In this document: in pieces, positions 1 through 64,000 of the stretch | Numbering within the stretch: the stretch's first letter is position 1 | Layout: the number at the start of each line of letters is the position of its first letter | Source: Roseobacter insulae | GTDB taxonomy: Bacteria > Pseudomonadota > Alphaproteobacteria > Rhodobacterales > Rhodobacteraceae | Assembly: GCF_019375555.1 (NCBI RefSeq) | Contig: NZ_JAHXDN010000001.1 | Span: 783,501-847,500, forward strand | DNA: 64,000 nucleotides | Direction of reading: 5' to 3' | Notes under the pieces: model-generated | Seen by the model: only the letters and a program-made list of their open reading frames with translations | Databases searched by the model: none | What the model was told of the DNA's origin: nothing | Position numbers and translations under genes: made by a program

Positions 1-984
1 ACCCTGCTGAACATGATTGCGGGGCTGGAAGAAATCACCAGCGGCGAAATTCGCATCAAGGACAGCGTGATGAACGGCGTTCATCCCTCCAAGCGCAATA
101 TCGCCATGGTGTTCCAGAGTTACGCGCTCTACCCGAACATGACGGTCGGTCAGAACATCACCTTCGGGCTTGAGATGCACGGCACGCCGAAACCGGAACG
201 GGAAAAGGCGATGCGCGAGGTCGCGAAGCTGTTGCAGATCGAACAATTGCTGGACCGCAAACCCGGGCAGTTGTCGGGCGGTCAGCGGCAGCGTGTCGCG
301 ATGGGCCGGGCGCTGGTGCGCAACCCGGATGTGTTCCTGTTTGACGAACCGCTCTCCAATCTCGATGCCAAGCTGCGCGTGGATATGCGCACCGAGATCA
401 AGAAGCTGCACCAGAAACTTGGAACGACCATCGTCTATGTCACCCACGATCAGATCGAGGCGATGACCCTCTCCACGCGGATCGCGGTGATGAACGGAGG
501 CTACGTTCAGCAGCTGGGCACACCTCAGGAAATCTACGACAGTCCGGCAAACATCTTCGTTGCCACCTTCATGGGATCACCGGCAATGAACGTGCTGCCG
601 GCGCATGTCCGCCTGCAGAAAGATGCGCCGCATGCCGAGTTCTCGCTGCATGACGGGTCGTTGGCCCTGTTGCCGTTCAGTCAGAAAAACCTCGCCGCCT
701 GGGAGGGGAAGGAAATCCTGCTCGGCATTCGGCCGGAAACCCTGACGGACGTGGACGGCGCAGACCGGAAATCATCCAACATCGCCGAGATGACGAACCG
801 TATCGTGGTGACCGAACCGGCGGGCTCGGACACTTTCGTATCAATGCAACTGGGTGGCAAGGATGTGATTGCACGGATGCGGTCCGATGCCGAAGTGCGG
901 GCGGGGCAGGATTTCACCTTTGCCGTCAACATGGAAAAGGCGGTCGCGTTCGACCCTGAAACCGAAGCCCGCATTGCGCCCTGA
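1..984 (+). CDS. Sugar ABC transporter ATP-binding protein, 5'-truncated (UgpC/MalK type)
   Basis: This is the nucleotide-binding subunit of a CUT1-type (sugar/polyol/glycerol-phosphate) ABC importer, acting on the cytoplasmic face of the inner membrane. The window edge removes the N-terminus and the Walker A loop: the frame is already open at base 1 and reads TLLNMIAGLEE, the segment that normally follows Walker A. Visible are the Q-loop region (MVFQSYALYP), the signature LSGGQRQRVAMGRAL, Walker B (VFLFDEPLSNLDAKLR) and the H-loop (VTHDQIEAM). A C-terminal TOBE/MalK-like regulatory part follows (GIRPETL). Its stop overlaps the next start (TGATG), so it is probably the last transporter gene of an operon continuing into the dehydrogenases. 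The transported sugar is not readable from the sequence. Confidence 0.9.
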   Translation, partial: TLLNMIAGLEEITSGEIRIKDSVMNGVHPSKRNIAMVFQSYALYPNMTVGQNITFGLEMHGTPKPEREKAMREVAKLLQIEQLLDRKPGQLSGGQRQRVAMGRALVRNPDVFLFDEPLSNLDAKLRVDMRTEIKKLHQKLGTTIVYVTHDQIEAMTLSTRIAVMNGGYVQQLGTPQEIYDSPANIFVATFMGSPAMNVLPAHVRLQKDAPHAEFSLHDGSLALLPFSQKNLAAWEGKEILLGIRPETLTDVDGADRKSSNIAEMTNRIVVTEPAGSDTFVSMQLGGKDVIARMRSDAEVRAGQDFTFAVNMEKAVAFDPETEARIAP

Positions 985-2480
985 TGCAACCCGACGTGAT
1001 CATAGTTGGCTCTGGAATGGGCGGGGCAACGCTGGCCGCGGCCCTTGCGCCCAGCGGCCGTCGTGTCCTGATCCTTGAACGCGGTGAGAGGTTGCGCCCC
1101 TGCGCTGCCGACCGCGACGCCGGGGCGATATTCGCGACTGGATTTTTTCGACCGGACGAGCAGTGGGTTGATGGCGACGGCACCAGCTTCAGTCCCGGGA
1201 ATTACTATTGCGTCGGCGGCAACTCCAAATTTTACGGCGCCGTCCTGATCCGATATCGCGAAGCTGACTTTGCACCGGTTGAACACCTGGGAGGCCGGAC
1301 GATTGGCTGGCCCATCGCATATGCCGACCTCGAAAAGGATTACCTTGCTGCTGAACACCTCTACCAGGTGCGTGGCAAGGCTGGTGAAGACCCGACGGAA
1401 CCGCGCCGCTCGGGCAGCTATCTGCACGGGCCGGTCGCGGATGAGCCGGACATCGTGGATGTGCGGCACCGCCTGGCCGGTATCGGCCTGCACCCCGCGT
1501 CCCTGCCTTTGGGCGTGGACGTTGATCACTGGCTGGCCAACGGCCAGACGCCTTGGGACGGTCATCCCGACACCTGCGATGGCAAGATGGATGCGGAGAC
1601 GGTTGGCATCAAGACAGCGCTTGAGCATCCCAACGTCGAACTGCAGACCGGGTGCTGCGTGTCGGGCCTTACCATGCACCCGGACGGGCGCGTTGCGGGC
1701 GTGAAATGCGTGGTAGACGGGGTGGCCCAGACGTTTCAGGCGCCGCTTGTCGTGGTCGCGGCGGGGGCGGTTCAAAGTGCGGCCTTGCTGCTGGCATCGG
1801 CAAACGACGATTATCCCACCGGTCTGGCAAACACCTCCGATCAGGTGGGTCGCAATTTCATGAACCACAATTGCTCGGCTGTGCTGGCGCTGCACCCGCT
1901 GCGCAAGAATCGTGCGATCTATCAGAAAACCCTGATGGTCAATGACTTTTACCTGTCCGGCGGGCAGGGTGGCGCCCCGCTTGGCAATGTGCAGTTGCTT
2001 GGAAAAATATCGGCGCCCATTCTGGCGTCCGCAAGCCGATTGCCGGAGTGGATGGCAGGGATGATCGCCACCCGGTCCGTCGATTTCTACGCCATGTCCG
2101 AAGATTTGCCTGATCCCGACAGCCGCGTGACGCTGGTGGATGGAGCCGTCAAACTGGACTGGCGACGCTCGAACTGGCAGGCACATGAAGCGCTTGTCGC
2201 CAAACTGAAAACCTCGTTGCGCAAGGCAGGTTTCCCGATCGTGATGTCGCGGGCCTTTGATCGCCGCACCCCCTCGCATCAGTGCGGCACCGCGCGCATG
2301 GGAAATGATCCGGGCACCAGCGTGGTGAACACCTTCTGCCGCAGCCATGATCATCCCAATCTGTTCATCGTCGACGCTTCGGTGCTGCCAACCTCGGCCG
2401 CGGTGAACCCGGCACTGACCATCGCAGCCCTAGCCTTGCGCGCCGGGCGCCATATCACGGAAACGGAGTTTGCAGCATGA
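984..2480 (+). CDS. GMC-family FAD-dependent oxidoreductase
   Basis: A 498-residue flavoprotein of the glucose-methanol-choline family. The N-terminus carries the dinucleotide-binding motif VIIVGSGMGGATLAAAL. The C-terminus carries the family's catalytic region, HQCGTARMGNDPG, then FIVDASVLPTSAAVNPALT with the active-site Asn. No signal peptide or twin-arginine motif is visible, so it is probably cytoplasmic. It looks closer to the sugar/polyol (gluconate or glucoside dehydrogenase-like) branch than to choline dehydrogenase, which is a judgement from motif spacing only. The start overlaps the upstream ATPase stop by one base and the stop overlaps the SDR gene by four bases. Co-translation suggests it oxidises the sugar imported by the upstream transporter. 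The exact substrate is unknown. Confidence 0.85.
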   Translation: MQPDVIIVGSGMGGATLAAALAPSGRRVLILERGERLRPCAADRDAGAIFATGFFRPDEQWVDGDGTSFSPGNYYCVGGNSKFYGAVLIRYREADFAPVEHLGGRTIGWPIAYADLEKDYLAAEHLYQVRGKAGEDPTEPRRSGSYLHGPVADEPDIVDVRHRLAGIGLHPASLPLGVDVDHWLANGQTPWDGHPDTCDGKMDAETVGIKTALEHPNVELQTGCCVSGLTMHPDGRVAGVKCVVDGVAQTFQAPLVVVAAGAVQSAALLLASANDDYPTGLANTSDQVGRNFMNHNCSAVLALHPLRKNRAIYQKTLMVNDFYLSGGQGGAPLGNVQLLGKISAPILASASRLPEWMAGMIATRSVDFYAMSEDLPDPDSRVTLVDGAVKLDWRRSNWQAHEALVAKLKTSLRKAGFPIVMSRAFDRRTPSHQCGTARMGNDPGTSVVNTFCRSHDHPNLFIVDASVLPTSAAVNPALTIAALALRAGRHITETEFAA

Positions 2481-3235
2481 GCAGGGTCGCTTTGGTCACC
2501 GGCGGGCAGCAGGGCATTGGTCTGGGCATCTCGCGCCTGCTGGTGGACGCCGGATTTCAGGTGGCACTTGCGTCGCGTTCTGGTCAGGATAGTCCGGCGG
2601 TCGCGGCCGCGCTCTCCGAACTTGACGGGGCGGCCTGTTATTTTCAGCACGACCTGTCGGACGTTGACCACGTTCCGGCGCTGCTCGATGAGGTCACCCA
2701 GGCGCTGGGTCCGATCACGGCCTTTGTCAGCAATGCCGGTGTTGGCGCGCCGGTCAGGGGGGACATGCTGGAGCTGTCACCAGAAAACTGGGATTTCGTC
2801 CAGAACATCAACCTGCGCGGCGCCTTTTTCCTGGCTCAGGCAGTGGCGAAGCACATGCTGGCAGAGGCTGGCGAGGACTATCGCTCCATCACCTTCATCA
2901 CCTCGGTCAGCGCTGCCATGGTGTCCACCGAACGTGCCGAATACTGCGTTTCAAAAGCAGGGGCGGCGATGATGTCGCAACTGTTTGCGGCGCGTCTTGC
3001 ACCACATGGCATTGGTGTATTCGAACTCCGCCCCGGAATCATTGCAACCGAGATGACAGCAGGAGTGCGCGACAAATACACCAGCCGGATCGAGGGCGGC
3101 CTGGTTCCGGCGCAGCGTTGGGGAGACCCGAAGGATGTTGCAGAAGTTGTTGTTGCCGCAGCAACCGGTCAGATGCGCTTTGCCACAGGGGCCAGTATCC
3201 CGGTGGATGGCGGTCTGTCGATCTCAAGGCTGTAG
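2477..3235 (+). CDS. Short-chain dehydrogenase/reductase (SDR)
   Basis: A 252-residue classical SDR, an NAD(P)-dependent oxidoreductase of the Rossmann type. The cofactor motif TGGQQGIG lies at about residues 8-15, the NAG motif is in FVSNAGVG, and the catalytic YxxxK is in EYCVSKAG with the Ser in TSVSAA just upstream. The C-terminal GASIPVDGG is the usual SDR ending. It overlaps the upstream GMC gene by ATGA and is followed after 8 bp by a second GMC gene. It probably oxidises or reduces a ketose or alditol intermediate of the same pathway. Family annotation tools will often call it 3-ketoacyl-ACP reductase, but the context argues for a sugar substrate. Confidence 0.85.
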   Translation: MSRVALVTGGQQGIGLGISRLLVDAGFQVALASRSGQDSPAVAAALSELDGAACYFQHDLSDVDHVPALLDEVTQALGPITAFVSNAGVGAPVRGDMLELSPENWDFVQNINLRGAFFLAQAVAKHMLAEAGEDYRSITFITSVSAAMVSTERAEYCVSKAGAAMMSQLFAARLAPHGIGVFELRPGIIATEMTAGVRDKYTSRIEGGLVPAQRWGDPKDVAEVVVAAATGQMRFATGASIPVDGGLSISRL

Positions 3236-3243
3236 AGCGTAAA

Positions 3244-4836
3244 ATGACTGAAGGATACGATTTCATCATCATCGGTGGCGGGTCTGCCGGGTCGGTGATC
3301 GCGGCGCGGCTGTCAGAAGATGCAAACGTGCGCGTCCTGCTGTTGGAAGCGGGCGGTGGCGACCGGCACCCGTTTTTCCATCTGCCCGCCGGATTCGCAA
3401 AAATGACCAAGGGCATTGGCAGCTGGGGTTGGCACACAACACCGCAGCGGCATATGCAGGATAAGGTCTTCACCTATACGCAGGCAAAGGTGATTGGTGG
3501 CGGCTCGTCTATCAACGCGCAGATTTACACGCGTGGTGCGGCGCAGGATTACGATGAATGGCGCCAGCTGGGGTGCGACGGATGGAGCTATGACGAGGTC
3601 CTTCCGTATTTCATTAAGTCGGAAGACAACGACACGTTTGACAACGAGTTTCACGGTAAGGGTGGCCCGCTGGGGGTCAGCCAGCCGGCAGCACCCCTGC
3701 CGATTTGCGATGCCTACATCAGGGCGGCAGGTCAGCTGGGCATACCTCAAAACAAGGACGTCAACGGCGCCCGGCAGGATGGCGCGGCCTATTACCAGCT
3801 TACCCAGAGAAACGCCCGACGGTCTTCGGCGGCGATGGCTTTTCTGGCGCCGAACAAGGGGCGGCCAAACCTGACAGTGCGCACCGGGGCGCATGTGCAC
3901 CGCATCCTGTTTCGGCGCGGGCGCGCAACGGGTGTGCAAATGGGGGACGGCACCCGGATCATAGCCGACCGCGAGGTGATCCTGTCATCCGGTGCCATCG
4001 GGTCGCCCAGACTTTTGCAACTGTCGGGTGTCGGCCCCGCCGATCATCTGACATCCCTGGGTATCGAGGTGGTGGCGGATCAGCCGAATGTGGGGGCGGA
4101 CCTGCAGGACCACCTGGACCTCTATACAATTTGCGAGGTGACGGGACCGCATACCTACGATCGGTATGCCAAGCTCCATCTGTCGGCGCTGGCCGGGCTG
4201 CGCTACCTGTTCACGCGCAAGGGGCCGGTGGCCTCCAGCCTCTTTGAAACGGGTGGTTTCTGGTACGCGGATCCGGATGCACGCTCGCCCGACATTCAGA
4301 TGCATCTGGGTCTGGGCACCGGGATCGAAGCCGGGGTCGCGGCAATGCCCAACGGCGGTGTGACGCTGAACGCCTGTTTCCTGCGCCCGCGGTCTCGTGG
4401 CACGGTCAGGTTACGGTCCGGCGACCCGGCCGACATGCCGCTGATCGACCCCAATTACCTGGCCGACCCCTATGATCGCGAGATGTCGGTGCGCGGGTTG
4501 AAGCTGGTGCAATCGATCCTCGCGCAGGATGCTTTGAAACCGTATATCCTTGCCGAGCGGCTGCCCGGGCCGGATGTGCAGACCGATGAAGACTACTTCA
4601 ACTTCATTTGCACCCATTCCAAAACCTCGCATCACTGCGCGGGCACTTGTCGCATGGGGGGGGACGACCGTGCGGTTGTTGACCCGCGGTTGCGGTTCAA
4701 CGGCATCGAAGGGCTGCGGGTCGCGGATGCCTCGATCATGCCCCGCGTGAATTCCTCCAACACCAATGCCCCCACCATCATGATCGGTGAAAAGGCCGCT
4801 GACATGATCAAAACAGACCAAGGACTTAGCCAATGA
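3244..4836 (+). CDS. GMC-family oxidoreductase, choline-dehydrogenase-like
   Basis: A 530-residue GMC flavoprotein. The start chosen is ATG 3244; the frame is open further upstream, but that part overlaps the SDR gene. The N-terminal FAD motif is FIIIGGGSAGSVIAARL, followed by the family signature region KVIGGGSSINAQIYTRG. The C-terminal catalytic part has TSHHCAGTCRMGG (His) and SSNTNAPTIMIGEKAA (Asn). This is the alcohol/choline dehydrogenase subgroup and is clearly different from the first GMC protein of the operon. Relatives oxidise primary or secondary alcohols with FAD and pass electrons to quinones. The neighbours suggest a sugar alcohol or glycoside rather than choline. It overlaps the next gene by ATGA. 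Confidence 0.88.
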   Translation: MTEGYDFIIIGGGSAGSVIAARLSEDANVRVLLLEAGGGDRHPFFHLPAGFAKMTKGIGSWGWHTTPQRHMQDKVFTYTQAKVIGGGSSINAQIYTRGAAQDYDEWRQLGCDGWSYDEVLPYFIKSEDNDTFDNEFHGKGGPLGVSQPAAPLPICDAYIRAAGQLGIPQNKDVNGARQDGAAYYQLTQRNARRSSAAMAFLAPNKGRPNLTVRTGAHVHRILFRRGRATGVQMGDGTRIIADREVILSSGAIGSPRLLQLSGVGPADHLTSLGIEVVADQPNVGADLQDHLDLYTICEVTGPHTYDRYAKLHLSALAGLRYLFTRKGPVASSLFETGGFWYADPDARSPDIQMHLGLGTGIEAGVAAMPNGGVTLNACFLRPRSRGTVRLRSGDPADMPLIDPNYLADPYDREMSVRGLKLVQSILAQDALKPYILAERLPGPDVQTDEDYFNFICTHSKTSHHCAGTCRMGGDDRAVVDPRLRFNGIEGLRVADASIMPRVNSSNTNAPTIMIGEKAADMIKTDQGLSQ

Positions 4837-5141
4837 TCCGCCACATCGTATTGACCCGCTTTGCCACGGATACAGCTGAAGAAACAATTGCCGGTATCTA
4901 CGGCGACCTGGAACGCCTGACAGAAACGCTGGCCGGTGCTGGCAATTTCGGCGGTGGCCGATCGCAAAGCCCCGAGCAGATTGAACGCGGCTACATGCAC
5001 GGGTTCACCATCGATTTCGACACATGGGACGATTTGCGAACCTATGCGGAAGATGAACACCACAAGTCGCTTGGTGCGCAGATCGTTGCACTTGCGGCAG
5101 GCGGTCTGGACGGTGTCCTTGTTCTGGATATTGAAGTGTGA
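4833..5141 (+). CDS. Dabb (stress-responsive alpha/beta barrel) domain protein
   Basis: A 102-residue protein of the dimeric alpha/beta barrel superfamily. It shows the typical start MIRHIVLTRF, a central EQIERGYMHGFTIDF segment and a C-terminal VLVLDIEV strand. Dabb proteins form ferredoxin-like dimers; members act as small enzymes, for example ring-closing cyclases, or have unknown roles. The gene overlaps the upstream GMC dehydrogenase by four bases (ATGA) and is followed 10 bp later by the DUF993 gene. It is therefore very likely part of the same catabolic operon and may handle a reactive product of the dehydrogenases. No catalytic residue can be assigned. Confidence 0.75.
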   Translation: MIRHIVLTRFATDTAEETIAGIYGDLERLTETLAGAGNFGGGRSQSPEQIERGYMHGFTIDFDTWDDLRTYAEDEHHKSLGAQIVALAAGGLDGVLVLDIEV

Positions 5142-5151
5142 GGTGACGAGG

Positions 5152-6312
5152 ATGTTGAGGCTGCCCACTGACGACGGAAAGCTAGTGGCCTACGGGATGT
5201 CGGGTGATCCGCTGATCCCGCGTGCGCCGGAAGTTGCGCTGTCGAGAACCGCCTTTGCCGCCGCGCATGTGGTGTCTGACCCGCTGAAGGATCGAAACCC
5301 GTGGGACACCCGACCTGCCGTGGATTGGGACGCGACGCTGCATTTTCGCCAAGGCTTGTGGGATCAGGGGCTTGGCCTTGCCGAGGCCATGGATACCGCG
5401 CAACGCGGCATGGGGGTCGATTGGGAGACAGCGAGGGAACTGATAGACCGGACCATGGCGGCAGCCAGGGCACATCCGCTGAAACCGCGTGTTGCCTGCG
5501 GTGCCGGTACCGATCACCGGCCGCTGGAAACACTGATCACGGCCGCCGGGATTCTGCGCGCCTACGTCGACCAGGCAGAGGCGATCGAAGCAGCGGGCGG
5601 GCAATTGATCCTGATGGCTTCGCGTGCCTTTACGGCGATGCATGCTTCCCCGGACGTGTATCACACTGTCTACCGATCCTTGATTGACGGAGCCGCGGAA
5701 CCGGTGATCCTGCATTGGCTTGGCGACATGTTTGATCCGGCCCTGGCCGGATATTGGGGTAGCACCGACATCGGTGCCGCAAATGACTTTGTGCTGGGGC
5801 TGATCGCGGAGAATCCCGCCAAGGTTGATGGTATCAAGATATCGCTCCTCGACCAGGCGCATGAAGAAGCTTTCAGAGCCCGCCTGCCGGACGGTGTGCG
5901 CCTTTATACGGGCGATGACTTCAATTATGCTGACCTCATCGCTGGCGATGGCGCGCATTATTCGCACGCGCTGCTCGGCATATTCGCGGCCATTGCTCCG
6001 GCGGCGTCACAAGCGCTCGAAGCTCTGGCCCGGGACGATGTCGCCACCTTTCACGCGCTTCTCGCTCCGACCGTTCCGCTCAGCCGCGAGATATTCCGCC
6101 CGCCGACGCGCTTTTACAAGGCTGGCATTGCTTTTTTGTCCTGGCTGAACGGCTATCAGGCCCATTTCATCATGCCGGCGGGGTTTCAGTCCAGCCGCGA
6201 CATCACGCATTACGCCAATGTCTTCCGCCTTGCGGACGAGGCGCGGCTGTTGACCAGACCGGATATAGCGGAAGACCGGATGAAAACCCTGCTATCTTTA
6301 CATGGCATCTGA
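5152..6312 (+). CDS. DUF993 family protein (dihydrodipicolinate synthase-like TIM barrel)
   Basis: A 386-residue protein that I recognise as DUF993, a family annotated as related to the dihydrodipicolinate synthase/aldolase TIM barrels. Recognisable segments are the beginning LRLPTDDGKLVAYGMSGDP, then ACGAGTDHRPLETLI, the strongly conserved ILHWLGDMFDPALAGYWGS, VDGIKISLLDQ (a Lys at the position expected of a Schiff-base lysine) and YTGDDFNYADLI. Start ATG 5152 is chosen because the longer frame overlaps the Dabb gene. DUF993 genes tend to sit in carbohydrate loci. An aldolase-like or lyase role on an oxidised sugar would fit, but that is inference. Confidence 0.75.
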   Translation: MLRLPTDDGKLVAYGMSGDPLIPRAPEVALSRTAFAAAHVVSDPLKDRNPWDTRPAVDWDATLHFRQGLWDQGLGLAEAMDTAQRGMGVDWETARELIDRTMAAARAHPLKPRVACGAGTDHRPLETLITAAGILRAYVDQAEAIEAAGGQLILMASRAFTAMHASPDVYHTVYRSLIDGAAEPVILHWLGDMFDPALAGYWGSTDIGAANDFVLGLIAENPAKVDGIKISLLDQAHEEAFRARLPDGVRLYTGDDFNYADLIAGDGAHYSHALLGIFAAIAPAASQALEALARDDVATFHALLAPTVPLSREIFRPPTRFYKAGIAFLSWLNGYQAHFIMPAGFQSSRDITHYANVFRLADEARLLTRPDIAEDRMKTLLSLHGI

Positions 6313-6324
6313 TACGCACGTCCC

Positions 6325-7323
6325 ATGGAGCGACGACCAACGATAATTGATGTGGCCAAGGCAGCCGGGGTGTCGAAATCGACCGTGAGCCTCGTTTTGC
6401 AGCGCAGTCCGCAGGTCAAGGAAGACACCCGCATTCAGGTCCGCGAAGCCATGGCGCGGGTTGGCTATGTTTACAACCGGTCAGCGGCCAATCTGAGGTC
6501 GGCCTCAACCGGGCTGATCGGCCTTGTCATCAATGATCTGCGCAACCCGTTTTTCACAGAGTTTGCAGCCTCCTTGCAGATGAAGTTGGCCGAAGAGGGA
6601 TATGCGGTTGTTCTGGCCAACATCAACGAAGATGCCGAAATGCAGGCCAAAATGATCGTTGCCCTGATTGAACACGGCGTCTCCGGTTTTGTCGTCTCGC
6701 CGGCTTACGGCGCCGAAGACAATACGCTGGAGGCCATTGCGCGGGCGGGTCTCCCGGCCATTCAGGTCTTTCGAAAGGTCGATGATCGCGACGATCTGTT
6801 CCCCTTCCTCGCGCCCGATTATCAGACGGGCAGTCGGCTGGCGACCGAGCATCTGTACAACCGGGGGTGCACGCAGGTGGCATTTGTTGGTGGCCTCGCT
6901 GACCGGGCCGTGACCATGGAACGTATGTCCGGCTATCTCGAAGTGACATCGCAGCGCGGTCATGAGCCAATCGTGATAACCGGGGCCGCCAGTCATGAGT
7001 TCGGTGTCCGCGGCGCGCGAGACTTGTACGACAACTATCCCGACGTGGATGGCGTGTTGTGCTTCAATGATCTTGTCGCCCTTGGTCTGATGGCGGGCAG
7101 CCAAAAGCTTGGACGGTCCATTGGCAAGGACCTGCGGGTTGTCGGGTTCGACAATATTGAGGGATGCCTGCAAAGCGAGCCACAACTGACCTCCGTCAGC
7201 TGTGGCATTCCCGGGTTTGCCGAAGAGATTTCCCGGCGGATGCTCGCATGGCTGAATGACGGCACACCGCCAGAACTGGGCGGCCGCACCGCTGTCGAGC
7301 TTGTTGTGCGGGGCTCCAGCTGA
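6325..7323 (+). CDS. LacI-family transcriptional regulator
   Basis: A 332-residue LacI/GalR-type repressor. The N-terminal helix-turn-helix reads TIIDVAKAAGVSKSTVSLVL, with the hinge helix region near NRSAANLRSASTGLIG. A periplasmic-binding-protein-like effector domain follows (GLVINDLRNPFFTEF, VSGFVVSPAYG, GVLCFNDLVALGLMAG). The gene begins 12 bp after the DUF993 stop, so it is probably the last gene of the sugar operon and regulates it in response to the imported sugar. It may also control the binding protein/BCCT pair that follows. Operator-like inverted repeats lie in the intergenic region just downstream. Confidence 0.9.
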   Translation: MERRPTIIDVAKAAGVSKSTVSLVLQRSPQVKEDTRIQVREAMARVGYVYNRSAANLRSASTGLIGLVINDLRNPFFTEFAASLQMKLAEEGYAVVLANINEDAEMQAKMIVALIEHGVSGFVVSPAYGAEDNTLEAIARAGLPAIQVFRKVDDRDDLFPFLAPDYQTGSRLATEHLYNRGCTQVAFVGGLADRAVTMERMSGYLEVTSQRGHEPIVITGAASHEFGVRGARDLYDNYPDVDGVLCFNDLVALGLMAGSQKLGRSIGKDLRVVGFDNIEGCLQSEPQLTSVSCGIPGFAEEISRRMLAWLNDGTPPELGGRTAVELVVRGSS

Positions 7324-7579
7324 TCTCCGGGTGCTGCGCGCGGCGGCAGTCAGGACATTCATGTTTGGCGGTTGGCGATCCTGTCGTCCGACGATTTTGC
7401 TGCTTTTCTGGTCGTTTTTGTTTGGCGTTTCCCGGATTTTCCTCCGATGATCGTATCAGGCGGACGTAGCAAAGCTCGTTTTATTCGCCCGCAGCGGGTT
7501 TGTGACCAGAATTGTCTGTGTCAGCGGAACGTCTGTCTGACAAGCAAACGGACGGAATGCCTGATAGGGAGGACGCTTA
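7324..7579 (+). promoter_or_regulatory. Intergenic control region before the binding protein/BCCT genes
   Basis: A 256-bp gap without a convincing gene. It contains the 11-bp palindrome CCCGCAGCGGG at 7488-7498. It also contains an inverted repeat TGTCAG (7519-7524) / CTGACA (7537-7542). A strong ribosome-binding site GGGAGGA precedes the ATG at 7580. The repeats are plausible operators for the LacI protein encoded just upstream, but their spacing is not diagnostic. Confidence 0.35.
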
Positions 7580-8731
7580 ATGAGCCGCTGTAAATACACA
7601 ATCGACACTTGGCGAAAGGGGCTATTGACCGCATTCGTTTTCGCCTTATCGGTGAGTTCTGCCAATGCTCAGGCGACGCAAGATGCCGCAGTGCCGATGC
7701 CGGAAATTACATTCACCTCGTGGACGGGTCCTTACATGCGCAGCCAGATGCTGGGCTTTGTGCGCCCCTACGAAGAGCAAACCGGTTCTCGCGTGCATGT
7801 CGCGCATTACAATGGCGGCATTGCGGAGATCAGAGACCAGGTCGAAAGCGCCAATGTGATCTGGGACGTCGTTGACCTGACTCAGGCGGATTCACTGCGG
7901 GCCTGCCGCGAGGGTCTGCTGGAAGATCTGTCCGATATTGATCTGCCGGGTGGCGCGGACGGGACACCTTTTCGCGAAGATTTTGTCGATGGTGCGCTAA
8001 ATGATTGCGGCGTTGGCGTGATTGTCTGGGGCACTGCCTTTGCCTACAGCAATTCGCTGTTCGCGGATAATCCTCCCGCTACAATTGCCGACTTTTTCGA
8101 CACGGATGCCTATCCCGGCGCCCGTGCGATCCGGAATGATCCAACCGTCATTATGGAATGGGCTCTGATGGCCGACGGCGTGGCGCGTGAAGACGTCTAC
8201 CAGACCCTGGAAACGGCGGAAGGTGTCCAGCGGGCTCTTAAAAAGATGGATGCGATCAAGCCGGGCCTGCAAATCTGGCAATCCGGTCGTCAACCGGTCC
8301 GCCTGCTGAATGCGGGCGAGGTTGCGATGTCGTCGATCTGGGCCACGACCGGGGCAACCGCCGCCATGGAGGAAGGCGCGGATTTCACCGTCAACATGGA
8401 TGGTCGCGTGATCGAGCTTGACCTCTTCGGCATTCCCAAGGGCAGTCGGCACAAGGAAGCGGCGAAGGAGTTCATCCGGTTTGCCAGCAGCACCAAATCA
8501 CTGGCCGATATGGTCGGATACTTGCCCAATGGCCCGACACGCAAGTCGTCGCTGTCGCTTTTGTCCGACGATGTGCTTGGTCAAATTCCGAATGGCCCGG
8601 CGTATGAAGACAAACTCTTCATTCGGTCAGATGCGGAATGGTGGTCTGCAAACCACGCCCGGCTGGAAGAGGCATTCAGAGAATGGCTGTCCACATCTGC
8701 GCGCCAGGGTGCCGCAGGCTCGACACGATAA
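7580..8731 (+). CDS. PotD-type ABC substrate-binding protein, orphan, beside a BCCT transporter
   Basis: A 383-residue extracellular solute-binding protein of the spermidine/putrescine-type family. An N-terminal signal peptide is visible (basic start, hydrophobic LLTAFVFALSVSS, cleavage near ANA-QA). The mature part begins ITFTSWTGPYMRSQM. It shares landmarks with the binding protein at 53584-54690: a WDVVD motif, then MEWAL, a DGV and LETAEG. Spacing and order match, so the two are paralogues. There is no ABC permease or ATPase next to it. Instead a BCCT secondary transporter follows after 29 bp. The ligand is unknown; a quaternary amine or polyamine-like cation would fit both partners. Confidence 0.85.
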   Translation: MSRCKYTIDTWRKGLLTAFVFALSVSSANAQATQDAAVPMPEITFTSWTGPYMRSQMLGFVRPYEEQTGSRVHVAHYNGGIAEIRDQVESANVIWDVVDLTQADSLRACREGLLEDLSDIDLPGGADGTPFREDFVDGALNDCGVGVIVWGTAFAYSNSLFADNPPATIADFFDTDAYPGARAIRNDPTVIMEWALMADGVAREDVYQTLETAEGVQRALKKMDAIKPGLQIWQSGRQPVRLLNAGEVAMSSIWATTGATAAMEEGADFTVNMDGRVIELDLFGIPKGSRHKEAAKEFIRFASSTKSLADMVGYLPNGPTRKSSLSLLSDDVLGQIPNGPAYEDKLFIRSDAEWWSANHARLEEAFREWLSTSARQGAAGSTR

Positions 8732-8760
8732 GTGGAACATTGGGACAAAGAGGTACTAAG

Positions 8761-10362
8761 ATGACAAACGAAACAACAAATCGACCTGATAATCTTGTTT
8801 CACGTTCCGGCCTGTTTGCAGGCATGAATGCAACGATGGGCGTCGCGTCCATCGTAATGATCCTGGGGTTCGTCCTGTTTACGATCCGAGATGTGGAGGC
8901 TTCCAGCGCTGTCTTTGCCTCCGGAAAGGATTTTATCATCGGCAGTCTGGACTGGTTTTACGTGGTGGTCGTCAATGCCGCCCTGTTCTTTGTGCTGTGG
9001 TTGATGATCAGCCGTTTCGGTGATGTGAAGCTGGGCAAGGACGATGACGAACCGGATTTCTCGACCTTCTCCTGGATCTGCATGCTGTTCAGCGCCGGGC
9101 TCGGGTCCGGCCTGATCTACTGGGGGGTGGCCGAGCCGATGTTCCATATCCAGGGCAGCCCGTTCCTGACGCGCGAAGGTCTTGAGGCGGGATCAGTCGA
9201 CGCCGCCGTTTCCGCGGTCACGATCACGAATTTCCATTGGGGGTTTCATGGCTGGGCCCTTTACGTGCTGGTCGGACTGAGCCTCGCCTATTTCTCTTAT
9301 CGCCACGATTTGCCACTTACGCTGCGCACCGCGCTATATCCTGTTCTCAAGGATCGGGTTTACGGACCATGGGGCCATCTGGTCGACCTTGTTGGCGTGT
9401 TTGGCACGATTTTTGGTCTCGCGACCTCGCTGGGTCTGGGGGTGACCCCGATCGCTGCGGGCCTTGAGAACCTCGGATGGATGGAAAACACCCAGACGAA
9501 CCAGTTGATCCTGGTGGCGATCATCACCTGTCTGGGAACGGCCTCGGCGGCATCAGGTGTCGGCAAGGGGGTACGGATCCTTTCCGAAGCCAACGTGATG
9601 GCCAGCATTGCTCTGCTGATCCTGTTCATCATACTGGGGCCAACAGCCTTCCTGTTGGGCGTGACCATCTCCGGCTTTGGCAACTACATCTGGAACGTCA
9701 TCCCGATGGGCTTCTGGATCAACGGTGACCCAGAGAACCAATGGCAAAGCTGGTGGACCATATTCTACTGGGGCTGGTGGATCGCATGGTGCCCGTTTGT
9801 CGGATTGTTCATTGCCCGCGTGTCCAAGGGCCGGACGATCCGTCAGTTCTGCTACTGCGTTCTGCTGATCCCGACGTCGGTGGTCATGTTATGGATGGGT
9901 GTTTTTGGCGGTGCGGCCGCCGGGGTTGACCTGTTCTATAACGCTGGAGTTGTCGACGCCGTGAACGGTGATTACGCGGCTGGCGTTTTCCAGACCGTGG
10001 CCGGTTTTGGATACAGCGGACTGGTTTACCCGATCACTGTCTTGATCACGGTCTTGCTGATCTCGTGGTTCGTGACATCGTCGGATTCCGGCACGCTTGT
10101 GATGTGCACGATGCTGTCCATGGGTGACGAGCATCCACCGGTCAAATTCCGCATCTTCTGGGGGCTCACAGCCGGTGTCGTGGCTGGCGTGCTGATGCTT
10201 GCCGGCGGGCTCAGCGCCCTGCAAACGGCATCCATCGTTGCCGGTCTGCCAATTGCGGTGATCTTGTTGTTGATGATTTACGGCATCGTTCACTCGCTGC
10301 ATGAAGAGCATCCTTTGCCGGATGTCGAAGACAAGTACGCCCTGGAATTCCTGAACCGCTAG
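8761..10362 (+). CDS. BCCT-family transporter (betaine/carnitine/choline type)
   Basis: A 533-residue secondary transporter with about 12 membrane segments. ATG 8761 is chosen because the longer frame overlaps the binding-protein gene. The family's aromatic regions are intact: NFHWGFHGWALY in the TM4 region and WTIFYWGWWIAWCPFVG from about residue 332. This predicts uptake of a quaternary-ammonium or related compound coupled to an ion gradient. The glycine stretch that reads GMGIG in BetP is GLGSG here (residues 113-117). The N-terminus is short and the C-terminus ends soon after the last helix (HSLHEEHPLPDVEDKY). It thus lacks the long osmosensing tail of BetP, suggesting nutrient uptake rather than osmoregulation. 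An intrinsic terminator follows. Confidence 0.92.
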   Translation: MTNETTNRPDNLVSRSGLFAGMNATMGVASIVMILGFVLFTIRDVEASSAVFASGKDFIIGSLDWFYVVVVNAALFFVLWLMISRFGDVKLGKDDDEPDFSTFSWICMLFSAGLGSGLIYWGVAEPMFHIQGSPFLTREGLEAGSVDAAVSAVTITNFHWGFHGWALYVLVGLSLAYFSYRHDLPLTLRTALYPVLKDRVYGPWGHLVDLVGVFGTIFGLATSLGLGVTPIAAGLENLGWMENTQTNQLILVAIITCLGTASAASGVGKGVRILSEANVMASIALLILFIILGPTAFLLGVTISGFGNYIWNVIPMGFWINGDPENQWQSWWTIFYWGWWIAWCPFVGLFIARVSKGRTIRQFCYCVLLIPTSVVMLWMGVFGGAAAGVDLFYNAGVVDAVNGDYAAGVFQTVAGFGYSGLVYPITVLITVLLISWFVTSSDSGTLVMCTMLSMGDEHPPVKFRIFWGLTAGVVAGVLMLAGGLSALQTASIVAGLPIAVILLLMIYGIVHSLHEEHPLPDVEDKYALEFLNR

Positions 10363-10391
10363 CGGCTTGGTTCAGGTCCATCACAAATCGA

Positions 10392-10421
10392 AGGGGCGGA
10401 TCAACCCGCCCCTCTTTCCTC
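10392..10421 (+). terminator. Rho-independent terminator after the BCCT gene
   Basis: A 7-bp GC stem GGGGCGG (10393-10399) / CCGCCCC (10406-10412) with an A-T pair extending it, a 6-nt loop and a T-rich tail (TCTTTCCT). It lies 30 bp after the BCCT stop codon and ends that transcription unit. The rest of the gap up to rpsT shows only a weak promoter candidate. Confidence 0.75.
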
Positions 10422-10520
10422 TGCGGCACCACCGACACAGACCCGGATCGCGCCGCATTCCGATAGGCCCGCCGGACAAGACCAGACAAGGCTGGTCGAT
10501 ACCTGCGCGCATTTTCGGGT

Positions 10521-10548
10521 TTGCAATTCCTGTGACGTTCTTTATAGA
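10521..10548 (+). promoter_or_regulatory. Candidate promoter for rpsT
   Basis: A TTGCAA (10521-10526) and a TATAGA (10543-10548) are separated by 16 bp, about 120 bp before the rpsT start. The match to sigma-70 elements is fair but could be chance. A TAGAAT at about 10581 is a second possible -10 element. Confidence 0.3.
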
Positions 10549-10669
10549 CCGCCCGATACATGCGCGTGCAGCCCGCTTTGGCTAGAATCACCTTTGGTTG
10601 AACAGCAACCGGATCGGGTTGGCACCGTGCTATTGAGAGACACACGACCCGAAAAAAGGTACAGCACAT

Positions 10670-10933
10670 ATGGCCAATTCGCCACAGTCCAAGAAACGCG
10701 CCCGCCAGAACGAAGCGCGGTTCCAGATCAACAAAGCGCGTCGTTCGCGCATCCGCACCTATCTGCGCAAAGTCGAGGAAGCGATCGCTTCCGGTGACAA
10801 AGACGCCGCCTCTGCCGCGCTGAAAGCGGCCCAGCCTGAACTGATGCGTGGAGTAACAAAGGGCGTTTTCCACAAAAACACCGCAGCGCGCAAAGTGTCC
10901 CGCCTGTCCGCGCGGGTTAAAGCTCTGGGTTGA
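10670..10933 (+). CDS. rpsT: 30S ribosomal protein S20
   Basis: An 87-residue, highly basic protein with the family's start [19 protein letters not shown] and the conserved [15 protein letters not shown] near the C-terminus. S20 binds 16S rRNA in the body of the small subunit. Length and composition are normal. It is monocistronic here: a terminator lies upstream and another directly downstream. Its position immediately before dnaA is typical of Rhodobacteraceae and related alphaproteobacteria. Confidence 0.97.
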
Positions 10934-10956
10934 GCCAATCTACAACTCTACTCGAA

Positions 10957-10986
10957 AAGAGCGTCGCGCAAGCGGCGCTTTTTTGC
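10957..10986 (+). terminator. Rho-independent terminator after rpsT
   Basis: Stem AGCGTCGC (10960-10967) / GCGGCGCT (10972-10979), with one G-T pair and a GCAA tetraloop, is followed by a run of T residues (10979-10984). It is a classic intrinsic terminator 26 bp after the rpsT stop. Confidence 0.85.
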
Positions 10987-11458
10987 ATTATTGAGACACT
11001 TTCCTCCCCACCCAGAGATTCTTTTTTGAAAATTCAGAGTCAAGAATGAAGTTCAGTTGCCGTGTCGCTCACGAAGTTGCTACCAGTGTAGTGCGATTCA
11101 TTTCGCCATGGGGGGACAGGCTCTGAAAGTTCGATCCGCACTGCTGCGGGCCAAAGGACGTCAGGGACTGAGTGTTGCCTAACACGCAATGCGTTCAGTC
11201 TGCAAACGCTGCCAACACAGCGTTTTGCCCTGTCATAAAAAGTACGGACGGTGTCGTCTGATTGGTTACTGGGCTTTGTGCATGCAAGGCGCTTGCCAGT
11301 CGGATTGTGCCTAATCTGTAGTCGAGCGGCAGCTAGCCATCCGTTTCCATACGCGGGAACGGAGACGCCATTTGTCGTCTGAGATACGAGGCGATGCGGC
11401 TATCTAAAAAATGGGGCTGTGTCTGAAATTGGAACGCTAGAGGGAAAACAGGTCAAAC
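10987..11458 (+). promoter_or_regulatory. Long leader/promoter region of dnaA; no clear oriC
   Basis: A 472-bp non-coding stretch. I could find no DnaA box matching TTATCCACA or its complement and no obvious AT-rich repeats, so an origin is not supported here. Three GANTC sites (CcrM-type methylation motif) lie close together at 11017-11021, 11037-11041 and 11095-11099. In Caulobacter, dnaA transcription responds to CcrM methylation, so these may be functional. An AGAGGGA about 15 bp before the ATG at 11459 may serve as the ribosome-binding site. Confidence 0.45.
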
Positions 11459-12817
11459 ATGACTAAAGAAAAATGGGGGCAGCTGAGGCAGCGGCTGCTG
11501 AAAACGGTGGGTCAGAACAACTATACAAACTGGATCGAGCCGATTGAGTTTCGGGCAGCAGATGATGGCATCGCAACCTTTGATGTGCCGACGAACTTTC
11601 TGGGCAATTACGTCAACCAGAACTTTGCAGATCTGATACTGCATGAGCTGAAATCCGAAGATCCGACCGTGCGACGCCTGGAGTTTTCTGTCCCCGCGCA
11701 AGCAGACGGTACGGCAGAAACCACGAATAAGGCGACAGCCCCCCGCGCCGTTCCGAAACCCGCGTCTGGCAGCGCATTGGCGACAGCCCCCCTCGACAAG
11801 CGTTTCACCTTTGACACTTTCGTTGTCGGCAAGCCAAACGAACTGGCCCACGCCGCCGCACGCCGTGTCGCCGAGGGTGGCCCGGTGACCTTCAACCCTC
11901 TGTTCCTGTACGGGGGGGTTGGCCTTGGTAAAACGCACCTGATGCACGCGATTGCCCACGAATTGCGCCAGCGTCGTCCTGACCTCAATGTCCTGTATCT
12001 CTCTGCCGAGCAGTTCATGTATCGGTTTGTTCAAGCATTGCGTGACCGAAAGATGATGGATTTCAAAGAGATTTTCCGTTCGGTTGACGTGCTCATGGTG
12101 GATGATGTCCAGTTCATCGCGGGCAAGGACAGCACGCAGGAGGAATTTTTCCACACCTTCAACGCGCTGGTTGACCAAAACAAGCAGATCATCATCTCGG
12201 CGGATCGCGCGCCCGGCGAGATCAAGGATCTGGAAGACCGTGTGAAATCACGCCTGCAGTGCGGGCTGGTTGTGGATCTGCACCCAACTGACTACGAGCT
12301 GCGCCTGGGCATCCTGCAATGTAAGGTGGAGCAACAGAAGGCCAATTACCCCGGGCTGGAGATCGAAGCGGGTGTGCTGGAGTTCCTCGCGCACCGCATC
12401 TCGACGAACGTGCGGGTGCTGGAGGGCGCTTTGACACGGCTGTTCGCCTTTGCCTCGCTGGTCGGGCGTGAAATCAATATGGAGCTGACACAGGATTGTT
12501 TGTCCGATGTGCTGCGTGCTTCGGAACGCAAGATCACGGTCGAGGAAATTCAGCGCAAAGTATCCGACCACTACAATATTCGCCTGTCGGACATGATCGG
12601 CCCGAAGCGTTTGCGCTCCTATGCGCGTCCGCGGCAGGTGGCGATGTATCTCTGCAAGAAGATGACCAGCCGGTCGCTGCCTGAAATCGGTCGCCGGTTC
12701 GGCGGTCGTGACCACACAACCGTGATGCACGGCGTCAAGCGGATCGAGGAACTGAAGTCTCAGGATGGCCAGATCGCCGAAGATCTGGAACTGCTGCGCC
12801 GCGCGCTGGAAGAATAG
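11459..12817 (+). CDS. dnaA: Chromosomal replication initiator protein DnaA
   Basis: A 452-residue initiator. Domain I (about residues 1-75) contains NYTNWIEPIEF. A low-complexity linker rich in A, P and T follows to about residue 110. The AAA+ domain has Walker A GGVGLGKT (152-159) and Walker B MVDDVQFIAG. The C-terminal DNA-binding domain carries the signature GGRDHTTVMHGVKRI. It binds ATP and DnaA boxes to open the origin. All key motifs are intact and the length is normal. It is followed by a GC-rich hairpin and then dnaN. Confidence 0.98.
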   Translation: MTKEKWGQLRQRLLKTVGQNNYTNWIEPIEFRAADDGIATFDVPTNFLGNYVNQNFADLILHELKSEDPTVRRLEFSVPAQADGTAETTNKATAPRAVPKPASGSALATAPLDKRFTFDTFVVGKPNELAHAAARRVAEGGPVTFNPLFLYGGVGLGKTHLMHAIAHELRQRRPDLNVLYLSAEQFMYRFVQALRDRKMMDFKEIFRSVDVLMVDDVQFIAGKDSTQEEFFHTFNALVDQNKQIIISADRAPGEIKDLEDRVKSRLQCGLVVDLHPTDYELRLGILQCKVEQQKANYPGLEIEAGVLEFLAHRISTNVRVLEGALTRLFAFASLVGREINMELTQDCLSDVLRASERKITVEEIQRKVSDHYNIRLSDMIGPKRLRSYARPRQVAMYLCKKMTSRSLPEIGRRFGGRDHTTVMHGVKRIEELKSQDGQIAEDLELLRRALEE

Positions 12818-12827
12818 TCACACACAG

Positions 12828-12860
12828 GTCCCGCGGCCCGCATATGTGGCCGCGGGCCTT
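12828..12860 (+). terminator. GC-rich hairpin between dnaA and dnaN
   Basis: A perfect 9-bp stem CCCGCGGCC (12830-12838) / GGCCGCGGG (12848-12856) with a 9-nt loop lies just after the dnaA stop. The downstream tail has only two T residues, so termination may be partial; it could instead be an mRNA 3' stabiliser. dnaN probably has its own promoter in the remaining 100 bp. Confidence 0.45.
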
Positions 12861-12960
12861 GACGCCCTGCGCTTTCCAACAGACAAACCAATAAAAGTCT
12901 TGTGAAGTCGGTGGAACCGGGTAATTTGCCTTTCCCGACTGGTGGGAAGGATAAGATATC

Positions 12961-14079
12961 ATGAAGATCAGCATCGAACGCGCGTCCCTGCTCAAAGCAG
13001 TGTCCCAGGCTCAATCCGTTGTTGAGCGGCGCAACACGATTCCAATTCTCGCCAATGTGTTGATCGAGGCCGAAGGCAGCGATGTGACCTTCCGTGCAAC
13101 CGATCTCGACATCGAAGTCGTGGACAGGGCGTCAGCGCAGGTCGAGCGCGCAGGCGCCACCACCGTCGCTGCCACGACACTGCACGAAATCGTGCGCAAA
13201 CTGCCGGATGGCGCGCTTGTGACGCTTACTGCCGACGGGGCAACCGGTCGTCTGACTGTTGAAGCGGGGCGGTCGAACTTCTCGCTGGCGACGCTGCCCA
13301 AGGAAGATTTTCCGGTCATGGCGTCCTCTGAATACGCCTCCAATTTTTCCGCGCCCGCACCGGTGCTGAGACGGCTTTTCGATAAGTCGAAATTCGCCAT
13401 TTCAACCGAAGAAACCCGCTATTATCTGAACGGCGTCTACATGCATGTCGCGGATGGGGAAGGTGGTCAGGTATTGCGCTGCGTGGCGACGGACGGGCAC
13501 CGTCTGGCCCGCATCGACGCCGACCTGCCAGATGGGGCCGCGGATATGCCGGGCGTGATCGTGCCGCGCAAAACGGTTGGAGAGCTGCGCAAGCTGCTGG
13601 ACGACGACGAGATGAAAATCGCGGTCTCGGTCTCTGAAACCAAGGTGCGTTTCGCGACACCCGACATCACACTGACCTCGAAGGTGATCGACGGCACCTT
13701 CCCCGATTACACCCGGGTCATTCCACAGGGTAACACCCGCAAGCTGGAGGTCGACGCGTCCGATTTCGCTCAGGCCGTGGACCGAGTGGCGACGGTCAGC
13801 TCCGAGCGCTCCCGCGCGGTGAAACTGCAACTTGACGAGGACCGTCTGGTTCTGTCGGTGAACGCCCCCGACAGCGGTGCCGCGGAGGAAGAGCTGGCCG
13901 TGGCCTATGGCGACGAACGTTTGGAAATCGGGTTCAATGCCAAGTACCTTCTGGAAATCGCCAGCCAGGTGGACCGCGAGAATGCCGTGTTCATGTTCAA
14001 CTCTTCCGGCGACCCGACCCTGATGCGCGAAGGCAATGACCAGTCGGCCGTTTACGTCGTCATGCCGATGCGCGTTTAG
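12961..14079 (+). CDS. dnaN: DNA polymerase III subunit beta (sliding clamp)
   Basis: A 372-residue clamp subunit; it forms a ring dimer that tethers polymerase III to DNA. It starts MKISIERASLLKAVSQ and shows the conserved ERRNTIPILANVLIEA, YYLNGVYMHV, CVATDGHRLA and the C-terminal VYVVMPMRV. The last residues form part of the hydrophobic pocket used by clamp-binding partners. The length matches alphaproteobacterial DnaN. It lies 41 bp before recF and is probably co-transcribed with it. Confidence 0.98.
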   Translation: MKISIERASLLKAVSQAQSVVERRNTIPILANVLIEAEGSDVTFRATDLDIEVVDRASAQVERAGATTVAATTLHEIVRKLPDGALVTLTADGATGRLTVEAGRSNFSLATLPKEDFPVMASSEYASNFSAPAPVLRRLFDKSKFAISTEETRYYLNGVYMHVADGEGGQVLRCVATDGHRLARIDADLPDGAADMPGVIVPRKTVGELRKLLDDDEMKIAVSVSETKVRFATPDITLTSKVIDGTFPDYTRVIPQGNTRKLEVDASDFAQAVDRVATVSSERSRAVKLQLDEDRLVLSVNAPDSGAAEEELAVAYGDERLEIGFNAKYLLEIASQVDRENAVFMFNSSGDPTLMREGNDQSAVYVVMPMRV

Positions 14080-14120
14080 CCGATCGCACCGGGCGGTGGT
14101 CCCACGATCAAGGTGATGTC

Positions 14121-15224
14121 GTGACGCTGGCACTGACATCTCTCACACTGTCGCATTTCCGCTCGCACAAACTGGGCCGGATGACGCTGGATTCGCGCCC
14201 GGTAGCGATTTACGGGCCCAATGGTGCGGGCAAGACCAACGTGCTGGAGGCGGTCTCGCTGTTTTCGCCCGGGCGCGGCTTGCGCCGGGCCAGTGCCGAG
14301 GACATGACGCGACGCCCCGAAACGCTTGGGTGGAAGATCACCGGCGTGTTGCAGTCGCTTCACCAGATGCATGAAATTGAAATCTGGTCCGAAGCGGGCG
14401 CGGCCCGGCAGGTCAGGATCGATGGCAAGGCCGCGCCGCAGACGGCGCTGGGACGGATTGCAAGGGTGCTGTGGCTGATCCCGGCGATGGACAGGCTGTG
14501 GATCGAAGGCGCCGAAGGGCGCCGCCGGTTTCTGGACCGCATGACTCTGAGCTTTGAGCCGGGCCATGCAGAGGCCTCGCTGGCCTATGAACGCGCCATG
14601 CGAGAGCGCAACCGGCTGTTGAAAGACATGGTGCGCGACCCGGCGTGGTACAGCGCTTTGGAAAACCAGATGGCCGAAACCGGAATTACCATCGACAGCA
14701 ATCGACGGGCGGCACTGGGTCAGCTGGCTCAGGCGCAGGAGGATGCGACGACCGCCTTTCCAACTGCTGAACTGACGCTTTTGCATGCCGATGGCGAACT
14801 GCCGCAATCGCAGGCAGACCTGCGTGCCACCCTCGCAGACAACCGACAGCGCGACATGGCGGCGGGGCGCAGCCTGATTGGCCCGCACCGGGCCGACATC
14901 CGGGGTGTTTACCGCGCCAAGAACGTTCCCGCTAAGGACTGTTCAACCGGTGAGCAGAAGGCATTGCTGGTCTCCCTTATCCTCGCCAATGCGCGGGCCC
15001 TGGCGCGTGACTTCGGGGCACCGCCCCTTTTGCTGCTGGACGAGGTTGCAGCACATCTGGACGCAGATCGTCGCGCGGCACTTTATGATGAAATCGTATC
15101 TCTGGGTGCACAAGCCTGGATGACCGGCACCGACCCCGAGCTTTTCGAGGCACTTGGACCGCGTGCGCAATACATCCACGTCAGCGAAACCGGTGGAGTC
15201 TCGCAGATCGCCGCGCAGCGATGA
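14121..15224 (+). CDS. recF: DNA replication/repair protein RecF
   Basis: A 367-residue SMC-like ATPase that loads RecA at single-strand gaps. Walker A is in YGPNGAGKTNVLEAVS, the signature region is DCSTGEQKALLVSLIL and Walker B is LLLLDEVAAHLDADRR. The start is GTG at 14121, which gives the expected N-terminus LTSLTLSHFRSHKLG. It overlaps the following lysE-type gene by ATGA. Arg- and Ala-rich segments are normal for high-GC RecF. Confidence 0.95.
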   Translation: MTLALTSLTLSHFRSHKLGRMTLDSRPVAIYGPNGAGKTNVLEAVSLFSPGRGLRRASAEDMTRRPETLGWKITGVLQSLHQMHEIEIWSEAGAARQVRIDGKAAPQTALGRIARVLWLIPAMDRLWIEGAEGRRRFLDRMTLSFEPGHAEASLAYERAMRERNRLLKDMVRDPAWYSALENQMAETGITIDSNRRAALGQLAQAQEDATTAFPTAELTLLHADGELPQSQADLRATLADNRQRDMAAGRSLIGPHRADIRGVYRAKNVPAKDCSTGEQKALLVSLILANARALARDFGAPPLLLLDEVAAHLDADRRAALYDEIVSLGAQAWMTGTDPELFEALGPRAQYIHVSETGGVSQIAAQR

Positions 15225-15841
15225 CGATCACCGCTGCCGACCTGCTGCTCTATTCCGGTGCGCTTGTGATCCTGTTCCTGACCCCCGGGCCGGTGTGGCT
15301 GGCGCTTATGGCCCGGGCGATGTCGGGTGGTTTTCAGGCGGCCTGGCCACTGGCCGTTGGTGTCGCGGTGGGGGACATTGTCTGGCCGCTTGTGGCGATC
15401 CTGGGCATTTCCTGGGTCCTTTCGGTGTTCGACGTTTTCATGACCGTGTTGCGCTGGATCGCCTGCGGCGTTTTCATCGGGATGGGCCTCCTGCTAATCA
15501 AGCATGCGCATCAGAAAATCAGTACAGACAGCAGGCTCACCCGCCCGGGGCTCTGGCCGGGATTTCTGGCAGGGATTGTTGCGATCCTGGGCAATCCCAA
15601 GGCGGTTCTGTTTTACATGGGCGTGCTGCCGGGTTTCTTTGACCTGCGGCGCATCGCCGTGTGGGATGTCCTTGCCATCCTGTGCGTTTCGGTTGCGATC
15701 CCGTTGATTGGCAATCTGATCCTCGCCATGGGTGTTGGTCATGTTCGGTCGATCGTGACCGCTCCGAAAACACTGGCGCGCATCAATATCGTATCGGGAA
15801 TTTTGCTCATCCTCGTGGGTGTGGTCATCCCTGTCATCTGA
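15221..15841 (+). CDS. LysE-family translocator (amino-acid exporter)
   Basis: A 206-residue membrane protein with about six hydrophobic segments. It shows the RhtB/LysE start, including FLTPGPVWLALMARAMSGGF and GVAVGDIVWPL. Family members export amino acids such as lysine, threonine or homoserine. It overlaps the recF stop by four bases, so it is inserted into the replication operon and translationally coupled to recF. A separate gyrB promoter follows, so it is the last gene of the dnaN-recF unit. The substrate is unknown. Confidence 0.85.
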   Translation: MTITAADLLLYSGALVILFLTPGPVWLALMARAMSGGFQAAWPLAVGVAVGDIVWPLVAILGISWVLSVFDVFMTVLRWIACGVFIGMGLLLIKHAHQKISTDSRLTRPGLWPGFLAGIVAILGNPKAVLFYMGVLPGFFDLRRIAVWDVLAILCVSVAIPLIGNLILAMGVGHVRSIVTAPKTLARINIVSGILLILVGVVIPVI

Positions 15842-18334
<2,493 letters not shown>

Positions 18335-18615
18335 GGCGGCTCAATATCTCCTCTGCCGCGGGCGTCATTGCGGGGGGCTCCGTACCTTCGTAACCCGGGT
18401 CTGACACGCATTCGCCGGACCCGCGCACGGTGCCGCATTCCATCCGTATTTTCAGGGTGTTGGGTGAAGCAGGCCACCCGAGCTGTCGTGCGCGCCGCCA
18501 CGGGTCGCATGGAAATGCAGCATCGGGGCACCGCAGGGAACCGCTGTGCAGTCTTCACCGGGCAGATGATCCGCTTGGGCTGGTCACCAGTCTGTCGCCC
18601 CAACCGGGCCTTGGG
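18335..18615. other. Intergenic region between gyrB and the enoyl-CoA hydratase gene
   Basis: A 281-bp gap between convergent genes. The only sizeable open frames are arginine-rich and have no recognisable motif or ribosome-binding site. I see no intrinsic terminator with a T tract, no tRNA-like fold and no repeat. Confidence 0.5.
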
Positions 18616-19392
18616 TCATTTGTCCCGGAACTGTGCTTCGCGCTTTTCCAGGAAGGCCGACATGCCTTCGGACTGATCCTCGGTTGCAAAGAGCGAATGG
18701 AACATGCGGCGTTCGAACAACAACCCTTCGCGCAGCGGCACCTCGTAGGCGCGGTTCACGGCTTCTTTGACCACCATGACCGAGATCATCGACTTTTCCG
18801 CGATTTTCTGTGCAGCTGCGTTGGCTTCTTCGAGCAGCTTCTTGCAGGGCACCACACGTGATGCAAGGCCTGAGCGTTCCGCCTCGTTGGCGTCCATGAA
18901 GCGCCCTGTCAGGTTCATGTCCATGGCCTTGGACTTGCCCACGATCCGGGTCAGGCGCTGCGTACCACCGATGCCGGCAACGACGCCAAGGTTGATCTCG
19001 GGCTGGCCGAACTTCGCGGTCTCGGAACAAATGATGAAATCACACATCATCGCCAGTTCGCAGCCGCCGCCCAACGCGTATCCCGAAACGGCCGCGATGA
19101 TCGGTTTGCGCACCCGCATGATCTGGTCTGTTTCCGGTGTGAACAAGTCTCCCGAGAAGGCTTCGACAAAGCTCTTGTCCTTCATCATCGCGATGTCAGC
19201 GCCGGCGGCGAAAGCTTTTTCTGATCCGGTAATGATGATGCAGCGGACTTTTTCGTTGTCCTGTGCGGCGCTCAGCGCGTCGGCCAGTTCCTTCATCAAT
19301 TCGTCATTCAGGGCGTTCAGGGCATCTGGCCGGTTTAGCGTGATCTGGGCCACATGGTTCTCTACTTCAACGATGATCGTTTCATAGGCCAT
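18616..19392 (-). CDS. Enoyl-CoA hydratase (crotonase family)
   Basis: A 258-residue crotonase that hydrates trans-2-enoyl-CoA to 3-hydroxyacyl-CoA in fatty-acid beta-oxidation or related pathways. The start [20 protein letters not shown] is typical. The oxyanion-hole region is AAGADIAMM. The two catalytic glutamates are in [11 protein letters not shown] and [10 protein letters not shown], followed by [10 protein letters not shown]. It is monocistronic on the minus strand. The thiolase at 22696-23874 could act in the same pathway but is not in the same operon. Confidence 0.92.
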
Positions 19393-19456
19393 TAAAGAAG
19401 CTCTCGGTTGTTGTCAGGAATTCCGAGTCTGTACCATGCGGTTTGCGGTGTTCAAG

Positions 19457-20308
19457 CTATCTTTGGCATTGCGCACAATAGAAAGATGAGCGTCCGGACT
19501 GAACGATTCGCTTGATGACGCCGGGGCAGTCGGGGGTGCGACAGGCTTCACCTTCGCGCCCGTAAACATCAAAGCTATGTTGAAAATATCCAAGTTCTCC
19601 ATCAGCTTGGCGGAAATCGCGCAAGGAGGATCCCCCGGCTTCTATGGCTTCTGACAGGACGTCCCGAATGATGGGTACAAGACTTGCAACCTTAGGTTTA
19701 GAAAGTTTTGCCGTTTTTTGTGTCGGTCGGATTTTTGCCCGAAAAAGCGCTTCGCAGACATAGATATTGCCCAGCCCTGCAACTAGTCTCTGATCCAGCA
19801 GCGCCGATTTTACGGGGGTCATCTTGCCTCTAAAGGCGGAAATCAGATGCGCCTCGTGAAAATCATTGCCCAATGGCTCCGGGCCCAGGACCGCCAGCAG
19901 CTTGTGTCTGTCTGCCGTTGCCGTCTGCATCAGGTCCATCGCGCCAAACCGCCTTGGGTCGTTGAACGTGATGCGCGCACCGTTTTCCATATGCAGCACG
20001 ACATGGTCATGTTTCTCCGGCACCGGATGGTCGTGTACGAAATGTCCCAAGGGGTCACCCGACACCAACATGCGCCCCGACATCCCAAGGTGGATCAGGA
20101 GGGTTTCGCCGGAACTGAGATCGGCGAGGATGTATTTTGAGCGTCGCCTAAGGCGGTCTACACACTGACCCGACAGCCGCGCAGCCATGTCGCGCGGAAA
20201 CGGCCACCGCAGGTCGGGGCGGTTGACGTCTGCCCTGGCGATGACAACCCCTTCCATCGCGGGTGTCAGGCCCCTTTTGACGGTTTCGACTTCTGGTAGT
20301 TCCGGCAT
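19457..20308 (-). CDS. mutM: Formamidopyrimidine-DNA glycosylase (Fpg/MutM)
   Basis: A 283-residue bifunctional DNA glycosylase/AP lyase that removes 8-oxoguanine. Start ATG 20308 gives the processed N-terminus [13 protein letters not shown], in which Pro2 is the catalytic nucleophile and Glu3 follows. Other signatures are HLGMSGRM and [14 protein letters not shown]. The C-terminal zinc finger is C-x4-C-x16-C-x2-C (CRTPDC to CAQC), intact. The gene is divergent from ubiE with 86 bp between the starts. Confidence 0.96.
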
Positions 20309-20394
20309 ATTCACCCCTGTGACCAAAGGGCCGCATTGTGCCCGGCCCCCCAAGCCCTATAACAAGTGCCGAACCGCAAGGACCACAAGAGCCG

Positions 20395-21147
20395 ATGACC
20401 GATCACAGCGACAAAACCACCCACTTCGGGTTTGAAACCGTCCCCGAAGACGAAAAGGCCGGGCGGGTGCAGGGTGTCTTCAGCTCTGTGGCCAGCAAGT
20501 ATGACATCATGAATGACGTCATGTCGGGTGGGATTCACCGCCTGTGGAAGGACGCAATGATGGACTGGCTGGCACCGCGGGCGGGTCAGAAGCTGCTGGA
20601 TGTCGCCGGTGGCACCGGTGATATTTCGTTCCGCTTTCTCAAGCGTGCGGGCTCCGGGCATGCCACGGTGCTCGATCTGACGGAACCCATGCTGATGGAA
20701 GGGCGTAAACGCGCGGAGGCCTCGCGCATGGAAGACAGCCTTGACTGGGTTGTTGGTGATGCGATGGCCTTGCCCTTCGAGGACAATACGTTCGACGTCT
20801 ACACCATCAGCTTTGGTATTCGAAATGTGACCCGGCCGCAGGATGCCCTGGCCGAGGCGTATCGGGTGCTGCGTCCCGGCGGCCGCCTGATGGTGCTGGA
20901 GTTCAGCCAATTGCCGAACCCGATGATGCAGAAAGCCTATGACCTATACAGTTTCAACGTAATCCCCCGCATGGGCCAGATGATCGCCAATGACCGCGAC
21001 AGCTATCAGTATCTTGTTGAATCAATCCGGAACTTTCCGGATCAGGACACCTTTTTGCGGATGGTACAGGATGCCGGTTTCGAGAATGCAAAGTACCGCA
21101 ACATGACCATGGGCGTCGCCTGTCTGCATTCAGGGTGGAAACTCTAG
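20395..21147 (+). CDS. ubiE: Ubiquinone/menaquinone C-methyltransferase UbiE
   Basis: A 250-residue SAM-dependent C-methyltransferase of ubiquinone biosynthesis. ATG 20395 is chosen; it matches the family start ([20 protein letters not shown]). SAM-binding motif I is [15 protein letters not shown]. The UbiE signatures are [17 protein letters not shown] and [13 protein letters not shown]. It is followed one base later by ubiB (GTG start), so the two are translationally linked. Confidence 0.97.
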
Positions 21148-21148
21148 G

Positions 21149-22693
21149 GTGCGCGGTCCTCACAATATCTGGCGACTGATCCGTACCGGCGCGACGTTGG
21201 AGCGTACAGGTGCGATGCAGGTCGTGCTGGACGCTTTCGAGGCCCCGCCGCCACTGCGGTTTGTCGCGCGTACCCTGGGCCTGCCGTTCAAGTGGCTGGG
21301 CTACAAAGGCGATCCCGACATGCCGCCTGCCACCCGTGCGCTGACCGCGCTGGGTCCGGCCTACATCAAGTTCGGTCAGATCCTGTCGACCCGCCCGGAT
21401 GTCGTAGGCGATGAGCTCGCGCTTCAGCTGCGCGTGTTGCAGGACAAGCTGCCGCCGTTTTCGGTAGAAGAAGCCAAGGCCGAGGTGCAGCGGGAGCTTG
21501 GTGTGCCGGTCGATCAGATTTTTTCTGATTTCAGCGCACCCGTGGCGGCGGCATCCATTGCGCAGGTGCACAAAGCCACCTTTGCCGCCAACGGCGAAGC
21601 GGTCGCTGTGAAAGTGTTGCGTCCGAATATCGAAAAGGCGTTCCGCAAGGACATCGACGCCTTCTACCTCGCCGCGCGCATGGTGGAGATATTCTCTCCG
21701 GGATCGCGGCGCCTGCGGCCAATGGAGGTCATCGAGCATTTCGACGGCGTTGTGCGCGGCGAACTTGACCTGCGGCTGGAATCGTCAGCCGCGTCGGAAT
21801 TCGCAGCCAACACCAAAGACGATGAAGGCTTCCAGCTCCCTGTGATCAAATGGGAATACTCGGCGCGCCGCGTCATGACGCTGGAATGGGCAGATGGTGC
21901 GCCGATGGGCGATAACGATGCCATCGATGCTGCAGGCCACGACCGTGTGCACCTCAGCGAAAGGGTTCTGCAACTCTTCCTCAACCACGCCTTGCGGGAC
22001 GGATATTTCCACGCCGACATGCATCAGGGCAATCTCAAGGTCGCGCCGAACGGTGACGTTATCGCCTATGATTTCGGCATCATGGGGCATATCGACGAAT
22101 ACACCCGGCGCGTCTATGCCGAGATCCTTTTCGGGTTCATCCGCAAGGATTACAAGCGCGTGGCCGAAGTGCATTTCGAGGCGGGATATGTGCCCGCGGA
22201 CAAAGATGTCGACGAGTTTGCGCGAGCGCTGCGTGCCGTGGGGGAGCCGATCTTTGGCATGGATGCGACCAAAATCTCAATGGGGCGTTTGCTGAACTAT
22301 CTTTTCGAAGTGACAGAGCGGTTCGGGATGGAGACGCGGACAGAACTGATCTTGCTGCAAAGGACCATGGTCGTTGTGGAAGGGGTCGCGCGCTCCCTGA
22401 ACCCGCAAATCAATATCTGGCAGGTCGCGAGTCCGATCGTGAGCGACTACATTTCGAAATCCATCGGACCAAAGGCGGTTCTGTCGGATTTTGCCAAAAC
22501 AGCCCGCGTGATTGCGCGGTTTGGTCCGCGCCTGCCGGCCATGGTGGAAACCGCCCTGGTCCGGCAAAGCAACGCAGAGGAAACGCCGACGCGCCGCGGG
22601 TTGGCGGAGCGCGTGTTTCTGGCCGTGGTCCTCGGTATTTCCGTCGGGGTTGGAGGGGCGGCCTGCCTCATCCTTGTGGATTTCGTCTTTTAG
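21149..22693 (+). CDS. ubiB: Ubiquinone biosynthesis kinase-like protein UbiB
   Basis: A 514-residue ABC1/ADCK/UbiB-family atypical kinase needed for ubiquinone production at the inner membrane. The GTG start at 21149 lies one base after the ubiE stop. Visible are the family motif KFGQILSTRPDV, the Ala-rich loop ASIAQVHKA, the Lys in VAVKVLRPNI, the catalytic YFHADMHQGNL and the DFG-like YDFGIMGH. Hydrophobic residues near the C-terminus (VFLAVVLGISVGVGGAACLILV) form the membrane anchor. It converges on the thiolase gene, with 2 bp between stops. Confidence 0.96.
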   Translation: MRGPHNIWRLIRTGATLERTGAMQVVLDAFEAPPPLRFVARTLGLPFKWLGYKGDPDMPPATRALTALGPAYIKFGQILSTRPDVVGDELALQLRVLQDKLPPFSVEEAKAEVQRELGVPVDQIFSDFSAPVAAASIAQVHKATFAANGEAVAVKVLRPNIEKAFRKDIDAFYLAARMVEIFSPGSRRLRPMEVIEHFDGVVRGELDLRLESSAASEFAANTKDDEGFQLPVIKWEYSARRVMTLEWADGAPMGDNDAIDAAGHDRVHLSERVLQLFLNHALRDGYFHADMHQGNLKVAPNGDVIAYDFGIMGHIDEYTRRVYAEILFGFIRKDYKRVAEVHFEAGYVPADKDVDEFARALRAVGEPIFGMDATKISMGRLLNYLFEVTERFGMETRTELILLQRTMVVVEGVARSLNPQINIWQVASPIVSDYISKSIGPKAVLSDFAKTARVIARFGPRLPAMVETALVRQSNAEETPTRRGLAERVFLAVVLGISVGVGGAACLILVDFVF

Positions 22694-22695
22694 GA

Positions 22696-23874
22696 TCAAA
22701 GCCTTTCGATCGCCAGCGAGATGCCCTGCCCGCCGCCAATGCACATCGTGATCAGTGCTTTCGAGCCCCCGATGCGCTCCAGTTCGTAAAGCGCCTTGAC
22801 CGTGATAATCGCCCCGGTCGCGCCCACCGGGTGACCCAGCGCAATGGCACCGCCGTTTGGATTGACCTTTTGAGGGTCGAAACCCAGCGCGTTGCTGACC
22901 GCAAGTGCCTGTGCCGCAAAGGCTTCATTGCTTTCGACAACGTCAAAGTCATCCGCACGCAGACCCGTGCGATCCAGCAGGTTCTGCACCGCAGGGACCG
23001 GGCCGATGCCCATCACTTCCGGCCGCACGCCGGCATGGGCATATCCAAGGATCCGCGCCTTGGGCGTAAGGCCAGCTTTCTCAGCGGCTTCTGCGGTTGC
23101 CAGAACGACAGCGCCGGCACCGTCGTTGATACCGCTCGCATTGCCGGCGGTAACGGTACCGTCTTTCTGGAAGACGGGCCGCAGCCCGGCCAGAGCCTCC
23201 GCCGTTGTCGCCTTGGGGTGTTCGTCTACACCGAACGCCACGGTGTCCCGTTTCACCCGGACATCAACCGGCGCGATCTGGCTTTTGAAGTGACCTGCTT
23301 CAATGGCCGCGGCAGCCCGGTTCTGGCTTTCAAGAGCAAAGGCGTCCTGCTGGTCACGCGTGATGTCGTGTTCCCGGGCGACGTTTTCCGCGGTCACACC
23401 CATGTGGCCGGTGCCAAAGGGGCAGTTCAGCGCGCCCAGCATCATGTCTAACGTGCGGATGTCTCCCATCTTCGCGCCCCAGCGCTGGTCGGGCACGACA
23501 AAGGGCGAGCGGGACATGTTTTCGGCCCCACCTGCGAGGCCAAAATCCGCGTCCCCGAGCATCAGGGACTGCACAACCGAAACAATGGCCTGAACGCCTG
23601 AACCGCACAGACGGTTCACATTCATGGCCGGTACTGAATCCGGTACACCTGCCTGCATGGCCGCAACGCGGCTCAGGTACATGTCCTTGGGCTCCGTGTT
23701 GATCACATGCCCAAAGGCGACATGACCCACCTGCCATCCCTCGATACCGGCCCGCGCCATGGCGGCCTTTGCGGCAACGGTACCAAGCTCAATCGGAGGT
23801 GTGCCCGCCAAAGCACCGCCGAAAGTGCCGATGGCGGTGCGTGCGCCGTCCAGAATTACGATTTCTTTGGTCAT
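22696..23874 (-). CDS. Acetyl-CoA C-acetyltransferase (thiolase)
   Basis: A 392-residue thiolase of the biosynthetic/acetoacetyl-CoA type. The nucleophilic Cys is in NRLCGSGVQAI, the His in ALGHPVGATGA, and the second Cys in CIGGGQGISLAI. The start KEIVILDGARTAIGTFGG is typical. It condenses or cleaves acyl-CoA units in beta-oxidation, ketone-body or polyhydroxybutyrate metabolism; no phaB neighbour is present to decide. It is divergent from the XRE-cupin regulator, with 121 bp between starts. Confidence 0.93.
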   Translation of the reverse strand: MTKEIVILDGARTAIGTFGGALAGTPPIELGTVAAKAAMARAGIEGWQVGHVAFGHVINTEPKDMYLSRVAAMQAGVPDSVPAMNVNRLCGSGVQAIVSVVQSLMLGDADFGLAGGAENMSRSPFVVPDQRWGAKMGDIRTLDMMLGALNCPFGTGHMGVTAENVAREHDITRDQQDAFALESQNRAAAAIEAGHFKSQIAPVDVRVKRDTVAFGVDEHPKATTAEALAGLRPVFQKDGTVTAGNASGINDGAGAVVLATAEAAEKAGLTPKARILGYAHAGVRPEVMGIGPVPAVQNLLDRTGLRADDFDVVESNEAFAAQALAVSNALGFDPQKVNPNGGAIALGHPVGATGAIITVKALYELERIGGSKALITMCIGGGQGISLAIERL

Positions 23875-23995
23875 GATGGCTTCCTCTCCAGTTGAAGAGG
23901 ACTATGCGGTGACGCGTCACGAATGTCAGCAGCGACGTGCCGTCAGCGCAAGGTATTGAATTGACAGAATCCTTCATGTCGGCGAAACCTCCGGC

Positions 23996-24562
23996 ATGAC
24001 GGACACAGATAATGCCATTCTCACGCAGTTACCCGCGCGCCTGAAAGAGGCGCGGCGCGACCAGGGGCTCTCGCTTGACGCGGTGGCCAAGCTTTCGGGC
24101 GTGTCCCGTTCCATGGTCAGCCAGATTGAACGGGGCGAAAGCAGCCCGACTATCGCGACCCTTTGGAACCTGACCCGCGCGCTGCAGGTCGATTTCGCCG
24201 GCTTGCTGGATGGCGCGCCTGCCGCCCCGCAAATCGAAACCCTGCGCGCGGCGGACGTGCCGACAATCGATAACCTGGGGTCGGGGTGTCGTATCCGGAT
24301 TCTGTCGCCACCTGAAGACGCGGGCAAACACGAGGTGTATGAACTGACGATCTCAGATGGCGGCTCGCTCGACAGTCAGCCACACGCGCGTGGTGCGCGG
24401 GAACATCTGACTGTGATCGATGGCAGCCTGACTGTCACCAGTGGGGATGCGGAAAACACGCTCCGTGCTGGGGACACCGCGCGCTACGCCGCTGATGTTC
24501 CGCACCGGATTGCCGCCAAGGGCGGAGAGGTCCGGGCGTTTCTGGTCGTGCAGGACGCCTGA
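23996..24562 (+). CDS. XRE-family transcriptional regulator with cupin domain
   Basis: A 188-residue two-domain regulator. The N-terminal helix-turn-helix spans RLKEARRDQGLSLDAVAKL to SGVSRSMVSQIERGESSPT. The C-terminal cupin barrel has GGSLDSQPHARGAREHLTV and ADVPHRIAAKGGEVRAFLVV. Such proteins often sense a small metabolite and control an adjacent catabolic gene. It precedes kbl-tdh in the same direction with 102 bp between, and is divergent from the thiolase. The gap before kbl contains repeated TTTCCG/CGGAAA half-sites that could be its operator. Confidence 0.88.
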   Translation: MTDTDNAILTQLPARLKEARRDQGLSLDAVAKLSGVSRSMVSQIERGESSPTIATLWNLTRALQVDFAGLLDGAPAAPQIETLRAADVPTIDNLGSGCRIRILSPPEDAGKHEVYELTISDGGSLDSQPHARGAREHLTVIDGSLTVTSGDAENTLRAGDTARYAADVPHRIAAKGGEVRAFLVVQDA

Positions 24563-24568
24563 TGCCAA

Positions 24569-24620
24569 TTTCCGAGATTACGGAAAATTTCCGCTATTGT
24601 GAAATTCCCCTATTTCGGAA
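24569..24620 (+). promoter_or_regulatory. Operator-like repeats upstream of kbl
   Basis: TTTCCG (24569-24574) and CGGAAA (24581-24586) form a perfect 6-bp inverted repeat with a 6-bp spacer. A second TTTCCG follows at 24588-24593 and a TTTCGGAA at 24613-24620. ATTTC (24587-24591) and GAAAT (24601-24605) form a further inverted pair. The cluster lies between the XRE-cupin gene and kbl, so it is a good candidate binding region for that regulator. Confidence 0.5.
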
Positions 24621-24664
24621 CGACCTCCACTATGTTAGATGGAAGTCAGAAAGGGAGTCGCCTC

Positions 24665-25852
24665 ATGACGCAATCATATCTGGACCATATTTCCGCAACA
24701 CTCTCTCAGATCCAGGCGGATGGTATGATGAAGCGCGAACGTATGATCACCTCGCCGCAAGGTGGCGTGATCTCGGTCGGCCCGCGCGATGTCATCAACT
24801 TATGCGCCAATAACTACCTGGGCCTCGCGGATCATCCCGATCTGATCGCGGCAGCCAAGGGGGCGATGGATCCGCGGGGTTTCGGTATGGCGTCGGTGCG
24901 TTTCATTTGCGGGACACAGGACATCCACCGCGAATTGGAACAAAAAATCGCGACGTTCCTGGGCAAGGACGATTCAATTCTCTTTGCGGCCTGTTTCGAT
25001 GCCAATGGCGGCTTGTTCGAACCGCTGCTTGGACCAGAGGACGCGGTCGTCTCCGATGCACTCAATCACGCGTCGATCATCGACGGTATCAGGCTCTGCA
25101 AGGCCAAAAGATACCGATATGCCAATTCCGACATGGCCGATCTCGAAGGTCAGTTGCAGCTGGCCCGTGACGAGGGCGCAAGGTTCATTCTGATCGCCAC
25201 GGATGGTGTTTTCAGCATGGATGGCTATCTGGCCAGGCTGCCGGAGATTACTGCGCTGGCGGCCAAATACGAGGCGATGGTGATGGTAGATGACTGCCAC
25301 GCCACCGGATTCATTGGCCCCAAGGGTGCGGGCACACCAGCGCATGCAGGCGTAGACGTCGATATCCTGACCGGTACGCTGGGCAAGGCTCTGGGAGGGG
25401 CGATTGGCGGGTACATTGCGGGGCCGCAACCGGTCATCGACCTGCTGCGGCAACGGGCGCGGCCCTATCTGTTTTCCAATTCGTTGCCACCTTCGATCGT
25501 GGCGGCGGGGATCACGGCGTTGGATCTGGTGGAGCAGGGTGACGATCTGCGGGAGCGCTTGTCTGAGAACGCACGGTACTGGCGCGCCGGTCTGGAAGAA
25601 CTGGGGTTTGACCTGTTGCCGGGGGAACATCCCATCATTCCTGTCATGCTGGGAGAGGCGCAATTGGCGCAGGATATGGCGGCGCGCCTGTTCGACGAGG
25701 GCGTTTTCGTGTCGGGGTTCTTCTTTCCGGTAGTGCCCCGCGGACAGGCGCGGATCAGGACACAGATGAACGCGGCCCTCACCCGGGATGACCTTGATCG
25801 CGCGCTCCGGGCGTTTGAAGTGGCCGGCAAAGCCTGCGGGGTGATTTCATGA
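24665..25852 (+). CDS. kbl: Glycine C-acetyltransferase (2-amino-3-ketobutyrate CoA ligase)
   Basis: A 395-residue PLP enzyme that cleaves 2-amino-3-ketobutyrate with CoA to glycine and acetyl-CoA. ATG 24665, with AGGGAG upstream, is preferred to an upstream in-frame ATG. Motifs: [13 protein letters not shown] near the start, the alpha-oxoamine synthase [17 protein letters not shown], and the PLP lysine in [15 protein letters not shown]. It overlaps tdh by four bases (ATGA). Together they convert threonine to glycine. Confidence 0.95.
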
Positions 25853-26889
25853 GCAATGAGATGAAAGCCCTCGCCAAGCTGCACCCCCGCGAAGGGCTGT
25901 GGATGACGCATGCGCCAGTGCCCGAAATAGGCCCCGACGACGTGCTGATCAAAATCAAGAAGACCGGTATCTGCGGCACGGATATCCACATCTGGAACTG
26001 GGATGACTGGGCGGCTGCCACGGTGCCGGTTCCCTTGATTACGGGCCATGAATTCGCCGGTGAGATCGTTGAGCTTGGCCGCAATGTCACGGACCTCGAG
26101 ATTGGGCAGCGCTGTTCGGGAGAGGGGCACCTGATCGGCAAGACGTCCCGTCAGAGCCGGGCGGGTAAATTCCACCTCGATCCGGCAACCCGTGGGATTG
26201 GTGTCAACGAACAGGGGGCTTTTGCGCAATACCTCAAGCTGCCCGCCTTCAACGTCGTGCCGCTTCCGGATGAGATTTCGGATGATATCGGCGCCATACT
26301 CGACCCGCTGGGTAATGCCGTTCACACGGCGCTGAGCTTCGATCTCGTTGGTGAGGATGTGTTGATTACCGGGGCCGGACCCATCGGAATCATGGCCGCC
26401 GCTGTGGCCCGCCACGTAGGCGCCCGGCACGTGGTGATCACGGACGTCAATCCGGATCGTCTCGCGCTGGCGGCGCGCGTCGCCGAAGTGGTGCCGGTCA
26501 ACGTGGCCGAGGCGGAGTTGGCCGACACAATCTCTGATCTGAAGATGAAACAGGGGTTTGACGTCGGATTGGAGATGTCAGGCAACCAGCGTGCACTCGA
26601 TCAGATGGTCGAGGCGATGACGATGGGCGGGCGCATCGCGATGCTGGGCATCCCCCCGGGCAAAAGCCCTGTCGACTGGAGCCGCATCGTGTTCAAGGCG
26701 ATCACCATCAAAGGCGTCTACGGGCGGGAAATCTTTGAGACATGGTACAAGATGATCGCCATGTTGCAGAATGGTCTGGATGTCAGCCGGGTGATCACGC
26801 ACCGGTTCCCCGTGGACGAGTTCGAGGCCGGGTTTGCGGTGATGAAATCCGGTCAGTCGGGCAAGGTTGTTCTGGATTGGACGGGGTGA
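25849..26889 (+). CDS. tdh: L-threonine 3-dehydrogenase, lacking the structural zinc cysteines
   Basis: A 346-residue medium-chain zinc dehydrogenase that oxidises threonine to 2-amino-3-ketobutyrate. Catalytic zinc residues are present: Cys42 in [15 protein letters not shown], and His67-Glu68 in TGHEFAG. The NAD fold shows [19 protein letters not shown]. The region 97-111 is odd. E. coli Tdh has four structural-zinc cysteines at 93, 96, 99 and 107. With a constant offset of four these positions are Gly97, Ser100, Ser103 and Asp111 here. The rest aligns closely, so the identity is secure. It is coupled to kbl. Confidence 0.93.
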
Positions 26890-27281
26890 ACCCGATCTAT
26901 GGGCAGGACAGCTTCTTTACGCTGTCACTTGCCGGACAAGTTGGCCTTGCCGCTTTGTCGGGGGGCTTTGCGCTGGCGATGATCTGGCTCAGTTGGCGCT
27001 TGACCAGGAACCGAGCCGCGTGGCTGCGCGGGATCACGGCAGTTGCCCTCTTCTGGTTTTTTATCTGGCTCTCACCACAGGCCTACTACTTCTACTACCT
27101 GTTGGTCTTCGACGGGTTGCCGGCGCAATGGGTTGTCAGATCGCCGGCCACCCCGTCGCATCTGCTGCGGCTTTTGACCTTCACCGCTGACGCTAGTCTG
27201 AGCCACCACGGCCAGGGATTTTTGGGGTGGGGTATGTTGGTCGCGGGCCTATGGCCGCAGCGGCACCCGACCAGTGTCTGA
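26886..27281 (+). CDS. Small hypothetical membrane protein
   Basis: A 131-residue protein starting at GTG 26886, overlapping the tdh stop by four bases (GTGA). About three hydrophobic segments are visible: [35 protein letters not shown] and [14 protein letters not shown] do not recognise the family. The coupling to tdh suggests it is expressed with the threonine operon, but a role is not evident. Its last 33 bases overlap the end of the convergent phosphatase gene. The hydrophobic pattern and tight spacing support it being real. Confidence 0.65.
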
Positions 27282-27977
27282 CAGCAGCCAGCAGTCTGTC
27301 CCCTCGAATACCGCCGCGTGCAGGGGGCGAAAATAGCCCGCGCCACCGTCGAGGTTGACCCGATTGCCTGCGTGTTCGGGTTGCTCCAGCGCGGTATGCC
27401 CGTGCACCACCAGCCGTTCATGAGATCTGCGATATTCCAGAAACGGTTGCCGGATCCAGACGAGATCATCCTCGACCTGCCTGTCCAGCGCGACCCGGGG
27501 CCGAATGCCAGCGTGCACAAACAAAAGGTCATCGGTCATATGCATCAGCGGCAATTGATCCAGGTAGTCCCGATGCGACTGCGGAACCGATGCAACAGCG
27601 GCGGCGTGAACTTCTTTCAGCGGGGCGCCTTCCTGTGCATCGACACCGTAAGAGGCCATTGTCTTGTCGCCGCCGAGACGCGGATCGAACCACTGAAGAT
27701 CAGCGCGGGTTGCGGGGTCATGCACGATCATGAAATCAAGAAATCGCGTCAGGTAGCGGTCGTGGTTGCCCTTAAGGGTGATCCAGTTCCGCCCTGCCGC
27801 GCGCGCATCGACCAGCAGTTGCACCACGCCGCGGCTGTCGGGGCCGCGATCAACGTAATCGCCGACAAAGACAACCTGCGCGTCAGGCCCGCCGTCGGCT
27901 TCGATCAGCGACAGGACGCGGTGCAGCTCGCCAATCTGCCCGTGGACATCACCGATGGCATAAATTGGATGGCTCAT
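27249..27977 (-). CDS. Metallophosphoesterase (PPP-type serine/threonine phosphatase-like)
   Basis: A 242-residue metallophosphatase. The metal-binding motifs appear in order: GDVHGQ, GDYVDRGPDS, LKGNHDRYL and VHGHTALEQPEH. It resembles the bacterial PrpA/ApaH-like group. Substrates may be phosphoproteins or nucleotides such as diadenosine polyphosphates; the sequence does not decide. ATG 27977 is chosen because it places the first motif at the usual distance. The gene follows serA on the same strand after about 100 bp. Confidence 0.9.
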   Translation of the reverse strand: MSHPIYAIGDVHGQIGELHRVLSLIEADGGPDAQVVFVGDYVDRGPDSRGVVQLLVDARAAGRNWITLKGNHDRYLTRFLDFMIVHDPATRADLQWFDPRLGGDKTMASYGVDAQEGAPLKEVHAAAVASVPQSHRDYLDQLPLMHMTDDLLFVHAGIRPRVALDRQVEDDLVWIRQPFLEYRRSHERLVVHGHTALEQPEHAGNRVNLDGGAGYFRPLHAAVFEGTDCWLLSDTGRVPLRP

Positions 27978-28081
27978 GATAGCACCTCGGGCTGATGGGG
28001 CGGTGATGCCGCAAAGCCCACCAAGAGTGAAGCTGTTTCGTGCGGGGGCCACCGATAAGAAGCGGCAGCCCCCCGATCTGA

Positions 28082-29677
28082 TCAGGCGACGTCGAAGGCG
28101 AGCGGCTTGATCTGTGTGAACAATCCGGTTTCCGCCAGTTTCGCGCGCGCTTCTGCCGGGACCGGTTCGTCGACGTAAAGCAGCGCAATCGCCTCACCGC
28201 CGGCCTGGGCCCGGCCGAGGGTAAAGTTGGCGATATTGACGCCGTTGTCGCCCATGGTCTGACCCAGAGCCCCGATGATGCCCGGCACGTCTTCGTTCGT
28301 GGTATAGAGCATATGCGCACCAATCTCGGCGTCGATGTTGATGCCCTTGATCTGGATGAACCGCGGCTTGCCGTCCGAAAACACGGTGCCCGCGATGGAG
28401 CGTTCGCGTTTCGCCGTGACGACTGTCACTTTGATGTAGCCGTCGAAAGCGCCGGATTTATCCTGATTGGTCGTTGAGATCTGGATGCCGCGTTCCTTGG
28501 CGATTACCGGGGCGGAAACCATATTCACGTCCGGATTGGCCTTTTTCATGATGCCCGCGATGACCCCGCAGTTCAGCGCTTCGAGGTTCATGCCCGCGAC
28601 GACACCGTCGTAAAGGATGTTGATCGCGCGGATCGGCTCGTCTGTCATCTGGCCGGTGAAACTGCCCAGATGACCGGCAAGTCTGACCCAAGGCCCCATG
28701 ACACGTGCCTCTTCCGCCGTGACCGAGGGCATGTTGAGCGCGTTTTCCACGGCACCCGTCAGCAGGTAGTTCGACATCTGCTCGGCCACCTGCAGCGCAA
28801 CATTCTCCTGCGCCTCGGTGGTGGCGGCGCCCAGATGCGGGGTGCACACGACATTGGGCAAATGGAACAGCGGGTTTTCGCTGGCAGGTTCCTTGGCGAA
28901 AACATCAAAGGCTGCGCCTGCCACATGACCGGATTTCAAAGCCTCTGCCAGCGCCTTTTCGTCCACAAGCCCGCCACGTGCACAGTTGATGATGCGCACG
29001 CCCTTCTTGGTCTTTGCAAGGGCGTCAGCGCTCAGGATGTTGGCTGTCTGATCCGTGAAAGGCACATGCAGGGTGATGAAATCGGCGCGGGCCAGAAGAT
29101 CATCGAGGTCGACCTTCTCCACCCCCATCTTCTTGGCTTTTTCCTCGCCCAGAAACGGATCATAGGCCAGAACCTTCATCTTCAATGCACGCGCGCGGTC
29201 GCAGACAATACCGCCGATGTTGCCCGCACCGATCACGCCCAATGTCTTGCCGGTCAGTTCCACACCCATGAACTTGGATTTTTCCCATTTGCCGTCATGG
29301 GTTGATGCGGAGGCTTCCGGAATTTGCCGGGCCACGGCGAACATCATCGCGATGGCATGTTCCGCCGTCGTGATCATGTTACCGAAGGGTGTGTTCATGA
29401 CGATGATGCCTTTTTTGGAGGCCGCTTCCTTGTCGATGTTGTCGGTGCCGATACCCGCGCGGCCGATGACCCTGAGGTTGGTTGCCGCATCAATGATCTT
29501 CTGCGTGACCTTGGTGGCGGAGCGGATCGCGAGACCGTCATAGTTGCCGATGATCTGGCTGAGTTTTTCCTTGTCTTTGCCTACATCCGGCTGGAAATCG
29601 ACGTCGATCCCGCGGTCGCGGAAGATCTGAACGGCCGCTTCTGAGAGTTTGTCTGAGATAAGTACCTTGGGGGCCAT
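28082..29677 (-). CDS. serA: D-3-phosphoglycerate dehydrogenase
   Basis: A 531-residue enzyme for the first step of serine synthesis. The start is MAPKVLISDKLSEAA. The NAD fold has VIGAGNIGGIVCDRA. Catalytic residues are in NCARGGLVDEKAL and CTPHLGAATTEAQENVA. The long C-terminus carries the intervening (ASB) domain and an ACT domain (DVPGIIGALGQTMGDNGVN), which in relatives mediates serine feedback. It is downstream of serC on the same strand with a 54-bp gap, so serC-serA form an operon. Confidence 0.97.
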   Translation of the reverse strand: MAPKVLISDKLSEAAVQIFRDRGIDVDFQPDVGKDKEKLSQIIGNYDGLAIRSATKVTQKIIDAATNLRVIGRAGIGTDNIDKEAASKKGIIVMNTPFGNMITTAEHAIAMMFAVARQIPEASASTHDGKWEKSKFMGVELTGKTLGVIGAGNIGGIVCDRARALKMKVLAYDPFLGEEKAKKMGVEKVDLDDLLARADFITLHVPFTDQTANILSADALAKTKKGVRIINCARGGLVDEKALAEALKSGHVAGAAFDVFAKEPASENPLFHLPNVVCTPHLGAATTEAQENVALQVAEQMSNYLLTGAVENALNMPSVTAEEARVMGPWVRLAGHLGSFTGQMTDEPIRAINILYDGVVAGMNLEALNCGVIAGIMKKANPDVNMVSAPVIAKERGIQISTTNQDKSGAFDGYIKVTVVTAKRERSIAGTVFSDGKPRFIQIKGINIDAEIGAHMLYTTNEDVPGIIGALGQTMGDNGVNIANFTLGRAQAGGEAIALLYVDEPVPAEARAKLAETGLFTQIKPLAFDVA

Positions 29678-29731
29678 CTGGCGCTCCATTTCTTGAATCT
29701 TGGGAAGGTAAGTCGGGGACGGGTCGGCGGG

Positions 29732-30913
29732 TTACGCCGACACCTTCTGTGCTTCGAGTTCAGTTTCGAAGGCCCATGCCAGCCAGGGCAGCATGGCCTT
29801 GATGTCCGATGTCTCGACCGTGCCGCCACACCAGATGCGCAGGCCAGCCGGTGCATCGCGGTAGGCGCCGATATCCAGCGCCACACCCTCGTCGGCAAGC
29901 CGCTTGGCCACCGCTTTTGCAAAAGCCGCCCCATCGGCCACCTGATCGCTGGAAAACTTCAGGCAGACCGATGTGTTCGAACGGGTCGCCGGATCAGAGG
30001 CAAGGAAATCGATCCAGTTATGCTGTTCGACAAAACCGGTGATGGCCGCTGCATTCGCATCCGCGCGTGCGATCAGGCCTTGCAACCCGCCTATGGAGTT
30101 GGCCCATGTGAGTGATTGCAGGTAGTCCTCGACGCAGAGCATCGATGGCGTGTTGATTGTTTCGCCCCTGAAAATGCCCTCGATCAGCTTGCCGCCCTTG
30201 GTCAGCCGGAAGATTTTCGGCAACGGCCATGGCGGCGTGTAGCTTTCCAGCCGTTCGACGGCGCGTGGTGACAGGATCAGCATGCCGTGTGCCGCTTCGC
30301 CGCCAAGCACTTTCTGCCAGGAGAATGTGGTCACGTCGAGCTTGTCCCACGGCAGATCAACCGCAAAGGCCGCCGAGGTCGCATCGCAGAGCGTCAGCCC
30401 CTTGCGGTCTGCGGGGATCACGTCGCCTGACGGCAGCCGCACGCCCGAGGTCGTGCCATTCCAGGTGAAGCAGACATCGTTGTCGTAATTCAGCGCGCCC
30501 ATGTCGACGATCTGGCCGTAGTCCGCCGTATGCACGGTGTGCTCGATCTTCAGCTGCTTGGCCACGTCCGTGACCCATCCTGCGCCAAAACTCTCCCATG
30601 CCACCATCTGTGCCGGACGTTCGCCCAAGAGCGACCACATTGCCATCTCGAAAGCGCCGGTGTCCGAGGCGGGCACGATACCAATGCGGTAATCCGCCGG
30701 CACGCCGAGGATCTCGCGCGTGGTCTCGATCGCTGCCAGCAGCTTTGCCTTGCCGGGGGTCGCGCGGTGCGATCGCCCCAGCGGCGCGTCGGACAGATTG
30801 GTCAGATCAAATGTCGGGGGTTTGGCACAGGGGCCAGAGGAAAAACGCGGGTTCGCCGGTTTTATCGACGGTCGAACGTGATCCGGCCGCGTTGCCGGTT
30901 TCTGTATAGCCAT
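29732..30913 (-). CDS. serC: Phosphoserine aminotransferase
   Basis: A 393-residue PLP enzyme converting 3-phosphohydroxypyruvate to phosphoserine with glutamate. The sequence is of the alphaproteobacterial SerC type, with [15 protein letters not shown] near the start and the PLP-lysine region [20 protein letters not shown] 30913 is chosen; the frame runs open far upstream, but that part is antisense to serB. AAGGA lies about 10 bp upstream of the ATG. The 5' region resembles the serC leader motif. serB is divergent, so the whole pathway is gathered at one locus. Confidence 0.95.
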
Positions 30914-31000
30914 TGATGCTATCCTTCCAGATATGCGCCCTTCGTTGGGGAAGGGTGTCCCACGGACGGGTCTATGGTGTGCTCCGGTCTGGTGCAACGG
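30914..31000 (-). ncRNA. serC-leader-like structured 5' UTR
   Basis: On the minus strand the serC leader contains a perfect 6-bp hairpin CCCTTC-CCCAAC-GAAGGG (30938-30955). Just upstream is a small stem GTCC-GTG-GGAC (30957-30967). The serC motif is a known alphaproteobacterial candidate regulatory RNA found before serC-serA. Position and hairpin content fit, but I am matching from memory. A covariance search would settle it. Confidence 0.5.
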
Positions 31001-31022
31001 AAAAAACGGCGCTAGAACGCCG
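31001..31022 (-). terminator. Terminator-like hairpin upstream of the serC leader
   Basis: Read on the minus strand, CGGCG-TTCTAG-CGCCG is followed by six T residues. It is a compact intrinsic-terminator shape pointing toward serC. No gene on the minus strand ends just upstream, because serB starts divergently at 31073. It may be an attenuator or may block antisense transcription. Confidence 0.5.
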
Positions 31023-31072
31023 CAAATTCGCTTTTTTGCGACACCTCCTGCGCCGATCGGAAACTCTATCTC

Positions 31073-31951
31073 ATGTTCACCGTCACTTTGCTGACCGCGC
31101 CCACGGCGCGAAACCTTGATCCCGCGCTTGTCGAAGCGCTTCGCAATGCCTGGGGTGGCAGCGAGGTGGTCTGGTTGTCGCCGGGTGAGGCAGCAGAGTT
31201 TTCCGTATCGCGAATTCCAGGCAATCGATGGGACGTCTGGGCCGAGGTGCAGCGCCAGGGCGTCGATCTGGTGGTCCAGCCCACCGCGGGTCGTCGCAAG
31301 AGAATGCTGCTGGCCGACATGGACAGCACGATGATCCGGCAGGAGTGCATCGACGAATTGGCCGAAGAAGCAGGCATTGGTGACAAGGTCAAAGACATCA
31401 CGGCGCGGGCCATGAACGGCGAACTGGATTTCGAGGATGCGCTGCGCGCACGGGTGGGGCTGCTGAAGGGGTTGCCGGTTGCGACCATCAAGCAGGTGCT
31501 TGCCGAGCGTATCGACTACATGCCGGGCGGTCACGTGGTGCTGGCGACGATGAAAGCGCATGGGGCGTATTCCGCGCTGGTGTCGGGCGGATTCACGGAT
31601 TTCACCAGTGCCGTGGCAGCCGGCCTCGGCTTCGATGAGAACCGCGCGAATACACTGCTCAGCGATAACGATCTGCTGTCGGGGGAGGTGGGCCATCCTA
31701 TTCTGGGCCAGCAGGCCAAAGTGGATGCGCTGGCTGAGATCACCGCCCGCCTCGGGATTACCGAGCAGGATGTGATCGCCGTTGGGGACGGGGCAAACGA
31801 CCTTGGCATGCTGGGCCGGGCAGGGACCGGTGTCGCGCTGCATGCCAAACCAACGGTGGCGGCCCGCTGCGATGTGCGCATCAACCACGGCGACCTGACA
31901 GCCTTGCTGTACCTGCAGGGCTATGCGGTATCTGAGTTCGTCAGCGGCTGA
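31073..31951 (+). CDS. serB: Phosphoserine phosphatase
   Basis: A 292-residue HAD phosphatase for the last step of serine synthesis. HAD motif I is [14 protein letters not shown] with the nucleophilic Asp, motif II is [12 protein letters not shown], and the C-terminal motifs are in [15 protein letters not shown]. The N-terminal 80 residues form the ACT-like regulatory part seen in SerB. It is divergent from serC-serA and shares a 159-bp intergenic region with the serC leader. Confidence 0.95.
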
Positions 31952-32013
31952 TCCGGGACGACTCACCCGTTTCTGTGCTAGGATCGGGGCCGGGCCAGAT
32001 GGGAGGAAACACC

Positions 32014-32328
32014 ATGCCAGAATTCGTATTTGCCTATCACGGCGGCAAAACACCGGAGTCGGAAGAAGAGGGCGCTAAGGTTATGGCCGCGTGGAATGCG
32101 TGGTTCGAAGAGATGGGCAAGGCGGTTGTCAATCCGGGCAATCCCGTCGGCATGTCGAAAACTGTGACCGCCGGGGGTGTCGAGGATCATGGTGGCGCCA
32201 ATCCCATATCTGGCTTCAGCGTTGTTGCCGCAGCCGATATCGACGAGGCGATCGACATGGCAAAGGGCTGTCCAATGATTGTCGATGGCTCAGGGTCCAT
32301 AGAGGTGGCCGAAGTTCACCAGATGTGA
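32014..32328 (+). CDS. YCII-related domain protein
   Basis: A 104-residue protein with the YCII/DGPF fold (dimeric alpha/beta barrel). Recognisable parts are [40 protein letters not shown] and [21 protein letters not shown] strong ribosome-binding site GGGAGGA lies 7 bp before ATG 32014. Function in the family is mostly unknown. Its TGA directly abuts the stop codon of the convergent asparaginase gene. Confidence 0.85.
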
Positions 32329-33309
32329 TCAGGCGAGGCTTGCGGCGGGTCGGATCCAGCCGGTTTGCACGTCCCGCCGGTTGGTGATGGGCGCATTCAG
32401 ACGTTTGCGGGTGGCCGGGTGATCTGGCTCTAACACGCCAAGTTTGACCAGTATCGCGGCAATGGCGCATTCCGACGCACGTGTCGCGCCATCGGCGATC
32501 TTGAGAGCGATGCCCAGTTTCTGTTCGGGCAGGATACCAATGAAGAACGCCTCCGCACCGGTCTTGATCGTGACCTTGCCATCCATCGCGCGCATCAGTT
32601 CCGTACAGGCACGGCCTTCCCCGGCCACAAGCTCAGGATGCAGCCGCATGGCTTCGTGCAGACGTGCCTCCGGACTGTCGGACGGTGCCGCCGCAAAATG
32701 TGCCATCGCCCGCGCAATACCGTGGAGGCTTGCTGCGTAGTTGGGCGCAGAACAGCCATCAATGCCAAACCCGGGCGACGTTTCCTGTGTCGTTGCCTCG
32801 AAGGCGTCAAGACACGCCTTTTGCACGGGATGCTGTGGATCAATGTATTCAGGCCCGGCACCGAGATGTTTGGCGAGCGTCAGAAACCCCGCGTGTTTGC
32901 CGGAGCAGTTGTTGTGCAGCTGGCACGGGCTGTCACCCCCGCGAATAAGGCCCTCGCGCGCTGCGCGATCATCCGGCATCTGCGGGCCGCAGCGCAATGC
33001 AGCGTCGCTCAGGCCAAGCGTGTCCAGCCAGGTGTCGACACGGTCGGTGTGGATCGCGGCACCATTGTGCGACGCGCAGGCCAGCGCCAGATGTTCGGGT
33101 GTCAGATTTGCCTGATCCGCCGCGCCGGAGGTGATCAGGGGCAGGGCCTGAATCATCTTGGCCGAGCTGCGCGGCAGCACAATCGCGTCGGGGTCACCCC
33201 ATGCGTCGACAATCTGACCGGTGGCGTCGCAGATCACAGCATGGCCGGAGTGCGTGCTTTCCAGAAAGTCTCCGCGCCAGATTTCGACCATGGGAGCGGC
33301 TTGCGTCAT
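32329..33309 (-). CDS. L-asparaginase II (Rhizobium-type)
   Basis: A 326-residue protein of the L-asparaginase II family first known from Rhizobium etli, unrelated to the E. coli enzymes. Motifs seen: the PRSSAKMIQALPL segment with Ser-Ser-Ala-Lys, LALACASHNGAAIHTDRV, NNCSGKHAGFL and FGIDGCSAPNYA. Relatives hydrolyse asparagine to aspartate and ammonia. It stands alone on the minus strand between the YCII and IalB genes. Confidence 0.9.
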   Translation of the reverse strand: MTQAAPMVEIWRGDFLESTHSGHAVICDATGQIVDAWGDPDAIVLPRSSAKMIQALPLITSGAADQANLTPEHLALACASHNGAAIHTDRVDTWLDTLGLSDAALRCGPQMPDDRAAREGLIRGGDSPCQLHNNCSGKHAGFLTLAKHLGAGPEYIDPQHPVQKACLDAFEATTQETSPGFGIDGCSAPNYAASLHGIARAMAHFAAAPSDSPEARLHEAMRLHPELVAGEGRACTELMRAMDGKVTIKTGAEAFFIGILPEQKLGIALKIADGATRASECAIAAILVKLGVLEPDHPATRKRLNAPITNRRDVQTGWIRPAASLA

Positions 33310-33487
33310 TTTACCCTCAAGAATTTGGCGAAAACCTGCTAATCGCCCCTTTCGGGGGTCGCGGGTTTTGCGTTACTGTGACACTTGTCGAGAAGAAATA
33401 CCGGTCATGCAAGAGAGCGCGCCGAAAAAGACGCACCGGGCAGATCGCAGGGATATTGAGGTCAAGGACGGCTGGAGGCTGTAAAAC

Positions 33488-34018
33488 ATGCGAATTTACA
33501 AGAGTTTTGTTGGTTTTGTCTCAGTGCTGGCGCTGACGGGCACGGCGGCGCAGGCACAGGATCAGAGCAGTAATCTTGTCGCCGAAAAAACCGACTGGGG
33601 TGTCTACGAAGACAACAATCCCAAGGAATGCTGGAGCGTTTCGGTCCCCAAGGAGACGGTCAACACCCGTGACGGACGGGTTGTCGCTGCAACCCGCGGT
33701 CAGATCCTGCTGATGGTTTTCTATCGCCCGGGTTCGGGTGCCAATGCGCAGGTGACATTTACCGGCGGCTATCCTTTTGCCAGCGGGTCAAAGGTGAACG
33801 TGAATATCAGCGGACAGGACTTTGCATTGTTCACCGATGGTGAATGGGCCTGGCCGGAGAACACGACGGAAGATGCCAAGATCGTCTCCGCGATGAAAAG
33901 CGGCGCTGAGGCAGTGGTTACCGGGCTTTCCAGCCGTGGCACGACAACAAAAGACACCTTCTCCTTGCTTGGGTTCACTGCGGCGGTGGACGAAGCCCAG
34001 AAACGCTGCGCCGGATAG
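33488..34018 (+). CDS. Invasion-associated locus B (IalB) family protein
   Basis: A 176-residue periplasmic or outer-membrane-associated protein. The signal peptide is clear: a basic start, hydrophobic FVGFVSVLALTGTAA, and a probable cleavage after AQA. The mature part shows DWGVYEDNNPKECWSVSVPK and the IalB-like ILLMVFYRPG. Two Cys residues (in KECWS and QKRCAG) may form a disulfide. The family is named from Bartonella but is widespread and uncharacterised in free-living alphaproteobacteria. Confidence 0.88.
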   Translation: MRIYKSFVGFVSVLALTGTAAQAQDQSSNLVAEKTDWGVYEDNNPKECWSVSVPKETVNTRDGRVVAATRGQILLMVFYRPGSGANAQVTFTGGYPFASGSKVNVNISGQDFALFTDGEWAWPENTTEDAKIVSAMKSGAEAVVTGLSSRGTTTKDTFSLLGFTAAVDEAQKRCAG

Positions 34019-34102
34019 CCACAGGCGCAACAGGGGCTTTTCCTTTTGATCTTGCTGTAAACCTCTATATAGAGGCGCATCTTCGATACGTTAGGATGTG
34101 CC

Positions 34103-35287
34103 ATGTCAGCCTCAGCGCCGATTACGCAAGATGTACACACAATTCCGCGCAAACTGCCGGATGGTCCCGTCAACCTCGTTGGGTTGACGCGCGATGCCAT
34201 GCGGTCTGCGCTGATTGCGGCGGGCGTGCCGGAAAAACAGGCCCGGATGCGCGTTGGTCAGATCTGGCAATGGATTTACCAGTGGGGCGTGCGCGACTTC
34301 GACGTGATGACCAATCTGGCCAAGACATTCCGCGCGGATCTCAAGGAGCGGTTCGTGATCGCGGTGCCGGAGGTGGTCTCCAAGCAAGTGAGCGGGGACG
34401 GAACCCGCAAGTATCTTGTACGCATCGCGGGCGGTCACGAGGTCGAGGTGGTCTATATCCCGGAAGAGGGGCGCGGCACGCTCTGTGTCTCAAGCCAGGT
34501 GGGCTGCACGCTGACATGCTCTTTCTGTCATACCGGCACCCAGAAGCTGGTGCGCAACCTCACAGCGGCGGAGATCATCGGTCAGGTCATGATGGCACGT
34601 GACGATCTGGGTGAATGGCCCGAGATCGGCGCACCCAAGGACGAGACGCGCCTGTTGTCCAACATCGTGCTGATGGGGATGGGCGAGCCGCTTTACAACT
34701 TTGAGAACGTGCGCGACGCGATGAAGATCGCGATGGATCCGGAGGGGATACAACTCAGCCGCCGACGCATCACGTTGTCGACCTCGGGCGTCGTGCCCGA
34801 AATCGCCCGCACCGCCGAGGAAATCGGCTGTCAGCTTGCCATCAGTTTCCACGCAACTACGGACGACGTGCGCGACCAACTGGTGCCGATCAACAAACGC
34901 TGGAACATCGCGGAGCTTCTGGACGCGCTGCGCAGCTATCCGAAAGTGTCGAACTCCGAGCGGATCACCTTTGAATACGTGATGCTGGACGGGGTGAACG
35001 ACAGCGACGAAGACGCCCGGCGGCTGATCAAGCTGATCGAGGGCATCCCGGCCAAGATCAACCTTATTCCGTTCAACGAATGGCCCGGTGCGCCTTACAG
35101 GCGGTCGTCAAATAACCGCATCCGTGCGTTTGCCGATATCATTTACAAGGCAGGATATGCCTCGCCGATCCGCACACCGCGCGGCGAGGACATCATGGCC
35201 GCCTGCGGGCAATTGAAGTCAGCCACGGAACGGGCGCGAAAGTCACGGCGCCAGATCGAGGCTGAAGCAGGTTTGGCGGGCGAATAA
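34103..35287 (+). CDS. rlmN: 23S rRNA/tRNA (adenine-C2)-methyltransferase RlmN
   Basis: A 394-residue radical-SAM methyltransferase that methylates A2503 of 23S rRNA and A37 of some tRNAs. The iron-sulfur cluster motif is CxxxCxxC in [18 protein letters not shown]. The SAM region follows, including [14 protein letters not shown]. The C-terminal Cys that becomes methylated in relatives is in [12 protein letters not shown]. The next gene starts with a TAATG overlap, so they are co-translated. Confidence 0.96.
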
Positions 35288-36024
35288 TGCGCCGCCGCGA
35301 TGCGCTGGTAATTGGGGGCGCTGTCGCAATCGCCCTCGCCATCCCGCCGCTCCTGCGCCGCAGGAACGGCGACTTCCAGTTTTCCGATCTGCCCGGACTG
35401 CCTGGATTTCGCCGGTTGGAGCGTGGCAGTCTCAGCGCCGCGCCTGACGTTTTTGCCGGGCTTCAGACGCCTCGGGAAGCTGCCGCCAATGACCGCTTGC
35501 CAAACAACCTCTGCGCTGCTGTATTTCCTGATCCGCCTGCGGTCGGCGCGGTGCCCGTCGCGGTGTTCAGTGACTATTACTGCCCGTATTGCGCCGTGCT
35601 TGACAGAAGGCTCGCGCTGCTGCGCGACACCGGCGCGCCGATTGATCTGACATTTCACGAATTGCCTTTGCTTGGCGACCGCTCTCGCTGGGCCGCCCGC
35701 GTGGCGCTTGCCGCAACCAGACAGACTGATCATACCGCCATTCATCTCGACATGATGCAACGGGTTCTGCGTCCCGGTCCAGCCGGGGTGAAGGCCGTCG
35801 CCGGCCGCCATGGTCTGGATGCGGCGCAGTTGATGAACGATGCCGAAGGTGATGAGATACTCGCGCAGATGGAAGATGGTTTGGCCCTGGGCCGTGCCTT
35901 GGGCATGCCCGGAACGCCTGCCCTGATGATCGGGCGCACGTTGGTGATCGGAGCCCTGCCCGAACCGGATCTTGAAAGGATTATTGCGCTTGAAAGCGAG
36001 GCCTCGGTTGTAGCCTGCTTCTAA
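35287..36024 (+). CDS. DsbA-family thioredoxin-fold protein
   Basis: A 245-residue protein with an N-terminal hydrophobic anchor or signal (RRRDALVIGGAVAIALAIPPLL), so it is exported or membrane-tethered. The redox motif CPYC lies in FSDYYCPYCAVLDRRLALL at about residue 99. The cis-proline loop is MPGTPALMIG. This is the DsbA/Com1/ScsC-like group that oxidises or isomerises disulfides in the periplasm. It overlaps rlmN by one base. The C-terminus ends in CF, an extra Cys. Confidence 0.87.
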   Translation: MRRRDALVIGGAVAIALAIPPLLRRRNGDFQFSDLPGLPGFRRLERGSLSAAPDVFAGLQTPREAAANDRLPNNLCAAVFPDPPAVGAVPVAVFSDYYCPYCAVLDRRLALLRDTGAPIDLTFHELPLLGDRSRWAARVALAATRQTDHTAIHLDMMQRVLRPGPAGVKAVAGRHGLDAAQLMNDAEGDEILAQMEDGLALGRALGMPGTPALMIGRTLVIGALPEPDLERIIALESEASVVACF

Positions 36025-36062
36025 CGCGCAAGAAAGGCCGCCCGGAAAGGCGACCCCTCAGG

Positions 36063-36401
36063 TCAACGTGCGCGGCCAGCCGCCATGCCTTGCGCCATGC
36101 CCTGCATGAAGGCCGCGGCGACCGGTGGCATTTCCTGTTGATCGCGATGAGACATGTGGCGTTCGTGCTCTTTGCCCGAGCTTCCGGACGGGCGCGCGAT
36201 CATCATGAGCAACATGCCCGTTCCCAGAAAAGCCCCGCCCATTATGGCACATGCCGTGATGGGGTCGGTGAGCGTCAAGAGGAACAACAGGGCAGAGGCG
36301 CTCAGGAATCCTATGCCGGTAAGCCCCATCAGGGCGCCCGCGCCACCCAGCGCAAATCGCTGGGCGGTTTCGCGGAGCTGATGCCTTAGTCGCGCAAACA
36401 T
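36063..36401 (-). CDS. Small membrane protein, holin-superfamily-like
   Basis: A 112-residue protein with two hydrophobic segments (GALMGLTGIGFLSASALLFLL and ACAIMGGAFLGTGMLLMMIA) between an amphipathic N-terminus and a Met/Gly/Ala-rich C-terminus. The pattern resembles the phage-holin-3-6/Holin-X family, which is common in chromosomes beside DUF883 proteins and not evidence of a prophage. It lies one base after the DUF883 gene (TGATATG), so they are coupled. Confidence 0.6.
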   Translation of the reverse strand: MFARLRHQLRETAQRFALGGAGALMGLTGIGFLSASALLFLLTLTDPITACAIMGGAFLGTGMLLMMIARPSGSSGKEHERHMSHRDQQEMPPVAAAFMQGMAQGMAAGRAR

Positions 36402-36402
36402 A

Positions 36403-36759
36403 TCAGGTCCGGCGCGCTGTCATCATGCCAACCAGAAATCCGAGACCGGCAGCAATGCCGACGGCCATGGCGGGTTGCTGGCGAACGGACTCTTCTGCCT
36501 TCAGGTAGGCCATCTCCGCTTCGGAGCGCAATTTCTCGCCAGTTTCAAAGGCCTTGGTCTGTGCTGCTTCGGCCGTTTCCGACGCGGAGCTTTTCAATGC
36601 CGACGCAGTATGAGCCGCGCGCGATTTGGCTTCGTCTTTCTTGTCTTTTGCCATCTCTGACATAAGCGCCGTCAGGGCTGCAATGTCGTCTTTGATCGTG
36701 TCAATCTGGGCGGTTACGTCTGTGACGTCGGTTTTGCCGTTTGTGCGTGCTTGTGCCAT
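36403..36759 (-). CDS. DUF883 (ElaB/YqjD-type) membrane-anchored protein
   Basis: A 118-residue protein. ATG 36759 is chosen because GGAGGACACA lies directly upstream. Residues about 20-90 are charged, alanine-rich and helical (KDDIAALTALMSEMAKDKKD, then ALKSSASETAEAAQ). A single C-terminal hydrophobic anchor follows (MAVGIAAGLGFLVGMMTARR). ElaB/YqjD relatives in E. coli are inner-membrane proteins that bind ribosomes in stationary phase. Whether this protein does so is unknown. Confidence 0.75.
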   Translation of the reverse strand: MAQARTNGKTDVTDVTAQIDTIKDDIAALTALMSEMAKDKKDEAKSRAAHTASALKSSASETAEAAQTKAFETGEKLRSEAEMAYLKAEESVRQQPAMAVGIAAGLGFLVGMMTARRT

Positions 36760-36848
36760 TGTGTCCTCCGAATGATTGGTGAGGGCCGACGTGCGACCCG
36801 CTGTTGGCTGTTCGGAGGGACAACGACCGCAGCGGGCAAATCGTTCCA

Positions 36849-37691
36849 CTAATTGCGCCCGGGCAGTTTGTCGCGGGCGGGCAGGTCTTCCCAGTTCTCG
36901 ATTACATGCATTGCCTCGGACGCGCTGTCGACGAAGCGGAACAGCGACAAATCCTCTTCCGAAATCGTTCCGGCATCGGCGAGGGCTTCCCAGTTCAGGA
37001 TGCGTTCCCAGAAGTCCCGCCCAAAGAGCAGGACCGGCACCGGCTGCATGCGTCCGGTCTGTATCAGGGTCAGTGATTCAAACAGCTCGTCCATGGTCCC
37101 GAAGCCGCCGGGAAATACGCAGATCGCCTTGGCGCGCATCAGAAAATGCATCTTGCGGATCGCAAAATAGTGAAAGTTGAAACACAGCGCAGGCGTGACG
37201 AATTCATTGGGTGCCTGTTCGTGGGGCAGAACGATGTTCAGCCCGATCGAATGGCCGCCCGCGTCGATGGCCCCGCGGTTCCCGGCTTCCATCACACCCG
37301 GGCCACCTCCGGTGACAATCACGTTCTCGCGCCCGCTGGTCTCAAGGCTTTTGAGGGTCATCAGACGGGCAAACTCCCGGGCCTCGTCGTAAAAATACGA
37401 AAGATCGGCCAGCGTTTTTGTCCGCGCTCTGTCCTTTGTTGCCGGGCTGGGAATGCGCGCGCCCCCGAAAAGCACGATGGTGCTGGTGATGTTGTGGGTG
37501 TCGAGCATCATCTCCGGTTTGAGCAATTCCAGCTGCAGGCGCACCGGGCGCAACTCTTCACGACACAGGAAGTCTTCATCGGCGAAGGCAAGGCGGTAGG
37601 CTGGCGCGCGTGTCTGTGGTGTATCGGGCACTCCCTTGGTGGCGTCACGGTCTGTATGGGCGTCGCGCAGAGGGTGGCGGGGTTTGTTCAT
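36849..37691 (-). CDS. LOG family protein (lysine decarboxylase-like)
   Basis: A 280-residue LOG-type protein related to cytokinin riboside 5'-monophosphate phosphoribohydrolases. The nucleotide-binding motifs are VTGGGPGVMEAGNRGA and FPGGFGTMDELFE, with intact PGGxGT. The bacterial housekeeping role is probably hydrolysis of nucleoside monophosphates to the base and ribose-5-phosphate. ATG 37691 is preferred because GGAG lies at the right distance. The frame runs on upstream, but that part is antisense to dapD. It heads the unit with DUF883 and the holin-like protein. Confidence 0.9.
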   Translation of the reverse strand: MNKPRHPLRDAHTDRDATKGVPDTPQTRAPAYRLAFADEDFLCREELRPVRLQLELLKPEMMLDTHNITSTIVLFGGARIPSPATKDRARTKTLADLSYFYDEAREFARLMTLKSLETSGRENVIVTGGGPGVMEAGNRGAIDAGGHSIGLNIVLPHEQAPNEFVTPALCFNFHYFAIRKMHFLMRAKAICVFPGGFGTMDELFESLTLIQTGRMQPVPVLLFGRDFWERILNWEALADAGTISEEDLSLFRFVDSASEAMHVIENWEDLPARDKLPGRN

Positions 37692-37857
37692 CGGGCACTC
37701 CGGAGGTTTGTTTTGGGCAGGGGGGCATGTTGCGCACCAAGATGCAATGGGTTTGGCGCAACGGGTGCACGGCATGTCGTTATCTTGAACGATTGCGCGC
37801 GTGTTCCCGGGCTTGTATAGGCGCTGGAACATGAAATTTTCCTTGGGGGGACGTCCG

Positions 37858-38685
37858 ATGTCCAATGCACAGCTTGAAACTGCCATCGAAGCAGCCTGGG
37901 AGGCGCGCGAGACCATCACGCCCGGGACCACCGGTGAGACGCGGGAAGCCATCGAAGAAACGCTTGCCGCCCTGGATGGCGGTGAATTGCGGGTCGCGGA
38001 AAGACAGGGAAACGGTGATTGGCACGTGAACCAATGGGCCAAGAAGGCGGTGTTGCTTGGGTTCCGCATCAAGGACATGGAGACACAGGCAGGCGGCCCG
38101 CAGAACGGTGGCTGGTGGGACAAGGTGGACAGCAAGTTCGCCGGTTGGGGCGATAACCAGTGGAGGGCGGCCGGTTTCCGCGCCGTGCCGAACTGTATCG
38201 TCCGGAAATCCGCGTATATCGCGCCGGGTGTTGTGCTCATGCCGTCATTCGTGAATCTCGGCGCCTATGTGGATGAGGGCACGATGGTCGACACATGGGC
38301 GACGGTTGGGTCCTGCGCCCAGATCGGGAAAAACGTGCACCTGTCCGGTGGTGTCGGCATCGGCGGGGTTCTTGAGCCGATGCAGGCCGGGCCGACAATT
38401 ATTGAAGATAACTGTTTCATCGGCGCGCGGTCCGAAGTTGTTGAAGGCTGCATCGTGCGCGAGGGCTCGGTTTTGGGTATGGGTGTCTTTATCGGGAAAT
38501 CCACCAAGATCGTGGACCGGGAGACGGGCGAGTTCACCTATGGCGAAGTGCCGGCGGGGTCAGTTGTTGTCGCGGGCTCCATGCCGTCCAAGAACGGGGT
38601 CAATCTCTACTGCGCGGTAATCGTCAAAAAGGTGGATGCGCAAACCCGCTCCAAGACCTCTATCAACGAGTTGTTGCGCGACTAA
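37858..38685 (+). CDS. dapD: Tetrahydrodipicolinate N-succinyltransferase
   Basis: A 275-residue left-handed beta-helix enzyme that succinylates tetrahydrodipicolinate in lysine/diaminopimelate synthesis. ATG 37858 ([18 protein letters not shown]) matches the family start and has a GGGGGGA upstream. Hexapeptide-repeat regions include [20 protein letters not shown] and [10 protein letters not shown]. It is divergent from the LOG gene and followed by a terminator. dapE lies 4.3 kb downstream on the same strand. Confidence 0.96.
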
Positions 38686-38695
38686 ATGCATTCTT

Positions 38696-38725
38696 AATAC
38701 CTGAGGCAGTCGCGCCTCAGTATTT
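38696..38725 (+). terminator. Rho-independent terminator after dapD
   Basis: CTGAGGC (38701-38707) and GCCTCAG (38714-38720) form a perfect 7-bp stem with a 6-nt loop. Flanking AATA and TATT can extend it, and TATTT follows. It is located 15 bp after the dapD stop. Confidence 0.7.
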
Positions 38726-38758
38726 CCCGGTAATGGTCTGTAATGCGATGCAATCCGG

Positions 38759-38780
38759 CCTGTTTGTCTCGTTAAACAGG
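38759..38780 (+). promoter_or_regulatory. Inverted repeat just before an unknown gene
   Basis: CCTGTTT (38759-38765) and AAACAGG (38774-38780) form a perfect 7-bp inverted repeat with an 8-nt spacer. It ends only 4 bp before ATG 38785. It could be a regulator site or an mRNA hairpin that hides the ribosome-binding region, since no other Shine-Dalgarno sequence is obvious. Confidence 0.4.
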
Positions 38781-38784
38781 TTGC

Positions 38785-39696
38785 ATGCGTCATGCCTCGG
38801 TCCCGATATCCTTCCAGACGATCCAAGTTGTATCGGATTTGCGATCTGTTGCGGCGACGGGCTTCGGGGCGCTTGCCGACAAGATTGGTGCGGCGCATAA
38901 ACCGGCTCTGCGGCGCATCATTTTCGAGCAAAGATGTGAATTGTCGTCGCGGGATGCCAAGGAAATTCATGCGGACCTGCTGCTTGCCGCGGCCTTGCCG
39001 GACAAGGGGCTGGACCCTTTCATGACCGCCACTGCGCTGCTGTTAGCGGATCGCCTGCAGAACGGCGCGGGTCACGACGACCTCTTTTGGAACTGGGACG
39101 CTTTTCAGGATCACTATCGCAAGGGCCCGTCACCCGTGCGGGCCGCATTGATGAACGGCTTCAGATGGGCCCATACAACGCGGCGTGTCAATCTGGACCA
39201 GCTGCCCGAAGCGCGCGACCTGCTGACCTACGACGGTGATGACCTGATCCGCATATTGAAGGTGATCGCGCGCTCCATGCCATCGGAGACACGCGATCTT
39301 GTGTGTACTGCAGGCCCGGCCGAAACGCGCGATGTGCACCGTACAGCGCTGGAGAACTGCCTGAAAGGCAGCTGCATTCTGTCAGAATACGGCGGCTGGT
39401 TCCCGGGGGAAGTCGTTGAACTGGTCTCCCTCGATCCGGAACATGCGGGGCATGCCGGATGCACCGCTCTCGTCTTGCTGGAAGCTTTGGTGACCAATGA
39501 CGCCAAGGGCCGGATGGCATTTCGGTGGGAAGAGCAGGCGGATCGGTACCTGCGCATGAAGTCGGACGTGCGGACCGCGATCCTCGCAGGTGTGCGCCAT
39601 CTTTACGAAATGTCGCCGGAGTGGCGGCCCTATGCCAGCTGGACGCCTGACCAGATCCTGCAAAAAGCCGTTGTGGTGCCATTCGCCAAGCCCTAA
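38785..39696 (+). CDS. Hypothetical protein
   Basis: A 303-residue protein that I do not recognise. No signal peptide or membrane segment is visible; the composition is that of a soluble, mostly helical cytoplasmic protein (LLLAAALPDKGLDPFMTATA, then MSPEWRPYASWTPDQILQKA). The length, codon usage in keeping with its neighbours and tight spacing (10 bp) to the next gene support it being real. A 7-bp inverted repeat sits directly before its start. It and the next gene separate dapD from the Hint pair. Confidence 0.6.
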   Translation: MRHASVPISFQTIQVVSDLRSVAATGFGALADKIGAAHKPALRRIIFEQRCELSSRDAKEIHADLLLAAALPDKGLDPFMTATALLLADRLQNGAGHDDLFWNWDAFQDHYRKGPSPVRAALMNGFRWAHTTRRVNLDQLPEARDLLTYDGDDLIRILKVIARSMPSETRDLVCTAGPAETRDVHRTALENCLKGSCILSEYGGWFPGEVVELVSLDPEHAGHAGCTALVLLEALVTNDAKGRMAFRWEEQADRYLRMKSDVRTAILAGVRHLYEMSPEWRPYASWTPDQILQKAVVVPFAKP

Positions 39697-39706
39697 CAAT
39701 CAGGGC

Positions 39707-40060
39707 ATGGCACACCCAAAGAAACCCTCGCGTCAGCAGGTCTACACCCTTGTTGTTCAAATTGGACGCAAGGACGGGGACGGTTTGCCGAAAAAGGCGA
39801 CCGGTGCCGGTCTCGTGGTGTTTGCCAGCGGCATCGACGAGGCCGAAGCGGTGCGAGAGACCGTGGCCGTTCTGAAACAGGCCGACACGGCGCCGCTGGA
39901 TGTCACCGGATACGGCACGTTGGAGGAACGTCTGGCCGAGGGGCACGATATCGACGCGGAGGAGAAGAGCCTCATGCAGCGTGCGCTGGACGAGAATGCC
40001 GTGATTATCGCGCAGATGGAGCCGTTTTACGGCACCCATCCGGCCGCTGATGCCGATTAG
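39707..40060 (+). CDS. Hypothetical small protein
   Basis: A 117-residue soluble protein, family not recognised. It begins with a basic stretch (MAHPKKPSRQQ), then a beta-strand-like VYTLVVQIGRKDG, and ends acidic. Segments such as GIDEAEAVRETVAVLKQ and SLMQRALDENAVIIAQM suggest alternating strands and helices of a small alpha/beta fold. ATG 39707 is chosen since CAGGG lies directly upstream and earlier codons overlap the previous gene. The stop overlaps the convergent Hint gene by four bases. Confidence 0.55.
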   Translation: MAHPKKPSRQQVYTLVVQIGRKDGDGLPKKATGAGLVVFASGIDEAEAVRETVAVLKQADTAPLDVTGYGTLEERLAEGHDIDAEEKSLMQRALDENAVIIAQMEPFYGTHPAADAD

Positions 40061-41151
40061 GCGGCCCGCTGACGCGCCAGATGGATGGCCTCGAACCACT
40101 TCAAGACCTTGAAGGCCGCCCGGCCATGCTCCGGCAGGCTGTTGCGGTCAAATCCCCGCAATACGGTCGCTGGCAGGTGCGCCGGTTTGCGGCGCAAACG
40201 CCCGATATAGAGACTTTCCAGAGCCGTGCCCGCAACCATCATCGCCTCGTGGCCGGGCAGGATAACCTGCGAATACTGCTGTGTGGGTCCGGTTGATTCC
40301 GACAACGCGGCAAATCCATTGATGAGATGCCGCGCAGGGGTCAGAACCGCCTCCTGAGAAAACAGGTACTCCACTTCGGATCCGTCAATGACCAGACGCT
40401 GTTCGGGCGTTACGATGACATCTTCAAGCAAGCCGAAGTATGGCGCGCGCAACCGAACCGGGGCAAAGCTGCCCCGCGCGGGCACGGTGCGATCGACGCG
40501 GTGCAACACAGGCACGATGTCCCCGCCGCGCGTGTACACCGTATCGCCGCGTTTCAATGTGCCAAGGGCGCGATAACCATTGGGCGTGGCCACGGCGGCC
40601 AGTGGCGACAGCGACGGCATCGGTCCAACCGGTTCGATCTGATCGGACAGGGCCGCGAAAACTACATCGCTTGCAAACCCGTGGTCTTCCTGCGCCATCA
40701 GCATATTGCGCAAGTCCTGCAGCGCCATCGGGCGCACATCGCGCACCATGACGGAGGCGATCTGATGTTCTTCGGGTCGCTCGACAGTCAGCCGCGCCCA
40801 GGCATTGGGGGCATCCCATGAAAACGTGATCCGAAGCACATCCGTTCGGGCCGGGGTGCTGTGTTGCAGGGCAGCATGCGCAATGTTTTCACCCTGTACC
40901 TGAACCAGCGAAATACCCCCGCCGGGGATGGCCTGAAAAGTCAGGCTGCGTTGGTCAGGCCACCCGTAGCTGTAGCCCAGCAGAACCTGCGGGCGCCCGT
41001 CCGGCGACAGACGGGTTTCGAAAGTGAGGCTGCCGCGGGCCAGAAGAAACCCGTCGTCACCGGGGTAGAGGCGGCTGTCGTGACGGTCGTGCCCCACACC
41101 GCGCAGTGAAAACCGCCTCTCCTTGTGATCCGAAATCGCGAGCCATGCCAT
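40057..41151 (-). CDS. Hint-domain protein with degenerate catalytic residues
   Basis: A 364-residue protein. The N-terminal half (about 1-175) is a beta-rich domain of unknown type (LAISDHKERRFSLRGVG). From about residue 184 it aligns with the Hint domain of its neighbour, with GTLKRGDTVYTRGG and RGSFAPVRLRAPYFG matching. But the Cys that opens the domain (CFVAGT in the neighbour) is Ala (LAAVAT), and the block-B His (SPLHRI) is Gln (TPEQRL). Self-processing is therefore doubtful. It starts one base after the upstream stop, so it is strictly co-translated with the intact Hint protein. Confidence 0.75.
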   Translation of the reverse strand: MAWLAISDHKERRFSLRGVGHDRHDSRLYPGDDGFLLARGSLTFETRLSPDGRPQVLLGYSYGWPDQRSLTFQAIPGGGISLVQVQGENIAHAALQHSTPARTDVLRITFSWDAPNAWARLTVERPEEHQIASVMVRDVRPMALQDLRNMLMAQEDHGFASDVVFAALSDQIEPVGPMPSLSPLAAVATPNGYRALGTLKRGDTVYTRGGDIVPVLHRVDRTVPARGSFAPVRLRAPYFGLLEDVIVTPEQRLVIDGSEVEYLFSQEAVLTPARHLINGFAALSESTGPTQQYSQVILPGHEAMMVAGTALESLYIGRLRRKPAHLPATVLRGFDRNSLPEHGRAAFKVLKWFEAIHLARQRAA

Positions 41152-41152
41152 G

Positions 41153-42736
41153 TTACGCGGCCCGACCGGCAGCGCGCAAAAGCTCTGCCTCGTAGCGTTT
41201 GAGTGTGCGTCGGGCGGCAGCGCTGTATCCTCGGCCGGTTTCAGGGTCTATGTCGGGAAAAATTGAGCATATCTCGTCGATGATTTCGCGCTCGAACACC
41301 TCAGTTGTCTGGGGCCCGGGCAAAAAGCTTTCTGTCGCCAACCCTTCGGAAAAGATCACCTGGTGCCGATCAAACATCAGGTGCACATAGGTCACGCTGC
41401 CGCCCTCGCGTTTTCGCACGGAACCGTCGTTGACGAGGTCCTTCGCCGACACCAGAACCTCCGCCTCGCCAAAAAGCAGTTCGGCGACCGTGTCGCGGAT
41501 CAGGATGCGGTGCAGGGGCGAGACGAGGACATGGCCATGTTTGCCAAATGTGTTTGCACGGATGTGGATCGGGGCGAAGGCGCCAGCGGCTGCCACGGTG
41601 CGTGTCCCGATCCAGCGGAGAGGTTGCGGCCCGTCATCCTGGGTTATCACCAGATCGCCGGGTTTCAACCGTTCAACCATCATATTGCCATGCGCCGTCG
41701 CGATCATCGTACCCGCCACGAAACAGGGGACGGAGGTTGCGTTCACATAGCCGACATCGGTGTTGCCGCCATTTGAAATGGAATAGGTGAAGTTGAAGTT
41801 TTCGGCATCCCCGTCACCCAGAACACTGAAGGTGCCGTCAGCATTCAGAGTCACCTCCTGACCGGTCGGCAGCGTGATCGTATCCCCGGCGGTGACTGCC
41901 TGGCCATTGATATGGGTGATTGTCAGGGTGCCGGGACCTTCGTTTACGTCATTGTCGAGAACGTTGAAGGTCTTGGTGCCATTGGCAAAGACCTGCACAT
42001 TGTCTGAGACGGCGACCAGTTCGGTCTGGATGGAATCCGCGGCAATCAGCAGGTTGGAATCGTATCGGTGATCAGAGACGTCGGCAATGCCGATGCGAAT
42101 GCTGTTCACCTGATCCGGAACGACATTCATTGTCAGCGTCAGAGTGATGGTGAACCCGTCCATCTCGGTGTTGTAATCGTCGTTCTGGTTGTCAACGAAC
42201 ATGTTGATATTATTGGATGTGTTGACGTTTCCGGGATCAACATCGCCGTTGCCGACGTCCATGTTCACTTGGCTGCCGTTGACCCACACACCCACAAAAT
42301 CCTGATAGATGGAGTTCTGGAATTCAGGGTATTCTTCGGACGAGAACACGAACTGGATGGTCATCTGATCGTGGTCGGGAACAAAATCGACGTCCAGATA
42401 GGCCGCGTCATAGGTGCGCGTACCGGCGGATGCATTGAACTGCGGGTTGTTGTTTTGCCCGCTGGTATTGACGGAGGTGCTGTTGCTTCTGTTCGACGAC
42501 CCGCTGCTGTTGGTGAAGCGCTCCGCGTTGCCGGTGGACAGGATGACGCCGGAATCGCCTGGCGTGGCCGTGGGGGAAATTGCATCGCCGTCCGAATATA
42601 TGCCCGCACTGTCTATATCGCCGGTGTAGGACGCAGTTTCCACACGCACCCCGTCGCCGAAAATCGCGGCAGCCATGTCAGCTGCGTCAACGCCTTCGCG
42701 CACTGTCTGCACAGGCAGCTTGGATGCTGCAACCAT
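41153..42736 (-). CDS. Choice-of-anchor L/Hint domain protein
   Basis: A 527-residue, acidic, Asn- and Asp-rich protein, probably secreted. ATG 42736 has GAGG upstream. The N-terminal part is the choice-of-anchor L type domain (ETASYTGDIDSAGIY, SGVILSTGNAERF, FVFSSEEYPEFQN). A cadherin-like/VCBS segment follows (FNVLDNDVNEGPGTLTITH). A Hint (hedgehog/intein) domain begins at Cys338 (PCFVAGTMIATAHG) and has the block-B His in SPLHRILI. No classical signal peptide is seen; a type I secretion route is possible but unproven. A CtrA-type box lies upstream. Confidence 0.8.
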   Translation of the reverse strand: MVAASKLPVQTVREGVDAADMAAAIFGDGVRVETASYTGDIDSAGIYSDGDAISPTATPGDSGVILSTGNAERFTNSSGSSNRSNSTSVNTSGQNNNPQFNASAGTRTYDAAYLDVDFVPDHDQMTIQFVFSSEEYPEFQNSIYQDFVGVWVNGSQVNMDVGNGDVDPGNVNTSNNINMFVDNQNDDYNTEMDGFTITLTLTMNVVPDQVNSIRIGIADVSDHRYDSNLLIAADSIQTELVAVSDNVQVFANGTKTFNVLDNDVNEGPGTLTITHINGQAVTAGDTITLPTGQEVTLNADGTFSVLGDGDAENFNFTYSISNGGNTDVGYVNATSVPCFVAGTMIATAHGNMMVERLKPGDLVITQDDGPQPLRWIGTRTVAAAGAFAPIHIRANTFGKHGHVLVSPLHRILIRDTVAELLFGEAEVLVSAKDLVNDGSVRKREGGSVTYVHLMFDRHQVIFSEGLATESFLPGPQTTEVFEREIIDEICSIFPDIDPETGRGYSAAARRTLKRYEAELLRAAGRAA

Positions 42737-42874
42737 ACCCCTTGCCTCGTACCCTCGGTCGAGACAGTGCATCGGACGACCACCCGGACAACCGGTTGTG
42801 TTCTATCTGTCTGTTGTGCGCCGGGCCCCAATTTTATGGTGACCAAACTGCTGATGCCCTGCCTCGGGTTATTG

Positions 42875-42889
42875 TTAACAATTCGTTAA
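42875..42889. promoter_or_regulatory. Perfect CtrA-type box (TTAA-N7-TTAA)
   Basis: TTAA at 42875-42878 and TTAA at 42886-42889 are separated by exactly 7 bp, inside two GTTAAC palindromes. This is the full CtrA consensus of alphaproteobacteria. It lies between the divergent Hint gene (start 42736) and dapE (start 43000). CtrA often controls surface and motility genes in this group, so the Hint protein is the likelier target. Confidence 0.6.
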
Positions 42890-42999
42890 CACGCATGACG
42901 CGTTTTTGTTAAGCTTTTCTTGAGTGCTCCTCTTGGCATTGCGGCGAATTAGTCACAAACCTAGGGCAAGCCTTGTGCCGATTTGAATAGGAAGCCCTG

Positions 43000-44145
43000 A
43001 TGTCTGCCACTGATCCCGTTGCGCTGACCGCTGATCTGGTCCGTTGTGCCTCTGTGACGCCGACCGACGACGGGGCGCTGGATGTGCTGCATGACCTGCT
43101 GAGCGGAGCGGGGTTTGACTGCAGTTGGGCAAACCGCGGCGAGGTGCGGAACCTGTTCGCGCGCTGGGGCGCGAAAGCGCATGCGCGCACCTTTGGTTTC
43201 AACGGCCACACGGATGTTGTTCCCGTCGGCGATATTGCCGCGTGGACGCACCCGCCGTTCGGTGCCGACGTAACAGAGGGTAGGATGTATGGCCGCGGTA
43301 CCACGGATATGAAGTCCGGGGTCGCGGCTTTTGCCGCCGCCGCGGTGGATTTCGTGCGCGACACGCCCCCGGAAGGTGCAATCATCCTTGCGATCACCGG
43401 CGACGAGGAGGGCGAAGCAGTCGACGGGACAACCGCTCTGCTTGCCCATATGGCGGATCAGGGCGAGCGGATGGCCGTCTGTCTTGTGGGCGAGCCGACC
43501 TGCCCCGACACCATGGGGGAAATGATGAAAATTGGACGGCGCGGTTCCATGACGGCCTGGATCAAGGTGATGGGTCGGCAGGGTCACTCCGCCTATCCGC
43601 ACCGCGCGCTTAATCCCTTGCCTGCGATGATCCGTCTGATGGATCGGTTTGCCCGTCATGAACTCGACAAGGGCACGGGTCATTTCGATCCCTCCACGCT
43701 GGCAGTTGTGACTGTTGATACCGGCAATCCCGCGACAAACGTGATCCCCGCAGAATGTCGTGCCGCCATCAATATCAGGTTCAATGATACGCATAGCGGG
43801 GCATCGTTAAGCGCGTGGATCAAAGGCGAAATTGCCCGTATAGAGACTGAATTCGGGGTCACCACGGACCTCAGGATCAAGATTTCAGGCGAGAGTTTCC
43901 TTACGCCGCCGGGGGCCTTGTCGGATCTTGTCTCGGCCGCGGTAGAGGCCGAGACGGGCGTGCAGCCTGTCTTGTCGACCACTGGCGGCACATCGGATGC
44001 GCGGTTTGTGAAAGAGCATTGTCCGGTTGTCGAATTCGGCCTTGTCGGTCAGTCCATGCACCAGGTGGATGAACATGTTCAGGTGGCGCATATTCATCAA
44101 CTTAAATCCATCTATCGGCGCATCCTTGCGGATTATTTCGCATGA
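43000..44145 (+). CDS. dapE: Succinyl-diaminopimelate desuccinylase
   Basis: A 381-residue M20-family metallohydrolase that releases LL-diaminopimelate from its N-succinyl form. Zinc ligands appear in [27 protein letters not shown] and [12 protein letters not shown], and the C-terminal His in [10 protein letters not shown]. The enzyme follows DapD in the succinylase branch. It overlaps the GNAT gene by four bases. A plausible GGAAG ribosome site precedes the start. Confidence 0.96.
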
Positions 44146-44564
44146 GCGTGAGAATTGAGCGGACCGATGACACCGAAGCCTGCCTGGCCCTGCGCCGTAT
44201 TGTCTTTATCGAAGAGCAGGGCGTCGCCGAGGCGGAGGAGGTCGATGCTCTGGACGCGGAGGCGTTGCATCTTCTCGCGCAGGATGACGAAACGCCGGTG
44301 GGTACGGCGCGCCTCGTCTTCAAGGGTGATACGGTCAAGATCGGGCGCGTCTGTGTGCTCAAATCGCATCGCGGCACCGGTCTGGGCGCAAGTCTTATCC
44401 GAGCAGCGCTTGATGTCGCCCGAAGTGTTCCCGGGGTTTCGCGGGCGCAACTGGGGGCGCAATTACATGCGCTCCCGTTTTACCGGAAACTCGGGTTTGC
44501 CGCCTATGGGCCGACATATGATGACGCCGGGATCGCGCATCGGGATATGGAGCAGCCTTTGTGA
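44142..44564 (+). CDS. GNAT-family N-acetyltransferase
   Basis: A 140-residue acetyltransferase of the ElaA/GNAT type. The acetyl-CoA-binding region is [20 protein letters not shown] (motif R-x-x-G-x-G/A), followed by [19 protein letters not shown], typical of this group. The substrate is unknown. It overlaps dapE upstream and the DUF2064 gene downstream by four bases each, so all three are translated together. Confidence 0.9.
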
Positions 44565-45160
44565 GGCAAACCCTTGTCGTCATGGTGAAGGAGCCGCACC
44601 CCGGTCGTGTCAAAACCCGGCTCGGTCGCGATATAGGCATGGTACCGGCCGCATGGTGGTTTCGGCATCAGACGCGGGCGCTGCTGCGTCGGCTTTCCGA
44701 TCCGCGCTGGCAGATCGTACTGGCGGTCAGCCCGGATGCCGAAGGGGGCAAAAGCAGGGTCTGGCCGGATCACCTGCCACGTATGGTGCAAGGGCGCGGG
44801 GATCTCGGTAACCGCATGGCCCGCGCCTTCCGCTACCCATGCCATGGGCCGCTTTGCATCATCGGCGCCGATATTCCCGGCATTCGGAAGTCGCATATCA
44901 ACCGGGCCTTTCGGGCCCTGGGCCATGCCGAGGTGGTCTTTGGCCCGGCACCGGACGGTGGTTTCTGGTTGATGGGCCTGAAACGAACGCGGGCCCTGCC
45001 CGCCGGGATTTTTGCCGATGTACGATGGTCAACCGAGCACGCATTGGACGACACTCGCAAAAGCGTACCGCATCTGCGCGCGGCGCATGTCGATATCTTG
45101 CGAGATGTAGACACCGGGCACGATTTGCGCATGACGACACCGGGCGCGCGTGCTACCTGA
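44561..45160 (+). CDS. DUF2064/TIGR04282 family glycosyltransferase-like protein
   Basis: A 199-residue protein with GTG start 44561. The N-terminus LVVMVKEPHPGRVKTRLG is the family's nucleotide-binding motif, comparable with nucleotidyl/glycosyltransferases of the GT-A fold. The acidic DxD-like motif is in LCIIGADIPGI, then EVVFGPAPDGGFWLMGLK. Some relatives are linked with arsenosugar or cofactor synthesis, but most are uncharacterised. It overlaps the GNAT gene by four bases. Confidence 0.82.
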   Translation: MRQTLVVMVKEPHPGRVKTRLGRDIGMVPAAWWFRHQTRALLRRLSDPRWQIVLAVSPDAEGGKSRVWPDHLPRMVQGRGDLGNRMARAFRYPCHGPLCIIGADIPGIRKSHINRAFRALGHAEVVFGPAPDGGFWLMGLKRTRALPAGIFADVRWSTEHALDDTRKSVPHLRAAHVDILRDVDTGHDLRMTTPGARAT

Positions 45161-45165
45161 GGGAT

Positions 45166-47421
45166 ATGAGCCGCATCCCCTCAAAATCAGACATTCTGGA
45201 CTGGATCAGTGAGAACCCAACACTGACCGCGAAACGCGATATCGCGAAGGCTTTTGGCATCAAGGGGGCCGCGCGAATTGATCTGAAGCGCGTCTTGAAA
45301 GAGCTGGAGGCCGATGGTCAGCTGGAAAAGCGCAAGCGCAGTTACCAGGATCCGGATCGGCTGCCCCCCGTCAGTGTTTTGCAGATCACCGGGCCGGATG
45401 CGGACGGTGATTTGTTTGCCAAGCCTATGGAATGGCACGGTGAAGGTATCGAACCGGTCGTGCTGGTGATCCCGCGGGCGTCCGACCCGGCCCTTGCGGC
45501 AGGAGACCGCATTCTTGCACGTCTGACCTTGGTCAAGGCTCATGATCACAATTACGAGGCGCGCCTGATCCGGCGGATCGGGTCAAACCCAAAACGGGTG
45601 CTGGGGATTTTTCGAAAAACGGCTGAGGGCGGGCGGATCCAACCCATCGACAAAGGGTCGGACAAGGAATGGCAGGTGGCCGGCGACGCGACCCATGGTG
45701 CGCGCGACGGTGAGTTGGTCGAAGCAGAACAGGCGGGGCCAAAGGGCCGCATGGGTCTGCCGCGGGCGCGGGTTGTCGAACGGCTCGGCGACCCCTCCGC
45801 GGCGAAGGCGGTGTCACTGATTGCCATTCACCAGCACGGTATCCCGGATAGATTTCCAGATGATGTGATCGCCGAAGCGGATCGCGCCAAACCCGCGACG
45901 CAGAAAGACCGCGAGGATTTGCGGGATTTACCGCTAATTACCATCGACCCGTCGGACGCCCGCGATCACGATGATGCCTGTTATGCGCAGGCGGACGACG
46001 ACCCGGAAAATACGGGGGGTCATATCGTCTGGGTGGCGATCGCGGATGTGGCTGCCTACGTCACGCCGGGGTCGGCGCTGGACCGCGAGGCCCGCAACCG
46101 CGGCAATTCCACCTATTTCCCGGATCGCGTGGTGCCGATGCTGCCTGACAGGTTGTCAGGCGATCTGTGTTCGCTGCACGAAGGGGTGCCCCGCGCCTGT
46201 ATTGCAGTGCGGATGAAACTGGACGCAGACGGCAACAAACTGGCGCATAGCTTCCATCGTGGTCTTATGCGGTCCCCCGCGTCGTTGCATTACGAGGAAG
46301 TGCAGCAAGCCGTTGATGGGACCCCGAATGAGCGGTGCGGACCCTTGTTAGAGCCTGTGCTGAAGCCTCTTTATGCCGCCTATGAGGCGTTGGTTTCGGC
46401 GCGCGAAAGGCGCCAGCCCTTGGAGCTGGACCTGCCGGAACGCCGCATCGAACTTGATGACGACGGAAAGGTGATTTCGGTCAATTTCAAGGAGCGGCTT
46501 GATGCGCACCGGCTGATCGAGGAATTCATGGTGCTGGCGAATGTCTCGGCGGCGGAAACCCTGATGGCTAAGAAAATACCGCTGCTCTTCCGGGTTCACG
46601 AAGAGCCCAGCCCGGAAAAGCTGGATGCGCTGCGCGAGACGGCCCGGGCCAGCGGGTTGAACCTCGCAAAGGGGCAGGTGTTGAAAACCTCTCACCTGAA
46701 CCGTCTCCTCAACGATGCCGCTGGCCTGGACGAAGCCGAACTGATCAACATGTCCACGCTGCGCTCGATGACACAGGCGTATTATGCGCCGCAGAACCTT
46801 GGCCATTTTGGCCTGGCGCTGGCGCGCTACGCCCATTTCACCTCGCCCATCCGGCGCTATTCCGACCTGATCGTGCACCGCGCGCTGATTTCGGCACATG
46901 GATGGGGCAAGGACGGGTTGCGCCCGGAAGACTATGATGAGCTTGAGAAGGTCGGCCAGCATATCTCCGATACCGAGCGGCGCTCCATGATGGCGGAGCG
47001 GGATACTGTTGACCGCTATATGGCCGCGTTTCTCAGCGAACGTGTGGGCAATGAATTCACCGGTCGGGTTAGCGGGATCGCGCGGTTCGGCGTCTTTGTG
47101 AAGCTTGATGAGACCGGGGCGGACGGGCTGATCCCCATGCGCTCCATCGGGCGCGAGTACTTCCACTTCGATGCCGAAGCGGGCACGTTGATGGGGGCGG
47201 ATACCGGCATGATGATCAGCCTCGGCCAGCGCGCAATCGTGCGTCTCACCGAGGCTGCTCCTGTTACCGGCGGCATCGCACTGGAACTTTTGTCGTTGGA
47301 TGGGGATGCTATTCCGCAGGGCCGCAGGTCTCCGGCAGGGCGTTCGCCCCGGCGCCGTAGCGTCAAGGCGAAGCGGAAGGCCGACAAGACCAAGCGCAAG
47401 GTCAAGCGCAGCCGCCGTTAG
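45166..47421 (+). CDS. rnr: Ribonuclease R
   Basis: A 751-residue 3'-5' exoribonuclease that degrades structured RNA. ATG 45166, with GAGGG upstream, starts MSRIPSKSDILDWI. An N-terminal winged-helix-like region precedes the cold-shock domains. The RNB catalytic domain shows ITIDPSDARDHDDACYA, with the acidic residues that hold magnesium, and YAHFTSPIRRYSDLIVHR. A C-terminal S1 domain (GRVSGIARFGVFVKLDETG) is followed by a very basic tail of Arg, Lys and Ser. Confidence 0.95.
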   Translation: MSRIPSKSDILDWISENPTLTAKRDIAKAFGIKGAARIDLKRVLKELEADGQLEKRKRSYQDPDRLPPVSVLQITGPDADGDLFAKPMEWHGEGIEPVVLVIPRASDPALAAGDRILARLTLVKAHDHNYEARLIRRIGSNPKRVLGIFRKTAEGGRIQPIDKGSDKEWQVAGDATHGARDGELVEAEQAGPKGRMGLPRARVVERLGDPSAAKAVSLIAIHQHGIPDRFPDDVIAEADRAKPATQKDREDLRDLPLITIDPSDARDHDDACYAQADDDPENTGGHIVWVAIADVAAYVTPGSALDREARNRGNSTYFPDRVVPMLPDRLSGDLCSLHEGVPRACIAVRMKLDADGNKLAHSFHRGLMRSPASLHYEEVQQAVDGTPNERCGPLLEPVLKPLYAAYEALVSARERRQPLELDLPERRIELDDDGKVISVNFKERLDAHRLIEEFMVLANVSAAETLMAKKIPLLFRVHEEPSPEKLDALRETARASGLNLAKGQVLKTSHLNRLLNDAAGLDEAELINMSTLRSMTQAYYAPQNLGHFGLALARYAHFTSPIRRYSDLIVHRALISAHGWGKDGLRPEDYDELEKVGQHISDTERRSMMAERDTVDRYMAAFLSERVGNEFTGRVSGIARFGVFVKLDETGADGLIPMRSIGREYFHFDAEAGTLMGADTGMMISLGQRAIVRLTEAAPVTGGIALELLSLDGDAIPQGRRSPAGRSPRRRSVKAKRKADKTKRKVKRSRR

Positions 47422-48110
47422 CCGAGCATTTCCTCGACCCGCGCGATATAGGCCATAAGTACAGCATTTTCCTGAATACGATTAGACAGCAGGGTATTGC
47501 CGGGGCTGGCGACAGCTGCACTCAGCATCGGCCCGACAGAGGCGTCTGCAGCGGTGGGCCGCTCTCCGAAGAGAAAGCGATTTTGCCACAGTCGTGTTGA
47601 AATGGCCTCCAGATCAGGCTCCAGCCGCGCCAGGCGCTGCGTTGCGGTGAATCGCCCAAGCCCTTGGATCTGCATACCTTTCAGGACGTCCTTGCGGACC
47701 TTGTTCGCGACAATCCTGCGCAGCAGCTGCGGCACCGATGCAAAATAGGTCTCCCTGACTTCCGGCCATACGGCGTCGTTGTCCCAGCGATCCAGCAGAA
47801 TGTGGAAATAGAGATGCTCCTCGGCCATGCGAATAAAGGCGCGTGACGTGGCTTTTTCCATCTCCGACAGCCCTGCATCGAAGCGGGCCCCTTTCGATTC
47901 CAGATAGGCGCGGATCATGTCGCTGTCGGCGATCAGTTGATCCTCGGCGCGGATGACGGGTAGCTTTCTGTGCGGCATCATGCGCGGGTCCAGGGTGTTT
48001 TCACGCCGCCACTGTTGGCCGGACAGCTTCAGAAAATGCGCCGCCTTGTTGCAAAACGGGCTACCAGAAAACTGTCCGAAGGCGGGCGGGTAAGTTAGCA
48101 GTGTAATCAT
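47418..48110 (-). CDS. Glutathione S-transferase-like protein
   Basis: A 230-residue GST-fold protein. The N-terminal thioredoxin-like part starts LLTYPPAFGQFSGSPFCNKA, and the C-terminal helical part has RFLFGERPTAADASVGPML, a common GST-C motif. The pattern recalls the metaxin/FAX-like subgroup rather than classical detoxifying GSTs. It is divergent from the WYL regulator with 81 bp between starts, suggesting that regulator controls it. The stop overlaps rnr's stop by four bases. Confidence 0.82.
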   Translation of the reverse strand: MITLLTYPPAFGQFSGSPFCNKAAHFLKLSGQQWRRENTLDPRMMPHRKLPVIRAEDQLIADSDMIRAYLESKGARFDAGLSEMEKATSRAFIRMAEEHLYFHILLDRWDNDAVWPEVRETYFASVPQLLRRIVANKVRKDVLKGMQIQGLGRFTATQRLARLEPDLEAISTRLWQNRFLFGERPTAADASVGPMLSAAVASPGNTLLSNRIQENAVLMAYIARVEEMLG

Positions 48111-48191
48111 GGTGCGTGCTCCATTTGTTCTGACGCAAAACTAACCGCAGCTCCTGTCAAATTCTGTCAGCACATGTGATATGCTGCCGGT

Positions 48192-48911
48192 ATGAGCCGC
48201 ACTCACCGCCTGTTCCAGATGATGCAGACCCTGCGCCGCCTGTCGCCCCCCGTAACGGCGACACAATTGGCGGGCGAGATGCATATGTCGGAGCGTACGA
48301 TCTACCGCGACATCGACGCCCTGCGCAGTATGGGTGCCGTGATCGATGGCGAGGCCGGTTTCGGCTACACACTGATCGAGGATGCGACACTGCCACCGCT
48401 CGGGTTCGAAGACGACGAACTGGAAGCATTGGTTCTGGGCCTCAGGGATGTGGCGGTGATCGGTGATCCGGCGCTGGCGAAGGCGGCGCGCTCGGCACTG
48501 GCCAAGATCAAGGCCCGCGTGCCGCCACGGCAGGCACACCGGCTGCAACACGCCGTTCTGGATGCGCACCGGTTCACCCGCCCCCCCGAAATCGAAATTG
48601 ATGTCGCCGCCCTGCGCGCCGCGACATGGGACGAAGTGAGTGTCAGTTTCGATTACACCGATGGTCAGGGCGCGGAGACCGTGCGCGAGGTCGATCCCTT
48701 GGGTCTTGTATATCTCGACAAGACAAATGTGCTGATGGCCTGGTGCCATTTACGCCAGGATTTCCGGACCTTTCGGCTGGATCGCATGCGCAATCTGCAC
48801 CGTACGGAGAACAGTTTCCGCCCGCGCAGAGTACCGATGCTGCGCGAACACCTCGACATCATCCGCTGTTACGTCGACCCATCGGCGATTGATCGCAGAA
48901 CCTCTGATTGA
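48192..48911 (+). CDS. HTH/WYL-domain transcriptional regulator
   Basis: A 239-residue regulator of the YafY/WYL type. The N-terminal winged helix is THRLFQMMQTLRRLSPPVTA to SERTIYRDIDALRSMGAVI. The WYL region shows VSVSFDYTDGQG and PLGLVYLDKTNVLMAW, followed by FRLDRMRNL. WYL domains sense small ligands or nucleic acids. It is divergent from the GST gene. It starts with ATG 48192 (MSRTHRLF) about 80 bp away from it. Confidence 0.9.
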   Translation: MSRTHRLFQMMQTLRRLSPPVTATQLAGEMHMSERTIYRDIDALRSMGAVIDGEAGFGYTLIEDATLPPLGFEDDELEALVLGLRDVAVIGDPALAKAARSALAKIKARVPPRQAHRLQHAVLDAHRFTRPPEIEIDVAALRAATWDEVSVSFDYTDGQGAETVREVDPLGLVYLDKTNVLMAWCHLRQDFRTFRLDRMRNLHRTENSFRPRRVPMLREHLDIIRCYVDPSAIDRRTSD

Positions 48912-48980
48912 ATTCTTTTGAAATTGCCGGACACGCGCTACACTGTGGGCAATAACAATAAAGCAGCAGTAGGGCATATC

Positions 48981-50324
48981 ATGCGGTGGAAGACGTTTGG
49001 CATAGTTGCTTGTGCAACTGGATTGATGGGCATTCAGGCAAGTGCTTTCGGAGCGACGCAGTCCTTGCGACCGGTGCTGAGACCCGTTCAGGACGCTGCC
49101 CAGGGCGTTGAAAGCGTGGCTGTTCAGAGCCCGGCAGTGCGGCCGAAACTGCGGCCGTCTGATCTGGCGACCGCGCCGGTCCCCGTTGTTACCAAGGCAG
49201 CGTCCGATCCCGGTTTTGCCCGTTGGATCAGCGGTTTCGAACGCCGGGCCCGGGCGCAGGGTATTCGGGCGGATGTTCTGACGGCGGCGTTCAGGGGGGT
49301 CCAGTACGATCCGGATGTCATTCGGCGCGATCGCAACCAATCAGAATTCACAAAGACGATCTGGGAATACCTTGACAGTGCCGCCTCGGATACGCGGATC
49401 AGGAATGGCAAGGCCGCCCTGCGCAAACACAACCGCAAACTGGACGCGATCGAGAAGCGCTACGGTGTCGATAAGGAAGTGGTTGTTGCCGTCTGGGGGC
49501 TTGAAAGCGCCTATGGTGAATACCGCGGCAGCAATGATATCGTGCAGTCGCTGGCAACGCTCGCCTATGACGGGCGACGCGGCAAGTTCTTCGAACAACA
49601 GCTGGTTGCAGCGCTCAAGATCATTCAGAACGGTGACACCAGCCCGCGTAACATGACCGGCAGCTGGGCCGGCGCCATGGGACACACGCAGTTCATTCCG
49701 ACATCCTATCTTGCCTATGCGGTTGATTTCACCGGCGACGGCAGGCGCGACATCTGGTCGGATGACCCTTCCGATGCACTGGCCTCGACCGCCGCCTATC
49801 TCGCACGGTTTGGCTGGGTGAAGGGTCAACCCTGGGGGGTTGAAGTGCAACTTCCCAAAGGCTTCAATTACGCGCTGGCGAACCGGAAGACCACGAAATC
49901 TCCCGGGCAATGGGGCCGGTTGGGGGTCGTGGGTATCAACGGCAGGGCGGTTCCGAACTATGGCAATGCGTCGATCCTGTTGCCCGCGGGCGGGCAGGGT
50001 GCGGCCTTCATGATCTTCAAGAATTTCAGCGTGATCGAGCGGTACAACACCGCCGATGCCTACGTGATTGGCGTGGGCCATCTGAGTGACCGGATCAAGG
50101 GCGGCCCGGCGATCAAGGCAAGCTGGCCAAGGGGCGACCGTGCATTGACTTTCGCGGAGCGCAAGGAAATGCAGCAACGCCTGACCCGGGCGGGGTTCAG
50201 CACGCAAGGCGTCGATGGCAAGATTGGCCCCAAGACGATCGAAGCCGTTCGCGCCTATCAGCGTAGCAAGGGGCTGGCGCCCGATGGATACGCGTCGCTT
50301 AGCCTGCTGAACCGTCTGCGATAG
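48981..50324 (+). CDS. Lytic murein transglycosylase (MltB-type) with peptidoglycan-binding domain
   Basis: A 447-residue exported murein hydrolase. ATG 48981 is chosen since it gives a signal peptide (MRWKTFGIVACATGLMG, cleavage near AFG-AT). The MltB/SLT_2 catalytic part has the glutamate in VVAVWGLESAYGEYRG and GSWAGAMGHTQFIPTSYLA. The C-terminal 60 residues form a PG_binding_1 domain (LTRAGFSTQGVDGKIGPKT). It cleaves glycan strands in the periplasm. Confidence 0.92.
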   Translation: MRWKTFGIVACATGLMGIQASAFGATQSLRPVLRPVQDAAQGVESVAVQSPAVRPKLRPSDLATAPVPVVTKAASDPGFARWISGFERRARAQGIRADVLTAAFRGVQYDPDVIRRDRNQSEFTKTIWEYLDSAASDTRIRNGKAALRKHNRKLDAIEKRYGVDKEVVVAVWGLESAYGEYRGSNDIVQSLATLAYDGRRGKFFEQQLVAALKIIQNGDTSPRNMTGSWAGAMGHTQFIPTSYLAYAVDFTGDGRRDIWSDDPSDALASTAAYLARFGWVKGQPWGVEVQLPKGFNYALANRKTTKSPGQWGRLGVVGINGRAVPNYGNASILLPAGGQGAAFMIFKNFSVIERYNTADAYVIGVGHLSDRIKGGPAIKASWPRGDRALTFAERKEMQQRLTRAGFSTQGVDGKIGPKTIEAVRAYQRSKGLAPDGYASLSLLNRLR

Positions 50325-50332
50325 GGTCTTGA

Positions 50333-50357
50333 TGTCCGATCCCCGTGGGATCGGACA
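50333..50357 (+). terminator. Strong hairpin between convergent genes
   Basis: An 11-bp perfect stem TGTCCGATCCC (50333-50343) / GGGATCGGACA (50347-50357) with a 3-nt loop lies after the transglycosylase stop. No clear T tract follows; a GC-rich stretch CCTCCGGCGGGG comes next. It may act as a bidirectional terminator or an RNA end stabiliser. Confidence 0.45.
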
Positions 50358-50399
50358 GCCTCCGGCGGGGATATTTCTGAACCAGAGAAGTTTGCGCCG

Positions 50400-51578
50400 T
50401 CAGCCCGGTGACATGCCGCGCAGGCGCTCGGACCGGCGCCGCAGCATTTCCACCACCGTCAGCAATGCGATGGAGATGATCACGAGGATCGTTGCGACGG
50501 CGAGGATTGTCGGGCTGATCTGTTCGCGCAGGCCGGTGAACATCTGCCACGGCAAGGTTTTCTGACCCGCAGAGCCGACAAAGAGGACGACAACCACCTC
50601 GTCGAAGCTGGTGATAAAGGCGAAGAGGCCGCCCGAAATCACACCCGGCAGGATCAGCGGCATCTGGACGCGGAAGAAGGTCGTGACCGGCCCGGCCCCC
50701 ATGTTTGCCGCGGCGCGCGTGAGAGAATTGTCAAAACCGACAAGTGTTGCTGTCACTGTGATGATCACGAAGGGGATACCCAGGGCCGCATGTGCAAGGA
50801 CGACACCGACATAGGTGCCCTGCAGGCCGATCCGGCTGTAGAAGAAGTACATGCCTGCGGCCGAGATGATCAGCGGCACGATCATCGGCGAGATCAGGAT
50901 GGCCATGATGGCGCGTCTGAAGGGGACATGCGGCTGGCTCAGCCCGATTGCCGCCAGGGTGCCGAAGCTGACGGAGAGCAGTGTCGCCATTGGTGCAATC
51001 TTGACCGAGTTGGCAAGGGCGTTTTGCCAGTCGGAATTGGTGAAGAAGTCTTCGTAGTGTTTGAGCGAATAGCCAGCGGGATCGAACCGCAACATCTCGG
51101 GCGTGAAGGTGAAGAAGTCTTCGGCGTTGAAGCTCAGCGGCATCACCACGAGGATGGGCGTGATCAGGAAGACCAGAATGGCGCCGCAGATCACGCGAAA
51201 GGTGTAGTGCCACAGTACCTGGCCGGGTGTGAGGTAAGGCGCCACATAGGCACGGTATCGCCCTTCGTAGAGCCAGAAACTGAACCAGCCGAAAAACCAG
51301 CCGAACAGCGCGCCGATGATGGCGGCAGCAAACCCGCCCATCACAAACCCGGCAATACCCAGCAGGCCCACCATCGCCCAGCGGGATGGCGTTTCAGCCC
51401 TGGCGACCTGTGTCGTGACAAAGGCAAGTGCGGCCATCAGCAGCGCGCCGATGCCGATGCCGAGGAGCGAACTGCCCTGTGCCGTGCCGACAAGAAGCCC
51501 TGCTACCGCTCCTGCGGCGGCCACAACGGGCACGTAAAAGGAAACAGGCGTGCGGGAAATCGGTGTGAGTGCAGCCAT
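50400..51578 (-). CDS. ABC transporter permease with N-terminal membrane extension
   Basis: A 392-residue PotC-like inner-membrane permease. The core, from about residue 120, has the usual membrane segments and the EAA-like loop (SLTRAANMGAGPVTTFFRV, with ILPGVISGG after it). The first 118 residues add about three or four hydrophobic segments (LVGTAQGSSLLGIGIGALLM, MVGLLGIAGFVMGGFAAAI) not found in normal PotC of about 270 residues. It is the last gene of the minus-strand transporter operon and begins 4 bp after its partner. Confidence 0.88.
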   Translation of the reverse strand: MAALTPISRTPVSFYVPVVAAAGAVAGLLVGTAQGSSLLGIGIGALLMAALAFVTTQVARAETPSRWAMVGLLGIAGFVMGGFAAAIIGALFGWFFGWFSFWLYEGRYRAYVAPYLTPGQVLWHYTFRVICGAILVFLITPILVVMPLSFNAEDFFTFTPEMLRFDPAGYSLKHYEDFFTNSDWQNALANSVKIAPMATLLSVSFGTLAAIGLSQPHVPFRRAIMAILISPMIVPLIISAAGMYFFYSRIGLQGTYVGVVLAHAALGIPFVIITVTATLVGFDNSLTRAAANMGAGPVTTFFRVQMPLILPGVISGGLFAFITSFDEVVVVLFVGSAGQKTLPWQMFTGLREQISPTILAVATILVIISIALLTVVEMLRRRSERLRGMSPG

Positions 51579-51582
51579 GGTC

Positions 51583-53223
51583 TCAGCCTCCCAACTTCAC
51601 GTTATCAATGCCGACAATCCGGTCGTAGGCCCAGTAGAGGCCAAGAACCACTGCCAGCAGAATGGCACCCAACGCGGCCGCCAGACCCCAGTTCAGCGAA
51701 CTGGAGATGTGATACGCGATCCGGTTGGAAATGAACGTCCCGGTTGTTCCGCCAACCAGTTCGGGGGTGATGTAGTAGCCGATCGACAGGATGAAAACGA
51801 GGATGGAACCTGCACCAATACCGGGTACCGATTGTGGGAAATAGACCCGCCAGAAGGCTGTCCAGTTGGTGGCGCCGAGCGATTTGGCGGCCCGCAGATA
51901 ACTGGGCGGGATTGTCTTCATCACCGAATAGAGCGGCAGGATCATGAAGGGCAGCAGAATATGCGTCATCGCGATGATCGTGCCGGTCTGGTTGTTGATG
52001 AGCGCCAGACGACTGTCATCGGCCACCACGCCGAGCCAGACCAGCGTATCGTTGATCACACCTTGTTGCTGCAGCATGACCTTCCACGCGGATGTCCGGA
52101 CCAGCAGCGATGTCCAGAACGGCAGAAGCACGAGGATCATCAGCAGGTTGGCGGTGCGCGCGGGCAGGTTTGCAAGTATCCAGCCCACAGGATAGCCGAG
52201 AAGGATACAGCTGCCGGTGATGACCAGCGACATGAAAAGCGTGCGGATGAAGAGCTTGATGTAAAGCTGTTCGTTTTCCGGCCGCATCTCGGCGCCATCA
52301 GGGGATTTTTTCATATCCACGGCGTTTAGGAAGTAGCCGGAGGTGAAATCGGGGCTGTAGGTCTGGATGGTTTGCCAGACGTCGATGTCGTGCCAATCCT
52401 TGTCGATCTCCTGGAAGGATGCCGGATAGTCGACGGTTTCAAAATCTCCGACCGCTGCCATGGCGGCCTTCAGCGCGGCGGATCCGGGGCCGTTGTAACC
52501 CGAAACATCTGCACCGGCACTCAGATCGTTGTACAAGGCAGAGTACACCAGCGCCCAAGGGTCTTGTTTGGCGAGGTTTTTCTCGTCTTCATTCTGTACG
52601 AAATCCGCAAATGTCTGGAAGGTTGCGGAAGTTTCCGGCAAGATGCCGGCGATTTGCTCATTGGGTTCGAAGGCCGGTTGGATTGCTTCTGACCTGGGAT
52701 CCCACGCGTTCTGCGCGGCCAGCCAGTCAGCAGACCCCATCAGGGCGTTCCAGTTTTCGCTGTCTTTCCAGAATTTGTCCAGATCCTCGAATTGGTCCTG
52801 ATAGACCTCGCCCATATCTTCAATCTTGCGACCGGATTTCCGGAAGAGCGAGGATACGCCCGTCAATTCGTAATTCAGACGGGACCCGAGACGCGTGTGA
52901 AGCTTGCGTTCCTTGGCGACGAACATGTCCTTGTAGAGCGCCTCGAAGGTTTCCGGCGAAGGGATTTCACCGCTGTCCCCGTCCCAGTCTTTCAACATCG
53001 CGGTCGTGCGCGGAAGTGTCTCGGATACGATCTGGTTCTCGACGGAGCGGAACAACATGTCCGCGATCGGTGCGATAAAGGTGACCAGCACGAAGATCAG
53101 CAGGGGAGCGATCAAGGCCAAGGCGCGCAGTTTCTGACGCCGCAGCGCCCGGTTCAGGCTCGACTTCAGCGTCGTGCCATCGGCTGCCATCATGGGTCCT
53201 GTCTGTTCGGTTGCATCTGTCAT
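51583..53223 (-). CDS. ABC transporter permease with a large extracytoplasmic insertion
   Basis: A 546-residue PotB-like permease, nearly twice the usual length. The first membrane segment lies at about residues 36-58 (ALIAPLLIFVLVTFIAPI). Residues of about 60-318 are hydrophilic, and then the normal core resumes (FIRTLFMSLVITGSCILLG, EAA region YLRAAKSLGATNWTAFWRV). The insertion is rich in Asp, Glu and aromatic residues. From topology it is predicted to lie in the periplasm, between TM1 and TM2. The start directly abuts the DUF1330 stop (TGAATG). Confidence 0.9.
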   Translation of the reverse strand: MTDATEQTGPMMAADGTTLKSSLNRALRRQKLRALALIAPLLIFVLVTFIAPIADMLFRSVENQIVSETLPRTTAMLKDWDGDSGEIPSPETFEALYKDMFVAKERKLHTRLGSRLNYELTGVSSLFRKSGRKIEDMGEVYQDQFEDLDKFWKDSENWNALMGSADWLAAQNAWDPRSEAIQPAFEPNEQIAGILPETSATFQTFADFVQNEDEKNLAKQDPWALVYSALYNDLSAGADVSGYNGPGSAALKAAMAAVGDFETVDYPASFQEIDKDWHDIDVWQTIQTYSPDFTSGYFLNAVDMKKSPDGAEMRPENEQLYIKLFIRTLFMSLVITGSCILLGYPVGWILANLPARTANLLMILVLLPFWTSLLVRTSAWKVMLQQQGVINDTLVWLGVVADDSRLALINNQTGTIIAMTHILLPFMILPLYSVMKTIPPSYLRAAKSLGATNWTAFWRVYFPQSVPGIGAGSILVFILSIGYYITPELVGGTTGTFISNRIAYHISSSLNWGLAAALGAILLAVVLGLYWAYDRIVGIDNVKLGG

Positions 53224-53511
53224 TCAGGTACCTTCCACGACGATAATGGAACTCTCTGCGTTGCGGCGGCGGATCTCCGCGACCTCCTGATATTCGGGGT
53301 CATTGTAGGCGGCGAGCGCCTGCGCATATGACGGAAATTCTATGACGACATGCCGCTCAAGGCTTTCGCCCTCGACGACCTGAGCCTGCCCGCCGCGGAT
53401 CACGAAGCGCCCTCCCAGCCCTTCGAGAATAGGCGTGTCCTTGATCACGTATTCCTTGTAGGCGTCCGGGTTTGTCACGGTGATGTGCGCGATGATATAG
53501 CCTTTGGGCAT
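53224..53511 (-). CDS. DUF1330 domain protein
   Basis: A 95-residue protein of the DUF1330 family (dimeric alpha/beta barrel). It shows MPKGYIIAHITVTNPDAYKE, GGRFVIRGGQ and the conserved VVIEFPSYAQALAAYNDPEYQ. Function in the family is unknown. It lies inside an ABC transporter operon between the binding-protein gene and the first permease, abutting the permease start. Co-translation suggests a role tied to the imported compound, perhaps its first metabolic step or sensing. Confidence 0.9.
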   Translation of the reverse strand: MPKGYIIAHITVTNPDAYKEYVIKDTPILEGLGGRFVIRGGQAQVVEGESLERHVVIEFPSYAQALAAYNDPEYQEVAEIRRRNAESSIIVVEGT

Positions 53512-53533
53512 GATGCGTCCTTTGTCTTTTCGT

Positions 53534-53559
53534 GAAGAGGGCCCGTCCAGGCCCCCTTC
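53534..53559 (-). terminator. Intercistronic hairpin after the binding-protein gene
   Basis: A 10-bp stem (53534-53543 with 53550-53559, one G-U pair on the minus-strand RNA) and a 6-nt loop lie between the binding-protein stop and the DUF1330 start. There is no T tract. Such hairpins commonly protect the binding-protein mRNA and reduce expression of downstream permeases. Confidence 0.5.
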
Positions 53560-53583
53560 AATGATATCAGTGGCTGACGGGGC

Positions 53584-54690
53584 TTATTGCGCCAACCAGG
53601 CTTGGAACTTCGCGTCGATGTCGTCGCGGTAGTCGGCCCAGAACTCGTAGTTATAAAGGAACGTGTTCTTGGCATTGTTTGGATCCGTCGGCATGTGCGG
53701 CGCCATGTCGATACCAAGATCCGCGTGCTGACCGACCAGCGGAGCAGAAGACGCGCGCGCAGGTCCATAGCTGATGTACTTGGCCTGATCCGCCAGACGC
53801 TGGGTGTCTGTCGCAAAGTAAATGTAATCCAGTGCGCGGGCTTTACGCTCATCGCTCAGACCGGTTGGAATGATCCAGCCGTCGAGGTCAAACACCTGCG
53901 CGTCCCAGAGCATGGCAACAGGCTGTTTCTGTTCTTCGATGACCGAGAACAAGCGGCCATTGTAGGTAGACCCCATGACCACTTCACCATCAGCCAACAG
54001 CTGTGGTGTGTCCGCGCCGGCAGACCACCAGATGACATCGTCCTTGATGGTGGCGAGCTTGTCGAGCGCCTGCTGTTGGCCTTCCGCGGTTTCCAGCACG
54101 TCGTACACTTCGTCCTTTGGTACGCCGTCGCAGATCAGTGCCCATTCCATGTTGTTGATGGGGCGTTTTTCCAGCGAGCGCTTGCCCGGATAAGCTTCGG
54201 TGTCAAACACCGCGCAGACGGAAGTTGGTGGCGTGTCGCCCACCATGTCGGTGCGGTAGCCGAAGGTTGTGGAATAAACGATCTGCGGAATAAAGCAGTC
54301 AGATACCAGCAGGTCGCCGAAATCATCTGCGGCCGATGTGCCGTCAGGCGCGGGGGCCAGGTGCTCGTCAGGGTCGATTTCCATCGCGAGGCCTTCGTCA
54401 CACAGACGGATGGCGTCGGCAGCCACCACGTCAACAACGTCCCACGTGACATTACCCGCTTCGTTCATCGCGCGCAGCTTGGCCACGGCTTCAGCTGAGG
54501 ATTCATCGTTGATGATCTCAACGCCGGTCTTTTCCGCGTAAGGGTTGTGATAGGCTTGCTGTTGCGAGTTGGAATAGGCGCCCCCCCAGCTGACAATTGT
54601 CATCTCCGATGCCATGTGGCCATCGGCGAGAGTCATGCCAGCCGCAACAGTCAGTGCGGTGGATGCCAAAAGCGTCTTGGTCAGTTTCAT
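53584..54690 (-). CDS. PotD-type ABC substrate-binding protein
   Basis: A 368-residue periplasmic binding protein. ATG 54690 with GGGAG upstream yields the signal peptide MKLTKTLLASTALTVAAGMT, cleavage near LADG. The mature part has MTIVSWGGAYSNSQQQAYHN, VTWDVVDVVAADAIRLC, NNMEWALICDG and VYDVLETAEG. It is a close paralogue of the orphan binding protein at 7580-8731. The family takes polyamines, but this subgroup's ligand is uncertain. Confidence 0.92.
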   Translation of the reverse strand: MKLTKTLLASTALTVAAGMTLADGHMASEMTIVSWGGAYSNSQQQAYHNPYAEKTGVEIINDESSAEAVAKLRAMNEAGNVTWDVVDVVAADAIRLCDEGLAMEIDPDEHLAPAPDGTSAADDFGDLLVSDCFIPQIVYSTTFGYRTDMVGDTPPTSVCAVFDTEAYPGKRSLEKRPINNMEWALICDGVPKDEVYDVLETAEGQQQALDKLATIKDDVIWWSAGADTPQLLADGEVVMGSTYNGRLFSVIEEQKQPVAMLWDAQVFDLDGWIIPTGLSDERKARALDYIYFATDTQRLADQAKYISYGPARASSAPLVGQHADLGIDMAPHMPTDPNNAKNTFLYNYEFWADYRDDIDAKFQAWLAQ

Positions 54691-54710
54691 TAATAGTCTC
54701 CCAATTATGT

Positions 54711-54744
54711 GCCCGTTTGGGTTGTGAGGCATGCAGCAACGGGC
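54711..54744 (-). promoter_or_regulatory. Inverted repeat between ATPase and binding-protein genes
   Basis: GCCCGTT (54711-54717) and AACGGGC (54738-54744) form a 7-bp inverted repeat with a 20-nt spacer in the 118-bp gap. It could be an mRNA processing hairpin or a regulator site. No intrinsic terminator tail is present. Confidence 0.3.
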
Positions 54745-54808
54745 TTGGCCGCCGCCTCTCTTTGATCGTGCCCGTGTTGGATGCACGACAGGTCGCACGC
54801 CATTGACG

Positions 54809-55909
54809 TCAGGCGTCCAAGGCGCGGCAATCTTGGGGCAGCCAGCCGATTTCGATGTGCTGGCCGGGGGTCAGGCGCTCGACGTCCGGCGCATTTCGCG
54901 TCTTGATGATAAAATCATCGGTCCCTGCAACCCGCAGGCGGGTGCGGAAGATGTCGCCCATGTACACGAATTCCAGAACCTCGGCGTTGAGTGTGTGGGC
55001 ATCATCGCTGAGGCGGTCCTTGTTGTATTCGACGCGCTCGGGACGAATGGAAACGCGTGTCCGTTCGCCCGCTGACGACACATTTACCGGCTTGGCATCG
55101 ATGATTTCGCCACCGTCCAGTTCAACCAACGCCACACCGTTCTTGATCTCCTTGACGATACCTTCGAGCGTATTGTTCTCGCCGATGAACTGCGCCACGA
55201 AGCTGTTTTCCGGCTCTTCGTACAACTTGTCGGGCGGGGCCAGCTGCTGGATGCGCCCGTCATCGAAGACAGCAACGCGGTCGGACATGGTCAGCGCTTC
55301 GGTCTGGTCGTGAGTCACGTAGACCACGGTGATGCCCAGGTCATGGGCCAGCTTGGTGATCTCGAATTGCAGAGTTTCGCGCAGCTGTTTGTCGAGGGCG
55401 CCCAGCGGTTCATCCATCAACACCAGTTCGGGTTCAAAGACCAGAGCGCGGGACAAGGCAATACGCTGTTGTTGCCCACCAGAAAGCTGCGTGGGACGAC
55501 GTCCTGCGAAATCGCCCATCTGGACCATGTCCAGCGCGCGTTTGATTTTCGCCTCGCGGTCCGATCTGCTCATCTTGCGGACTTCCAGCGGGAAGGAGAG
55601 GTTCTCTGCCACGGTCATATGCGGGAATAGCGCATAGTTCTGGAAGACCATGCCGATCCCACGCTTGTGCGGCGGGATGTTGTTGATCGACACCCCGTCG
55701 AGCCGAATGTCCCCGTGGGTAGCGGTTTCAAACCCTGCGAGCATCATCAGGCAGGTTGTCTTGCCAGATCCCGATGGTCCCAACATCGTAAGGAATTCGC
55801 CCTTTGGCATGGAGAGGTTCAGGTCTTTGACAACGAGGTTCTCGCCATCATAGCTTTTTTGCACGCGTTCGAATTCGACGAACGCGTCTACGTTTGTTGT
55901 GTTGGCCAA
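54809..55909 (-). CDS. ABC transporter ATP-binding protein (PotA-like), probable TTG start
   Basis: A 366-residue nucleotide-binding subunit. The best start is TTG 55909 (LANTTNVDAFVEFERVQKSY) with GGGGAG six bases upstream; an in-frame ATG 54 codons earlier gives an untypical N-terminus. Walker A is LGPSGSGKTTCLMML, the signature LSGGQQQRIALSRAL, Walker B LVLMDEPLGALDKQL and the H-loop VYVTHDQTEA. A C-terminal TOBE domain follows (VSIRPERVEY). It heads the operon with the binding protein, DUF1330 and two permeases. Confidence 0.92.
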   Translation of the reverse strand: MANTTNVDAFVEFERVQKSYDGENLVVKDLNLSMPKGEFLTMLGPSGSGKTTCLMMLAGFETATHGDIRLDGVSINNIPPHKRGIGMVFQNYALFPHMTVAENLSFPLEVRKMSRSDREAKIKRALDMVQMGDFAGRRPTQLSGGQQQRIALSRALVFEPELVLMDEPLGALDKQLRETLQFEITKLAHDLGITVVYVTHDQTEALTMSDRVAVFDDGRIQQLAPPDKLYEEPENSFVAQFIGENNTLEGIVKEIKNGVALVELDGGEIIDAKPVNVSSAGERTRVSIRPERVEYNKDRLSDDAHTLNAEVLEFVYMGDIFRTRLRVAGTDDFIIKTRNAPDVERLTPGQHIEIGWLPQDCRALDA

Positions 55910-56134
55910 AAGAGGCTCCCCGTTTTTTCCGGCGGTTTTCCGCGCTGATTGCCGCAAAGCTAACACGATGCGACCCGCTGAGTGCAAGCGCTTAACAATG
56001 CGTGAGCGGATTTTCAGCCGATTCAAGGCAAAAAAATCGAAATGAGCATCGATCCGATCTGTTTCGATCAATGTGTTAGCGTGAACATTTCTTTGGTCCG
56101 CAGAATGCGTGGCACAGCCAGCATGGAAATCGAG
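55910..56134 (-). promoter_or_regulatory. Control region of the minus-strand transporter operon
   Basis: A 225-bp gap after spuC. ATCGAAA (56036-56042) and TTTCGAT (56062-56068) form a 7-bp inverted repeat with a 19-nt spacer. A GATCAA (56066-56071) lies in its right arm and resembles the core of the sites before spuC and the potF-like gene, but the surrounding symmetry is weak. Confidence 0.35.
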
Positions 56135-57532
56135 TCATGATGCCGCTTTCAGCATCCCCTCCGCTTTGACCTGGGCGTAGGTTTCATCAAGCGCCTTGCG
56201 CGCCCGGGCCATAAAGACATCAATGTCCGGCTGGTCGATGATCAACGGCGGGGAAATGATCATCCGGTCGCCGACATGGCGCATCACGAGGTTGTTGGCA
56301 AAGCATCTTTCACGGCACATGTAGCCGACAGTGCCAGCGTCGCTTGCGAACTTCGCCCGACTTGCCTTGTGCGGTGTCAGGGGAAGCGAGGCCATCATGC
56401 CCATGATCGAGACACCGCCAACCAGCGGGTGATCCGCCAGTTCGTTGAGGCCCTGCTTGAGCGCTGGCGCGCCCACATCGCGGACGTGATCCAAGATGTT
56501 TTCTTCCTGCAGGATACGCAGGTTTTCCAGAGCAACGGCGGCCGCAACAGGATGGCCCGAATAGGTGTAGCCGTGATTGAACTCTGTCGCGCCGATCACC
56601 TCTGCAACCTCGTCGCAGACAATCGACCCGCCGATGGGCTGGTAACCCGAGCTTAACCCCTTGGCGATGGTCATGATGTGGGGGCGAATGCCAACGGTCT
56701 GGCTGCCGAACCAGTTGCCGGTGCGGCCAAACCCACAAATCACTTCATCCGCGATGAGCAGGATGTCGTACTTGTCGCAAATGCGCTGGATTTCGGGCCA
56801 GTAGGTTTCGGGCGGGACAACAACGCCGCCGGCACCCTGAATAGGTTCGGCGATGAAGGCCGCGACTGTGTCTTCGCCAAGCTCCGCGATCTTCTCCTCC
56901 AGTTCACGCGCCCGGGCGAGGCCGAAATCTTCGGGCGTCATGTCACCACCCTCTGCCCACCAGTCCGGCTGGTTGATGTGATGAATGCCGGGGATGGGCA
57001 TGCCGCCCTGCGCGTGCATGTAGCTCATGCCGCCCAGAGACCCCGACCCCATGGATGACCCGTGATAGGCGTTCTTGCGGCTGATGATATTGGTTTTGGC
57101 TGACTTGCCTTTCTCCGCCCAGTAGGTGCGGACCATCCGGATGTTGGTATCGTTGGCTTCGGATCCTGACCCGGCAAAAAAGACGTGGTTCAACCCTTCA
57201 GGCGCGAGCTTGGCCACTTCCTGTGCGAGAGCGATGGCGGGCACATGCGTGGTCATGAAGAAGGTGTTGTAATAGGGCAGCTCCATCATCTGACGCGCCG
57301 CGACCTCGGCCATTTCAGAACGACCATAGCCGATGTTCACGCACCACAGACCCGCCATGCCATCGAGGATCTGGTTGCCTTCGCTGTCGGTCAGATAAAC
57401 ACCCTTGGCGCGGGTGATGATGCGCGCGCCCTTGGCGGCGAGTTCATCGTTTGTCGTGAACGGATGCATGTGATGAGCCGCATCAAGAGCCTGCAACTCG
57501 GCGGTTGGCATATGATTGGTGATGGCGGACAT
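56135..57532 (-). CDS. spuC: Putrescine-pyruvate aminotransferase-like class III transaminase
   Basis: A 465-residue PLP aminotransferase. It follows Pseudomonas SpuC closely: GARIITRAKGVYLTDSEGNQ, LDGMAGLWCVNIGYGR, FFAGSGSEANDTNIRMVRTY and AFIAEPIQGAGGVVVPPETY. The PLP region is LLIADEVICGFGRTG, with the lysine in MTIAKGLSSGYQPIGG. SpuC moves the amino group of putrescine to pyruvate, giving 4-aminobutanal and alanine. ATG 57532 is used; the longer frame has no ribosome site. Related omega-transaminases with other amines remain possible. Confidence 0.8.
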   Translation of the reverse strand: MSAITNHMPTAELQALDAAHHMHPFTTNDELAAKGARIITRAKGVYLTDSEGNQILDGMAGLWCVNIGYGRSEMAEVAARQMMELPYYNTFFMTTHVPAIALAQEVAKLAPEGLNHVFFAGSGSEANDTNIRMVRTYWAEKGKSAKTNIISRKNAYHGSSMGSGSLGGMSYMHAQGGMPIPGIHHINQPDWWAEGGDMTPEDFGLARARELEEKIAELGEDTVAAFIAEPIQGAGGVVVPPETYWPEIQRICDKYDILLIADEVICGFGRTGNWFGSQTVGIRPHIMTIAKGLSSGYQPIGGSIVCDEVAEVIGATEFNHGYTYSGHPVAAAVALENLRILQEENILDHVRDVGAPALKQGLNELADHPLVGGVSIMGMMASLPLTPHKASRAKFASDAGTVGYMCRERCFANNLVMRHVGDRMIISPPLIIDQPDIDVFMARARKALDETYAQVKAEGMLKAAS

Positions 57533-57576
57533 GAAGCACCTGTCGTTTGATGATCGCGAGCTGACTGCTCTTGTGA

Positions 57577-57598
57577 GCACAATATGATCAAATTGTGC
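57577..57598. promoter_or_regulatory. 22-bp near-perfect palindrome upstream of spuC
   Basis: GCACAAT (57577-57583) and ATTGTGC (57592-57598) flank ATGATCAA. Of the 11 base pairs of symmetry only one is mismatched. It lies 45 bp before the spuC start and 17 bp after the end of the GntR gene. It is the best operator candidate in the window and shares TGATCAAATT (57585-57594) with the site at 58406. Confidence 0.65.
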
Positions 57599-57614
57599 GG
57601 AGTCAATCGAATCG

Positions 57615-58307
57615 CTAATGCGATGTATCCGAGGACAATGCGGCGCGGATTTGCAACATGCCCTGATGTACATCTTCCGCCATGGCCTTCGCCGCCCCAT
57701 CGGCATCGCGCCTGTTCATCGCGTCAAGAAGGTCAGCATGTTTGTCCGGCAGGTTCAACGTCCCGTAGCGGCCGCAAACGACGCGCAGGGAGGGTCCGAA
57801 ACGCAGCCACATACGGTCAACCGTTGCCTCCAGAATCGGGGCTTTGGCGCTTGCGTTCAGGACCGCATGAAAGCGGTAATTCCGGGTCAGATACTCTGGG
57901 ATATCGCCCCTTGAAATCGCTGTGTTCAGCGCATCATCCTCGACTTTCAGCGCGTCGAGCAGCGCATCGTCAACGTGGCGAGCCGCCAGCCGGGCCAGCT
58001 GCGGTTCGAGTGATTGTCGCATAAAATCAAGCTGTTCTATGCAGTTTGCCGTAAGCTCGGGCACAATGACCCTGCGGTTGCCCATCATCTTTAACGCGCC
58101 ATCGGACGTGAGCCTGCGAATGGCTTCGCGGACAGGTGTCATGCCCGCGCCCAGGTCTTCGACCAGCCCCTGGATCGTGACCGCCTGACCGGGTGCGAGA
58201 TCACCAAACAGGATGCGTGTGCGCAGTTGCTCGTACACATGCTGGTGCGCGGGCTGCTTTGCGGCGGATCGTGGCGGCGTCGATGCCGGTTTTCTAAGCA
58301 ACTGCAT
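57615..58307 (-). CDS. GntR-family (FCD/FadR subfamily) transcriptional regulator
   Basis: A 230-residue regulator. The N-terminal winged helix has HVYEQLRTRILFGDLAPGQA, GMTPVREAIRRLTSDGAL and VIVPELT. A helical FCD effector domain follows, including the metal-binding-type His residues in YRFHAVLNA and the later KHADLLDAM and EDVHQGML. ATG 58307 is used because the much longer frame runs antisense through the potF-like gene. It lies between spuC and the divergent potF-like operon, so it probably controls both. Confidence 0.9.
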   Translation of the reverse strand: MQLLRKPASTPPRSAAKQPAHQHVYEQLRTRILFGDLAPGQAVTIQGLVEDLGAGMTPVREAIRRLTSDGALKMMGNRRVIVPELTANCIEQLDFMRQSLEPQLARLAARHVDDALLDALKVEDDALNTAISRGDIPEYLTRNYRFHAVLNASAKAPILEATVDRMWLRFGPSLRVVCGRYGTLNLPDKHADLLDAMNRRDADGAAKAMAEDVHQGMLQIRAALSSDTSH

Positions 58308-58401
58308 GGTCGGTCTTTCGTCATTGCGCGGTATACAAAGCACATGCCTTGCACAGGTTTTGATCGCGTGAAAGCATAAAGCATCTTGCCGAATGAGGCA
58401 A

Positions 58402-58415
58402 AACTTGATCAAATT
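58402..58415. promoter_or_regulatory. Operator-like palindrome upstream of the potF-like gene
   Basis: AACTTGATCAAATT is symmetric at 12 of 14 positions around GATC. It shares TGATCAAATT with the palindrome before spuC. GAATGA (58391-58396) and TCATTC (58415-58420) give a further inverted pair around it. It is located about 45 bp before the ATG at 58461. Confidence 0.5.
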
Positions 58416-58460
58416 CATTCGAACCGGGGCAAACCCGGTCTGTATCAACGGGAGTATGAT

Positions 58461-59543
58461 ATGAAAAAGCTCATGATGAGCAGCGCCGTTCTGGCGCTTT
58501 GTGCAACATCCGCTCTGGCCGAAGAAGTACGCGTCTACAACTGGTCCGATTACATCGATGAGGCGCTGCTGGAAAAATTCGAGGAAGAGACCGGCATTGA
58601 CCTGATTTACGACGTGTTCGACAGCAATGAGGTTCTGGAAACCAAGATGCTCGCGGGTGGTTCTGGTTACGATGTGGTTGTGCCGTCGGGCACGTTCCTG
58701 CAGCGACAGATTTCGGCGGGGGCTTTTCAGGAACTGGACGCGTCCAAGCTGCCGAACCTGAGCAACATGTGGGATACGGTCGAGGAGCGCACTGCCCAGT
58801 ATGACCCGAATAACGCCTATTCGATCAACTACATGTGGGGCACCACGGGGATTGGTGCCAATCTGAACAAGGTGCAGGAAATCCTTGGTGCCGACGCGCC
58901 CATCGGATCGCTGAACCTGATCTTCGACCCGGCAAGCATGGAGAAACTGGCCGAATGCGGCGTTCACTTCCTCGATGCGCCGACCGAGATGATTCCGGCT
59001 GCGCTGAAATACATCGGCGAAGACCCTGACAGCCACGACCCGGACGTGATTGCGAAGGTCGAACCCGTGTTGGCGGCGATCCGTCCATACGTGCAGAAAT
59101 TCCACAGCTCCGAATACATCAATGCCCTGGCAAATGGCGACATCTGCGTTGCTTTCGGTTGGTCGGGTGACATTCTGCAGGCACGTGATCGCGCCGCCGA
59201 AGCTGACAACGGTGTCGAAATCGTTTACAACGCGCCCTCCGAAGGCGCCCTGATGTGGTTTGACCAGATGGCCATTCCTGCGGATGCTCCGAACCCGGAA
59301 GGGGCGCATGTGTTCCTGAATTTCATCATGGACGCTCAGAACATGGCCGATGCGTCGAACTACGTGTATTACGCGAATGGCAACAAGGCATCCCAGCCCC
59401 TGCTCGAAGAGGATGTCATTGGCGACCCGGCGATCTATCCGGACGCGGCGACACTGGCGAACCTTTACACCACGACACCCTACCCGGCCAAAGTCCAGCG
59501 GGTTGTCACCCGTCTTTGGACCAAGATCAAATCGGGAACCTGA
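58461..59543 (+). CDS. Putrescine-type periplasmic binding protein (PotF/SpuD-like)
   Basis: A 360-residue binding protein with the signal peptide MKKLMMSSAVLALCATSALA. The mature start EEVRVYNWSDYIDEALLEKF is that of PotF/SpuD. Other landmarks are DVFDSNEVLETKMLAGGSGY, SINYMWGTTGIGAN and GDICVAFGWSGD. It delivers putrescine (or spermidine) to the membrane complex encoded by the next three genes. A GGGAG ribosome site lies before ATG 58461. A terminator-like hairpin separates it from the ATPase gene. Confidence 0.93.
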   Translation: MKKLMMSSAVLALCATSALAEEVRVYNWSDYIDEALLEKFEEETGIDLIYDVFDSNEVLETKMLAGGSGYDVVVPSGTFLQRQISAGAFQELDASKLPNLSNMWDTVEERTAQYDPNNAYSINYMWGTTGIGANLNKVQEILGADAPIGSLNLIFDPASMEKLAECGVHFLDAPTEMIPAALKYIGEDPDSHDPDVIAKVEPVLAAIRPYVQKFHSSEYINALANGDICVAFGWSGDILQARDRAAEADNGVEIVYNAPSEGALMWFDQMAIPADAPNPEGAHVFLNFIMDAQNMADASNYVYYANGNKASQPLLEEDVIGDPAIYPDAATLANLYTTTPYPAKVQRVVTRLWTKIKSGT

Positions 59544-59558
59544 ATACGTTGTCAGAAT

Positions 59559-59587
59559 GGGCGGGGTCATCAGACACCGCCCTTTTT
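59559..59587 (+). terminator. Terminator between binding-protein and ATPase genes
   Basis: GGGCGG (59559-59564) and CCGCCC (59577-59582) form a 6-bp GC stem, partly extended by GTC/GAC, followed by five T residues. It probably lets some transcripts stop after the binding-protein gene so that this protein is made in excess. Confidence 0.7.
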
Positions 59588-59624
59588 GCATTAGCCCGAT
59601 CACCGGGCACAAGAAGGACATGAC

Positions 59625-60752
59625 GTGACGCAAACCGTCTTTGCCCCATGGGACGACCCTTCCAAGAAACCGTTGATCCGCTTTGACTGTGTGACCAAGC
59701 GCTTTGGTGATTTCGTTGCGATTGACGACCTCTCGCTGGATATCTTCGAGCAGGAGTTTTTCGCCCTGCTGGGGCCATCTGGCTGCGGCAAGACAACGAT
59801 GATGCGGATGCTGGCGGGCTTTGAGGCGCCAACCGAAGGCAAGATCGAACTTGCCGGCCAGGACATCGCACCGGTGCCGCCCAACAAGCGCGCGGTCAAC
59901 ATGATGTTCCAGTCCTACGCGCTGTTTCCGCATCTAAGCGTCTACGAGAATATCGCCTTTGGTCTGCGCCGCGGCGACATGCCGAAAAACGATATTGATG
60001 ACCGTGTCGGGGAGATGCTGAAGCTGACGCGGCTGGAGAAGTTCGCCCGGCGCAAGCCGCATCAGATTTCCGGAGGGCAAAGACAACGGGTTGCTCTGGC
60101 GCGCAGCCTGGCCAAGGCGCCAAAACTTCTGCTGCTGGATGAGCCGCTGGGTGCTTTGGATGCAAAACTGCGGCAGGCGACACAGTTCGAATTGATGGAC
60201 ATCCAGGAGAAGACGGGCACGACATTCGTGATCGTGACCCACGACCAGGAGGAAGCCATGACCGTTGCCAGCCGGGTCGCGGTCATGGACGAAGGACGGG
60301 TCATTCAGGTTGCGACGCCTGAACGTATCTACGAAGCGCCAAACAGTGTCTATGTGGCTGATTTTATTGGGGACGTGAATATCATCAAAGGCACGGCGAA
60401 ACCCTCTGGCAGCGACAGATACGAGATCCTTCACACAGATGGGCAGCCGCCTTTCAGCGCTGTTTCTGAGACGTCATTTTCCGAGGGTCAGACATGCCAT
60501 CTGGCGATCAGACCGGAAAAAGTATCGATCAGTGCCGACCGAACGGCAGACGCGGATAATGCAGTCCAGGGCAAGGTTCTGGACATTGCTTATCTGGGGA
60601 ATCTGTCGACCTATTACGTGGAGCTTCCGGGCGGACAGGTCATCAAGGCTCAAACGGCCAACACCCGGCGCGTATCGCGGCGCGGATTCACCTGGGAAGA
60701 TTCGGTGTGGCTGTCCTGGACCGCCACGGCGGGCGTGTTGTTGGCAGAATGA
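59625..60752 (+). CDS. Polyamine ABC transporter ATP-binding protein (PotG-like)
   Basis: A 375-residue nucleotide-binding subunit. The start is GTG 59625 (MTQTVFAPWDDPSKKPLIRF). Walker A is LLGPSGCGKTTMMRML, the signature ISGGQRQRVALARSL, Walker B LLLLDEPLGALDAKL and the H-loop VIVTHDQEEAM. The C-terminal TOBE domain follows (LAIRPEKVSI). It powers the two permeases downstream and is followed by the PotH-like gene after 28 bp. Confidence 0.94.
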   Translation: MTQTVFAPWDDPSKKPLIRFDCVTKRFGDFVAIDDLSLDIFEQEFFALLGPSGCGKTTMMRMLAGFEAPTEGKIELAGQDIAPVPPNKRAVNMMFQSYALFPHLSVYENIAFGLRRGDMPKNDIDDRVGEMLKLTRLEKFARRKPHQISGGQRQRVALARSLAKAPKLLLLDEPLGALDAKLRQATQFELMDIQEKTGTTFVIVTHDQEEAMTVASRVAVMDEGRVIQVATPERIYEAPNSVYVADFIGDVNIIKGTAKPSGSDRYEILHTDGQPPFSAVSETSFSEGQTCHLAIRPEKVSISADRTADADNAVQGKVLDIAYLGNLSTYYVELPGGQVIKAQTANTRRVSRRGFTWEDSVWLSWTATAGVLLAE

Positions 60753-60780
60753 GAAGCGACAGGCAGCGGAGGGGCAAATA

Positions 60781-61656
60781 ATGCAAAGACTGGCTTTGAT
60801 CGCCGTTCCCTATGCCTGGCTTCTGGCGCTGTTTCTGATCCCGTTTGTGATTGTCTTCAAGATATCCCTCTCTGATATCGCTCTGGCAATCCCACCTTAT
60901 ACGCCAACGCTGAAGGACGGGTTTGGCCCGTTTTTTTCGGCACTCGATTTTGAAAACTTTGCTTTTCTCGCCTCGGACGATCTGTACTGGCGTGCCTATG
61001 TCAGCTCGTTGCGCATCGCGCTCGTCTCCACGTTTCTGACATTGCTGGTCGGGTATCCGATTGCCTATGCGATGGCGCGTGCGCCGGAAGAGTGGCGACC
61101 AACCCTGATGATGCTGGTCATCCTGCCGTTCTGGACATCCTTTCTGATCCGTGTCTACGCGTGGATGGGCATCCTCAGCCAGGAGGGTTTCCTGAACCAG
61201 TTTCTGCTGTGGACAGGGGTGATTTCGACACCGCTGACCATTTTGAACACAAACACCGCCGTATATATCGGTATCATATACACCTATGTGCCTTTCATGA
61301 TCTTGCCGATCTTCGCAGCGCTTGATCGGCTGGATGGCTCACTGATCGAGGCGGCGGAAGACCTTGGTTGCTCCCGGTTCCAGGCATTTTGGCTGGTGAC
61401 GATTCCTTTGTCCAAGAATGGAATCATCGCGGGCAGTTTTCTGGTTTTCATCCCCGCCCTTGGCGAATTTGTGATCCCGTCACTGCTGGGCGGTTCCGGT
61501 ACGCTGATGATCGGCAAAGTGCTCTGGGAGGAATTCTTTAACAACAGGGACTGGCCTGTTGCCAGCGCCGTTGCGGTGATCCTTCTGCTCATCCTGATCA
61601 TCCCGATTATCCTGTTTCAGCGTAATCAGCAGCGGCAGGCGGAGGACGAGGCATGA
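60781..61656 (+). CDS. Polyamine ABC transporter permease (PotH-like)
   Basis: A 291-residue inner-membrane permease with about six membrane segments. ATG 60781 is used because earlier codons overlap the ATPase gene, and AGGGG lies upstream. The EAA loop reads LIEAAEDLGCSRFQAFWLV, with IPLSKNGIIAG after it. Its size is ordinary, in contrast to the permeases of the other transporter in the window. It overlaps the next permease gene by four bases. Confidence 0.93.
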   Translation: MQRLALIAVPYAWLLALFLIPFVIVFKISLSDIALAIPPYTPTLKDGFGPFFSALDFENFAFLASDDLYWRAYVSSLRIALVSTFLTLLVGYPIAYAMARAPEEWRPTLMMLVILPFWTSFLIRVYAWMGILSQEGFLNQFLLWTGVISTPLTILNTNTAVYIGIIYTYVPFMILPIFAALDRLDGSLIEAAEDLGCSRFQAFWLVTIPLSKNGIIAGSFLVFIPALGEFVIPSLLGGSGTLMIGKVLWEEFFNNRDWPVASAVAVILLLILIIPIILFQRNQQRQAEDEA

Positions 61657-62471
61657 ACAGACTGAGCTGGTTCAATGTCACCTCCTTGACGCTGGGATTC
61701 GCATTTCTGTATCTCCCAATGGTCATTCTCATCATCTATTCGTTCAACGAAAGCAAACTTGTGACCGTCTGGGCCGGGTTTTCGACCAGGTGGTACGGTG
61801 AACTCATCCAGAATGAAGCTTTTCTGGATGCCGCCTGGGTGACGATCAAGGTTGCGGTCACGTCATCGACGCTGGCCACCGTTCTGGGCACCATGGCTGC
61901 TTACGTGCTGGTCCGTGGCGGGCGCTTTTTGGGCCGCACCCTGTTTTCCGGCATGATTTATGCACCTCTCGTGATGCCTGAAGTGATCACGGGCCTGTCG
62001 CTGCTGTTGCTCTTTATCGGGATCGGGCTGGACCGCGGCGTGCTGACGATCGTGCTCGCTCACACAACCTTTTCCATGTGTTATGTATCCGTCGTCGTGT
62101 CATCCCGGTTGATGACATTCGACCGGTCGCTGGAAGAAGCCGCGCTCGATCTTGGCTGCTCGGGTTTTGATGCATTTCGGCTGGTAACCTTGCCGATTAT
62201 TGCGCCTGCGGTCATTTCGGGCTGGCTGCTCGCCTTCACGCTCAGCCTCGACGATCTGGTGATCGCCTCCTTTACCGCAGGGCCGTCTGCCACCACGCTC
62301 CCGATCAAGATCTTCTCTGCCGTTCGGCTTGGTGTGTCCCCGGAAATCAACGCATTGTCGACCATCATGATCGGCATTGTCACCGTTGGGGTGATTTCCG
62401 CTTCGTTGGTGTCGAAACAAAACAGCCTGCGCCAGCAGAGGGATGAGCAGGCAGCGGCACGCACGGCATGA
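61653..62471 (+). CDS. Polyamine ABC transporter permease (PotI-like)
   Basis: A 272-residue inner-membrane permease, partner of the PotH-like subunit. Membrane segments are evident (LGFAFLYLPMVILIIYSF, VMPEVITGLSLLLLFIGIG), and the EAA loop is LEEAALDLGCSGFDAFRLV. It overlaps the preceding permease (ATGA) and the following oxidase gene (ATGA). This links uptake to catabolism at the level of translation. Confidence 0.93.
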   Translation: MNRLSWFNVTSLTLGFAFLYLPMVILIIYSFNESKLVTVWAGFSTRWYGELIQNEAFLDAAWVTIKVAVTSSTLATVLGTMAAYVLVRGGRFLGRTLFSGMIYAPLVMPEVITGLSLLLLFIGIGLDRGVLTIVLAHTTFSMCYVSVVVSSRLMTFDRSLEEAALDLGCSGFDAFRLVTLPIIAPAVISGWLLAFTLSLDDLVIASFTAGPSATTLPIKIFSAVRLGVSPEINALSTIMIGIVTVGVISASLVSKQNSLRQQRDEQAAARTA

Positions 62472-63793
62472 AACGCATTTTCTCCGACTATGCGTATGGC
62501 GAGGGCCCAAGGACCGGATGCTGGTGGAACGATACCTGCGCCGTTCCCGACCGCCCGTCGCTCGCCGGTGCGCATAGCGCAGATGTTTGCATCATCGGTG
62601 CGGGATTTACCGGTCTTTCGGCGGCACTGCATCTCGCACGCGCCGGAAAAAAGGTCATCTTGCTGGAGGCGCATTACCCCGGTTGGGGTGCGTCGGGTCG
62701 CAACGGCGGGTTTTGCTGCCTGGGCGGCAGCATGGTGGACGACGGTACACTTGATGCGCGCGTCGGTCGTGCAGAACGCCTTGCCTACCGGGCCGCAGAA
62801 AAAGCCGCCGTCGAGACGGTGGCCGACTTGCTGGGCGCATTCGGCATGGAAGTGGACCGACACTCGCAAGGCGAAACTCAATTGGCGCATCGCGCGAAAG
62901 ACATGGAGGCGTTGCGCGCCGAGGCGGACAGAATAGTCCAAAACTATGGTGTCGAGCCACATGTTATCGAAAAGGATGCGCTGGCCGGGGAGGGATTGGC
63001 AGGTCCGTTTTACGGTGCGGTAACAACGCCTGTCGGGTTTGCGCTGAATCCAATGAAATACATCACTCAGTTGGCTGAAGCCGCGCAGCAATCCGCAGCG
63101 CAACTCTTCCATGACAGCCCGGTGAGCCGCATTCTGCCAAGTGCAAACGGCTACCTGGTAAAAACCGGCCATGGTGAGGTGGCCGCCAATCAGGTCATTG
63201 TCGCCACCAATGGGTATTCGTCCGAAGATGTGCCGCCATGGCTTGCGGGTCGTTACATGCCGGGGCAATCGAACGTGCTGGTGACGCGCCCCCTGACCAG
63301 AGCGGAGTTGCATCACCAGGGCTGGTCCTCTGACCAGATGAGTTTCGATACCCGCAACCTGCTGCACTACTTTCGACTGATGCCCGATCGCCGGTTTCTG
63401 TTCGGAATGCGCGGCGGGTTGTTGACCGGGCCTGACGCCGAAGCACGGGCACGGCGGAGGATCAGGCGCGACTTTGAGAAAATCTTTCCGGCCTGGGCAG
63501 AGGTTGAGACAACCCACAGCTGGTCTGGCATGGTGTGCCTGGCCCGCAACCGAACGCCGTTTGTCGGCGAAGTGCCCGGCAGCCCCGGGCTGTGGACAGG
63601 GATGTGCTACCATGGAAATGGTGTGGCGATGGGCACCCTTTCCGGCCGGATTTTGGCGGATTTGCTTCAGGGCAAGTCGCCGCCGCACTATCCGGCTGCA
63701 ATGCGCCAACCGCTTGCGAAGTTTCCATTTGGGCGCAGCAGGCGCATCGTTATGCCACCGATTTACGCCGGTTTAATGGTGTCCGATCTTTAA
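62468..63793 (+). CDS. puuB: FAD-dependent oxidoreductase, gamma-glutamylputrescine oxidase-like
   Basis: A 441-residue DAO-family flavoprotein. The FAD motif is VCIIGAGFTGLSAALHLARAG, followed by GWGASGRNGGFCCLGG and, near the C-terminus, GMCYHGNGVAMGTLSGRILA. The N-terminus (SDYAYGEGPRTGCWWNDT) matches the PuuB-type group. PuuB oxidises gamma-glutamylputrescine, but no puuA ligase is in the window. It might instead oxidise a polyamine directly. It ends the potFGHI-like operon. Confidence 0.78.
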   Translation: MKRIFSDYAYGEGPRTGCWWNDTCAVPDRPSLAGAHSADVCIIGAGFTGLSAALHLARAGKKVILLEAHYPGWGASGRNGGFCCLGGSMVDDGTLDARVGRAERLAYRAAEKAAVETVADLLGAFGMEVDRHSQGETQLAHRAKDMEALRAEADRIVQNYGVEPHVIEKDALAGEGLAGPFYGAVTTPVGFALNPMKYITQLAEAAQQSAAQLFHDSPVSRILPSANGYLVKTGHGEVAANQVIVATNGYSSEDVPPWLAGRYMPGQSNVLVTRPLTRAELHHQGWSSDQMSFDTRNLLHYFRLMPDRRFLFGMRGGLLTGPDAEARARRRIRRDFEKIFPAWAEVETTHSWSGMVCLARNRTPFVGEVPGSPGLWTGMCYHGNGVAMGTLSGRILADLLQGKSPPHYPAAMRQPLAKFPFGRSRRIVMPPIYAGLMVSDL

Positions 63794-63805
63794 GGTGCGA
63801 ACCCT

Positions 63806-64000
63806 TTAGGCCGGATCGCGCAGCGCTGCCACATCGTCTGATGTTACCGACGATCCGCCTTGCAGGATAAAGACGGTATCAGTTCCCTGTCGACGTGCCT
63901 CGGTAATGCGCGCATAGGTCTCTGCCGCATTTGTGCCGATCGTCTTGCCAACAGCGCGGCTTTCAACGGCGAAACTATAGAGGCCCGGATCGAACGGGGT
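63806..64000 (-). CDS. C-terminal fragment of an unrecognised protein
   Basis: A minus-strand frame enters from the right edge and ends at a TAA (63806-63808), giving 64 residues. It reads FDPGLYSFAVESRAVGKTIG and FILQGGSSVTSDDVAALRDP. The frame is open and convergent with the oxidase gene, 12 bp from its stop. I cannot assign a family. Confidence 0.5.
   Translation of the reverse strand, partial: TPFDPGLYSFAVESRAVGKTIGTNAAETYARITEARRQGTDTVFILQGGSSVTSDDVAALRDPA

Follow-up and report, generated by a model that had tools for sequence, protein, structure and literature searches.

Does an ABC-type solute-binding protein (SBP) encoded directly upstream of a secondary carrier of the BCCT family serve that carrier, or does it serve an ABC transporter encoded elsewhere? 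This question is raised by a two-gene unit in a 64,000-nucleotide stretch of the Roseobacter insulae genome (contig NZ_JAHXDN010000001.1; hereafter the window). An earlier note had described the unit as a signal-bearing SBP with a BCCT carrier 29 bp downstream, and with no ABC permease or ATPase beside it. Both observations stand: the open reading frames and their Pfam matches agree with the description, the signal peptide having been recognized by eye, and no permease or ATPase gene flanks the pair (Table 1). The nearest upstream ABC gene ends at position 984; judged by eye, its system lacks no component and includes a 428-aa SBP of its own. Genes for GMC oxidoreductases, an SDR, DUF993 and LacI proteins lie upstream in the window; these were dropped as clues to the substrate, since they are not regular neighbors of the pair in other loci.

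Table 1. Features of the SBP-BCCT unit, with positions in the window
Feature	Position	Strand	Evidence
Extracytoplasmic solute-binding protein, SBP_bac_8, 383 aa; GABA/opine-binder subgroup of the PotD-like fold	7580..8731	+	PF13416, AlphaFold model, 8jv1 match
Probable Sec signal peptide, residues 1-30, cleavage ANA/Q, without visible lipobox Cys	7580..7669	+	read by eye
C-terminal GxxGxxR-COOH tail of the SBP, residues 377-383, GAAGSTR	8708..8728	+	comparison of SBP C-termini; disordered in model
29-bp spacer with ribosome-binding-site-like AGAGG (by eye)	8732..8760	+	sequence
BCCT family carrier, 533 aa, start ATG at 8761; conserved aromatic box and Na2-site Thr/Ser	8761..10362	+	PF02028, TIGR00842, BetP 4ain alignment

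The binding protein and the carrier

The SBP fold is evident both from the profile match of the window protein (131.9 bits with Pfam SBP_bac_8, PF13416, against a cut-off of 27) and from its AlphaFold model, which was built with alignment A1 and reached a pLDDT of 90.5, as against only 38 for a single-sequence model. The best structural match of the model is 8jv1, a SAR11 PotD with bound GABA (Z 43.2, rmsd 1.8 over 336 residues), whereas the classic spermidine- and putrescine-binding PotD and PotF reach a Z of about 28-29. The closest structures are GABA/opine binders and not spermidine binders, and the top matches are transport SBPs or sensors derived from them. The initial designation of the protein as PotD-type is therefore right for the fold, but not for the PotD family proper, given these structural neighbors and a score of 25.3 bits with the NCBIfam PotD equivalog PRK09501, whose cut-off is 582.

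BCCTs are LeuT-fold carriers of the rocking-bundle kind. The window carrier matches the Pfam BCCT (PF02028) and TIGR00842 profiles over its full length, with 566.2 and 455.1 bits against cut-offs of 27 and 407.55, respectively; BCCT is its only Pfam match, with no DctQM, TctAB or GltS membrane partner. When aligned to BetP (4ain), its segments HWGFHGWALY, WGWWIAWCPF and FVTSSDS correspond to HWTLHPWAIY, WAWWISWSPF and FITSADS. These residues, which we take to form the betaine aromatic box of TM4/TM8 and to include the Thr/Ser of the Na2 site, are retained, and the carrier is probably Na+-coupled.

Recurrence of the pair and evolution of its members

The earlier note had proposed looking for conserved adjacency of the two families, and the pair is by no means confined to the window. 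In a genome scan for SBP relatives by short peptide patterns, with the best 80 of 93 relatives kept, a BCCT gene directly adjoins the SBP gene on the same strand in all of the 51 best-scoring loci (L021-L071); among the other 29 of these 80, a BCCT neighbor is present only in L073. Four of the 51 (L043, L047, L052 and L054) hold only the start of the BCCT before the contig end, recognized in L043 by translation; L071 covers the BCCT in part, and in L057 both genes are truncated at their junction. The gene order is SBP-BCCT in 41 loci and BCCT-SBP in 10, and the spacers in related loci are mostly short or overlapping, by mechanically called gene starts. Clustering of neighbor genes across 53 loci placed 53 members in the SBP cluster, 48 in that of the BCCT and 7 in the next largest. 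The adjacency is far beyond chance, and the pairing is recurrent in many proteobacteria.

Approached from the carrier, the picture is similar. Among 394 family genomes, all BCCTs at least 85% identical to that of the window have the SBP neighbor (6/6, the window included, with four of the five others from genomes already in the SBP scan), and an SBP of this kind lies beside none of the 24 inspected BCCTs at 42-52% identity; four of the 34 matches in these genomes gave no new locus and fell outside the inspection, as did part of the matches of a further BCCT search. Three BCCTs (L125, L127 and L128) adjoin ABC genes, and their context was examined as L131-L133; L131, judged by eye, is a creatinase/sarcosine-oxidase-like cluster with a different SBP and was set aside. 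A scan of 274 gammaproteobacterial genomes adds only negatives, because its sole tail-bearing, BCCT-paired SBP (L218) matches L058 in its coordinates and was rejected as an independent positive. No SBP-BCCT fusion protein was met in the loci inspected.

Duplicate loci were removed before construction of both trees, and the SBP tree was built without 11 near-identical Pseudomonas rows. In the latter, the SBPs of the paired loci cluster together with that of L073 (SH-aLRT 88). The paired BCCTs, on the other hand, fall into two separate clades, and the AU test argues against their being one (p=1.28e-17, for a group named after sight of the first tree). SBP and BCCT distances co-vary, with r of 0.78-0.98. 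The paired BCCTs of gamma type have close unpaired relatives, the nearest being L107, and are thus hardly deeply remodeled for an SBP. Of the alpha-specific BCCT positions, 10 out of 23 are periplasmic, with about 6 expected, a weak bias that we do not count as support; periplasmic loops are not clearly more conserved in paired than in unpaired BCCTs.

A C-terminal tail of the paired binding proteins

The GxxGxxR-COOH tail occurs in 51 of 51 rows of paired SBPs with a readable C-terminus, the window SBP itself being outside this count, and in 0 of 61 other rows. The former comprise L021-L071 minus L057 (gene truncated) and L067 (read-out too short), to which L103, identical to L021, and L104 were added; the tail of L067, GRGLSGTAR, is visible in alignment A1. 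Among the latter are L073, whose SBP lies beside another kind of BCCT and lacks the tail, L064 with its second SBP, and one or more duplicates (L012/L163); rows with too short a read-out (L079, L091, L095, L165, L182, L184 and L191) and one without a stop (L097) were dropped. The tail is likewise absent from all ABC-linked SBP relatives examined and from 27 further unpaired SBP loci (0/27). Residues 376-383 of the window SBP are disordered in the AlphaFold model, and the codons of the tail are degenerate among paired SBPs. We dismissed the notion that these codons are conserved to signal to the following gene, because they vary and the tail is kept also where the SBP gene comes second. We infer that the tail takes part in docking; alternatively, it may simply reflect common descent within a single clade of SBPs.

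Functional interpretation

We posit that the two genes encode a single system, which takes up a zwitterionic solute such as a betaine, a DMSP-like compound or a GABA- or gamma-butyrobetaine-like one. The secreted SBP would bind this solute in the periplasm, with high affinity, and present it to the presumably Na+-coupled LeuT-fold BCCT. We regard such binding-protein-assisted uptake of a zwitterion via the BCCT as the best explanation of the locus, with a probability of roughly 0.7, and the pair may represent a new kind of such systems. Linkage and the conservation of the tail suggest delivery of the ligand from the SBP to the BCCT, while the GABA/opine-binder fold of the former and the betaine-type residues of the latter point to the probable ligand class.

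The earlier note had left the choice between assistance to the BCCT and service to a remote ABC complex. In the latter case, the SBP would feed a distant ABC permease, in the manner of the Cbc orphan SBPs in Pseudomonas, and the BCCT would give this substrate another, separate way into the cell, with the two genes linked via co-regulation. Extra SBPs are reportedly recruited by one ABC core (Chen et al. 2010), and potential partners exist: at least one Pot-type permease is present in each of the 6 pair-carrying genomes searched, and the host genome holds Pot-type ABC systems, in one of which the SBP is 36% identical to that of the window. Unpaired relatives of the SBP are mostly found beside ABC genes, with permease and ATPase matches in 26 of 28 (L072, L074-L100) and 8 of 8 (L010-L017). 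At the 51 paired loci, for which 3.8-21 kb each were covered, Pot-type permease matches, in contrast, occur in only two, both about 8-9 kb off; ATPase-like matches are present in 10, nearest in L041 and L044. A missing neighbor permease alone says little, because a number of unpaired SBPs likewise have no ABC gene within 1.5 kb (8/29 in one set, 6/27 in another). Evidence against a remote partner is that no orphan was found among the Pot/Msm-type permease sets examined: an SBP of its own accompanies each of the seven in the host genome, the single set detected in G195 and the two in G269 (several SBPs identified by eye; the check covered these three pair-carrying genomes, with the exception of four weaker permease matches in that of the host). 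Moreover, it is the BCCT that constantly adjoins the SBP in the 51 best-scoring loci, and none of the ABC-linked relatives examined shares the tail. Together with the two gene orders and the non-monophyly of the paired BCCTs, these points favor binding-protein-assisted BCCT uptake, and we consider service to a remote ABC core unlikely.

The SBP might instead regulate the BCCT, act as a sensor or buffer the periplasmic ligand without handing it over. The close unpaired BCCTs L107-L116 have no such SBP neighbor, and the disordered tail could be a regulatory peptide; but the protein retains the fold of an uptake SBP and best matches transport SBPs or sensors built from them, and we hold such roles to be doubtful indeed. 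Very improbable, in our estimate, is a linkage devoid of function, that is, an old neighbor pair kept by shared descent and gene transfer. The co-divergence of SBP and BCCT would be expected of any linked pair, yet the pair persists where no other neighbor occurs in more than 7 of 53 loci; it does so with either gene first and with carriers from separate BCCT clades, and the tail is confined to paired SBPs in the rows examined.

Regarding the significance of binding-protein-assisted BCCT uptake, the authors of the 2025 TAXI-GltS paper (PMC12344293) raise the question of why the range of secondary carriers with linked SBPs is not wider, and suggest that a feature of the elevator mechanism may be required, which further novel classes would allow to be tested. 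The SBP-linked secondary carriers known to date are of the established or presumed elevator type (PMC12344293) and BCCTs are not, which we counted against our proposal. By the same token, the recurrent SBP-BCCT pair is a direct test case, because BCCTs are LeuT-fold, rocking-bundle carriers and not elevator-type; it offers carriers of well-known structure together with a short peptide that is a candidate for docking. We give about even odds to the most far-reaching reading of the pair, which would break the idea that SBPs work only with elevator-type carriers. The pair also bears on the question of how betaines or DMSP, where scarce, could be scavenged by bacteria at no expense of ATP.

Comparison with known systems

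No SBP-BCCT pair came up in the open-access PMC literature, as covered by search listings and by passages of PMC12344293, PMC7876524, PMC10132767, PMC8276074 and PMC10710835. The closest precedent is TAXI-GltS of Bordetella pertussis (BP0403-BP0402), an SBP-linked secondary carrier published in 2025; PMC12344293 describes a TAXI-type SBP with GltS, a carrier of the ESS family modeled as elevator-type, which acts on glutamate and for which fusions are known. As in that system, an SBP usually of another transporter class is linked to a normally solitary family of Na+ symporters, and no cognate membrane partner adjoins it. Unlike TAXI-GltS, our pair combines an ABC-type SBP_bac_8 protein with a LeuT-fold BCCT, shows no fusion and, where TAXI-GltS has extra domains, has a short conserved C-terminal tail. 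The earlier note's view of TRAP systems as the classic SBP-dependent secondary carriers holds, but TAXI-GltS (PMC12344293) has to be added to the TRAP and tripartite tricarboxylate transporters as a published SBP-linked secondary carrier. Our proposed system resembles the TRAP and tripartite tricarboxylate transporters in SBP-dependent, ion-driven uptake, but has a BCCT as membrane partner in lieu of DctQ/DctM or TctA/TctB.

With the GABA/opine subgroup of PotD-like ABC systems (8jv1 SAR11 PotD, MotA, Atu4243 and AgtB) the window SBP shares its fold and sequence group, but it differs in having the GxxGxxR tail, which the ABC-linked relatives examined lack, and no adjoining permease or ATPase. 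The carrier, in turn, is similar to the stand-alone BCCTs (BetP, BetT, DddT-type and CaiT) in its family, betaine aromatic box and Na2 Thr/Ser, and is set apart from those in the loci inspected by the SBP beside it. Unpaired kin at 48-49% identity (L134 and L135) adjoin a gene for an iron-ADH, and L134 also one for a CoA-transferase-like protein, a neighborhood that is presumably the DddT-DddB-DddD cluster for DMSP. Finally, the Cbc transporter of Pseudomonas is served by orphan SBPs, which are OpuAC-type proteins and share one ABC permease. Our SBP resembles them in possibly having a partner core encoded elsewhere and in the probable quaternary amine substrates; in contrast to them, its constant neighbor is a BCCT.

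Conservation of the SBP-BCCT gene pair

The gene for a periplasmic solute-binding protein (SBP) and that for a betaine/carnitine/choline-type (BCCT) carrier lie on the same strand of the window and are, as the earlier note had it, separated by 29 bp. Its further claim that no ABC permease or ATPase gene adjoins them also held: the closest upstream ABC gene codes for an ATPase of another system, of the sugar type, which by eye lacks no component, its 428-aa binding protein being encoded just beyond the window. The other flank of the pair holds rpsT, dnaA, dnaN, recF and gyrB (gene names assigned by eye).

Features of the window and of related loci with mapped coordinates
Locus	Feature	Coordinates	Strand	Remarks
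Window	Region upstream of the pair	1-7323		ABC operon, two GMC oxidoreductases, SDR, Dabb and DUF993 proteins, LacI regulator
Window	ATPase gene, closest upstream ABC gene	ends at 984		
Window	LacI-type regulator gene	6325-7323		one flank of the pair
Window	SBP gene	7580-8731	+	383 aa; SBP_bac_8 match (Pfam)
Window	BCCT gene	8761-10362	+	533 aa; PF02028 match over full length
L073	SBP and BCCT genes	9980-12696		Arenicellales MAG
L064	ClC-type and SBP genes	7213-10060		Pfam Voltage_CLC + CBS
L181	ClC-type and SBP genes	1498-4057		ClC-type by eye
L183	ClC-type and SBP genes	3-2571		Pfam Voltage_CLC + CBS

With the SBP as query, a pattern-based search through the species genome collection recovered 93 relatives, the best 80 of which were analyzed. 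In all 51 top-scoring loci among these (L021-L071) a BCCT sequence is the direct same-strand neighbor of the SBP gene; the adjacency, whose conservation it had been proposed to check, is thus not confined to the window. The contig ends soon after the BCCT start in L047, L052 and L054 (start seen by tblastn) and in L043 (by translation, 24 residues), L071 is partial, and L057 lacks the SBP end and much of the BCCT. The remaining 29 of the best 80 loci have no BCCT match, with the sole exception of L073. The SBPs of the paired loci show about 42-80% identity, and Pseudomonas SBPs at 43% are unpaired; hence, the two groups are not told apart by identity alone. The hosts of the pair include Ruegeria, Roseovarius, Roseobacter, Litoreibacter, Pseudohalocynthiibacter, Silicimonas, Nitratireductor, Kiloniellaceae, Hyphomicrobiales, Competibacteraceae and several gammaproteobacterial MAGs. 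The order is SBP-BCCT (alpha-type) in L021-L061 and BCCT-SBP (gamma-type) in L062-L071. When the genes around 53 loci (the window, L021-L071 and L073) were clustered, the SBP (n=53) and the BCCT (n=48) were followed by a next largest cluster of only seven; some synteny is common to small groups of relatives, no other gene recurs widely, and the gene set upstream of the pair in the window does not recur beside it at the other loci.

Searching from the BCCT side across 394 genomes of the window's family, we found the SBP next to all six BCCTs of at least 85% identity, namely those of the window, of four genomes already in the SBP scan (L021, L026, L037, L039) and of the pair-carrying genome G269. 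At 42-52% identity, an SBP of this kind lay within 1.5 kb of none of the 24 BCCTs inspected from 28 other matches, and none of 29 further BCCT loci from 398 genomes of the phylum (L134-L162) has one.

Evolutionary history of the pair

In the BCCT tree the alpha-type and gamma-type carriers form separate clades, with unpaired BCCTs from the window's family around the latter, and the AU test rejects a single clade of all paired BCCTs, a group named after a first tree (log-likelihood difference 76.6, p-AU 1.28e-17). In the SBP tree both types group together with the L073 SBP, apart from the rest (SH-aLRT 88). Two histories would account for this: BCCTs acquired a partner from the same SBP lineage on at least two occasions, or there was an ancestral pair whose order changed and whose SBP disappeared from the unpaired lines. 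The SBP and BCCT distances of paired loci co-vary (r 0.979, n=47), as they do in the 38 alpha-type loci (0.903), their core of 36 (0.782) and nine gamma-type loci (0.855). A third case may be L073, a single locus, in which 20 bp separate the gene of an SBP (38% identity, without the tail described below) from that of a BCCT downstream; of the models, CaiT fits this BCCT best (495.5 bits, under the cut-off of 541).

A C-terminal tail and the question of a remote ABC partner

Beyond the last Trp, paired SBPs have 13-14 residues, as against 3-4 in 57 of 61 other rows. All 51 paired rows, and none of the 61 others, end in seven residues that read GxxGxxR, the C-terminus being free. Of 28 SBP loci read from 274 gammaproteobacterial genomes, 27 have neither a BCCT nor this tail; L218 has both and is, by coordinates, the same gene as L058. 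The AlphaFold model of the SBP (alignment A1, 61 sequences) has a mean pLDDT of 90.5, with per-block averages of about 89-98 for residues 41-370 and values below 50 for residues 376-383. The codons of the invariant tail residues vary, implying that selection acts on the protein, and the tail persists whether the SBP gene comes first or second. The tail looks as a docking peptide would, and we infer such a role for it; it could also simply be a trait inherited within the paired SBP clade.

The paired SBP might alternatively feed an ABC complex encoded elsewhere. With 3.8-21 kb of DNA examined per paired locus, Pot-type permease matches occur at two of 51, both about 8-9 kb off, and ATPase matches at ten, the nearest in L041 and L044. 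Among unpaired SBP relatives, permease and ATPase matches are both present at 26 of 28 loci (L072, L074-L100; the other two have one) and at eight of eight (L010-L017). With a flank of only 1.5 kb, 20 of 29 (L163-L192 without L178, the window's own) have both, one has a permease alone and eight have neither; for 27 unpaired gammaproteobacterial loci the counts are 16 with both, five with one and six with neither. In the genome of the window itself, the seven best Pot/Msm-type permeases all belong to sets with an SBP (several recognized by eye), a count that leaves out five weaker matches (E 5e-10 to 9e-9), one of which is the partner of a permease from these sets. The sole such permease found in the pair-carrying genome G195 (2.2 Mb, 93% complete) and both of those found in G269 likewise have an SBP. 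The paired SBP, if it used a remote ABC system, would thus probably have to share a permease already served by another SBP.

Predicted substrate class

The top structural match of the SBP is the SAR11 PotD with GABA (8jv1; Z 43.2, rmsd 1.8 over 336 residues), followed mainly by opine binders and GABA sensors (Z 37-41), with spermidine/putrescine binders lower (Z about 29). The alignment shows the BetP aromatic box and the Na2-site Thr-Ser to be retained in the window's BCCT, and we take the aligned residues to have these roles. Alpha-type paired BCCTs have Ser116 in a GLGSG motif, at which Ile is usual in the others compared. Two unpaired BCCT kin (L134, L135; 48-49%) adjoin a gene for an iron-containing alcohol dehydrogenase (checked with models), that of L134 being also near a CoA-transferase-like gene, presumably the DddT-DddB-DddD arrangement for DMSP. 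Together, these structural matches, residues and neighbors make a betaine-, DMSP- or GABA-like zwitterion the likeliest substrate class.

Other SBP and BCCT neighborhoods

In L064, L181 and L183 a ClC-type chloride channel gene is followed directly by a PotD-type SBP gene that overlaps it (starts were called mechanically), with no ABC matches in the DNA examined; this is possibly a second pairing of an SBP with a secondary carrier. The SBPs of L170, L212, L214 and L215, with no ABC matches within 1.5 kb, bear a different C-terminal extension (WLERPVRVPRALPH-like in the last three, WLERPVMVPKSMPR in L170) and follow a porin-like gene with a coiled-coil start (by eye), which in L170 has no Pfam match. 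In L168 and L169 the SBP gene is flanked by FAD oxidoreductase-like and ornithine-cyclodeaminase-like genes (by eye), with no permease match in the 1.5 kb flank. In the clusters of L131 and L132, the genes for a complete Pot-type ABC transporter precede a BCCT gene; the L131 cluster, where names were read by eye, includes creatinase, creatininase and sarcosine oxidase.

Comparison with known SBP-linked carriers

BCCTs are proton- or sodium-driven carriers according to a review (PMC7876524), whose cited parts name no binding protein for them, and searches of the open-access literature turned up no SBP-BCCT pair. PMC12344293, whose main text does not mention BCCT, states that before the TAXI-GltS system it reports, soluble SBPs were known to serve only TRAP and TT families, and suggests that SBP use may need an elevator mechanism. 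Should co-operation of its two proteins be proven, the pair would be an SBP-linked secondary carrier, a known kind of system, differing from the known examples in its unrelated class of SBP and in a carrier of another fold.
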